DNA of 40,978 nucleotides, from positions 1 to 40,978 of the forward strand of contig JAAYUG010000008.1 in NCBI GenBank assembly GCA_012517825.1, given 5' to 3'. Made by a program: the position numbers and the translations under genes. The stretch is from Bacteroidales bacterium (GTDB taxonomy: Bacteria > Bacteroidota > Bacteroidia > Bacteroidales > JAAYUG01). Below the pieces are notes generated by a model. That model saw nothing but the letters and a program-made list of their open reading frames with translations. It was not told where the DNA came from and did not search any database. Below, in pieces: positions 1 through 40,978 of the stretch. The stretch's first letter is position 1. Every line of letters begins with the position of its first letter.

Positions 1-2537
1 AATATGTTTCTGAAGTCATTTCTCTGATGGGTCCATACAAAATAGAATACCGAACCGGGTTTATATTCCCAGCGGGCAACAAAGTTGGAACGAAATTCCA
101 GCATGGTGAAATCAGGATTCGGAAAGGAATAGGAAGTGCTTCCGTGGGTAAGGGTATAGGTTCCGTCTGTCATTATGGTTTCATTATCACGGTAAAGATA
201 AAACCGCTGATTGAAGGAATCATTCAGAGGATCAGTGACTTCGCGGAAAGCAACGAATCGGCCCGTCGATATGAAAGGACTTCCGTAGTATTGAAGCGAA
301 AAATCGGGAGTAAAATAAAAACCTGTTCGGATGGTTATGCCCAGGGTTTTTTGTTTTAGTGCTCCCAGCAGGGCAATGGGGTGCTGTTCTGATCCAAACG
401 ATGTAACATACTGGATGGCATTCTGATTTTCCTCATAGTTTATCTGAGATGAAATGCTGAACTGAGGTGAGAAGCGGATTCTGAGCCCGGGAGCAAAACG
501 TTGCCGGGATGAAAATCCGTCGGTATACCATGCTCCATTGTATTGAAGATTGAATGCCAGGTTCCTGCTGTCATCAGTTTGTGCCGTAGCAAAAACCAGA
601 TAATAGGGGTCGGTTTTCAAGGCATATCCGCCCCTCAGCAAACGATTATCAATGGCGGAGAAAAAGCGGTTCAGGTGCAACTGGGCTGTCCATTTGTTGT
701 TGAATACAAACTGGGTCTCTATTTCTGATCTCCCCCGGACAGGGACTCCGGCAAAGTCCCATGCGCAATCGAGCGACAGCGTGACGCTGTAACTTCGGAG
801 AATCTTGCCCGGTTTGGTTTCCCTGTATCCTGCCATGCTTTGGCTACCAATTACATCAGCTTCTCTCATGTAGCCGATATCGTTCAGGTCGAGACCCGGT
901 GAGCGCCAATATATTCTTTGGCCGGCAATTAGTTTGCTGTTCCCTTCTTTTCCGATTCCGATCATGCCGCCGGTACCGCTCAGCACAGAAAGGGATGAAT
1001 CGAGAGCAAGATGGTTGGCATCAGGACGCTGAAAATACCTTGCCGACGACCTTTGCAGACGCAGCATGGCTTCCTGGCTTCCGCTGATGTAGCTTGCAAC
1101 AAAATTGGCTGTTACAAAATATTCTCTTTCTTTCCAGTAGTGAATGAAATCAAGGCCTCCCGTGTATGCCTGCTTCGGGAGAAAATCAAGATGCTGCTGC
1201 GAGAAAAAACGATTTACCGAGGTCAGAATGCCGCCTATCGAGGTGTTTCCCTTTTGAAAATCTTTTTGAATGCGTCCTACAAAATAGTTGGTCGGAGGGG
1301 ATGCCATCCTGTATGAGTATTGACCGCCGCTAAAAATGCTGGAGTATTCAGGCGAGGTGAAGCTCTGAAGGATACCGAGCGACAGTCCGTTTGCTGTTTT
1401 CCCACTGATTTTCAATGCATCCAGTATTGAGGTATTTCCTGGGGTTTCGGTAAATATTCCCGAATCAGACGGTGCCGCATAGGGAGGGGCACTTCCGATC
1501 CGTCGCGAATAGAATACCAGATCCTCATCCGATCCGGTTTCAAAGGAAAGAATGTTTTTTCCTTCCAGGAAAAAAGGACGTTTTTCTTCGTAAAAAGTTT
1601 CAAATGCCGTCAGATTCATGACGGAAGGGTCGGCTTCCACCTGCCCGAAATCAGGATTAAAAGTGTAATCGAAGGTAAAGTTGCTTCCGATTCCGATTTT
1701 CCCGTCGGCCCCAAATGTACCTGACCATGAAGAGCCTGTAAACGGATTGCCTTCTGCCGGCTTATTGGTTCGCAGGGATCCAAGCGCATAGGGCATGATT
1801 TCCACCCTTCGGTTTCTCGGAAGATTGCGAATGCCCTGAAGCTGTCCGAAATTATGAATAAAAGCATTGGTGTTCCTGGGAATAAGGCTCCACTGGTCTT
1901 CCTCCATATTTCGGGAAATCCACCTCCATGCATGCATCCCCCATACCTGCACCGAATCGGAGCTATACCGCAACTGGCTCAGAGGGATCCGCATCTCAGC
2001 ACACCAGCCGGAATCATCTACCGAAACACCGCTGTACCATACGGCATTCCAGTTAAAATCCGGATTCATGTAGTTAACGTTGTTCAGCAACAGGTCAACC
2101 TGGGTCCCTCCGGCCGTAACATCAAACTCGAAACCGGTCTTGTGATCGTTGTAACTGTCAAAATTAATCCCCACGATATCCCCGCCTTCAAATAGTGCAT
2201 CCCTCTGGCATATGAAACGCCTGATTTTGGAAGGATCCTGTTCATAGGCCCTTATCAGTACATACATGTTTCTGTTGTCATAAAGTACTTTCAGGCGGGT
2301 TTTTTCCGAAGGAGTGCCTCCTTCCACCGGCATATGCTGAACATACCACTGCGACCAGGGAACTTCATCCCAGCAGGCATCATTGTATTTCCCGTCGATC
2401 CTGGGAGGAGCCGATTGAAGACGCTTGGTAACATAAATCCGTTTGTGGTACCCTGTTGTATCCTGTGAACGGACATGAGGCGTAAACACGATGGTTTCCG
2501 CTAATAGCAACGATATAATTAACCTCGGGAGTATCAT
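1..2537 (-). CDS. DUF5916 outer-membrane protein with N-terminal CBM9-like domain (3' end cut by window edge)
   Basis: One open minus-strand frame runs from an ATG at 2537 to the left edge without a stop: 845 codons plus a partial one, so the C-terminus is missing. The product starts with a signal peptide (LIISLLLAETIVF). A carbohydrate-binding family 9-like domain follows (about residues 35-235, with the typical PRIDGKYNDACWDE block). After it comes a long beta-strand-rich region with the KRPFFLEGKNI motif of DUF5916 proteins. Known family members are Bacteroidota envelope proteins of unproven function, probably outer-membrane barrels. A GTG five codons upstream (2552) is in frame and would add a basic KRQG stretch, so the start is uncertain. 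The gene is transcribed away from the TetR operon across a 235-bp gap. The family is clear; the substrate is unknown. Confidence 0.85.
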   Translation of the reverse strand, partial: MILPRLIISLLLAETIVFTPHVRSQDTTGYHKRIYVTKRLQSAPPRIDGKYNDACWDEVPWSQWYVQHMPVEGGTPSEKTRLKVLYDNRNMYVLIRAYEQDPSKIRRFICQRDALFEGGDIVGINFDSYNDHKTGFEFDVTAGGTQVDLLLNNVNYMNPDFNWNAVWYSGVSVDDSGWCAEMRIPLSQLRYSSDSVQVWGMHAWRWISRNMEEDQWSLIPRNTNAFIHNFGQLQGIRNLPRNRRVEIMPYALGSLRTNKPAEGNPFTGSSWSGTFGADGKIGIGSNFTFDYTFNPDFGQVEADPSVMNLTAFETFYEEKRPFFLEGKNILSFETGSDEDLVFYSRRIGSAPPYAAPSDSGIFTETPGNTSILDALKISGKTANGLSLGILQSFTSPEYSSIFSGGQYSYRMASPPTNYFVGRIQKDFQKGNTSIGGILTSVNRFFSQQHLDFLPKQAYTGGLDFIHYWKEREYFVTANFVASYISGSQEAMLRLQRSSARYFQRPDANHLALDSSLSVLSGTGGMIGIGKEGNSKLIAGQRIYWRSPGLDLNDIGYMREADVIGSQSMAGYRETKPGKILRSYSVTLSLDCAWDFAGVPVRGRSEIETQFVFNNKWTAQLHLNRFFSAIDNRLLRGGYALKTDPYYLVFATAQTDDSRNLAFNLQYNGAWYTDGFSSRQRFAPGLRIRFSPQFSISSQINYEENQNAIQYVTSFGSEQHPIALLGALKQKTLGITIRTGFYFTPDFSLQYYGSPFISTGRFVAFREVTDPLNDSFNQRFYLYRDNETIMTDGTYTLTHGSTSYSFPNPDFTMLEFRSNFVARWEYKPGSVFYFVWTHQRNDFRNI

Positions 2538-2726
2538 TCCTTGCCTTTTCACCTTATTAAAATAAGCCGTAAAAATAATGGAATTATGGTGCCATAGTTT
2601 TCTGGTATGCACAATTTTCTGCTTGGTTAAACATTTCTTTCCATTTCCTGGTCATAGAGCATTCTTCATACTGTATTTTGGTGTTTATTTAATGATGTTT
2701 ATTAAAATAAAAAAAATATATAAAAT

Positions 2727-2754
2727 ATGTATATTATGAAAAAAAATGTATATT
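2727..2754. promoter_or_regulatory. Possible operator: direct repeat of ATGTATATT
   Basis: ATGTATATT occurs at 2727-2735 and again at 2746-2754, a 19-bp period, and the second copy overlaps the -7 element. A repeat at this place could be an autoregulatory site for the TetR protein. The region is very AT-rich, so chance is a real alternative. Confidence 0.3.
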
Positions 2755-2756
2755 TG
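2749..2756 (+). promoter_or_regulatory. Bacteroidota -7 element upstream of the TetR operon
   Basis: TATATTTG matches the Bacteroidota -7 consensus TAnnTTTG exactly. No TTTG is seen 19-21 bases upstream. Transcription would begin close to the ATG at 2773, which argues against the upstream in-frame ATG at 2746 as the start. Confidence 0.5.
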
Positions 2757-2772
2757 TATCAAAAATGTAAAT

Positions 2773-3363
2773 ATGCCTTCGGTTTCAGAGAGCAAAAAAG
2801 CAAAACTGATGCAGGCGGGACAGGAACTCTTCTGGAAATATGGCATCAGAAGAGTTACTGTGGAAGATATCTGCAATGCAGCAGGTGTCAGCCGTATGAC
2901 TTTCTATAAATATTTTCCGAATAAGATTCATCTGGCCATCAGGATTCTGGAAGATATTTTCCGGCAGTCGCGACTGAAATACCGGAAAGCAATGGACAGC
3001 AGGGGATCGTTCGACAGAAAAATCGAGGCCATTATCAGGTTAAAGATTGAAGTTTCCCGGGATCTGAGCACGGAATTTCTGCAGGAGATTTATCAGTCAG
3101 GTGACCCTGAACTGATTCGGTTTGTCAGGGAATGGACGGAGAAAACAATGGAAATGGTTTTCCATGATTTTGAAGTTGCCCGAAAGAATGGAGAAATCCG
3201 GTCTGACATCCGTGCGAATGTGCTGCTGTATCTTGTAAATCATCTGACTTCCCTGGTTACTGATGAGAAATTTGCTGCGTTATACCAGCATCCATCCGAA
3301 ATGATCAAGGATTTGTCGGAATACTTTTTTTACGGAATTATGCCCAGGCGTAAGCACAGGTGA
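2773..3363 (+). CDS. TetR/AcrR family transcriptional regulator
   Basis: 196 residues, the usual TetR length. The N-terminal DNA-binding domain is clear: helix-turn-helix at about residues 28-47, with VTVEDICNAAGVS followed by the hallmark TFYKYFPNK. The C-terminal ligand-binding half is not recognisable by family. The start at 2773 is preferred over 2746 because a -7 promoter element lies between them and the extra nine residues are not TetR-like. It is the first gene of an operon; the next gene begins three bases after its stop. It probably represses its own operon, which encodes an envelope transporter, in response to a lipophilic or envelope signal. That role is inferred from position only. 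Confidence 0.9.
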   Translation: MPSVSESKKAKLMQAGQELFWKYGIRRVTVEDICNAAGVSRMTFYKYFPNKIHLAIRILEDIFRQSRLKYRKAMDSRGSFDRKIEAIIRLKIEVSRDLSTEFLQEIYQSGDPELIRFVREWTEKTMEMVFHDFEVARKNGEIRSDIRANVLLYLVNHLTSLVTDEKFAALYQHPSEMIKDLSEYFFYGIMPRRKHR

Positions 3364-3366
3364 GAA

Positions 3367-4512
3367 ATGAGAAAGGAACTGGCAGTATTATGTATGGTAT
3401 GTTTCTCGTTGCAGGCAGCAGGCCAGGCGGTTACTGCCGAATTGAACGGGCAGGCGGCAGGTTGGGGAATGGTAAATTTACAGAAGCCATTTTATTATCA
3501 GTTTGGGGCGCGAACCCTTCCCGCCTTGTCAATTACAGGCAGTTTGGATTCGCTTCATCGCTTTGATGCAGAAGTGTCGGGGAATTTTTATACCAGTGCC
3601 ACGTTTACCGGGAATGCATACCAGGATGGCGTTGCCGGAATCAGACCCTACCGGGTCTGGGTTCGTTATTCAACTCCGGGGCTGGAACTGCGCCTGGGGC
3701 TTCAGAAAATCAATTTCGGGTCTGCCTCAATCCTCCGTCCTCTGATGTGGTTCGACCAGGTGGATCCGCGCGATCCTCTGCAAATTTCCGATGGTGTTTA
3801 TGCCCTTCTGGGGCGATATTATTTCGGCAACAACGCTGGGATTTGGCTCTGGGGCATATATGGAAACGGAAAGACTAAGGGATGGGAATATCTGCCAACA
3901 AAGGAAAAAACTGCTGAAGCAGGAGGAAGGTTGCAGCTGCTTGCAGGCCCCGGAGAAGTGGCATTCACCTGCCATCGCCGGTTAGCCGACTGTTCACAGT
4001 GGACCTATGATTCCGTTCCTGTTACCAGGTCCTTTGTTCACGAAAATCGGTTCGCAATCGACGGGAAATGGGACCTTGGCATAGGCATCAGCGGAGAAAT
4101 CGTGGTGAAGAAAACGGGCAGATTCTCTCCTCTGGTTCCCGAATGGGAAAAGTATATGAACATTGGTATGGATTACACATTTGCCGTTGGAAACGGCCTC
4201 GGGCTGGTACTGGAGCACCTTCTGATCCAGACCTCCGGTCATTTATTTGCTTCGTCCGGCAACACATCCTTTACGGCTCTTACTCTTTCCTATCCGCTGG
4301 GAGTGCTGGACCGTGTAGCCGGTATTTTTTTCTACGACTGGAGCCACAAATCCTTTTATCGGTTCATCAGCTTCAATAGGCAGTATGACAAATGGTCGCT
4401 GTATTGGATGGCATTCTGGAATCCGCAGAGTTTCACAATATTTCACAGCGAGACGAGACATAACCTAATGGCAGGAAAAGGTATTCAGTTTATGGTAGTA
4501 TATAATTTCTGA
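3367..4512 (+). CDS. Predicted outer-membrane beta-barrel protein, unclassified
   Basis: 381 residues with an N-terminal signal peptide (hydrophobic LAVLCMVCFSL, likely cut after AAGQA). The rest is rich in alternating aromatic/hydrophobic strands with glycine turns and ends in VVYNF; a C-terminal Phe is typical of substrates of the BAM barrel-assembly machinery. A block near residues 80-125 (VWVRYSTPGLELRLGLQKIN) is porin-like, but no family is recognised with confidence. It sits between the TetR gene (3-bp gap) and the ABC ATPase gene (5-bp gap), so it is almost certainly cotranscribed with them. It may be the outer-membrane end of the transport path encoded downstream. Confidence 0.75.
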   Translation: MRKELAVLCMVCFSLQAAGQAVTAELNGQAAGWGMVNLQKPFYYQFGARTLPALSITGSLDSLHRFDAEVSGNFYTSATFTGNAYQDGVAGIRPYRVWVRYSTPGLELRLGLQKINFGSASILRPLMWFDQVDPRDPLQISDGVYALLGRYYFGNNAGIWLWGIYGNGKTKGWEYLPTKEKTAEAGGRLQLLAGPGEVAFTCHRRLADCSQWTYDSVPVTRSFVHENRFAIDGKWDLGIGISGEIVVKKTGRFSPLVPEWEKYMNIGMDYTFAVGNGLGLVLEHLLIQTSGHLFASSGNTSFTALTLSYPLGVLDRVAGIFFYDWSHKSFYRFISFNRQYDKWSLYWMAFWNPQSFTIFHSETRHNLMAGKGIQFMVVYNF

Positions 4513-4517
4513 AACGT

Positions 4518-5213
4518 ATGGATATACTTATTGACATCAAAGGGCTAACCAAGCATTACCCTATGGGAAACAACCAGTTTACCGCCTTGCGCGATATAAA
4601 CATTTCCTTTGCGAGAGGGGAATTTACCGGAATAATAGGCCCGAGTGGTTCAGGAAAAACTACCCTCCTGAACATTATAGGTACACTGGATGTGCCCTCT
4701 GAAGGGGAAGTACTTGTACTGGGAAAATCAGTCGGAAAACTGACGCCCAAGGAAGCCGCTGACATAAGGAAGAAAAGCCTTGGCTTTATTTTTCAAACGT
4801 ACAATCTTCTACCGGTATATACGGTATACGAGAATGTGGAATTTCCCTTGCTATTGCTCGGATTGACAGAACAGGAACGCAGGAAGATGGTGGCAGAGGC
4901 CCTCGAATGGGTAGGCCTTGCTTCCAAAGCTGATTCCAGACCGGCACAGCTGTCAGGAGGGGAGTGCCAGCGTGTAGCCATTGCACGGGCGATGGTAAAA
5001 AAACCGTTTCTGGTGCTGGCCGATGAGCCCACGGCCAATCTGGATGCAGCCAACTCGCACCATATTCTTCAGACCATGGAGCTTCTGAACCGTGAACTGG
5101 GTACTTCCTTTCTCTTTGCCACACACGATGAGAAAGTAATTGGCTATGTGCGACGCAGGGTGAGACTTGACGACGGACGGCTGGCCGCCGATGAAATCGT
5201 AACCCCTAAATGA
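4518..5213 (+). CDS. ABC transporter ATP-binding protein, LolD/MacB type
   Basis: 231 residues, the normal length for a stand-alone LolD-type ATPase. It has Walker A GPSGSGKTT (residues 41-49), the Q-loop in FIFQTYNLLP, signature LSGGE (145-149), Walker B LVLADE (165-170) and the switch His in ATHDE. The short family form, with two FtsX-type permease genes directly after it, places it in the MacB/LolD/FtsE group. Proteins of this group drive extraction of lipoproteins or lipids, or mechanotransmission, rather than pore-like transport. It acts at the cytoplasmic face of the inner membrane. It is the third gene of the TetR operon. Confidence 0.95.
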   Translation: MDILIDIKGLTKHYPMGNNQFTALRDINISFARGEFTGIIGPSGSGKTTLLNIIGTLDVPSEGEVLVLGKSVGKLTPKEAADIRKKSLGFIFQTYNLLPVYTVYENVEFPLLLLGLTEQERRKMVAEALEWVGLASKADSRPAQLSGGECQRVAIARAMVKKPFLVLADEPTANLDAANSHHILQTMELLNRELGTSFLFATHDEKVIGYVRRRVRLDDGRLAADEIVTPK

Positions 5214-5218
5214 GGAGG
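5213..5218 (+). promoter_or_regulatory. Strong Shine-Dalgarno site before the first permease
   Basis: AGGAGG lies 7 bases upstream of the ATG at 5226 and overlaps the stop codon of the ATPase gene. Canonical Shine-Dalgarno sites are uncommon in Bacteroidota. This one fixes the start codon and suggests reinitiation between ATPase and permease. Confidence 0.6.
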
Positions 5219-5225
5219 AAAACAT

Positions 5226-6398
5226 ATGCTGGCTTTTAGACTTGCCTACAGAAATCTGACCGGAGCCGGATTGCGAACCTGGCTCAACGTCATAGTGCTT
5301 TCCTTTTCATACGTTGTGATTATCTGGCATAAAGGTTTTCTGGATGGGTGGGAACAGCAGGCCAAAACCGACATGATTATGTGGGAAACCGGAGGAGGTC
5401 ATTTCTGGCACGAACGGTATGACCCGTATGATCCGTTTACTTTAACCGATGCCCATGATTCCCTTACTCCGGAACTTGCGCAGCTGGCAGCAGAAGGAAA
5501 ACTTACGCCAGTACTTGTCTCTCAGGGAACGTTGTATCCCGATGGCAGAATGCTTCCGGTTCTTATCAAGGGAATAGATCCACGTCAACATATTTTGGCC
5601 ATTCCATCCCAAAAACTCGATACGGCGCTTTCAGCTATTCCGGCTCTTGTTGGCAGTGAGATGGCCCGTAACGCGCGTCTTAAGGAAGGTGATATACTGA
5701 CCATCCGCTGGAGGGATGTGAACGGTACGTTTGATGCGGCAGAAATTCAGATTGTCGGAATTTTTCAAACCACCGTTCCTTCTGTTGACATTGGCCAGGT
5801 TTGGATTCCCCTTTCCCGTCTGCAGGAAATGCTTCTGATGCCGGGGGAAGCTACCTTTCTTGTTCTTTCAGCACCTTCCGGCATGCTTCCTTCCGGGGGG
5901 AATTGGGTATTCCATCCCAGGGAAGAACTGCTGAAGAGTGTTGATGATATTATTAAAACCAAATCCGCAGGCGGAGCGGTATTGTGGATCATCCTCATGC
6001 TTCTGGCCATGCTGGCCATATTTGACACGCAGGTGCTGTCCATTTTTCGAAGGAGGAAAGAGATCGGTACGTATATTGCCCTTGGCATGACCCGCTGGCA
6101 GGTGGTTGGCCTCTTTACAGTTGAAGGTGCCATGCACTCCCTTCTGGCTGTTATTGTCGGTGCACTTTACGGAGTTCCGTTGCTGGCTATTCAGGCCGTA
6201 AAAGGACTATCACTTCCTGTTTCTTCCGGTGATTTCGGAATATCCATGGCCAGCAGAATCGTGCCTGTTTACAGCGCAGGGCTGGTGGCTGGAACCATTC
6301 TGATTGTGGTTATTGTTACCACCATTGTCAGTTTCCTGCCGGCGCGGAAAATAGCAAAAATGAGTCCTACGGATGCTTTAAAAGGAAAAATACAATGA
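5226..6398 (+). CDS. ABC transporter permease, FtsX/MacB-like (first of pair)
   Basis: 390 residues with the four-helix topology of the FtsX/LolC/MacB permeases. There is one helix near residues 18-36, then a large periplasmic domain (about 40-250). Three C-terminal helices follow (near 255-275, 300-325 and 350-375), with the coupling segment RRRKEIGTYIALGMTRWQV typical of PF02687 before the third helix. It ends in ARKIAKMSPTDALKG, a common end of this family. The next permease overlaps it by 4 bases, so a heterodimer like LolC-LolE is likely. The substrate cannot be read from the sequence. Confidence 0.93.
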   Translation: MLAFRLAYRNLTGAGLRTWLNVIVLSFSYVVIIWHKGFLDGWEQQAKTDMIMWETGGGHFWHERYDPYDPFTLTDAHDSLTPELAQLAAEGKLTPVLVSQGTLYPDGRMLPVLIKGIDPRQHILAIPSQKLDTALSAIPALVGSEMARNARLKEGDILTIRWRDVNGTFDAAEIQIVGIFQTTVPSVDIGQVWIPLSRLQEMLLMPGEATFLVLSAPSGMLPSGGNWVFHPREELLKSVDDIIKTKSAGGAVLWIILMLLAMLAIFDTQVLSIFRRRKEIGTYIALGMTRWQVVGLFTVEGAMHSLLAVIVGALYGVPLLAIQAVKGLSLPVSSGDFGISMASRIVPVYSAGLVAGTILIVVIVTTIVSFLPARKIAKMSPTDALKGKIQ

Positions 6399-7672
6399 TA
6401 CGTTTCCTGATAAAAGGTCTTTTGAGAGACAGGCAGAGAAGCCTGATACCAATGCTGGTAGTGGCCCTTGGAACAATGCTCACCGTGGTATTGCATGCCT
6501 GGATTACCGGAATTATGGGTGAAGGGATTGAAATGAACGCCCGTTTCGAATACGGGCATGTCAGCGTTATGACAAAAGGTTTTGCCGATAAGCATAATCA
6601 GACTCCCAACGAATATGCAATTACAGGCACCGACACAATTCTGAAGACATTGCAACAGCAATTTCCCGCTATTACATGGGTGCAAAGGATACGGTTCGGG
6701 GTACTAATCGATGTGCCCGACAGTCTGGGTGAAACCCGTGCACAGGGTCCTGCCGCCGGAATGGGTATCGATTTTTTTACCCCGGGGAGCGAAGAACCCC
6801 AAAGGCTGAACCTCCTTTCTGCCATCCGTCAGGGCCGGTTGCCGGAAAAACCGGGAGAGATTCTCCTGAGCGATGAATTTTGTTCTAAAATCAAACTGAA
6901 ACCGGGCAATAAAATAACCTGTATTGCCACCACGATGATGGGAGGCATGTCGTTTGTCAACTATACTCTTGCCGGGACTGTTTCATTCGGTTCTCCGGCT
7001 CTCGATCGCGGTTTCATGATTGCTGACATCCGCGATGCTCAGTATCTGCTCGATATGGAGGATGCGGCCAGTGCAATTCTTGGCTTCTTCACCGCTTCAG
7101 GTTATGATACTGAATACGCCAAAGAAGTGAAAAAACGTTTCGAAACTCTCTATCCTCCTGCAGGTGGTGATCTTTTTTATCCTGTTATGCTGACTATGAA
7201 TGACCAGCCACTGATGAACGTACTGCTTACCATGTCGTCTATGATGAGTGCGATTATTATTTCTGTCTTTGTGTTTGCCATGGCACTGGTTTTGTGGAAT
7301 GCCGGCCTGTTGGGAGGTTTGCGCCGTTACGGCGAGGTGGGCATTCGCCTTGCGATGGGTGAAGAAAAAAAGCATATCTATACATCCATGCTGGCTGAGT
7401 CCTTTTTTATCGGTTTGGCCGGATCTTTCGCCGGAACCCTTATGGGGCTTTTCCTTGCGTGGATTCTGCAGACAAAAGGAATCGATATGACCTCGTCAAT
7501 GAAAGGAATGACCTTGCTGATGAGTACCAACTTTCATGCCCGTATAACTCCGCCCGCCTACTATATCGGCTTTATCCCCGGAATTTTCTCAACCCTTCTG
7601 GGAACAGCCCTTTCGGGTATCGGAATTTACCGGAGGCAGACAGCAAACCTGTTTAAAGAATTCGAATCATAG
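6395..7672 (+). CDS. ABC transporter permease, FtsX/MacB-like (second of pair)
   Basis: 425 residues. The start overlaps the previous stop (ATGA), so translation is coupled. It has an N-terminal helix (about 17-38), a large periplasmic domain (about 40-280) and three C-terminal helices (near 285-310, 335-360 and 385-410). The FtsX segment RRYGEVGIRLAMGEEKKHI is visible before the last two. It differs clearly in sequence from the first permease, which fits an asymmetric pair such as LolC/LolE rather than a recent duplication. It is followed after 3 bases by the LolA-like gene. Confidence 0.93.
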   Translation: MIRFLIKGLLRDRQRSLIPMLVVALGTMLTVVLHAWITGIMGEGIEMNARFEYGHVSVMTKGFADKHNQTPNEYAITGTDTILKTLQQQFPAITWVQRIRFGVLIDVPDSLGETRAQGPAAGMGIDFFTPGSEEPQRLNLLSAIRQGRLPEKPGEILLSDEFCSKIKLKPGNKITCIATTMMGGMSFVNYTLAGTVSFGSPALDRGFMIADIRDAQYLLDMEDAASAILGFFTASGYDTEYAKEVKKRFETLYPPAGGDLFYPVMLTMNDQPLMNVLLTMSSMMSAIIISVFVFAMALVLWNAGLLGGLRRYGEVGIRLAMGEEKKHIYTSMLAESFFIGLAGSFAGTLMGLFLAWILQTKGIDMTSSMKGMTLLMSTNFHARITPPAYYIGFIPGIFSTLLGTALSGIGIYRRQTANLFKEFES

Positions 7673-7675
7673 CAT

Positions 7676-8419
7676 ATGAAAACACCATGGATTATTTTGT
7701 TAATGAGCGGTTTTGGCTCAGGAATATTGCCGGCACAACAGCCGGATGCCCATGAAATTCTCAACCGCATTGATAAAAATATGGTATCGGAAACCCGGGT
7801 GTTCACATCCCGGATGATTATTTACGGAACCAGAAATTCCCGTACTCTTGAACTTAAGACCTGGATAGCAGGCGAATCGAAATCGTTTTCGGAATACCTG
7901 TCCCCGCCACGTGAAAAAGGTACCAAGATGCTGAAACTGGACAAACAGCTGTGGATCTATTCGCCTGAGACCGACAGAATCATTCAGATATCAGGCCATA
8001 TGCTGCGCCAGTCGGTAATGGGTTCCGATCTTTCCTACGAAGACCTGATGGAAGATGCCCGCCTGTCAGAAAAATACCAGGCAACCATCGCAGGGGAAGA
8101 AACACTGGATGACAGACCCTGCTGGGTGCTCGAACTGCGGGCCGTGGCGCCTGACATCAACTACCAGATGCGGAAATTGTGGGTCGACAAAGCCCGCTAC
8201 ATTCCTCTGAAGGAAGAAATGTACGCGAAATCGGGAAAACTTCTTAAACGAACCACTCTTTCTCAGGTCGAAAACATCGGAGGAAGATGGTTTCCCCGGA
8301 AGATTGAATTCAGGGATATGCTGAAAGAGGGCAAAGGGACAGAATTTATCATCGACGACATCCGCTTCAACGTGGAAATACCGGATTACATCTTCTCAAA
8401 ATCCAATCTGAAAAAATAG
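7676..8419 (+). CDS. LolA-like outer-membrane lipoprotein-sorting protein
   Basis: 247 residues with a signal peptide (WIILLMSGFGSGILPAQ), so periplasmic. The body matches the COG2834/PF17131 lipoprotein-sorting-like family: a block near residues 75-90 (YLSPPREKGTKMLKL), then LWIYSPETDRI and SVMGSDLSYEDLMED. Family members have the LolA half-barrel fold that shields acyl chains. As last gene of the operon, next to a LolD-type ATPase and two LolC/E-type permeases, it is the probable periplasmic carrier that takes cargo to the outer membrane. It is not the housekeeping LolA by sequence. The cargo (lipoprotein, lipid or other lipophile) is unknown. Confidence 0.85.
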   Translation: MKTPWIILLMSGFGSGILPAQQPDAHEILNRIDKNMVSETRVFTSRMIIYGTRNSRTLELKTWIAGESKSFSEYLSPPREKGTKMLKLDKQLWIYSPETDRIIQISGHMLRQSVMGSDLSYEDLMEDARLSEKYQATIAGEETLDDRPCWVLELRAVAPDINYQMRKLWVDKARYIPLKEEMYAKSGKLLKRTTLSQVENIGGRWFPRKIEFRDMLKEGKGTEFIIDDIRFNVEIPDYIFSKSNLKK

Positions 8420-8433
8420 CGGATTCGGCGAAC

Positions 8434-9162
8434 TCAGATTTCCTGAGACGGTTTTCTTTTGCTTTTATTGTGTTTGATGAGGTCGGCTTCGAGGTAGAAA
8501 ATAATTTCTTCTGCAATGTTTTTCGACTGGTCTCCGATGCGCTCCAGCCTTCTTACTACCGAAAGAAGGTGGAGAAGGGCAGGAATCTCTTCCGGGTTCT
8601 CCCGGATCAGTTCGGTAAAAGTATGGTAGGCTCCTTTGTTGATGGTATCGAGTTCTTCATCTTTCGAGAACACTACGCGTGAAAGGGTTGAATCACCGGT
8701 TTCAAAGGCACGCTGTATATCATGCAGCATGGTCAATGTCACGGCAAACATGGCAGGAACCCCTGATTTCTTTATAACCTCCGGGGGGAGTGGCTTTTCG
8801 AGATCGAGCACAATGTTGGCAATGGTCTTGGCATAATCTCCGGTTCGTTCCAGATTATAGGCTATTTTCAGCACGGAGAGTACAAACCTCAGATCAGCGG
8901 CTACCGGGGAAAAAAGTGCCAGGATGTTTTCGCACCCCAGGGTAATGTTCAGTTCAAAAGCATCAACCCTTTTTTCGTTCGCTTTGATTTCCATGGCCAG
9001 GTTCCGGTCATGATAATTCAGGGCTTCTTCTGCCTTGCTCACCTGGCTGATAACCAGGTTCCACATGCCAAGCAGGTTTTGTCTCAACTTTCCGAGTTCC
9101 AGGTCGAGATGGGTCGGAACCTCCGGATGTTCAGGTACGTATTGTTCGGGATTGATCGGCAT
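8434..9162 (-). CDS. phoU: Phosphate signalling complex protein PhoU
   Basis: 242 residues, all helical, with the two PhoU repeats. Each repeat carries the family metal-binding type motif: LERTGDYAKTIANI in the first half and LERIGDQSKNIAEEI in the second. PhoU links the state of the Pst phosphate transporter to the PhoR-PhoB two-component system and restrains the Pho response when phosphate is plentiful. The ATG at 9162 is chosen: a longer frame starts upstream at 9288, but it would overlap the end of pstB and has no family similarity. It follows pstB after 43 bases on the same strand. Its 3' end is 14 bases from the convergent LolA-like gene. Confidence 0.95.
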   Translation of the reverse strand: MPINPEQYVPEHPEVPTHLDLELGKLRQNLLGMWNLVISQVSKAEEALNYHDRNLAMEIKANEKRVDAFELNITLGCENILALFSPVAADLRFVLSVLKIAYNLERTGDYAKTIANIVLDLEKPLPPEVIKKSGVPAMFAVTLTMLHDIQRAFETGDSTLSRVVFSKDEELDTINKGAYHTFTELIRENPEEIPALLHLLSVVRRLERIGDQSKNIAEEIIFYLEADLIKHNKSKRKPSQEI

Positions 9163-9205
9163 TTTTGCTGTTTTTATTTTATAAGTAATCAGAAAAGGTA
9201 TCTTC

Positions 9206-10030
9206 TTATCCGAACCGGCCGGTAATGTAATTTTGTGTCTTCGGATCTTTGGGATTGGTGAAAATATTGATTGTGGTATTATACTCAACCAGTTCGCCCA
9301 GATAGAAAAAGGCCGTATAATCGCTTACACGGGAGGCCTGTTGCATGTTGTGTGTCACGATAATGATGGTATACTTCTGCTTCAGGTGATGGATCAATTC
9401 CTCAATTTTTGCGGTTGAAATCGGGTCGAGGGCTGAGGCAGGTTCATCCATTAACAAAACGGAAGGTTCAACGGCCAGGGCACGCGCTATGCAAAGACGC
9501 TGCTGCTGGCCACCGGAGAGGGCAAAGGCTGATTTTCCCAGATCGTCTTTTACTTCGTCCCAGAGTGCAGCCTTTACCAGTGACTCATACACCTTTTCTT
9601 CAATGAACTTATGGTTCCTGACGCCATTCACCCGCAATCCGTAGGCAACATTTTCGAAAATGGATTTCGGAAAAGGATTGGGTTTCTGGAAAACCATGCC
9701 AACCTTTTTACGAAGTTCATCGGGTTCAATGCTTCTGTCGTAAATATCCTGTCCTTCCAGATAAATCTCTCCGTCAATCCGGACGTCGTCGATCAGGTCA
9801 TTCATTCTGTTGAACAGCCTGATAAAGCTCGACTTTCCGCATCCGGAAGGGCCGATAAGGGCGGTAACCGTATTCCTTTCGGCCTTAAAACTGATGTTTT
9901 TCAGCGCATGAAATTCCCCATAGTAGAGATTCAGGTTCCTGGTCTCCAGAACAGGCGGTACAGAAGTCGTGCGCAGGAAGGTATTCTTTTCTTTTTGTTC
10001 TTCTTCGGTAACGAACATTACGTTTTGCAT
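9206..10030 (-). CDS. pstB: Phosphate ABC transporter ATP-binding protein PstB
   Basis: 274 residues. It has Walker [10 protein letters not shown] (residues 60-68), the PstB-specific FNRMNDLI and [16 protein letters not shown] segments, signature [15 protein letters not shown] and Walker B VLLMDEP followed by ASALDP. It energises the high-affinity Pst phosphate uptake system. An N-terminal extension of about 25 charged residues precedes the ABC domain; a start at Met5 is also possible. The usual partners pstS, pstC and pstA are not next to it; a phosphate-type porin gene lies upstream instead. Three 11-bp-spaced repeats in the 132-bp gap before it suggest phosphate control. Confidence 0.96.
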
Positions 10031-10092
10031 TTCTGAGATTTTACCAGTCGAATAAAAAACAGGGTAAAAGTACCTTTCCTTTGAAAATTCAG

Positions 10093-10120
10093 TATTAAAC
10101 CAATGTTAATCTATTGTTAA
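10093..10120 (-). promoter_or_regulatory. Putative Pho box upstream of pstB (three half-sites, 11-bp period)
   Basis: On the minus strand the half-sites are TTAACA, TTAACA and TTAATA, each separated by 5 bases, so the period is exactly 11. This is the geometry of PhoB (E. coli) and PhoP (Bacillus, TTAACA-type) binding sites, in which a dimer or tandem dimers bind one DNA face. It lies 63-90 bases before the pstB start. The repeat is seen directly; the binding protein is inferred from family knowledge and gene context. Confidence 0.65.
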
Positions 10121-10162
10121 ATATTCGCAGATACAGTATAAAAGAGTGTTCATTGTGCCCAA

Positions 10163-11500
10163 TCAAAACGTATATTGCAACCGGATGGTGAGAACATTGT
10201 CATTCAGATCTCCGGTATATCCTGAGAGGGCTGTTTTTTCATTTCTTACGATATCGTAATACAGCATCATTTTCAGATTCGTATCGTAGTGAAAGATATA
10301 GCCGAATCCATAGGTATCGTAACGGATATCGGCAGGAGAGAGGGTGGCAAAGGTGCCTGTACCGGCCGGTTTTCCTATTTCCTTTCCCCTGGCCCTGGTA
10401 TCCGGATCATACACATCGTATTTAAAAACGAGCTGGTGTTTGGTTTGGAGGATGGTGTGCACAACGTAAACAAGTCCGCCGGCAAAAGGACGTTCCATGG
10501 CCGGAAGGGGAGGAGCAACCGTAGTGACAATGCCCGTAACCGGGTCGGCTTTGCTGACGGCTTTATCTTTTGGCAGAGAGGAGGGACTGACGGTGGTTTC
10601 CGATGTGCCTCCGTGGAGGCCGGTCAGGTATTCCCCCCTCACAAGGGTTGTTCCGAGAACGGTCTTTACTGATACCTGTCCGTTCATGCCATAATATATC
10701 CGCCTGCCGGAATACAGACTGCCGGTTGAATCGGGCAGAAAAACCCTGAAACCGTCGTCGGTGGTTGTAAGGTCTTTAAAATATTTTTCCGTTCCGCTTT
10801 GCCAGCGTCCGTTGTAGTAGGAAAGTCCAAGAGTCCAGGCGTTTCCCTTGCTCACGGAAACACGGCCGATAAAATCCTTGTGGGAGTCGAAATCAGAAGC
10901 GATGCCGGTTCCGTTGAAGAAGCCCGCATCCGCCTTGAACCAGCTCAGGCCTGAGCGGCTTCCGGGATGCACTGAAAGCATGATGCCGGCATCCCGTTCT
11001 CCGGGGAAGAGGGTCTGGTAAACCCTGGCCCTTTCGGGCGATTCCCTGACACTGGATGACATGGTAATTTCGTTTCCGAAGGGACGGTTAAACAAGCCGG
11101 CTGTTATAACAAAAGTGCGGATCCAGGGGTCAGTAAGCTGAAAATAAACGTCTTTCGGGGCAATTCCTTTTTCGGTTATATCAATCTGTGTAACAAATTT
11201 CGAGAGGTTTCCCGACCAGGTCATTTTCACCCTTCCGCGCCGTATCATGAAACGGCTGTCAGAGTTTTCAGGAAAATCACCACCGGCGAAGGATTTAATC
11301 CCTTCCTTTTCGGCTACCTGAAACTGCGTTTGCAGATAGCCCGAAAACTGAATCTTTTTTAGTAAACGGATGGTTTCATCGGTTCTGGCTATTGATTTAA
11401 AAAGGCTGTCGGCTGTTTTATCATCCTGTGCATTGACCTTCATGCCGGCAGGCCACAGCAGGACAGCGATGATAGCAGTTAAAATAAAGATTCGATTCAT
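10163..11500 (-). CDS. Phosphate-selective porin (OprO/OprP type)
   Basis: 445 residues with a clean signal peptide (ILTAIIAVLLWPAG, cut near VNAQ). It matches the OprO/OprP porin family: FSGYLQTQFQ near the N-terminus, RRGRVKMTWSG, FVTQIDITEKG, and a block with LTDPWIRTFVITAGLFNRPFG. It ends in LQYTF, the C-terminal Phe expected of an outer-membrane barrel. It would let phosphate or other anions cross the outer membrane. The gene is upstream of pstB on the same strand but has its own putative regulatory region, four half-sites with an 11-bp period. Family assignment is firm; phosphate specificity rests mainly on context. Confidence 0.9.
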   Translation of the reverse strand: MNRIFILTAIIAVLLWPAGMKVNAQDDKTADSLFKSIARTDETIRLLKKIQFSGYLQTQFQVAEKEGIKSFAGGDFPENSDSRFMIRRGRVKMTWSGNLSKFVTQIDITEKGIAPKDVYFQLTDPWIRTFVITAGLFNRPFGNEITMSSSVRESPERARVYQTLFPGERDAGIMLSVHPGSRSGLSWFKADAGFFNGTGIASDFDSHKDFIGRVSVSKGNAWTLGLSYYNGRWQSGTEKYFKDLTTTDDGFRVFLPDSTGSLYSGRRIYYGMNGQVSVKTVLGTTLVRGEYLTGLHGGTSETTVSPSSLPKDKAVSKADPVTGIVTTVAPPLPAMERPFAGGLVYVVHTILQTKHQLVFKYDVYDPDTRARGKEIGKPAGTGTFATLSPADIRYDTYGFGYIFHYDTNLKMMLYYDIVRNEKTALSGYTGDLNDNVLTIRLQYTF

Positions 11501-11535
11501 GTTGCTTTAATGTTTCTGCAAATAACAAGCCTGAA

Positions 11536-11574
11536 TATTAACTGCATGTTAAATCTTTATTAGTGTAACATTAA
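11536..11574 (-). promoter_or_regulatory. Putative Pho box upstream of the porin (four half-sites, 11-bp period)
   Basis: On the minus strand the half-sites read TTAATG, CTAATA, TTAACA and TTAATA, each followed by 5 bases, giving an exact 11-bp period over four units. The array lies 36-74 bases before the porin start. The same half-site and period occur before pstB, which supports a common regulator, presumably a PhoB-family protein. Confidence 0.65.
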
Positions 11575-11651
11575 TTTTTAAGCTCAGAGGCTTGTTGTAA
11601 GCCCGACGAGGCTGGAAGGGAACATTGAAATGGTTTTGTCAGGTGTTTAAT

Positions 11652-11678
11652 TGCATTTTTCCGTTTTGGCAAAATGCA
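11652..11678. repeat. Hairpin, 8-bp perfect stem
   Basis: TGCATTTT at 11652-11659 pairs with AAAATGCA at 11671-11678. Two more G-C pairs can form after one mismatch, leaving a GTTTT loop. No T-run follows on either strand that would clearly mark a terminator, and no gene ends nearby. Role unknown. Confidence 0.45.
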
Positions 11679-11725
11679 CCATGCGGAAAGGCGCTTAATT
11701 TTTACTATACAATCAGGTTTGAATC

Positions 11726-11755
11726 CACATTGCACATTTTTTGCTGAGCAATGTG
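11726..11755. repeat. Hairpin with two alternative pairings
   Basis: CACATTGC (11726-11733) can pair with GCAATGTG (11748-11755). Alternatively GCACATT (11732-11738) can pair with AATGTGC (11750-11756). The two stems exclude each other. Nothing else indicates a function. Confidence 0.4.
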
Positions 11756-11932
11756 CCCGGCGGGCCGCTTTCAATGCGTACCAGCAGGATTTGCCGGAGG
11801 CCGGCTTTGCAAGTCAGCCCGCAATACCCTAGTTTTTATCACTGTTATATGTATTATCCGAATTTTTACTATCACGTTTTGATTCACATATTGAAATGTT
11901 TTACAATTCTGATCCAATATTGAAGGCAAGGC

Positions 11933-12038
11933 ATTATTGCAGAAAATGAACAAAAAAGAAAAACAAAAACCCTGAAGGGGTGGCATTACGTTTATAATAT
12001 CGCCCCTTCGGGGTTCTGTGGCTTGATTCTGCAATAAT
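11933..12038. repeat. Nested palindromic element, about 106 bp, MITE/REP-like
   Basis: The outer arms are a perfect 12-bp inverted repeat: ATTATTGCAGAA (11933-11944) and TTCTGCAATAAT (12027-12038). Inside lies a second, 13-bp pair: AACCCTGAAGGGG (11968-11980) and CCCCTTCGGGGTT (12003-12015), with one T:G-type difference. A partial copy of the inner right side (ATAATATCGCCC) repeats just beyond the outer arm. There is no coding sequence inside. It resembles non-autonomous repeats with CCCCTTCGGGG cores that I recall from Bacteroidota intergenic regions. No second full copy is in this window. Confidence 0.6.
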
Positions 12039-12259
12039 ATCGCCCTTTCAGTTTTTTTTATGGAATTTGGTTCTGAAAAATTTTTTGATGTAGGAAAGGC
12101 AAAACAAAAGCCTACCCGCTCTGCCCTGTCTACCCTGTTTAGCCTTTGCCTGCGCGCAGTAGCTTATCCTTAAGAAAAGGAATTTTTTTTAAGAAAAGGT
12201 ATGAACCTATTGCTTATGCTTTAGTTATTAGCTTTCCTTTTTAAGTCAACCTTGTTTAT

Positions 12260-12304
12260 GGAATTCGAAGCAAAACTAAAGCGAAACCGGAGGTTTCGAA
12301 TTCC
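12260..12304. repeat. Interrupted palindrome with CCGGAGG core
   Basis: The right arm GGTTTCGAATTCC (12292-12304) pairs with a left side that is split. GGAATTCGAA (12260-12269) and the inner CGAAACC (12282-12288) are separated by an insert, with CGAA duplicated at its edges. Without the insert this would be a 13-bp palindrome around a GGA centre. The core ACCGGAGGT is shared with the palindrome at 12347-12367. Confidence 0.55.
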
Positions 12305-12346
12305 AATGTCCATGGTGGCAGCCATGGTGGGTAGAACGCTAAGTTT

Positions 12347-12367
12347 TTCAACACCGGAGGTGTTGAA
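12347..12367. repeat. Perfect palindrome with ACCGGAGGT core
   Basis: TTCAACACC (12347-12355), centre GGA, then GGTGTTGAA (12359-12367): a 9-bp perfect stem. It shares its core with the neighbouring interrupted palindrome but has different arms, which suggests a family of short extragenic palindromes rather than a gene-specific terminator. Confidence 0.55.
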
Positions 12368-12403
12368 GAGGATTGACTATAAAATTGTATCCTGGAGAAA
12401 AAC

Positions 12404-12438
12404 AAAGGCCTGTAATTGTTTGCATTACAGGCCTTTTT
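12404..12438. terminator. Bidirectional intrinsic terminator after tRNA-Lys
   Basis: A 13-bp perfect stem, AAAGGCCTGTAAT (12404-12416) with ATTACAGGCCTTT (12424-12436), and a 7-base loop. T-runs flank it on both strands. It lies 12 bases past the 3' end of tRNA-Lys on the minus strand, so terminating that transcript is its obvious job. Confidence 0.85.
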
Positions 12439-12450
12439 CTTTTGTTCACG

Positions 12451-12523
12451 TGATCCAGCTGGGATTCGAACCCAGGACCCCATCCTTAAAAGGGATGTGC
12501 TCTACCTGCTGAGCTACTGAATC
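12451..12523 (-). tRNA. tRNA-Lys (anticodon TTT)
   Basis: A full 73-nt cloverleaf folds on the minus strand. The 7-bp acceptor stem is GATTCAG/CTGGATC (with one T:G pair). The D-arm is GCTC/GAGC. The anticodon stem CATCC/GGATG carries loop CTTTTAA, giving anticodon TTT. The T-arm is CTGGG with loop TTCGAAT, and the discriminator base is A. CCA is not encoded. It reads all AAR lysine codons. Confidence 0.97.
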
Positions 12524-12543
12524 GGGTTCCGTTTTTCGGGGTG

Positions 12544-12551
12544 CAAATGTA
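12544..12551 (-). promoter_or_regulatory. Bacteroidota -7 element for tRNA-Lys
   Basis: On the minus strand this reads TACATTTG, an exact TAnnTTTG match about 20 bases before the mature 5' end of tRNA-Lys. No well-spaced TTTG -33 box is visible. Confidence 0.5.
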
Positions 12552-12647
12552 TAAACAATATTCAAATTTAAAAATTTTTTCTGGGGGGATGACAAAAATC
12601 ATCTCCTATTTTTGTTGTTACAATCATAACATAAAATCTTTTTATGG

Positions 12648-12655
12648 TATATTTG
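12648..12655 (+). promoter_or_regulatory. Bacteroidota -7 element for the V-ATPase operon
   Basis: TATATTTG is an exact TAnnTTTG match. The inferred transcript start (about 12662) lies roughly 20 bases before the first gene of the V-ATPase operon. A TTTG at the expected -33 spacing was not found. Confidence 0.5.
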
Positions 12656-12680
12656 ACCCCCGATTTTAAAACCATTTTTC

Positions 12681-13295
12681 ATGGACAACCGACTGCAGGA
12701 ACTTACGGAAAAGATTTACAGAGAAGGCCTTGAGAAGGGCAATCAGGAAGCAGAGAAGATCATTTCGGCTGCCAAAGCCCAGGCAGAAGAGATTATAAAA
12801 AAGGCCAGGGCCGAAGAAATCCGCATTCTTGAAGAAGCCAAAAAAGCTTCCGCTGAAATGCGCGAAAATACTATGGCCGAGCTTCGGCTTTCCATGCGGC
12901 AGGCAATGAACAACCTGCGACAGGAAATTACTGACCTGATCAGCAAAAAGGTTACCTCCCAGGCTGTCAAAGGAATTCCCGACGATCCGGCCTTTATCCG
13001 CGACATTCTTCTGGCCGTTGCCGCCAACTGGTCGCCCGATAAATCCGGACGAACCGACCTGGTTGTTCTTTTGCCGGCATCACGCGAAAAAGAACTGCGT
13101 GAATATTTCCTCTCCAAAGCGACCGACCTGCTTAAGAAAGGACTGGAACTGAAATTCGACGAAAACCTCACATCAGGGTTTGAAATTACCCCGGCCGACG
13201 GATCCTTCCGGATCAGCTTTACCGATGAAGTATTTGAGAACTTCCTGCGGGATTATCTCAAGCCAAGGTTAATGGATTATTTATTTGAGAAATAG
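12681..13295 (+). CDS. atpE (V-type): V-type ATP synthase subunit E
   Basis: 204 residues. The N-terminal half (about residues 10-95) is a long charged helix, EAEKIISAAKAQAEEIIKKA, typical of the peripheral-stalk subunit E. The C-terminal half is the globular domain that binds the catalytic head. It is the first gene of the seven-gene operon E-DUF2764-A-B-D-I-K. A short DUF2764 gene follows after 3 bases. No separate gene for the partner stalk subunit G/H is seen. Subunit E holds the A3B3 head static against the rotating axle. Confidence 0.93.
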   Translation: MDNRLQELTEKIYREGLEKGNQEAEKIISAAKAQAEEIIKKARAEEIRILEEAKKASAEMRENTMAELRLSMRQAMNNLRQEITDLISKKVTSQAVKGIPDDPAFIRDILLAVAANWSPDKSGRTDLVVLLPASREKELREYFLSKATDLLKKGLELKFDENLTSGFEITPADGSFRISFTDEVFENFLRDYLKPRLMDYLFEK

Positions 13296-13298
13296 GAC

Positions 13299-14153
13299 AT
13301 GTTCCGGCGAGAATACCACTGTTTCGTTGCAGGACTGCCCGATTTGCTGTTTGACGAAGGAAAGATTACCCAGACCCTGGAAACCTTCCGGCAGGAATTG
13401 AAGGAAGAACTGCACCCCGCTGATTACCGGCTGGTTCATATGGTTTTTCTTCCGTACGACCATCAGAACCTGATCCGCTTCCTGAAAGACGGCTCAGACG
13501 ATTTTGATGTACTCGGAAACTATGCGCCCGAAGATTTTGCCGCCGAGGTACAAAACCTCGATGCCATCATCCCGGAACCTTCGCGTATTGAACCCTACCT
13601 TGCCAGCCTGATCAGGCGCTGGTACGATGAAAATACCGACCGGTCACAGCTCGACCCGGAGCGGATGCTTCTGGAAGGGTATTACGCCATGATGGCTGAA
13701 GCGCCCAACGATTTTCTGCAGAAATGGTCGGCTTTTGACCTGACCCTTCGGAACATTGTAACGGCAGTGAATTGCCGGCGCTTCGGAAGGGAAATCGCCC
13801 CGGAGCTGATCGGCGATAATCCCGTTAACAGTCAGCTTGTGCGCAACCCGGCCCGCGATTTTGGCCTGGCTTCCGAACTGGACCAGATTGAAAAAATCCT
13901 GCAGATTTGTGAATTGCCCGACCTGCTGGAAAGAGAGAAAAAACTGGATTGGCTCCGCTGGGAATTTATCGACGAGGCCGTTTTCTTCCACTATTTTGAT
14001 ATAGAGAAGATCCTTGGCTACCTGCTCCGGTTAATGATCGCCCTGCGCTGGTTCCGCCTTGAACGACCCGCCGGCGAAAGCCTGTTCCGCGAATTGCTGG
14101 AAAAGATGGAAAAATCATATCAGTTGCCCGATGAATTTCACCGTAAAAAATAA
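13299..14153 (+). CDS. DUF2764 family protein of the V-ATPase operon
   Basis: 284 residues, soluble and mostly helical. It opens with FRREYHCFVAGLPDLLFDE, the (Y/F)xFVAGLPDL start of DUF2764. Family members occur with V-type ATPases in Bacteroidota, Spirochaetes and Chlamydiae. It occupies the place where subunit C would be expected, and no C-subunit gene is present. A plausible role is the link between axle and membrane ring, as subunit C/d does, but that is inference. It is 3 bases after E and 15 bases before A. Confidence 0.85.
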   Translation: MFRREYHCFVAGLPDLLFDEGKITQTLETFRQELKEELHPADYRLVHMVFLPYDHQNLIRFLKDGSDDFDVLGNYAPEDFAAEVQNLDAIIPEPSRIEPYLASLIRRWYDENTDRSQLDPERMLLEGYYAMMAEAPNDFLQKWSAFDLTLRNIVTAVNCRRFGREIAPELIGDNPVNSQLVRNPARDFGLASELDQIEKILQICELPDLLEREKKLDWLRWEFIDEAVFFHYFDIEKILGYLLRLMIALRWFRLERPAGESLFRELLEKMEKSYQLPDEFHRKK

Positions 14154-14168
14154 CCGATAGAATCAGAT

Positions 14169-15926
14169 ATGTTGACGCAAGGAAATGTTACCGGAATTAT
14201 TGCAAACCTGGTCATTGTCAAAACCCATGGCCCTGTTGCGCAGAACGAAATCTGCTATATTAACCTGGACGGGGTTTTGCTGATGGCCGAAGTCATTAAG
14301 GTCATCGGCGACCTGGCCTATGTGCAGGTTTTCGAAAGCACACGCAATCTGAAAGTGGGTGCTCCGGTCGAATTTCAGGGTCATATGCTGGAAGTTACCC
14401 TGGGACCCGGCATTCTGTCGAAAAACTATGACGGACTGCAGAACGACCTGAACAAAATGACCGGCGTGTTTCTTCAGCGCGGAGAATATACCCCGGCCCT
14501 TGATGAGGGAACTATCTACCATTATGTTCCTCTGGCCAGGGTAGGGCAGACTGTACGTGCCGGCGACTGGATCGGGGAGGTAAGAGAAAACTGGATTCCC
14601 CACAAAATTATGGTCCCTTTCAAATTTCAGGGAACTTACAAGGTGAAGGAATTGCGCCCTGAGGGCGATTACCGCATCAGTGAAACCGTTGCCGTACTGG
14701 TCGACAGCGAAAACAAGGAACATCCTGTTACCATGGTGCAGAAGTGGCCGGTGAAAATCCCCATCAAGGCCTATCGCGAAAAACCAAGACCCTTCAAACT
14801 GATGGAAACAGGGATACGGGTAATTGATACCCTGTACCCGATTGTGGAAGGAGGTACCGGATTCATTCCCGGTCCGTTTGGTTGCGGAAAAACCGTGCTT
14901 CAGCACGCCTTGTCAAAACAGGCCGAAGCCGACATGGTCATTGTTGCCGCCTGCGGTGAGCGTGCCAATGAGGTGGTGGAACTGTTTACCGAGTTTCCTG
15001 AGCTGGAAGACCCCCGTACAGGAAGAAAACTGATGGAACGTACCACCATCATTGCCAATACATCCAATATGCCGGTGGCGGCCAGGGAAGCTTCGGTTTA
15101 TACCGCCATGACCATTGCAGAATATTACCGCTCCATGGGCCTGCGGATCCTGCTGCTGGCCGACTCAACCTCCCGCTGGGCACAGGCACTGCGCGAAATG
15201 TCGAACCGTATGGAAGAACTTCCGGGTCCGGATGCCTTCCCGATGGACCTGCCGGCCATTATATCCAACTTCTATGCCCGTGCAGGCTTTGTGTATCTGA
15301 ACAACGGCGAAACCGGTTCCATTACCTTTATTGGTACGGTTTCTCCTGCCGGTGGGAACCTCAAAGAGCCGGTAACGGAATCTACCAAGAAGGCAGCGCG
15401 CTGTTTCTATGCCCTCTCACAGCAGAGGGCCGACAGCAAACGGTATCCGGCCATTGACCCTCTGGAAAGCTATTCCAAGTACCTCGAATATGAAGAGGTG
15501 CAGGAATACCTCAAACACCATATTGCAGAAAACTGGCTTTCCAATGTGCTTCTGGCCCGCGATATTCTCCAGCGCGGAAGGGAAGTGGCTGAACAGATCA
15601 ACATCCTCGGCGACGATGGTGTACCCATTGATTACCACGAGAAATTCTGGAAAGCCGAAGTTGTTGACTTTATAATCCTTCAGCAGGATGCGTTTGACAG
15701 GATCGACCAGTCAACCCCCCTGCCGCGTCAGGAATATATGCTCAACAAGGTGCTCGAAGTGTACCATACCCGTTTCCAGTTTGAAACATTCGAAGAGGTG
15801 GGTACCTTCTTCAAACGGATTATCAACCAGTTTAAGCAGATGAACTATTCCGAGTTCCAGTCGGAACAGTTCAAAAAGTATGAAGAAGAATTGCATGCCA
15901 TTATCAACGAAAGAAAAATAGCGTGA
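14169..15926 (+). CDS. atpA (V-type): V-type ATP synthase catalytic subunit A
   Basis: 585 residues, normal for NtpA/VMA1-like catalytic subunits. It has the P-loop GPFGCGKT (residues 235-242), the non-homologous insert typical of A subunits (about 110-190), and downstream ACGERANEVVELFTEFPEL and DSTSRWAQALREMS. It hydrolyses or makes ATP in the A3B3 head. Its last 4 bases overlap the start of subunit B (coordinates share 15923-15926), so the two stoichiometric partners are translationally coupled. Confidence 0.98.
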   Translation: MLTQGNVTGIIANLVIVKTHGPVAQNEICYINLDGVLLMAEVIKVIGDLAYVQVFESTRNLKVGAPVEFQGHMLEVTLGPGILSKNYDGLQNDLNKMTGVFLQRGEYTPALDEGTIYHYVPLARVGQTVRAGDWIGEVRENWIPHKIMVPFKFQGTYKVKELRPEGDYRISETVAVLVDSENKEHPVTMVQKWPVKIPIKAYREKPRPFKLMETGIRVIDTLYPIVEGGTGFIPGPFGCGKTVLQHALSKQAEADMVIVAACGERANEVVELFTEFPELEDPRTGRKLMERTTIIANTSNMPVAAREASVYTAMTIAEYYRSMGLRILLLADSTSRWAQALREMSNRMEELPGPDAFPMDLPAIISNFYARAGFVYLNNGETGSITFIGTVSPAGGNLKEPVTESTKKAARCFYALSQQRADSKRYPAIDPLESYSKYLEYEEVQEYLKHHIAENWLSNVLLARDILQRGREVAEQINILGDDGVPIDYHEKFWKAEVVDFIILQQDAFDRIDQSTPLPRQEYMLNKVLEVYHTRFQFETFEEVGTFFKRIINQFKQMNYSEFQSEQFKKYEEELHAIINERKIA

Positions 15927-17248
15927 TGGAAAAGAAAGCTTTTCAGAAGATATACACAAAAATCACCCAGATTACCAAGGCAACCTGCAGCCTCCAGGCA
16001 ACAGGAGTAGGGTATGATGAACTGGCCCTGGTGCATGGCCGTCTGGCCCAGGTGGTAAAAATTATCAACGACCAGGTTACATTGCAGGTATTCAGTGGCA
16101 CCGAAGGCATTCCTACCAATGCCGAAGTGGTATTCATGGGGCATCCTCCTGTGCTGAGGGTGAGCGATGACCTGGCCGGCCGCTTTCTGGATGCCTATGG
16201 CGAACCCATCGACGGAGGCGGAGCTGTTCTGGGGCAGGAAAGGCAGATCGGAGGCCCTTCGGTGAACCCGGTGCGGCGCAAACAGCCTTCTGAACTTATT
16301 GCCACCGGTATTGCCGGTATCGACCTGAACAATACCCTCGTTACCGGGCAGAAGATCCCCTTCTTTGCCGACCCCGACCAGCCGTTCAATCAGGTAATGG
16401 CACTGGTGGCCCTCAGGGCAAAAGCCGATAAGATTGTGCTGGGAGGCATGGGACTTTCCAACGACGACTACCTGTTCTTCCGCAATGTGTTTGAAAATGC
16501 AGGAGCACTCGACCGCATAGTGGCCTTTATTAATACCACCGAAAATCCGCCTGTAGAAAGGCTTCTGGTACCCGATATGGCGCTGACTGCCGCCGAGTAC
16601 TTTGCCGTTGACAAGAAAGAAAAGGTACTGGTTCTGCTGACCGACATGACCCTCTATGCCGACGCCCTTTCGATTGTGTCGAACCGTATGGACCAGATTC
16701 CGTCGAAAGACAGTATGCCCGGTTCATTGTACTCCGACCTGGCCAAGATTTACGAAAAAGCGGTTCAGTTCCCCGACGGAGGAAGCATCACCATCGTGGC
16801 TGTTACCACACTTTCAGGCGGCGATATCACCCATGCCATACCCGATAATACCGGCTATATTACCGAAGGTCAGCTCTTCCTGCGGCGCGATACCGAAATC
16901 GGTAAAGTAATCGTCGACCCCTTCCGGTCGCTGTCGCGTCTGAAACAACTGGTGATTGGAAAACAAACCCGCGAAGACCATCCCCAGGTGATGAATGCGG
17001 CTGTTCGTCTGTATGCCGATGCCGCCAATGCACGTACCAAACTGGAAAACGGCTTCGACCTCACCGACTACGACGAACGATGCCTGCGCTTTGCCAGGGA
17101 ATACTCCGAAAGCCTGCTGGCCATTGATGTGAATGTCGATACCACTACCATGCTCAATATTGCCTGGAACCTCTTCAGCCGGCACTTTACCAAATCGGAA
17201 GTGGGTGTTAAAAACGAATTTGTTGAAAAATACTGGCCTAAGAACTGA
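15923..17248 (+). CDS. atpB (V-type): V-type ATP synthase subunit B
   Basis: 441 residues. It has the A/B-family fold but lacks a P-loop, as expected of the non-catalytic subunit: the corresponding position reads PFFADPDQPFNQ. Conserved blocks include VLLTDMTLYADALS, DQIPSKDSMPGSLYSDLA and PDNTGYITEGQLFL. It alternates with subunit A in the hexameric head. Start codon overlaps the end of subunit A; subunit D follows after 15 bases with an AGGAG ribosome site. Confidence 0.98.
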   Translation: MMEKKAFQKIYTKITQITKATCSLQATGVGYDELALVHGRLAQVVKIINDQVTLQVFSGTEGIPTNAEVVFMGHPPVLRVSDDLAGRFLDAYGEPIDGGGAVLGQERQIGGPSVNPVRRKQPSELIATGIAGIDLNNTLVTGQKIPFFADPDQPFNQVMALVALRAKADKIVLGGMGLSNDDYLFFRNVFENAGALDRIVAFINTTENPPVERLLVPDMALTAAEYFAVDKKEKVLVLLTDMTLYADALSIVSNRMDQIPSKDSMPGSLYSDLAKIYEKAVQFPDGGSITIVAVTTLSGGDITHAIPDNTGYITEGQLFLRRDTEIGKVIVDPFRSLSRLKQLVIGKQTREDHPQVMNAAVRLYADAANARTKLENGFDLTDYDERCLRFAREYSESLLAIDVNVDTTTMLNIAWNLFSRHFTKSEVGVKNEFVEKYWPKN

Positions 17249-17263
17249 TAAGCAGGAGTTGCC

Positions 17264-17862
17264 ATGGCTATTAAATTTCAGTATAATAAAACGGCACTTC
17301 AGGCACTGAACAAGCAGTTGCGCATCAGACAACGTGCACTGCCCACCCTTCAGAACAAGGAATCGGCTTTGAGGATGGAAGTGAAGCGGGCAAAAGACCG
17401 GATGCAGCAGCTCGAAAATGAACTGGAAGCACGGATTGCACAATACAACCATATGGCACGGTTGTGGAGCGAGTTTCGCCCCGACCTGATTGCCATAAAG
17501 GATGTCCGCCTTTCCATTAAAAAAATTGCCGGCGTTAAGACGCCCGTGCTGGAAGAAATTCTCTTCGAAACCCGTCCCTTTCATCTTTTCAGTCAGCCTT
17601 CCTGGTTTCTTGATGGTATTGAAATCCTCAAGGAGCTTGCTTCCATTGCCATCGAAAAGGAATTTTTCCGTTCCAAAATGGAACTCCTCGATTACGCCCG
17701 GAAGAAGACGACACAGAAAGTGAACCTGTACGAAAAGGTGCAGATTCCCGGTTATGAGGATGCCATCAGGAAGATTAAGCGCTTTATGGAAGACGAGGAA
17801 AACCTGTCCAAATCGGCTCAGAAAATCATTAAGCAACGTCAAATGCAAGTGGAGGTTCAGTC

Positions 17863-17866
<4 letters not shown>
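17264..17866 (+). CDS. atpD (V-type): V-type ATP synthase subunit D (central axle)
   Basis: 200 residues, predicted as a long helical hairpin, the shape of the rotor axle. It begins AIKFQYNKTALQALNKQL, and the C-terminal helix contains KTTQKVNLYEKVQIPGYEDA, as in the family. It turns inside the A3B3 head and couples it to the membrane ring. The usual axle partner F is not found in the operon. AGGAG at 17254-17258 is a good ribosome site for this start. The end overlaps the start of subunit I by 4 bases. Confidence 0.95.
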
Positions 17867-20344
<2,478 letters not shown>

Positions 20345-20360
20345 GAATCTGCAAGGCAGA

Positions 20361-20401
20361 AAAAGCCGGTATGCAGGGAAATACCTGGATTCCGGCTTTT
20401 G
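20361..20401 (+). terminator. Intrinsic terminator after the V-ATPase operon
   Basis: AAAAGCCGG (20361-20369) pairs with CCGGCTTTT (20392-20400). A second small stem CAGG/CCTG lies inside, and T-rich sequence follows. It begins 17 bases after the stop of subunit K. Confidence 0.75.
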
Positions 20402-20507
20402 TGCTTTTTACCGGCCTGTGCAATACATCAAAAATTCACAATTCCATCAAAACCCTGAGCCCGGAACACAGAAAACCCCGAACCTTTAAAAATAAATCCT
20501 GTTGTTT

Positions 20508-21542
20508 ATGAAGCGTGGTTTTGCCTCCGACAACAATGCCCCCGTGCATCCGTTGGTTATGGATGCCCTTCAGAGGGTCAATGAAGGGCATTGCATTGCT
20601 TACGGTGACGATCCGTATACCGGACGTGCCGTTGCAAAAATGAAAGAAATCTTTGGCGCTTCGTGTGAGGTCTTTTTTGTCTTTACCGGAACCGCCGCCA
20701 ACGTGCTGGGTTTAACTGCCGCCACCAGGCCTTTTAATTCCGTTATATGCGCTGAAACGGCCCATATTCATACTGATGAATGCGGAGCTCCCGAACGGTT
20801 TACCGGATGCAAAATTCTTTCTATTCCTACCGGAAACGGCAAAATAGCACCCGATCAGGTTGCCAGGTATCTTCACGGATTTGGATTTGAACACCATTCC
20901 CAGCCGGGCGTCATTTCCATTACCCAGGCAACGGAAATGGGCACGGTGTATTCCCTGCAGGAGATCAGGGAACTGGCCGATATGGCGCATGCACACGGCC
21001 TGATGCTGCATGTCGACGGAGCACGGCTGGCGAATGCGGCTGTTTCGCTTTCCTGCTCTTTCGGAGAGATGATCGCCGGCACCGGAGTGGATATCCTGTC
21101 ATTTGGCGGAACCAAAAACGGCCTTATGTATGGTGAGGCCATTGTATTTCTCAACAGCCGCCTGGCAGAAAATTTCAAATACATCCGGAAACAGGGGATG
21201 CAGCTTGCCTCAAAAATGCGGTATATGGCGGCGCAGTTCGATGCTTACCTGACCAATGATTTGTGGAAAAGCCTGGCAGAACATGCCAATTCCATGGCGC
21301 AGTTACTCGAAAAGGAAGTGCGGAAAATACCGGGAATCGAAATTACCCAGCCCGTGCAGGCAAACGGTGTTTTTGCCATTGTGCCTCCTGAAGTGATTCC
21401 TCTTCTGCAAAAGGAATATTTTTTCTATGTTTGGGATGAAATGCGGTCAGAAGTCAGGTGGATGTGCTCCTGGGATACCACCGAGGAAGACGTGCTCGGC
21501 TTTGCTGAAATATTGCGTAAAACAATGGATAGCAGAAAATAA
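20508..21542 (+). CDS. ltaE: Low-specificity L-threonine aldolase
   Basis: 344 residues, PLP-dependent fold type I. It begins RGFASDNNAPVHP, typical of this family. It has the PLP-ring-stacking His in CAETAHIHTDE (His86), the Asp that holds the pyridine nitrogen in LHVDGARLANA (Asp170) and the PLP-binding lysine in SFGGTKNG (Lys203). It cleaves L-threonine and L-allo-threonine to glycine and acetaldehyde in the cytosol. A TTG six bases upstream is in frame, but the ATG at 20508 is the better start. No clear promoter is seen in the 163-bp gap after the V-ATPase terminator. Confidence 0.93.
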   Translation: MKRGFASDNNAPVHPLVMDALQRVNEGHCIAYGDDPYTGRAVAKMKEIFGASCEVFFVFTGTAANVLGLTAATRPFNSVICAETAHIHTDECGAPERFTGCKILSIPTGNGKIAPDQVARYLHGFGFEHHSQPGVISITQATEMGTVYSLQEIRELADMAHAHGLMLHVDGARLANAAVSLSCSFGEMIAGTGVDILSFGGTKNGLMYGEAIVFLNSRLAENFKYIRKQGMQLASKMRYMAAQFDAYLTNDLWKSLAEHANSMAQLLEKEVRKIPGIEITQPVQANGVFAIVPPEVIPLLQKEYFFYVWDEMRSEVRWMCSWDTTEEDVLGFAEILRKTMDSRK

Positions 21543-21552
21543 AAACCGCCGT

Positions 21553-22071
21553 ATGCTCCGGATGAATATCCGTCTTTTTTTTCAACATGCCCGCCTCCTG
21601 AACGGTAAAGGATTACTGACTGCTTTTTTGATTGCATCTGGTATTTGCTTTCTGGACGTTTCCTGTACAGGTGACAATGCCTGCAAGCAATCCAGGGATG
21701 TTTATCTGGTGGTTTCCTTCCGGACCACCTTTCCCAAAACCGAACATGATACCACACTGCCCGATCTTACCGTGTACGGCCTGACGCGCTCCGATTCCCT
21801 GCTGTACGATTCGGCCCGCGTCAGCAAGGTATCGCTGCCGCTGAATCCCTCATCCGATACAACCGGATTTGTTTTTTCATGCAGGAATGCCGCTGATACC
21901 TTTATGGTGGTGTGCACGAGGCAACCTCATCTGCTTTCCTATGAGTGTGGTTTTGTAATGTATTACAGGCTGATTCAGGTTTTTTTACGGGGCAACCTGG
22001 CTGACTCCCTGCGCATCATACAATCTGATGTAACAACCGATCATGGTACGAATATCCATCTGTATTTTTAG
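21553..22071 (+). CDS. DUF6452 family protein, probable exported or lipoprotein
   Basis: 172 residues from the ATG at 21553; 21562 is an equally possible start. A hydrophobic N-terminal segment (LLTAFLIASGICFLDVSC) is followed at once by CTGDNACKQ-like cysteines. This looks like a poor lipobox or a signal peptide ahead of a cysteine pair. The remainder is beta-rich (DVYLVVSFRT, TFMVVC). DUF6452 proteins are Bacteroidota-specific and of unknown function, usually beside DUF6048 proteins, as here. It starts 10 bases after the threonine aldolase and overlaps the next gene by 29 bases. Confidence 0.7.
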   Translation: MLRMNIRLFFQHARLLNGKGLLTAFLIASGICFLDVSCTGDNACKQSRDVYLVVSFRTTFPKTEHDTTLPDLTVYGLTRSDSLLYDSARVSKVSLPLNPSSDTTGFVFSCRNAADTFMVVCTRQPHLLSYECGFVMYYRLIQVFLRGNLADSLRIIQSDVTTDHGTNIHLYF

Positions 22072-22681
22072 TTTTCTGATTCTTTCCTGCCTGCCTGCAA
22101 AAACCCAGAAGGATACACTGCGGCGGGCATGGGTAGGGCTGGATATTCTGCCTTTTGCCGAAAGCATATATGGCAGTAAGGAGAATGCGGTTGAACTTTT
22201 CGGCAGTTACCGTATAGGGAAGAACAGGTATGCTGTTGCGGAGGGGGGTATTTCGTCAGCAAAATACGATGGATCCAATTTCAGGTATGCTTCCGCGGGG
22301 TGGTTTGCCAGGGGAGGGGTGGATTTTAATGTGCTCGGACGGGACAGGTTTCCGGGCAACGACCAGATTCTTATCGGGCTACGGTATGCTTATTCGTCCA
22401 TGCATTATCGGGCTGAGGAGGTGCAGATTCCTGCCGGATACTGGCCGGCCATGGCAACCGAGATCAGTCAGGTTTCATTTGGGAGTCACTGGCTGGAGGC
22501 CAGGGCGGGGATCCGTGCGGAGGTGTTTCCGCATTTCTTTATTGGCTGGTCGGTGGCAGGACGTGTGCTTCTGTATTCGGGTCATCCGGCGTCTATGGAA
22601 CCCTATGTAATACCGGGCTTCGGTAATGGAACCCGAAAGGCAAATGCGGGTTTCGGGTATTTCGTTTGTCTGAATTTTTAA
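22043..22681 (+). CDS. DUF6048 family outer-membrane protein
   Basis: 212 residues with a signal peptide (ISICIFSFLILSCLPAKTQ). The rest is a predicted small beta-barrel rich in Gly and aromatic residues, beginning AWVGLDILPFAESIYGSKE and ending in GFGYFVCLNF with a C-terminal Phe. This matches DUF6048, a Bacteroidota family of unknown function. Its start lies inside the end of the DUF6452 gene (29-bp overlap). No later start would keep the signal peptide, so the overlap is real and the two are translationally coupled. They probably act together at the outer membrane. Confidence 0.75.
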   Translation: MVRISICIFSFLILSCLPAKTQKDTLRRAWVGLDILPFAESIYGSKENAVELFGSYRIGKNRYAVAEGGISSAKYDGSNFRYASAGWFARGGVDFNVLGRDRFPGNDQILIGLRYAYSSMHYRAEEVQIPAGYWPAMATEISQVSFGSHWLEARAGIRAEVFPHFFIGWSVAGRVLLYSGHPASMEPYVIPGFGNGTRKANAGFGYFVCLNF

Positions 22682-22732
22682 ACAAAACGCTTTTTGTTAA
22701 TTTCGTACCACATTCCAAACAATGAAAAGCCT

Positions 22733-23041
22733 ATGTTCGTCAACTGTGTTTATGTTCACGTGAAGCAGGAACATCTTCCTGAATTCATTGAAATAACTAG
22801 AAAAAATCATGAGGGATCCAGAACGGAACCCGGCAACCTTCGTTTTGATGTATTGCAACAGTTTGATGATCCCACCAGGTTTCTCCTTTACGAAGTGTGG
22901 GATACCGAAGAAGCCGCAGCAGCTCATAAAAATACCCCACATTATCAGGAATGGAAGGCCGCTGTGGAAAACTGGATGGAATCTCCGCGCAAAGGCGTAA
23001 AACACAGGGTAATTTGCCCGTCAGACCGTTCAAAATGGTAA
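22733..23041 (+). CDS. Antibiotic biosynthesis monooxygenase (ABM) domain protein
   Basis: 102 residues, a single ABM ferredoxin-like domain. It shows FVNCVYVHVKQEHLPEFIE at the start, then EPGNLRFDVLQQFDDPTRFLLYEVW and the helix with AAAAHKNTPHYQEW. Relatives include the AI-2 processing enzyme LsrG and the quinol monooxygenase YgiN; which applies cannot be told. The ATG at 22733 is chosen over an upstream in-frame TTG. Its end overlaps the alcohol dehydrogenase by 7 bases, so the two are cotranscribed. Confidence 0.85.
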   Translation: MFVNCVYVHVKQEHLPEFIEITRKNHEGSRTEPGNLRFDVLQQFDDPTRFLLYEVWDTEEAAAAHKNTPHYQEWKAAVENWMESPRKGVKHRVICPSDRSKW

Positions 23042-24207
23042 AACCGTTTCAGATAGCCAGAATACCTTTTCTGACCTTTGGTCCCGGGAGCCGAAAAAAG
23101 GTTGTTTCCCTTACCGGCCGGTTCGGAAAGAATGTTTTGCTTGTCACCGGTTCCGCATCCCTTCGGCGCTCAGGCTTTCTGGACGAAATCGAAACTGCAT
23201 TGACAAAGGAAGGCTTTCACCTTGCCCATTATTCTGTGAAAGGGGAGCCCTCACCCTCTTTGATTGACCAGATTGTTCATGACAACATTCCCTTCCGCCC
23301 GGAGGTTGTGGTAGCTATCGGGGGAGGCAGTGTTCTGGATACCGGAAAAGCAATATCAGCAATGCTTCCCATAGGAGAAACGGTGATGCATTATCTCGAA
23401 GGAGTGGGCACAAAACAGCATCCCGGTACAAAAATACCCTTCATCGCAATGCCCACCACAGCGGGTACCGGTAGCGAAGCCACCAAAAATGCCGTCCTTT
23501 CTGAAGTGGGAGAAAAAGGGTTCAAGAAATCCTTGCGCCACGACAATTTTGTTCCCGATGCCGCCCTGCTGGACCCGGAATTAACCTATGATTGTCCGCC
23601 GGAAATAACCGCCGCTTCGGGAATGGATTGCCTCACCCAGCTCATCGAATCCTATGTTTCCTTGGCAGCCAATCCGTTTACCGATGCTCTTGCCCTGCCG
23701 GCTATACGGGATGTGTTTCATTACCTGCCGGAGGTTTACCGCCAACCCCGTTCCGAAGAGGGGAGAAGTGCCATGTTGTATGCGGCCTATATTTCGGGCA
23801 TTACACTTACCAATGCCGGGCTGGGGACTGTTCATGGCATTGCCTCCGCACTGGGAGGTCTGGCGCTGATACCCCACGGAATTCTCTGTGGTACCATCAT
23901 GGCTGAGGCAAACCGGATTACCATCAGCAAATTGCTGGAAAACGCACCGGAGTCCATAGCAATGAAGAAGTACATTCAGCTGGCAGAGCTAATTTCCGGA
24001 GAGCAGAACATTTCCCCCCGGCGCTGTGCAGAAATTTTGCCGGAATTTCTGGACAACCTGACTTCATCATTACAATTGCCACGGCTCAGTGCACTCGGCA
24101 TTACAAAAGAGATCCTGGTTTCGTCAGCCAAAAGTACGGAGAACAAGAACAATCCTGTACCTCTTTCAGAGAATGAAATCAGCGAACTTCTTTTGAAGAG
24201 GTTTTGA
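23035..24207 (+). CDS. Iron-containing alcohol dehydrogenase family protein
   Basis: 390 residues, the usual length for group III alcohol dehydrogenases. It has the NAD(P)-binding GGGSVLDTGKAIS and the family blocks AMPTTAGTGSEAT and GTVHGIASALGG. Two metal ligand histidines are present (in TVHGIAS and IPHGI), and the Asp ligand lies in GMDCLTQLIES. The His that usually follows four residues later is Gln here (DCLTQ rather than DALTH). The Gln form is known from a subgroup, so the enzyme is probably active but its metal and substrate are uncertain. Starts inside the end of the ABM gene. A longer frame from 22951 was rejected. Confidence 0.9.
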   Translation: MVKPFQIARIPFLTFGPGSRKKVVSLTGRFGKNVLLVTGSASLRRSGFLDEIETALTKEGFHLAHYSVKGEPSPSLIDQIVHDNIPFRPEVVVAIGGGSVLDTGKAISAMLPIGETVMHYLEGVGTKQHPGTKIPFIAMPTTAGTGSEATKNAVLSEVGEKGFKKSLRHDNFVPDAALLDPELTYDCPPEITAASGMDCLTQLIESYVSLAANPFTDALALPAIRDVFHYLPEVYRQPRSEEGRSAMLYAAYISGITLTNAGLGTVHGIASALGGLALIPHGILCGTIMAEANRITISKLLENAPESIAMKKYIQLAELISGEQNISPRRCAEILPEFLDNLTSSLQLPRLSALGITKEILVSSAKSTENKNNPVPLSENEISELLLKRF

Positions 24208-24213
24208 AATTTT

Positions 24214-24244
24214 TTTGTACTATTTTTACACTAAAATATCTTTT
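24214..24244 (+). promoter_or_regulatory. Promoter for larE and the pterin dehydratase
   Basis: A TTTG at 24214-24217 is separated by 19 bases from TATCTTTT (24237-24244), one base off the -7 consensus TAnnTTTG. This is the expected Bacteroidota -33/-7 spacing. It overlaps and follows the end of the alcohol dehydrogenase gene. Confidence 0.5.
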
Positions 24245-24257
24245 AATCTTAAATTGC

Positions 24258-25085
24258 ATGACCCTGGAACAAAAATATCAAACACTGCAGAACATTCTGA
24301 AAGATATGGGCAGTGTTGCCGTGGCCTATTCCGGAGGCGTGGACAGTACTTTTCTGCTGAAAGCTGCGTTTGATGTTTTAAACAACGATGCCATAGGCAT
24401 TCTGGCCGTCAGTCCGAGTTTTCCTTCGAGGGAATATCAGCGGGCAGTTGAAACGGCCGAAATGATAGGAGCGAGACTGGAGATTATCCATACAAATGAA
24501 ATGGACAATCCTGATTACACCAGCAATCCTGTAAACCGCTGCTATTTTTGCAAAAGCGAACTTTTTGAACGCATAGCGGAGATAGCGGCATCGGGGAAGT
24601 ACCGAAATATGGTGGACGGCTCCAATATGGATGACCTGTCGGATTACAGGCCAGGCCTAAAGGCAATACGCGAAAAGGGAGTGAGAAGTCCTTTACAGGA
24701 AGCCGGCCTTACCAAAGCCGAAATCAGGGAGCTTTCACGTTCCCTGGGTTTACCTACCTGGGATAAAGATGCACTGGCCTGTTTGTCGAGCCGTTTCCCT
24801 TTTGGCGAAAAAATTGAACTATGGAAACTGAAGATGGTGGATCAGGCTGAAACCTATCTTTCCAGCCTCGGGTTTCATAATATCCGGGCAAGGCATAGCG
24901 GAAAATCGGTAAAAATCGAAGTTGATCCTTCGGAAGTTGACCGTTTGCTGAGCCCGGAAATTCGCATTCCGCTGTTGCAGTTCTTCAAAGAAATAGGGTA
25001 TACCACCATATCGGTTGACCTTGAAGGCTATCAGCCCGGAAAACTGAGCAAATCGCATAAAAAAGAATACCATGAAACTAACTGA
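24258..25085 (+). CDS. larE: ATP-dependent sacrificial sulfur transferase LarE
   Basis: 275 residues. The PP-loop SGGVDS (residues 25-30) binds ATP and activates the substrate. The block NRCYFCKSELF and the cysteine in DALACLSSRFPFG (Cys175) match LarE; Cys175 corresponds to Lactobacillus plantarum Cys176, whose sulfur is given up to make the nickel-pincer cofactor of lactate racemase and related LarA enzymes. So the single-use, cysteine-type LarE is predicted. LarB, LarC and LarA are not in the window. The ATG at 24258 is preferred over the frame from 24204, which begins before the promoter. The end overlaps the next gene by 14 bases. Confidence 0.93.
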   Translation: MTLEQKYQTLQNILKDMGSVAVAYSGGVDSTFLLKAAFDVLNNDAIGILAVSPSFPSREYQRAVETAEMIGARLEIIHTNEMDNPDYTSNPVNRCYFCKSELFERIAEIAASGKYRNMVDGSNMDDLSDYRPGLKAIREKGVRSPLQEAGLTKAEIRELSRSLGLPTWDKDALACLSSRFPFGEKIELWKLKMVDQAETYLSSLGFHNIRARHSGKSVKIEVDPSEVDRLLSPEIRIPLLQFFKEIGYTTISVDLEGYQPGKLSKSHKKEYHETN

Positions 25086-25404
25086 TAAGAAATGCCTGCC
25101 CTGCGAGGGAGGTATGCCGCCTCTTGCCTCTTCCGAAATTTCCCGTCTGAAGGCTGAAATCTCTCCCGGTTGGGAAGTTGTTAACCAGCATCATCTGGTT
25201 AAAACGTTTTATTTTGTGAACTTTCGCCACACCTTTGATTTTGTGACAAAGCTTGCTGAACTGGCAGAAACCGAAGGGCATCATCCGGTAATCCATATTT
25301 ACTATGATAAGGCCGTGGTGGAAATCTGGACCCATGCCATTGATGGCCTTTCAGAAAATGATTTTATTCTTGCTGCCAAAACGGATCTGCTCCTCAGTAA
25401 ATAA
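25072..25404 (+). CDS. phhB: 4a-hydroxytetrahydrobiopterin dehydratase (pterin carbinolamine dehydratase)
   Basis: 110 residues. It shows the diagnostic EGHHP (68-72) with active-site histidines, a V-E-I-W-T-H strand (His88) and GLSENDFILAAK near the end. It dehydrates 4a-hydroxy-pterin in recycling of aromatic amino acid hydroxylase cofactor; in bacteria without such a hydroxylase it may serve molybdopterin or other pterin roles. No hydroxylase is in the window. Its first 14 bases lie in larE, so translation is coupled. Confidence 0.93.
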   Translation: MKLTDKKCLPCEGGMPPLASSEISRLKAEISPGWEVVNQHHLVKTFYFVNFRHTFDFVTKLAELAETEGHHPVIHIYYDKAVVEIWTHAIDGLSENDFILAAKTDLLLSK

Positions 25405-25510
25405 ATGTTTAAACTATTGGTTACCTGTTAGTTGTGAGCAAAATACCGATTTGTTTCAGCTTGTCCCGGCGGGATTATCAACACAATGAACAGTTAATTG
25501 TTAAAAATCA

Positions 25511-25542
25511 TTTGATTTTTTCAAAAAAAAAACTGAATTTTG
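25511..25542 (+). promoter_or_regulatory. Promoter for the rpmB ribosomal-protein operon
   Basis: TTTG at 25511-25514 lies 20 bases before GAATTTTG (25535-25542), which differs from TAnnTTTG only at its first base. The rpmB start is 28 bases further. Spacing and place fit a Bacteroidota housekeeping promoter. Confidence 0.5.
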
Positions 25543-25569
25543 CGCCTGCATTTGAAAAAGGGTATAATC

Positions 25570-25812
25570 ATGTCACAAGTTTGCCAGATTACAGGAAAGA
25601 AGAAGATGGTAGGGAACAATGTTTCTCACTCCAGGCGCAGGACCAAAAGAGTATTTAAACCCAATCTTCTCACCAAGCGTTTCTTTCTCGAAGATGAGAA
25701 CCGCTGGATAACGCTGAAGGTTTCTGCTGCCGGCATGCGTGTAATTGCCAAGAAGGGTCTGCGTGCTGCGCTTGAGGATGCACGTGCCAAAGGTTTTATT
25801 GACACAATTTAA
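25570..25812 (+). CDS. rpmB: 50S ribosomal protein L28 (bL28)
   Basis: 80 residues: SQVCQITGKKKMVGNNVSH at the start and the family end with VIAKKGLRAAL. The start at 25570 is chosen; an upstream in-frame ATG at 25540 would lie in the promoter. First of a small-protein string rpmB-rpmG-DUF4295 that is conserved in Bacteroidota. bL28 is a 50S subunit protein near the exit-site region. Confidence 0.97.
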   Translation: MSQVCQITGKKKMVGNNVSHSRRRTKRVFKPNLLTKRFFLEDENRWITLKVSAAGMRVIAKKGLRAALEDARAKGFIDTI

Positions 25813-25824
25813 ACGAATTACGAT

Positions 25825-26007
25825 ATGGCGAAGAAAGGAAACAGGGTTCAGGTCATTCTCGAATGCACCGAACATAAAGATAGCGGATTACCCGGCATTT
25901 CGAGGTATATTACTACCAAGAACAGGAAGAACACCCCTGACCGCCTCGAACTGAAGAAGTACAATCCGATTCTGAAAAAGTATACTATTCACAGGGAAAT
26001 CAAATAA
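25825..26007 (+). CDS. rpmG: 50S ribosomal protein L33 (bL33)
   Basis: 60 residues, basic: [19 protein letters not shown] and later [20 protein letters not shown]. It has a single Cys in place of the paired zinc-binding cysteines, so it is the zinc-independent (C-minus) form. Starts 12 bases after rpmB. Confidence 0.97.
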
Positions 26008-26017
26008 CTGATACACT

Positions 26018-26170
26018 ATGGCAAAGAAAGTTGTTGCTACGCTGAAGACCGGTTCCGGTAAGGAATATACCCGGGTTATCAAAATGGTAAAATCGCCCGA
26101 CGGACAGTATTCCTTCAGGGAAGAAATTGTCCATAAGGAACACGTAAAAGATTTTTTTGCATCCAAATAA
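26018..26170 (+). CDS. DUF4295 family small ribosome-associated protein (bL38 candidate)
   Basis: 50 residues, basic, beginning MAKKVVATLKTGSGKEYTRV and ending HVKDFFASK. It matches DUF4295, a Bacteroidota-only family always found after rpmG. To my recollection the Flavobacterium johnsoniae ribosome structure contains a clade-specific large-subunit protein named bL38, and I think it corresponds to this family. Placement between bL33 and ftsY supports a ribosomal role. It starts 10 bases after rpmG and precedes a hairpin terminator. Confidence 0.85.
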   Translation: MAKKVVATLKTGSGKEYTRVIKMVKSPDGQYSFREEIVHKEHVKDFFASK

Positions 26171-26188
26171 CTGATATTCACATTGCAG

Positions 26189-26222
26189 AAAAGGCTTTCT
26201 TTGGCAAAAGAAAGCTTTTTTT
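26189..26222 (+). terminator. Intrinsic terminator or attenuator between DUF4295 and ftsY
   Basis: GCTTTCTTT (26194-26202) pairs with AAAGAAAGC (26207-26215), loop GGCA, followed by seven T. It ends 17 bases before the ftsY start with no new promoter visible after it. It could therefore lower ftsY expression relative to the ribosomal genes rather than stop all transcription. Confidence 0.75.
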
Positions 26223-26239
26223 GTCTTATATCACCGGGT

Positions 26240-27190
26240 ATGATTTTTTTCAGCAGAGAGAGGAAAGAGTCGCTCGTAAGGGGGCTCGACAAAACCAGGG
26301 AATCCCTTTTTCAGCGGATTGCCAGGGCAATTACCGGTAAATCGCATATTGACGACGAAGTACTGGCCAACCTTGAAGAAGTGCTCATCGCCTCGGATGT
26401 GGGAGTAGATACCACCATCCGCATCATCCGAAGGCTGGAAGAGAGGGTGGCCCGTGAGAAGATTTCCGGCATTGATGAACTGAACCGCATTCTCATGGAA
26501 GAAACAGTAGCCCTGCTTGCCGAGAATCCGGCGGGCAGTGCAACGGATTTTGCTTCTCCGCTTCCTTCCGTTCCCTATGTGATTATGGTGGTGGGTGTGA
26601 ACGGGGTAGGGAAGACCACAACCATCGGGAAACTGGCCTGGCATTATACCCGGGCAGGGAAAAAAGTATTACTTGGTGCAGCCGATACCTTCAGGGCGGC
26701 AGCCATCGACCAGCTTGCCATCTGGGCCGAGCGGTCGGGAGCGGAACTCATCCGTCAGCAAATGGGCGCTGACCCCGCTTCTGTGGCCTTCGACGCATTG
26801 AATGCGGCAAAAGCCCGGGGAGCCGATGTGGTCATTGTCGATACGGCAGGGCGTTTGCACAACAAAATTAACCTCATGAACGAACTTTCGAAGGTCAGGA
26901 AGGTCATGCAGAAAGTTATCCCTGACGCTCCGCACGAGGTGCTTCTGGTTCTTGACGGTTCAACAGGCCAGAACGCCTTCGAACAGGCAAAAGAGTTTAC
27001 CAGAGCTACCGAAGTGACGGGAATCTGCATTACCAAACTCGACGGAACTGCCAGGGGAGGTGTGGTAATCGGCATTTCTGACCAGTTTAAAATACCGGTT
27101 AAATTTATCGGGGTAGGTGAAAAAATTGAAGACCTGCAGGTTTTCGACCGAGTAGAATTTGTGCAGTCGCTCTTTGAACCAAAAAAATAA
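26240..27190 (+). CDS. ftsY: Signal recognition particle receptor FtsY
   Basis: 316 residues: the NG core only, without the long acidic A domain of E. coli FtsY. The N domain covers about 1-105. In the G domain are P-loop GVNGVGKTT (119-127), DTAGR and TKLDGTARGG. It is the GTPase receptor that docks SRP-bound ribosomes at the inner membrane. The start at 26240 is chosen; the longer frame from 26183 would begin inside the terminator hairpin. Its stop codon shares one base with the rimO start. Confidence 0.97.
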   Translation: MIFFSRERKESLVRGLDKTRESLFQRIARAITGKSHIDDEVLANLEEVLIASDVGVDTTIRIIRRLEERVAREKISGIDELNRILMEETVALLAENPAGSATDFASPLPSVPYVIMVVGVNGVGKTTTIGKLAWHYTRAGKKVLLGAADTFRAAAIDQLAIWAERSGAELIRQQMGADPASVAFDALNAAKARGADVVIVDTAGRLHNKINLMNELSKVRKVMQKVIPDAPHEVLLVLDGSTGQNAFEQAKEFTRATEVTGICITKLDGTARGGVVIGISDQFKIPVKFIGVGEKIEDLQVFDRVEFVQSLFEPKK

Positions 27191-28536
27191 TGAAAACCAA
27201 TCCGCTGCGGTCTTCCGGCATAAACATCGTTACCCTCGGATGTGCGAAAAACATAGTTGATTCCGAGCATCTTGCAGCCCGCCTGCGCGCAAATCAAATC
27301 CATGTTCAATACGATGCCGACCTGGATGCCCTGCCCAATCTGATTATCAATACCTGCGGATTCATCAATGATGCCAAACAGGAAAGCATAGATGTCATAT
27401 TACGTGCCATCCGTGCCAAAGAGCAGGGAAAAATCCGCCGGCTTGTTGTAATGGGATGTTTGTCGGAACGGTACCGGAAAGAACTGGAGCAGGAAATCCC
27501 TGAAGTAGATGAATACTTTGGCGTCAATAATGTAACTGATATTATCCGCTACTTTGGTCTGGATCTTCAGAGGGAGCTGACAGGAGGGGAGAGATATCTC
27601 CACAATCCAGCTCATTATGCCTGGCTGAAAATTTCGGAGGGATGCGACAGGCGATGTGCTTTCTGTGCCATTCCGGCGATTCGTGGCAAGCATACATCGG
27701 TACCGATAGAAAACCTGCTGAAGGAAGCCCGCTTTATGGCATCGGAAGGAATGAAGGAACTGATCCTGATCGCCCAGGACCTGAGTTCGTACGGAGTGGA
27801 TTTATACGGACGAAAAGAATTACCGGCACTTCTGGAAAAACTGACGGAAATTGACGGAATTCAATGGATAAGACTGCACTACCTGTATCCGGCAGGATTT
27901 CCGAAGCGGATTGTTCCGATAATCAGGAATCATGAAAAAATCTGCCGTTATCTTGACCTTCCCGTTCAGCATATCAGCGACACAGTGCTGCGGAGGATGC
28001 GGAGGGGAACCAGCGGAAAAGCCATCCGTAACCTGATCGGTTATCTCCGGCATGAAATACCGGATCTTACCCTGCGCACCACTCTGATTGTAGGTCATCC
28101 CGGGGAAGGAGAAAAGGAATTTTCCGAGCTGGAAGCTTTTGTGCGGGAAGTAAGGTTTGAAAGGCTGGGCGTATTTTCCTATTCACACGAAGAAGGAACC
28201 TATGGCGGTATCCATTATGCAGATGAAGTTCCCGGGGAGGTAAAACAGGAACGTCTGCAGAGGATTATGGAAATTCAGAGGGATATCAGCACGGAGAAAA
28301 ATCAGGCCATGATCGGCAAAAAAATTACTGTTCTGATTGACAGAAAGGAAGAAAACGGATACATTGGCCGGACAGCAGGAGATTCACCAGAGATTGACAA
28401 TGAAGTATTTGTTGTTTCGGAGCAAAAGCTGATGCCCGGAAGTTTTGTTCCGGTTCTCATTACCGGTGCCGATGCCTATGACCTGGAAGCAGTTTTGGTG
28501 GATGGGTCAAATCCTTTGCAAGGCCGGAGGCGTTGA
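27190..28536 (+). CDS. rimO: Ribosomal protein S12 methylthiotransferase RimO
   Basis: 448 residues. The N-terminal MTTase domain carries cysteines 18, 56 and 90 for the auxiliary iron-sulfur cluster. The radical-SAM cluster motif is CDRRCAFC (Cys152, 156, 159), followed by AIPAIRGKHTS, which marks RimO rather than MiaB. A C-terminal TRAM domain follows (about 375-440). It adds a methylthio group to the conserved Asp of ribosomal protein S12. Translation is coupled to ftsY (1-bp overlap), and it ends 14 bases from the convergent clpC. Confidence 0.96.
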   Translation: MKTNPLRSSGINIVTLGCAKNIVDSEHLAARLRANQIHVQYDADLDALPNLIINTCGFINDAKQESIDVILRAIRAKEQGKIRRLVVMGCLSERYRKELEQEIPEVDEYFGVNNVTDIIRYFGLDLQRELTGGERYLHNPAHYAWLKISEGCDRRCAFCAIPAIRGKHTSVPIENLLKEARFMASEGMKELILIAQDLSSYGVDLYGRKELPALLEKLTEIDGIQWIRLHYLYPAGFPKRIVPIIRNHEKICRYLDLPVQHISDTVLRRMRRGTSGKAIRNLIGYLRHEIPDLTLRTTLIVGHPGEGEKEFSELEAFVREVRFERLGVFSYSHEEGTYGGIHYADEVPGEVKQERLQRIMEIQRDISTEKNQAMIGKKITVLIDRKEENGYIGRTAGDSPEIDNEVFVVSEQKLMPGSFVPVLITGADAYDLEAVLVDGSNPLQGRRR

Positions 28537-28550
28537 AGAAACCTACGCTA

Positions 28551-31100
28551 TTAAACGCCTTCGCTTTCCTGTTTTCCGGCTCCCTCCCTGATTTCTGAGG
28601 TTTCGCCCACATGGACGGTAATATCAAGCTCGTCCTTGTCCTTGGTATAGCTGACAAAAATCGTATCTCCCTCCCTGATGACGGCTTTGATAATAACCTC
28701 GGCCATCGGGTCTTCGAGGTATTTCTGGATAGCGCGTTTCAGAGGGCGGGCGCCGAACTGGATGTCGTATCCTTTCTCAATCAGAAAGTCCTTGGCTTCG
28801 TCGGCAACTTTAACCTTGTACCCCAGCTGATTGATACGCTCATAGAGGCCGGCCAGCTCAATATCGATGATTTTGTAAATATCCTCTTTGGTAAGCGTAT
28901 TGAAAAGCACCACATCATCCACCCTGTTAAGGAATTCAGGGGCAAAGGTTTTCCGCAGAGCACTCTGGATGACGCCTTTGGCATATTCGTTCATTTTGGC
29001 CGCATTGTTGGAAGTGCTGAATCCTATGCCCTGTCCGAAATCTTTCAGCTGGCGCGTACCGATGTTGGACGTCATGATAATAATGGTATTCTTGAAGTCC
29101 ACGCGCCTGCCCAGGCTGTCGGTAAGCTGTCCGTCGTCGAGCACCTGCAGGAGGATATGAAATACGTCGGGATGGGCTTTTTCAATTTCATCCAGAAGGA
29201 CTACCGAATAAGGTTTACGGCGCACTTTTTCAGTAAGCTGTCCGCCTTCTTCGTACCCTACATATCCCGGAGGAGCTCCTACCAGGCGGCTGACGGAGAA
29301 CTTCTCCATGTACTCGCTCATGTCGATCCGGATCAGGTTATCCACCGAATCGAACAGGTATTTGGCAAGGACCTTGGCAAGCTGTGTTTTCCCTACGCCG
29401 GTAGGGCCAAGGAAGATGAAACTTCCGATGGGCTTATTGGGGTCTTTCAGTCCGGCCCGGTTTCTCTGAATAGCCTTGACAACCTTGGCAATGGCTTCAT
29501 CCTGCCCAACCACTTTTCCCCTGAGTTCTTCCGCCATATGCAGGAGCCGGGTACCTTCCGTCTGGGCAATGCGCTGAACCGGCACACCGGTCATCATTGC
29601 CACCACTTCGGCCACTTTATCGGCATCAACGATTTCTTTGTTTTTGCTCAGTTCTTTTTCCCATTTCTGTTTTTCTGTCTCGAGTTCCTCGAGCAGTTGT
29701 TTTTCCTTATCCCGGAAACTGGCAGCCTTTTCAAAGTTCTGGTTTTTTACTGCCTTGATTTTTTCCTTTTTGGTTTCTTCAATGATTTTCTCGAGGTGAA
29801 GAATTTTCTCGGGTACCCTGATATTGGAAATATGTACGCGTGAACCGGCTTCATCCAGGGCATCGATAGCCTTATCGGGCAGGTGGCGGTCGCTGATATA
29901 GCGCATGGTAAGCTTCACACAGGCTTCGATGGCTTCGGGCGTATAAATGACATTATGATGTTCTTCGTAACGCTCCTTGATATTGTTAAGGATCTCGATG
30001 GTTTCCTCGTACGAAGTAGGTTCCACCAGAACCTTCTGGAATCTTCGTTCGAGGGCTCCGTCCTTTTCGATATACTGCCGGTATTCATCCAGGGTGGTAG
30101 CTCCGATGCACTGGATTTCACCGCGTGCAAGGGCCGGTTTGAGCATGTTGGCGGCATCGAGCGAACCGGAAGCGCCGCCCGCACCAACAATGGTATGGAT
30201 TTCGTCAATAAACAGAATGACATTGGGTGTTTTCTGAAGCTCATTCAGGATGGCTTTCATACGTTCCTCAAACTGTCCCCTGTACTTGGTGCCGGCAACG
30301 ATAGAAGCCAGGTCGAGGGTTACCACTCTTTTCCCGAAGAGTACACGCGAGACTTTCCGTTTGACAATGCGCAGGGCAAGTCCTTCAACGATAGCCGATT
30401 TTCCCACTCCCGGTTCACCGATGAGTACCGGGTTGTTTTTCTTTCTGCGGCTCAGTATCTGTGCCAGCCGTTCAATTTCCCTTTCACGGCCAACAATGGG
30501 GTCAAGTTTGTTTTCTTCTGCGGCTTTGGTCAGATCCACCCCGAAATTATCGAGAACCGGAGTTTCGGAGGAAGATTTTGATGAACTTCCCGGCCCCGGA
30601 CGTGAGGTACCAAACGGAGTCCGTTCGTCGTCGTCATCATTGGAAAAATCGGAACTGGCTTCAATTTGCAGATGCTGCAGCTCTTCACGGGCATTGTCGT
30701 AGAAGATATCCATTTCGTTCATGATGCGGGTGGCCAGGCCATCTTCATCTTTGAGAATGGCCAGTAAAAGGTGCCCCGTGTCAATTGTCTTGTTGTTCAA
30801 TGCCTTGGCTTCGAGGTATATCAGCTTAAGAATGCGCTCTGAGGATTTCAGCAGGGGAAGATTTTCTGCTTCACCGGTTTGCAAGGGGCGTTCCGACTGA
30901 ATTTTCTTTTCAATGGCCTTTCTGAGCTCGAACAAATCGGCTCCCAGGTTGATCAGAACCTCAATAGCCATCCCTTCTCCGTCGCGCAGAATGCCCAGCA
31001 CCAGGTGCTCAGGGCCTATATAATTGTTTCCCAGGCGGATGGCTTCTTCCCTGCTGTAGTTCAGTACATCTTTAATACGTTGTGAAAATTTAGAATCCAT
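28551..31100 (-). CDS. clpC: ATP-dependent Clp protease ATP-binding subunit ClpC
   Basis: 849 residues. There are two N-terminal Clp repeats (about 1-145, with [12 protein letters not shown]), an acidic Ser-rich linker (150-182) and AAA+ domain 1 with Walker A GEPGVGKS (228-235). A middle UVR-type segment ([20 protein letters not shown]) follows, then AAA+ domain 2 with [15 protein letters not shown] and the ClpP-docking GIGF loop. It unfolds substrates and feeds them to ClpP. The UVR-containing middle domain marks ClpC and not ClpA or ClpB. Its start is divergent from gyrA, with an AAGGAG ribosome site and -7 element upstream. Confidence 0.97.
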
Positions 31101-31104
31101 ATTT

Positions 31105-31111
31105 ACTCCTT
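31105..31111 (-). promoter_or_regulatory. Shine-Dalgarno site of clpC
   Basis: AAGGAGT on the minus strand, four bases before the clpC ATG; a close match to the anti-SD, rare in this phylum, and it supports the chosen start. Confidence 0.55.
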
Positions 31112-31129
31112 CGTGTCATCAAATATATG

Positions 31130-31137
31130 CAAAGATA
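31130..31137 (-). promoter_or_regulatory. Bacteroidota -7 element for clpC
   Basis: Reads TATCTTTG on the minus strand, an exact TAnnTTTG match. A TTTA 21 bases upstream (31159-31162) is one base off the -33 TTTG. A second exact -7-like match (TATATTTG) lies at 31120-31127, too close to the start to be sure it is used. Confidence 0.5.
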
Positions 31138-31401
31138 GCTAAAAATGAGGACGATTTTTAAACATATCGTGTTAATAATAAACAATTAATCGCTGAAAAA
31201 GCTCACGGAATTTCATTATCTTCGTGCCGCCAAACAGGAATTTGTGATTCTTCATGATGGTTGGCAAAAGACCGGAAAAAAAACCGGCAAAGGATAAAAC
31301 GGATTACACCGGATGAGTGATCAATAAGTCTGGTATGGGCTGTTTCCTGTTCAGTTACAGGGGAGGGCTCACCGGGAAAACAAAAATATGGATAGGAAGC
31401 A

Positions 31402-33894
31402 ATGAGTGAAGGCGAAAAAATTATCAGAGTTAACATTGAAGAGGAAATGAAGACCGCCTACATCGATTATTCGATGTCGGTTATCGTATCGCGTGCTCTT
31501 CCTGACGTTCGTGACGGGCTGAAACCGGTTCACCGAAGGGTTCTGTATGGAATGTCTGAACTGGGGCTGTTTTCCAACCGGCCCTATAAGAAATCGGCAC
31601 GTATAGTAGGGGAGGTGCTCGGTAAATACCATCCCCACGGTGATTCATCGGTATATGATGCCATGGTGCGCATGGCCCAGCCATGGTCGCTTCGTTATCC
31701 CCTGGTTGACGGGCAGGGCAACTTTGGCAGTGTGGATGGCGACAGTCCGGCAGCCATGAGATATACAGAGGCCCGGTTGCAGAAAATTGCCGAAGAAACC
31801 CTTGCTGACATTGATAAAAATACGGTCGATTTTCAGCTCAACTTTGATGATTCACTGGAGGAGCCAACAGTTCTTCCTACCCGGTTACCGGTTCTTCTGG
31901 TGAACGGGGCTTCAGGGATTGCTGTAGGGATGGCTACCAATATGCCTCCCCATAATCTGCGCGAAGTGGTGGATGCTATTGTGGCATATATCGACAACAA
32001 TGATATTACCACCGACGAGCTGATGCAGCATATTAAAGGGCCTGATTTTCCGACCGGCGGCATTATTATCGGCCGCAGGGGAATCAGGGAAGCTTACGAA
32101 ACCGGTCGTGGGAAAATAACCATACGGGCCCGCACCGAAATCGAAACGACCCATAGCGGAAGGGCCAGGATTGTGGTAACCGAAATACCCTATCTGGTGA
32201 ACAAGGCAGAACTGATTCAGAAAACGGCTGCCCTTATCAATGAAAAGAAAATTGAAGGAATATCGTATATAAACGATGAGTCTGACCGGAACGGGCTTCG
32301 TATTGTTATCATCCTGAAAAAGGAAGCGGTGGCCAATGTTGTTCTGAATAACCTGTTGAAGTACACACAGTTGCAGACAGCTTTCAATGTCAACAACATT
32401 GCTCTGGTCAACGGTCGCCCGCGGTTGCTGAACCTTAAACAGCTGATCGGATATTTTGTCAAGCACCGGCATGATGTGGTTGTCAGGCGTTCGCAATTCG
32501 AACTCGATCAGGCCGAAAAGAAGAAACATATACTCGAAGGATTGCTGATTGCCCTCGACCACCTCGATGAAGTAATCCAGCTGATTCGCTCATCGGCCAC
32601 GCCTGACATTGCGCGCGACGGACTGATGACCCAGTTCGGTCTCAGTGAAGCCCAGGCAAAAGCCATTCTTGAACTTCGCCTCCAGCGCCTGACTGGTCTG
32701 GAACGCGATAAAATCCGTGAAGAACACAATGAGCTTGTAAAACTGATTACCTACTTGCAGAGAGTGTTAAGTGAAGAGCCTTTGCGGATGCAGATTATCA
32801 AGGATGAGTTGCTTGAACTGAAGGAAAAATATGGGGATGACCGGAGGACTGAGATAACGCACGATGCCGATGAATTCAATCCCGAAGATTTCATCGCCAA
32901 CGAACCTGTGGTGATTACCCTGACGCACATGGGATACATCAAACGTACATCCCTGACCGAATTCCGTACGCAGAGCAGGGGAGGGAAGGGCAGTAAAGGA
33001 AGCGATACGAGGGAGGAAGATTTCGTGGAATACCTCTTCAGTGCCACAACACACAATACCATGCTCTTTTTTACCGAAAAGGGCCGTTGTTTCTGGCTGA
33101 AAGTGTATGATATTCCCGAAGGGTCCAGATCGTCCAAAGGGAGGGCCATTCAGAATCTGATCCTTATTGAACCCGACGATAAAATTAAGGCGTGTATTAA
33201 TGTGAAAACGCTGGAAGATGAATCCTATGTAAAAAGCCATTATATTGTTCTGGCAACGCGAATGGGAACCATAAAAAAGACCACCCTTGAAGCTTATTCA
33301 CATCCCCGCCAGACAGGTATCAATGCAATCAATATCAGGGAAGGGGATGTGCTGATCGATGCCCAGTTGACCAGCGGAAACCATGATATTCTCCTGGCGG
33401 TCCGTTCCGGCCTTGCCATTCGTTTTAACGAACAGAAAGTCAGGCCTGTAGGACGCAATGCCTCCGGAGTAAGGGGCATTAAAATTGGTCCGGATGATGA
33501 AGTAGTGGGAATGGTGTGTACAAAACAATCGGATGTTGATATTCTGGTGGTTTCAGAAAAAGGCTACGGCAAACGCTCAGCGCTCGAAGATTACCGCATT
33601 ACAAACCGGGGCGGCAAAGGGGTCAAGACGATGAAAATCACTTTAAAAACTGGACCTCTGGTTGCCATTAAGAAAGTTACCGATGAAAAAGATTTAATGA
33701 TTATTAACAAATCCGGTTTAACCATTCGCCTTGCCGTTGCCGATCTTCGTGTCATGGGCAGGGCAACCCAGGGCGTGCGGCTGATCAACCTTAAAGAAGG
33801 GGAAAGCGTGGCGGCCGTGGCAGTTGTTCCCAAGAGTGAAGAAGAATTGCCGCAACCCGACCTGCCGGAGGACGGAAGCCCGGTATTGAACTGA
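31402..33894 (+). CDS. gyrA: DNA gyrase subunit A
   Basis: 830 residues. The catalytic tyrosine is in [10 protein letters not shown] (Tyr121, E. coli Tyr122). The quinolone-determining region reads [10 protein letters not shown], with Ser82 and Asp86 at the places of E. coli Ser83 and Asp87, i.e. the susceptible-type residues. The C-terminal beta-pinwheel carries the GyrA box as QSRGGKG, which separates it from ParC. Gyrase A with GyrB introduces negative supercoils. The gene seems monocistronic. Confidence 0.98.
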
Positions 33895-33908
33895 TTTTTT
33901 GATACTTT

Positions 33909-33939
33909 TTTGATTTTGGTTACAGGATTTGTATTTTTG
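33909..33939 (+). promoter_or_regulatory. Full Bacteroidota promoter (-33 and -7) for the TPR protein
   Basis: TTTG (33909-33912), 19 bases, then TATTTTTG (33932-33939): both elements match TTTG-N19-TAnnTTTG exactly. The TPR gene starts about 57 bases later. It is the best promoter match in the window. Confidence 0.7.
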
Positions 33940-33996
33940 GCGAGATTTTTGAACAGAAATTTATAAACAAAACCAACATTACAATTTGAATACAAT

Positions 33997-35331
33997 ATGA
34001 AACGATTTGTCCTTCTGACGATTGCGGTTATTACCGGCCTGACACTCAGGGCACAAATGACTGCTCCTACGGTAAATTACGGCGCCTATGAGAAGAAAGT
34101 TCAGAAAAGCGACGCCGACATCCAGGATCCTAAAAAATCTGAAAATCCAAAAACATGGATTAGCAGGGGATCTCTCTTTCAGGAGATTTACGAGCTGAAC
34201 AACATCAAATTCCTTCAGAAAGGCGCTGATGAAAAGCAGATACAGCTCATCTTCTTTAATCCGCAGAAAAAAGAAACCCTGCAGTTTCCCAACGGGATTG
34301 TTCAGGAAAAACTGATTTATGACGGAATAACCCTGATTTTCGAAAACGGTAAGCTGGTCGACTGGGATGAAACCAAAACCGTGACCGATAAACCTCTTGA
34401 CAAGGCATTTGATGCCTATGCAAAAGCCCAGGAACTTGACAAGGAGAATAAATTTACCAAAGCATTGAAAAAGAACCTCGAAGAGTTGAAGAACCAGTAT
34501 CTGCGCGACGGTTCTTATATGTACGACAAGGGCGTGAGGGCTGAAGAAGCCGGTGAATCTGAAAAGGCAAAGGAATATTTCCAGAATTCCTATCACGATT
34601 TTGCCATGATGCTGAAGATCAATGAAACTCCGGCCATGGGCAATGTAAAGGATACATCCATCATGTATTACACAGGAGTTGCTGCCAGGAAAGCAGGCAG
34701 ACCCGATAACGCCATTGTCTATTTTGAACAGGCCAGGGCACTGAACTACAATGAGCCTCTTTTGTACGAGCTTCTGGCTAATTCCTATGCCGAAACGGGT
34801 CAGGACGACAAAGCCATTGAAGTACTCAAGGAAGGATTTCAGCGTTTCCGTGATAACAATCGTATAGTTATCGCCCTTATTAACAACTATCTGAAGAAAG
34901 GCGATTCCCAGGCCGCCCTTGATTACCTGGCTATAGCCAAGCAACAGGATCCCAATAACAAAACCTTCTATTTTGCCGAAGGAACGCTGTATGATAAGCT
35001 GGGAAAAGTTGAGGAAGCAAAGGCTGCCTATCAGAAGGCGCTGGAAATCGACCCCAATTACTACGATGCTATTTTTAATTTCGGTGTGTTATATTATACC
35101 CAGGCTAAGAAACTGATCGATGAAGCAGCTTTTGAGAAAGATCCTACTGAATCAGCCAGGAAGGAGGAAGTGGCTTTGAAAGAACTGGCAAAATGTGTTC
35201 CATATCTGGAAAAAGCCCTCGAAATTCAGCCAAACGACCGTAATATCCTGGAAACCTTGCAACCAATTTATTACAAGTTGAAGATGATGGATAAATATGA
35301 AAAGGTAAAGGAACAGCTCAAGAATATGTAA
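33997..35331 (+). CDS. Secreted tetratricopeptide repeat protein
   Basis: 444 residues with a signal peptide (FVLLTIAVITGLTLRAQ). The N-terminal part (about 20-130) is not a known domain. From about residue 140 onward there are TPR units, for example ARKAGRPDNAIVYFEQARAL, ANSYAETGQDDKAIEVLKEG and LYDKLGKVEEAKAAYQKALE. A further set before the C-terminus includes VPYLEKALEIQPNDR. TPRs bind partner proteins; a periplasmic scaffold or envelope-assembly role is likely. Its strong promoter suggests high expression. Followed by a terminator 17 bases on. Confidence 0.85.
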   Translation: MKRFVLLTIAVITGLTLRAQMTAPTVNYGAYEKKVQKSDADIQDPKKSENPKTWISRGSLFQEIYELNNIKFLQKGADEKQIQLIFFNPQKKETLQFPNGIVQEKLIYDGITLIFENGKLVDWDETKTVTDKPLDKAFDAYAKAQELDKENKFTKALKKNLEELKNQYLRDGSYMYDKGVRAEEAGESEKAKEYFQNSYHDFAMMLKINETPAMGNVKDTSIMYYTGVAARKAGRPDNAIVYFEQARALNYNEPLLYELLANSYAETGQDDKAIEVLKEGFQRFRDNNRIVIALINNYLKKGDSQAALDYLAIAKQQDPNNKTFYFAEGTLYDKLGKVEEAKAAYQKALEIDPNYYDAIFNFGVLYYTQAKKLIDEAAFEKDPTESARKEEVALKELAKCVPYLEKALEIQPNDRNILETLQPIYYKLKMMDKYEKVKEQLKNM

Positions 35332-35348
35332 TAAAGTATCAAAAAAGG

Positions 35349-35380
35349 AAAGGCGGTTTGAATTTCAGACCGCCTTTTTT
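35349..35380 (+). terminator. Intrinsic terminator after the TPR gene
   Basis: AAAGGCGGT (35349-35357) pairs with ACCGCCTTT (35369-35377); the stem extends inward by three pairs including a wobble, and T6 follows. Confidence 0.9.
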
Positions 35381-35570
35381 GTTTGAGGCCGGTGAGAAGG
35401 TGTTTGCGGGTAAAGATGTTGCAGGGAGAGGAACAGATGAAATTTACATAAAAATAGTATTGTTATTTAACATAATATTAATTATAGGACAAAATAGGTC
35501 AATAAATTTCAGCTTCTGGCCAACCTTCTTTTCCATAAAATCTTTGCAGTTTAACCGGCCTGATGTCTGT

Positions 35571-36761
35571 TCAGACAATCTTCTGGATGATGGTTCCGGA
35601 TTTTTTTTCTTTCAGAATAAGTTTCCGGGAGCCGTCGGGCATAGTTTCCTTTTTAATCAGCCAGTACGACGCATCATATTCTTCGAGGGAAAGTATGGGT
35701 TCAGCCTTTTCTTTGCCGCGCCATGAATGCAGGGTAACCGGTTCCCATTTTTTGCTGCGGGCAGAACGGTAACAGGCATCCATGATTTCATTGACCACGT
35801 AACCGTCGTAGAACGTTTCGCGGCAGGAATAATTTCCTTCCCAGGCGGTAAACATATCATTGAACATATCGGTATAACCCAGCTCGACCACTTCGTCACC
35901 CACCGGGAATATCCAGCCTTTTTCGGTTTCGGCCTTTTCGGCCACATAGCCTTTTTTCCCGGCGGCAGTAAAGATTTCGAAGCCCGTACGCAGGAAGTTG
36001 TTCACCCAGATGGTTCCTTCGGTGCCCATCACCTCATCGCGGAGGTCCATACCACCGCGGAACGACCAGCTGACCTCGAATTGTCCTACAGCTCCGTTTT
36101 CATAGCGAATATATCCCAGGGCATTATCTTCGGCCTCAATGGGTTTTACCAGTGTATCGGCCCAGCAAAGTACTTCCACCGGGCGTATATCCTTGCCAAT
36201 ATAGTTTCTGGCAATTTCTATGCAATGGCAGCCCATATCAAGGAGCACGCCGCCGCCCGATATTTCCTTTGTCCAGAACCAGTCGCTGTGGGGTCCGGGA
36301 TGGGTTTCGCGCGAACGGGCCCAGATGACCTTACCTACGGCGCCATTTTTAACCGCATCAAGAGCCTTCAGTGTTTTTGGCGTATAAACAAGGTCTTCGA
36401 GGTAACCATGAAAAACGCCGGCCTTTTCAACTGCTTCCAGCATGGCCAGGGCTTCGTTTGCATTACGGCCCAGCGGTTTGGTGCACAGAACCCCTTTCCC
36501 TGCGCGCACCGCCTGCAGCACCGCTTCCTTGTGCAGATGATTCGGCAAGGCAACCACCACTAAGTCAACGGAGGAATCCCCTACGGCTTTTTCCATGCTG
36601 GTGGTCCATCTGGGTATCCCATGTTTACGCGCGAAGGCCTTTCCCCGTTCTTCATCTCTCGACCATACGGTTACAACCCGGTCGCGGTTCCGCTTTCCGT
36701 GAAGCGAATACGTATAAAAATCACCGATAAATCCGGTGCCTAACATTGCAACGTTTGCCAT
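35571..36761 (-). CDS. Gfo/Idh/MocA family oxidoreductase
   Basis: 396 residues from the ATG at 36761; an in-frame TTG at 36779 would add six residues. The Rossmann start is [15 protein letters not shown]. The usual EKP motif reads CTKPLGRN, a variant in which Thr replaces Glu and the catalytic-type Lys is kept. The C-terminal domain has [21 protein letters not shown] with the conserved DxGxHxID-like block. Members oxidise or rearrange sugars and inositols with NAD(P). No sugar operon adjoins it, so the substrate is unknown. It is convergent with the TPR gene. Confidence 0.9.
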
Positions 36762-36883
36762 AGGACTTTTTTTTAGCAAGATAAAGAATCATACCAAAAT
36801 AACAGGTATAGATAAGCAGATTTTTTCCTAAACTTGTACAGGCAAAATATCCAGTTCCAGAAATTTTTTCAATCTAAAGTACC

Positions 36884-38020
36884 ATGAAAAAATTAATCTA
36901 TTACATTATATTGAATATTGTAATAAACACATATTCAGTATTTTGTCAGTTTCCTGAATTTAAGTTTTATACCCTTGGAACAACGGATGAACTGTCGGCG
37001 CAGACTTCGCTGGCCGATGCAGATAAAGACGGAGACCTGGATTGGATTGTTGGTACGGCCGATACCGTCTGGTGGTTTGAGTACCAGGGACCCGACCACT
37101 GGATAAAGCACGTAATTGGCCTTGCACCTGCTACCGAAACAGGCGGCCTTGCCCTGGATGTTGACGGGGATGGTCTTGTGGACCAGATTTCGGGCGGAAC
37201 CTGGTATAAAAATCCCGGAGATCCCAATAAAACGTGGGTCAAATATTCCAGCAAAGCTATACCCGCCCACGAATGCATCAGCGCTGATATCAACAACGAC
37301 GGCAAACCCGATGTAGTGATGATGAACGATACCAAAGGGATTTACTGGTATGATTTTTCATCGGCTCCCACTAAATCGTGGAAGGGAACCAGGATTGGTG
37401 ACGGGGTGCGGAGTGGTATTGGCCCGCTTGGGTGCGGAGATTTTGATGAAGACGGAGATCTGGATATTGCACGCACCAACATGTGGTTCGAAAACCAGGA
37501 TCATGGTTCCCGCTGGGTTCCCCACCTCAGTCTGAAAATGGTGGTTAAGGACCTCACCTTTCCGAATTCCTCAAAAGCATGGGTAATTGATATGGATAAA
37601 GACGGGGATCCCGACATAGTGCAGGCTGAGTCGTATGTACCTGATGGCAAAGTAATCTGGAGCGCCAAAATGGACAAACGGGGCAACACATGGTATGTCA
37701 ACAATGTAGACCTATCGACCCAACAGGAAATACAGTCGCTTGCAGTTGCCGATTTCGACAATGACGGCGATCCCGATATATTCGTCGGAGGAAGCTCACG
37801 TACTAAAGATTTCCACAAACGATCGTTCATCTATGAGAATCTTGACGGATTTGGGAAACAATGGAAAAAGCACGAAATCCTGGTCGATCAGGAATCCTTT
37901 GATGCACGTGCAGGCGACGTTGACGGCGATGGCGACATCGATATTGTCGGAAAACCCTGGCACGGCACTACCAATTATTATCTGAGAAACATGCTGATGG
38001 AATCAAAGCAGGACAAATGA
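36884..38020 (+). CDS. Secreted FG-GAP/VCBS repeat protein with seven calcium-loop motifs
   Basis: 378 residues with a signal peptide (IYYIILNIVINTYSVFC). At least seven DxDxDGxxD-type calcium loops are visible: DADKDGDLD, DVDGDGLVD, DINNDGKPD, DFDEDGDLD, DMDKDGDPD, DFDNDGDPD and DVDGDGDID. The spacing fits a single seven-bladed beta-propeller of the FG-GAP/integrin-alpha type. It is likely periplasmic or surface-exposed, binding sugars or other ligands. No catalytic residues are recognised. The end overlaps the decarboxylase start by 4 bases, so the two proteins are made together. Confidence 0.88.
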   Translation: MKKLIYYIILNIVINTYSVFCQFPEFKFYTLGTTDELSAQTSLADADKDGDLDWIVGTADTVWWFEYQGPDHWIKHVIGLAPATETGGLALDVDGDGLVDQISGGTWYKNPGDPNKTWVKYSSKAIPAHECISADINNDGKPDVVMMNDTKGIYWYDFSSAPTKSWKGTRIGDGVRSGIGPLGCGDFDEDGDLDIARTNMWFENQDHGSRWVPHLSLKMVVKDLTFPNSSKAWVIDMDKDGDPDIVQAESYVPDGKVIWSAKMDKRGNTWYVNNVDLSTQQEIQSLAVADFDNDGDPDIFVGGSSRTKDFHKRSFIYENLDGFGKQWKKHEILVDQESFDARAGDVDGDGDIDIVGKPWHGTTNYYLRNMLMESKQDK

Positions 38021-39450
38021 AAACAACAAATCTTCCGGAAGAAATCCGCAACTGGGGATACAGAATTGTTGACCGGATAGCAGATTACTATGAACACATA
38101 GAAGAATACCCTGTGAGGTCACAGGTTGAACCGGGCGATCTTCTGAACCGGCTGCCGGTGGAGGCTCCCTTACAGGGAGAATCCCTGGAGCAGATTCTGG
38201 AGGACTTTGACAGAATGATTCTGCCGGGTATTACACATTGGCAAAGCCCGAAGTTTTTTGCCTATTTCCCGGCTAATTCGAGCCTACCGTCCTTTCTGGG
38301 AGAAATGCTGACCGCCGCTCTCGGTGCCCAGTGCATGAAATGGGAAACCTCGCCTGCCGCGGCTGAACTGGAACAGCGCATGATGGAATGGCTCCGGGAT
38401 CTTGCAGGGATTCCCTCCTCCTTTGAAGGTGTCATCCAGGACAGCGCCTCTTCGTCTACATTATGTGCCATTCTCACCGCACGGGAAAAATATTCCGACT
38501 GGAAGATCAATGCATCGGGGTTTTCGGGCAAGACGGTTTTCAGGGTGTATTGTTCCGGGGAAGCCCATTCTTCGGTTGAGAAAGCCGTTAAGATAGCCGG
38601 AATCGGCAGGGAAAACCTGGTCAGGTTGCCGGTGGATGAAGCCTACCGGCTGGATCCGGCTGCCCTGCAGGAAGCCATTGCAAAAGACAGGGCCATGGGA
38701 TATACACCCCTTTGTGTAGTAGCCGCCCTGGGAACAACCGGTTCAACTGCCATTGATCCCCTTCCTGAAATTGCTGAAATCTGCCATTCTGAGAACGTCT
38801 GGCTTCATGTGGATGCAGCCATGGCCGGTTCTGCCCTGATCCTTCCTGAATACCGCTGGATGATACAGGGCATTGAAAAAGCCGACAGCATCGTATTCAA
38901 TCCGCACAAATGGCTTTTTACCAATTTCGATTGTTCCGCCTATTTTATAAAGGACAGGTCAGCCCTGGTGAATACTTTTGCCATTCTGCCGGAATACCTC
39001 CGTACACGGGTTCAGGGGAAGGTAAATGATTACAGCGACTGGGGCATACCCCTGGGACGAAGATTCCGGGCTTTAAAACTCTGGTTTGTTTTGCGGTATT
39101 ATGGTCTGGAAGGCCTTCAGCAGCGTCTGCGGGAACATATATCCATGGCGGCATGGTTTGAAAATAAACTGAGGAATGATGCCCGGTTTGAAATAATGGC
39201 CCCGCGCACCATCAATCTGGTATGCTTCAGGGTTCTTCCGAAAAAAGCCCTCCAGGATGAAGAAATGAACAGTCTGAATGAACGTCTGCTCCAGCAAATC
39301 AACAAAACAGGGAAAATCTACCTATCCCATACCAAACTGAAGGGCCGGTATACATTGCGGCTGGTTGTCGGGCAGACCTACACAGAACAACGGCATGTTG
39401 AAGAAGCCTGGGAGGTCATTCGAAGCCTTGCAGAGCAATTAACCGAATAG
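38017..39450 (+). CDS. Aromatic-L-amino-acid decarboxylase family (PLP group II)
   Basis: 477 residues, close to animal DOPA decarboxylase in length and motifs. These include FFAYFPANSSLPSFLGEML, the PLP-stacking His184 in GEAHSSVEKA (His192 in animal enzymes), Asp266 in HVDAAMAGSA, and the Schiff-base Lys298 in NPHKWLFTNFDCSAYF. The catalytic-loop Tyr339 in NDYSDW is kept (Tyr332 in animal enzymes); this residue is Phe in the aldehyde synthases, so true decarboxylase activity is predicted. Tryptophan, tyrosine, phenylalanine or DOPA are possible substrates. No transporter is adjacent. It overlaps the FG-GAP gene by 4 bases (ATGA) and ends before a strong terminator. Confidence 0.93.
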   Translation: MKTTNLPEEIRNWGYRIVDRIADYYEHIEEYPVRSQVEPGDLLNRLPVEAPLQGESLEQILEDFDRMILPGITHWQSPKFFAYFPANSSLPSFLGEMLTAALGAQCMKWETSPAAAELEQRMMEWLRDLAGIPSSFEGVIQDSASSSTLCAILTAREKYSDWKINASGFSGKTVFRVYCSGEAHSSVEKAVKIAGIGRENLVRLPVDEAYRLDPAALQEAIAKDRAMGYTPLCVVAALGTTGSTAIDPLPEIAEICHSENVWLHVDAAMAGSALILPEYRWMIQGIEKADSIVFNPHKWLFTNFDCSAYFIKDRSALVNTFAILPEYLRTRVQGKVNDYSDWGIPLGRRFRALKLWFVLRYYGLEGLQQRLREHISMAAWFENKLRNDARFEIMAPRTINLVCFRVLPKKALQDEEMNSLNERLLQQINKTGKIYLSHTKLKGRYTLRLVVGQTYTEQRHVEEAWEVIRSLAEQLTE

Positions 39451-39471
39451 CAGGCCTGTCGGAAAAAAGAA

Positions 39472-39512
39472 AAAAGGACTTACGGTTATAAAACTGTAAG
39501 TCCTTGATTTTT
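39472..39512. terminator. Bidirectional terminator between the decarboxylase and the tRNA pair
   Basis: AAGGACTTAC (39474-39483) pairs with GTAAGTCCTT (39496-39505). The stem continues inward as a G:T wobble and GTT/AAC. T- or A-runs flank both sides, so it can end the decarboxylase (plus) and tRNA (minus) transcripts. Confidence 0.85.
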
Positions 39513-39515
39513 AAG

Positions 39516-39588
39516 AGCGGGAAACGGGACTCGGACCCGCGACCCTCAGCTTGGGAAGCTGATGCTCTACCAACTGAGCTACTCCCGC
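39516..39588 (-). tRNA. tRNA-Gly (anticodon CCC)
   Basis: 73-nt cloverleaf on the minus strand. Acceptor GCGGGAG pairs with TTCCCGC (one G:T pair). D-arm GCTC/GAGC. Anticodon stem TCAGC/GCTGA with loop TTCCCAA gives anticodon CCC. T-loop TCCGAGT. Discriminator T. CCA is not encoded. It reads GGG. Confidence 0.95.
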
Positions 39589-39594
39589 ATACTG

Positions 39595-39668
39595 AGCCTC
39601 TCAGGGGATTTGAACCCCCGACCTGCGGTTTACGAAACCGCCGCTCTAACCAGCTGAGCTAAAGAGGC
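39595..39668 (-). tRNA. tRNA-Thr (anticodon CGT)
   Basis: 74-nt cloverleaf on the minus strand. Anticodon stem GCGGT/ACCGC with loop TTCGTAA gives anticodon CGT. T-arm has loop TTCAAAT. Acceptor GCCTCTT pairs with GAGAGGC, including T:G. CCA is not encoded. Six bases separate it from tRNA-Gly, and both share one transcript. It reads ACG. Confidence 0.95.
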
Positions 39669-39683
39669 ACAAATTCCGGCGCA

Positions 39684-39691
39684 CAAAGATA
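39684..39691 (-). promoter_or_regulatory. Bacteroidota -7 element for the tRNA pair
   Basis: Reads TATCTTTG on the minus strand, an exact match, 16 bases before the mature 5' end of tRNA-Thr. Confidence 0.55.
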
Positions 39692-39706
39692 TAAAAATTC
39701 TTTTTT

Positions 39707-39714
39707 TATATTTG
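39707..39714 (+). promoter_or_regulatory. Bacteroidota -7 element for the VTT-domain gene
   Basis: TATATTTG, an exact match, 39 bases before the ATG at 39753; it diverges from the tRNA promoter 15 bases away. Confidence 0.5.
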
Positions 39715-39752
39715 ACAGACCGACGAATTTCTCTTTTCTGAACCCGCATTTA

Positions 39753-40331
39753 ATGAAACTGTTCCGGCAGGATAAAACCCGTTTTCTGGTCACCAATTTG
39801 CTCCGAGGGCTGGTATGGCTGGGCGTTATAGTGGTCGCCTTCCTTCTGATAAAAAAGCAGGTTGACAAGCATTATCTGGCATGGATTGATCCTCTGGCAG
39901 CGCGCCCTGCTCTGATGTACCTTTTGTTTTACGCTTCGGAACAGATATTTGGCCTGATACCGCCTGAAATCTTTATGATCTGGGGATTGCGCAACGGCGA
40001 TGTTTGGGAATTTGTTTTGACCGTTTTCTATCTGACGGTGATTTCCTATTTTGCCGGTGTGGTGGCCTATTATATCGGGAAGTACCTGCACGGAACCAGA
40101 CTCTACCATTTTTTGTTCCATCGGCTCTGGAAAGGGCTGGACGAGAAACTTCACCGATTCGGACCCCTGCTGATCGTTGTAGCCGCACTGACGCCTCTCC
40201 CCTATTCAGGCACCTGCATGCTCGTCGGGTCGGTTCATTTTCCTCCCGGAAAATTTTTTCTATATACCCTTTTTCGTATCCTGCGTTTTGCGGCCTATGC
40301 GCCTGTTATATGGCAGGCCAATATATTGTAA
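39753..40331 (+). CDS. VTT/DedA-like (SNARE-associated) inner-membrane protein
   Basis: 192 residues with about five hydrophobic segments (near 17-36, 50-68, 85-110, 142-160 and 165-185). A conserved-looking block before the last segments, VVAALTPLPYSGTCMLVGSV, resembles the re-entrant loop of VTT-domain proteins, the family of DedA, YqaA and eukaryotic TMEM41B. Members move undecaprenyl phosphate or phospholipids across the membrane. The assignment rests on topology and this block. The strict GRFIP-R motif of DedA is absent. It is convergent with the stress protein, 25 bases apart. Confidence 0.75.
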   Translation: MKLFRQDKTRFLVTNLLRGLVWLGVIVVAFLLIKKQVDKHYLAWIDPLAARPALMYLLFYASEQIFGLIPPEIFMIWGLRNGDVWEFVLTVFYLTVISYFAGVVAYYIGKYLHGTRLYHFLFHRLWKGLDEKLHRFGPLLIVVAALTPLPYSGTCMLVGSVHFPPGKFFLYTLFRILRFAAYAPVIWQANIL

Positions 40332-40356
40332 ATGTCCCGGTGGAAGCTGAACTGTT

Positions 40357-40978
40357 TCACGAGTGGAAAATCAGCAGAGGCACAGTGGAATGATAGAGGA
40401 TTTTTCTCGTCAGATCGGAGGTAAAAAGCTTGGCAATGAGGCTTCTGCGCTGTGAAGTCATGGCGATGGCATTGATTTTGTTACGCGAAATATAGTCATC
40501 GAGTTCTTTCAGCAGATCCTTTTCTTTGAAACGGCAAACCTCCACATCGGGACGGTTGTATTTAGTACGGATCAGGTCAGCCAGGCCTTTCAGACGGATA
40601 TCGTCCCATTCATCGGATTCTTCGGTTTCAATATGCCCCAGGAAGATCTTCAGGTTGGAAACAGGAGTAAGAAAGCGCATCAGGTGCTCCAGTGTATGAG
40701 GATCGCGTTTTTCAAAGGTTGTTACAAACAGAAGATTATTAGGAATTTCCCGTTGTATGGGAAGGAAATTTTCCGGAACAACCAGAAGGGGAATCCGGAT
40801 ATGTTCCATTACCGAAATGGTAACGCTTCCAAAAATGGCAACTTTCTGGGCACTTTTCCCGCGGGTACCCATCACAACGAGATCATACTCATTTTCCTGG
40901 GCGTAATCAGTGATTTCATCTTCCGGAATACCCGGGAGGACGAACTTTTTGACCGGAATGTTTACCGGTCCGGCTTCC
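40357..40978 (-). CDS. Universal stress protein with two USP domains (5' end cut by window edge)
   Basis: The open frame continues through the right edge, so the N-terminus is missing; 206 complete codons are visible before the stop. The first visible part is the end of a USP domain, with DLVVMGTRGKS and GSVTISVMEH fitting the ATP-binding G-2x-G-9x-G(S/T) pattern. A second USP domain follows (from about NNLLFVTTFEK to PLLIFHS). Its corresponding segment TSQRRSLIAKLFTSDLTRKI lacks the glycines, so it has probably lost nucleotide binding. Such tandem proteins are common in Bacteroidota. An internal start near 40875 was rejected, because reading on upstream continues the USP domain. Confidence 0.88.
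   Translation of the reverse strand, partial: EAGPVNIPVKKFVLPGIPEDEITDYAQENEYDLVVMGTRGKSAQKVAIFGSVTISVMEHIRIPLLVVPENFLPIQREIPNNLLFVTTFEKRDPHTLEHLMRFLTPVSNLKIFLGHIETEESDEWDDIRLKGLADLIRTKYNRPDVEVCRFKEKDLLKELDDYISRNKINAIAMTSQRRSLIAKLFTSDLTRKILYHSTVPLLIFHS

Follow-up and report, generated by a model that had tools for sequence, protein, structure and literature searches.

Probable Pho boxes with an 11-bp period and a fixed spacing to the predicted -7 element upstream of a porin gene and pstB in a Bacteroidales genome

The PhoP box of Bacillus subtilis, which has a Firmicute promoter context, consists of TTAACA-like repeats separated by about 5 bp, and its hexamer and spacing are almost those of the sites described here. 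The E. coli Pho box is also made of direct repeats of an 11-bp unit, to which PhoB is bound head to tail (PMC4415409), and about 10 bp separate such boxes from the -10 element downstream (PMC1906773); it differs from the present sites in its core, which is CTGTCAT there and (G/T)TAA(C/T)A here, and in the accompanying promoter element, which here is the Bacteroidota -7 element TAnnTTTG. The cyanobacterial SphR Pho box, CTTAACCT in three tandem copies with 3-bp linkers (PMC1906773), has in common with the present sites the 11-bp period, the presence of at least three copies and the TTAAC core, but it belongs to another phylum and works with another sigma factor, and the Bacteroidota sites have as many as six copies and a constant distance of 13 bp to TTTG. 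Within the Bacteroidota, earlier work has established that PhoB governs the uptake of phosphate and the survival in abscesses of B. fragilis and that Flavobacterium mounts a large response to low phosphate. According to the searched passages of Wakimoto et al. 2013 (PMC3547664), pst expression in B. fragilis requires PhoB (BF1576), and the recombinant protein shifts a 512-bp pstC promoter fragment in electrophoretic mobility shift assays (EMSA). The Pho box as a kind is already known; a Bacteroidota sequence for it, with a fixed promoter ruler, is without published precedent in the open literature that we searched, most subscription papers lying outside that scope.

The window, by which we mean the whole 40,978-bp stretch of DNA that was analysed, is contig 8 of a 3.3-Mb assembly of 207 contigs, and it carries a porin gene, pstB and phoU on the minus strand (Table 1). 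The regions upstream of the porin gene and of pstB contain arrays of tandem TTAAYA half-sites with spacers of 5 bases throughout, giving an exact 11-bp period; this 11-bp direct-repeat organization is conserved in relatives. Rechecking of the sequence confirmed the half-site letters, coordinates and 5-base spacers of the original prediction and placed the half-sites on the minus strand. The range it assigned to the feature, 10093-11574, does hold the half-sites, but it spans the whole porin gene and the features proper are two intergenic arrays; half-sites and period were correctly seen, but their link to the promoter, a fixed distance from the -7 element, was overlooked. Degenerate half-sites close to the -7 element, such as the fourth one of the pstB array, are likewise present in Bacteroides pstC promoters.

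Table 1. Positions in the window of the half-sites, predicted promoter elements and genes of the phosphate locus
Feature	Sequence	Position	Strand	Basis or remark
Porin Pho box, half-site 1	TTAATG	11569-11574	minus	sequence
Porin Pho box, half-site 2	CTAATA	11558-11563	minus	sequence
Porin Pho box, half-site 3	TTAACA	11547-11552	minus	sequence
Porin Pho box, half-site 4	TTAATA	11536-11541	minus	sequence; 13 bp from its end to TTTG
Porin predicted -7 element	GTTATTTG	11519-11526	minus	TTTG exactly 13 bp past last half-site, as conserved among pst promoters
Outer-membrane porin, 445 aa, remote Porin_O_P		10163-11500	minus	PF07396, E 1.2e-4, just over cut-off
pstB Pho box, half-site 1	TTAACA	10115-10120	minus	sequence
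pstB Pho box, half-site 2	TTAACA	10104-10109	minus	sequence
pstB Pho box, half-site 3	TTAATA	10093-10098	minus	sequence
pstB Pho box, degenerate half-site 4	TTTTCA	10082-10087	minus	in register, 13 bp before predicted -7 TTTA
pstB predicted -7 element	TACTTTTA	10065-10072	minus	conserved spacing; differs from TAnnTTTG at one base
pstB, phosphate ABC transporter ATPase		9206-10030	minus	TIGR00972, 404 bits
phoU, downstream of pstB		8434-9288	minus	PF01895, E 3.3e-38

At 2 to 3 mismatches the genome has as many reversed as forward matches to the repeat pattern (6 forward and 8 reversed at 2 mismatches, so that only the top of the list is informative), as might be expected if the arrays were chance repeats in A/T-rich intergenic DNA. 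Against this, no other place in the 3.3-Mb genome matches TTAAYA-N5-TTAAYA-N5-TTAAYA as well as the two window sites (0 and 1 mismatch), both in this one phosphate locus, and the array is strongly conserved elsewhere (see below). In the window the triple pattern with up to 3 mismatches has four matches, all at these arrays, where 0.16 are expected; dinucleotide shuffles of each intergenic region attained the observed match in 0 of 5000 cases, and in 0 of 2000 when the period was left free from 8 to 14. Both window arrays are real and above chance, and an origin as chance repeats has a negligible probability.

For Bacteroides and Flavobacterium the octamer TAnnTTTG has been published as the -7 element (PMC7366714, PMC9723704, PMC12632263), with a position of -12 to -5 (PMC9723704). 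The porin octamer has the TTTG (11519-11522) with GT instead of TA, and the pstB octamer has TA at the right place with TTTA (10065-10068); the predicted transcription starts are near 11514 and near 10060, respectively. The 13 bp between the end of the last half-site and TTTG are equivalent to 9 bp before the octamer, and with the octamer at -12 to -5 the last two half-sites fall at about -27 to -22 and about -38 to -33. In pst upstream regions the distance from the start of a paired half-site to TTTG is nearly always 19, 30, 41, 52 or 63 bp, with 67 of 84 such distances in one residue modulo 11; when all half-sites were taken, with the sorted control, 115 of 191 TTTG distances in pst-cluster regions fell in that residue, versus 8 of 126, a flat distribution, before unrelated genes. 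The arrays are thus held at a fixed position beside the core promoter, one that would replace a -35/-33 element, and both window sites obey this spacing.

Homologues of the window porin are present in 15 of 60 relatives, and many of them are the first gene of a porin-pstS-pstC-pstA-pstB-phoU cluster in another family. A second outer-membrane protein family, in which BLAST detects no likeness to the window porin, heads short-type pst operons with strong arrays (L082, L085, L092, L094, L097, L098 and L099). We located pstC in 91 of 119 genomes of the order, and the survey of upstream regions extended over about 40 Bacteroidales families. Operon-strand TAA[CT] pairs, counted with no model in 43 pst upstream regions, number 46, 27 and 18 at spacings of 11, 22 and 33 bp, against mostly about 7 at other spacings. 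The original prediction had raised the prospect that such arrays might be equally common before unrelated genes; they are specific to pst clusters, (G/T)TAA(C/T) pairs at a spacing of 11 being present in 37 of 74 pst-cluster regions versus 4 of 112 unrelated ones (Fisher p 4e-14), in a split for which ten regions were moved into the pst class by inspection. A purely BLAST-based split gave 27 of 64 versus 14 of 122 (p 3e-6), with a first control set that was contaminated, 10 of its 14 regions with an 11-bp pair preceding, by inspection, other pst-cluster porins or pstS. By these counts and by the genome scans below, the arrays lie upstream of phosphate-starvation genes and are rare elsewhere.

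Half-sites that are A/T-rich and one turn apart could also represent helically phased DNA, bent or UP-like, that boosts promoters without any specific regulator. The period, however, is exactly 11 over three steps and the strand is fixed; conservation across pst arrays extends to the C of TAAC and to the G/T at position 1, the spacers vary while the hexamers stay constant, and the array is absent from unrelated promoters of the same genomes. We regard this explanation as extremely unlikely.

The B. fragilis pstC promoter contains six hexamers, GTAACA GTAACA GAAACA TTCAAA TTCACA TTAATA, in 11-bp steps, followed by 13 bp and TTTGC. Among 39 distinct promoters aligned by the TTTG anchor only, 37, all from Bacteroides, Phocaeicola and near kin, retain the six hexamers while the spacers drift, and the information content is 1.48 bits in half-site columns versus 0.80 in spacers (p 3e-6). 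Judged from its position, the array is very likely covered by the 512-bp EMSA fragment. This PhoB-bound promoter comes from the same phylum as the window and has the same array in the same register; it is unlike the window sites in that binding was shown for a 512-bp fragment, the searched main-text passages of PMC3547664 giving no box sequence. Because B. fragilis PhoB binds this fragment (PMC3547664) and the promoter has the same array, we infer that a PhoB-type protein would bind the window sites as well.

The original prediction had proposed a matrix search of the genome, and this was run with a 60-bp, sequence-only model (R1) built from 28 promoters of other genomes. These training promoters were chosen for fitting the array, which makes the model partly circular; this does not apply to the test genome or to non-pst genes. 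The E-values are roughly calibrated, and several of the listed sites have no phosphate link. Its matches in this genome include two phoB-like genes, the gene of a Pit accessory protein and a phosphoesterase gene, which are supporting matches of the sort called for in the original prediction. Rank 1 (E 4e-4) is the divergent region beside a phoB-like gene and rank 5 precedes the second such gene; the porin (match 11516-11573, E 0.013) and pstB (E 0.42) are ranks 3 and 9, both with modest scores. Rank 6 precedes a Pit accessory DUF47 (PhoU_div) gene that is 40% identical to a Flavobacterium gene with a top site, rank 8 a calcineurin-type phosphoesterase, rank 14 a secreted protein that is 43% identical to a Flavobacterium protein that has a site too, rank 18 the TonB receptor upstream of that secreted protein, and rank 21 a glycosyltransferase with 47% identity to a site-bearing B. 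fragilis protein. A composite pattern (two half-sites plus TAnnTTTG) was used at 0-1 mismatch only, the reversed pattern outnumbering the forward one at 3 mismatches, and its matches include both phoB-like promoters.

Several further sites of this genome may be recorded. The strongest R1 site points away from the phoB-like gene, toward a 159-aa MORN-repeat protein. The TonB receptor and the secreted protein, each with a Pho-type site, lie at L227 from 1578 onward and in L231 (G000:C13). Rank 2, at C30:21505 (21505-21550; L213 about 4506-4551), has no known phosphate link and precedes only a very short acidic ORF of about 47 aa; it is possibly the box of a small Pho-regulated protein or a chance site. 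Lower sites precede genes that we take, from sequence alone, to be phosphofructokinase and S-adenosylmethionine synthetase genes, which have no known phosphate link. A VTC-domain gene near C115:7993 was dropped as a target since the site is on the other strand.

In B. fragilis, R1 rank 2 is the promoter of the best PhoB candidate itself, and further matches precede pstC, a PHO4 phosphate transporter (Pit), polyphosphate kinase and a phosphoesterase. In a table of PMC3547664, a phosphate permease (BF3715) stands with the pst genes among those that fall strongly in the phoB mutant, and the phosphate-responsive genes include polyphosphate kinases. High-ranking matches in Flavobacterium limicola precede a TonB receptor, DUF47, pstS, a relative of the rank-14 secreted protein and the porin. 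This agrees with F. johnsoniae, where low phosphate induces TonB receptors as well as hypothetical lipoproteins (PMC8115612). One Flavobacterium protein (L284) that looks PhoX-like by eye has no Pfam or PDB match and is not claimed as such. In all, phosphate genes are recovered by this model in three genomes.

The same genome encodes two tandem OmpR-type, phoB-like regulators on contig 206 (L061 6492-8082), with identities of 41% and 36% to the B. fragilis PhoB candidate. The effector domain of the first matches E. coli PhoB (chain of 1GXP; E 2e-16), and the recognition helix is nearly the same, DRTIDVHIRKLRE in this genome versus DRTVDVHIRRLRK in E. coli PhoB. No gene of this genome, these two included, passes the TIGR02154 PhoB cut-off (212 versus 296 bits), and the B. 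fragilis PhoB candidate is below it too, so that either of the two phoB-like genes may encode the acting regulator. Both phoB-like genes are likely autoregulated, because array-type sites precede each of them. No kinase gene was found beside them in the stretch read, and the most PhoR-like kinase is encoded elsewhere, on contig C89. The arrays could instead be the sites of another OmpR-family regulator: PhoB is not alone in this family in binding tandem repeats spaced by about one helical turn, at least three full-length OmpR-type regulators are encoded in the genome, and the two phoB-like genes are tandem copies with no adjoining kinase gene in the stretch read. Yet the targets in three genomes are phosphate genes, among them phoB itself, Pit and polyphosphate kinase, and the B. 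fragilis pstC promoter that is bound by PhoB (PMC3547664) has the same array, so a regulator other than PhoB is very unlikely.

As judged from the DNA, both window sites are very probably Pho boxes, tandem sites at which a PhoB-type response regulator is predicted to bind and to activate transcription in response to phosphate; the pst-cluster specificity of the arrays and the model matches at phosphate genes support this interpretation, which was already that of the original prediction. At low phosphate the regulator would switch on transcription of the porin gene and of pstB-phoU. A (G/T)TAA(C/T)A hexamer every 11 bp, about one helical turn, would align PhoB effector domains head to tail along a single face of the DNA, and the half-site at about -38 to -33 would overlie the place of the weak -33 element. 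Bound PhoB would then substitute for the -33 contact and bring in RNA polymerase that carries the primary sigma factor of the Bacteroidota, in a manner similar to that of E. coli PhoB, which acts from boxes about 10 bp upstream of -10. With somewhat less assurance, we consider it probable that one rigid Pho promoter (hexamers every 11 bp, then 13 bp to TTTG), in which PhoB replaces the -33 contact of the unusual primary sigma factor, is common to Bacteroidales and Flavobacteriales, and that it allows PhoB regulons to be deduced from sequence class-wide, with Bacteroidota-specific secreted proteins, TonB receptors and a glycosyltransferase among their members. A box with a fixed promoter ruler would allow regulon prediction in Bacteroidota of gut, plants and sea and gives the exact bases to mutate, and the Pho-type sites suggest that PhoB directly controls unnamed secreted proteins and a glycosyltransferase, the latter possibly in lipid remodelling.

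The genome search yielded a single true PstB, that of the window (TIGR00972 404 bits, the next best having 143 bits), although with an assembly that is 95% complete a second one could be missing. The TTG start of phoU in the ORF list, which overlaps pstB, is probably too far upstream. The Pst genes are split between the window, which has the porin, pstB and phoU, and contig 149 (L026), which has pstS, a short-type pstC and pstA, with TTAACT-TTAACA-TTAGCG-TTTAAA in the pstSCA promoter. Since the transporter is divided in this way over two loci, similar boxes at both may keep its parts co-regulated. A beta-galactosidase-like gene follows pstSCA on contig 149. In the window, V/A-type ATPase genes (subunits E-like, A, B, D and I; 12681-19869) adjoin the phosphate locus, and a tRNA is encoded at 12451-12523 on the minus strand.
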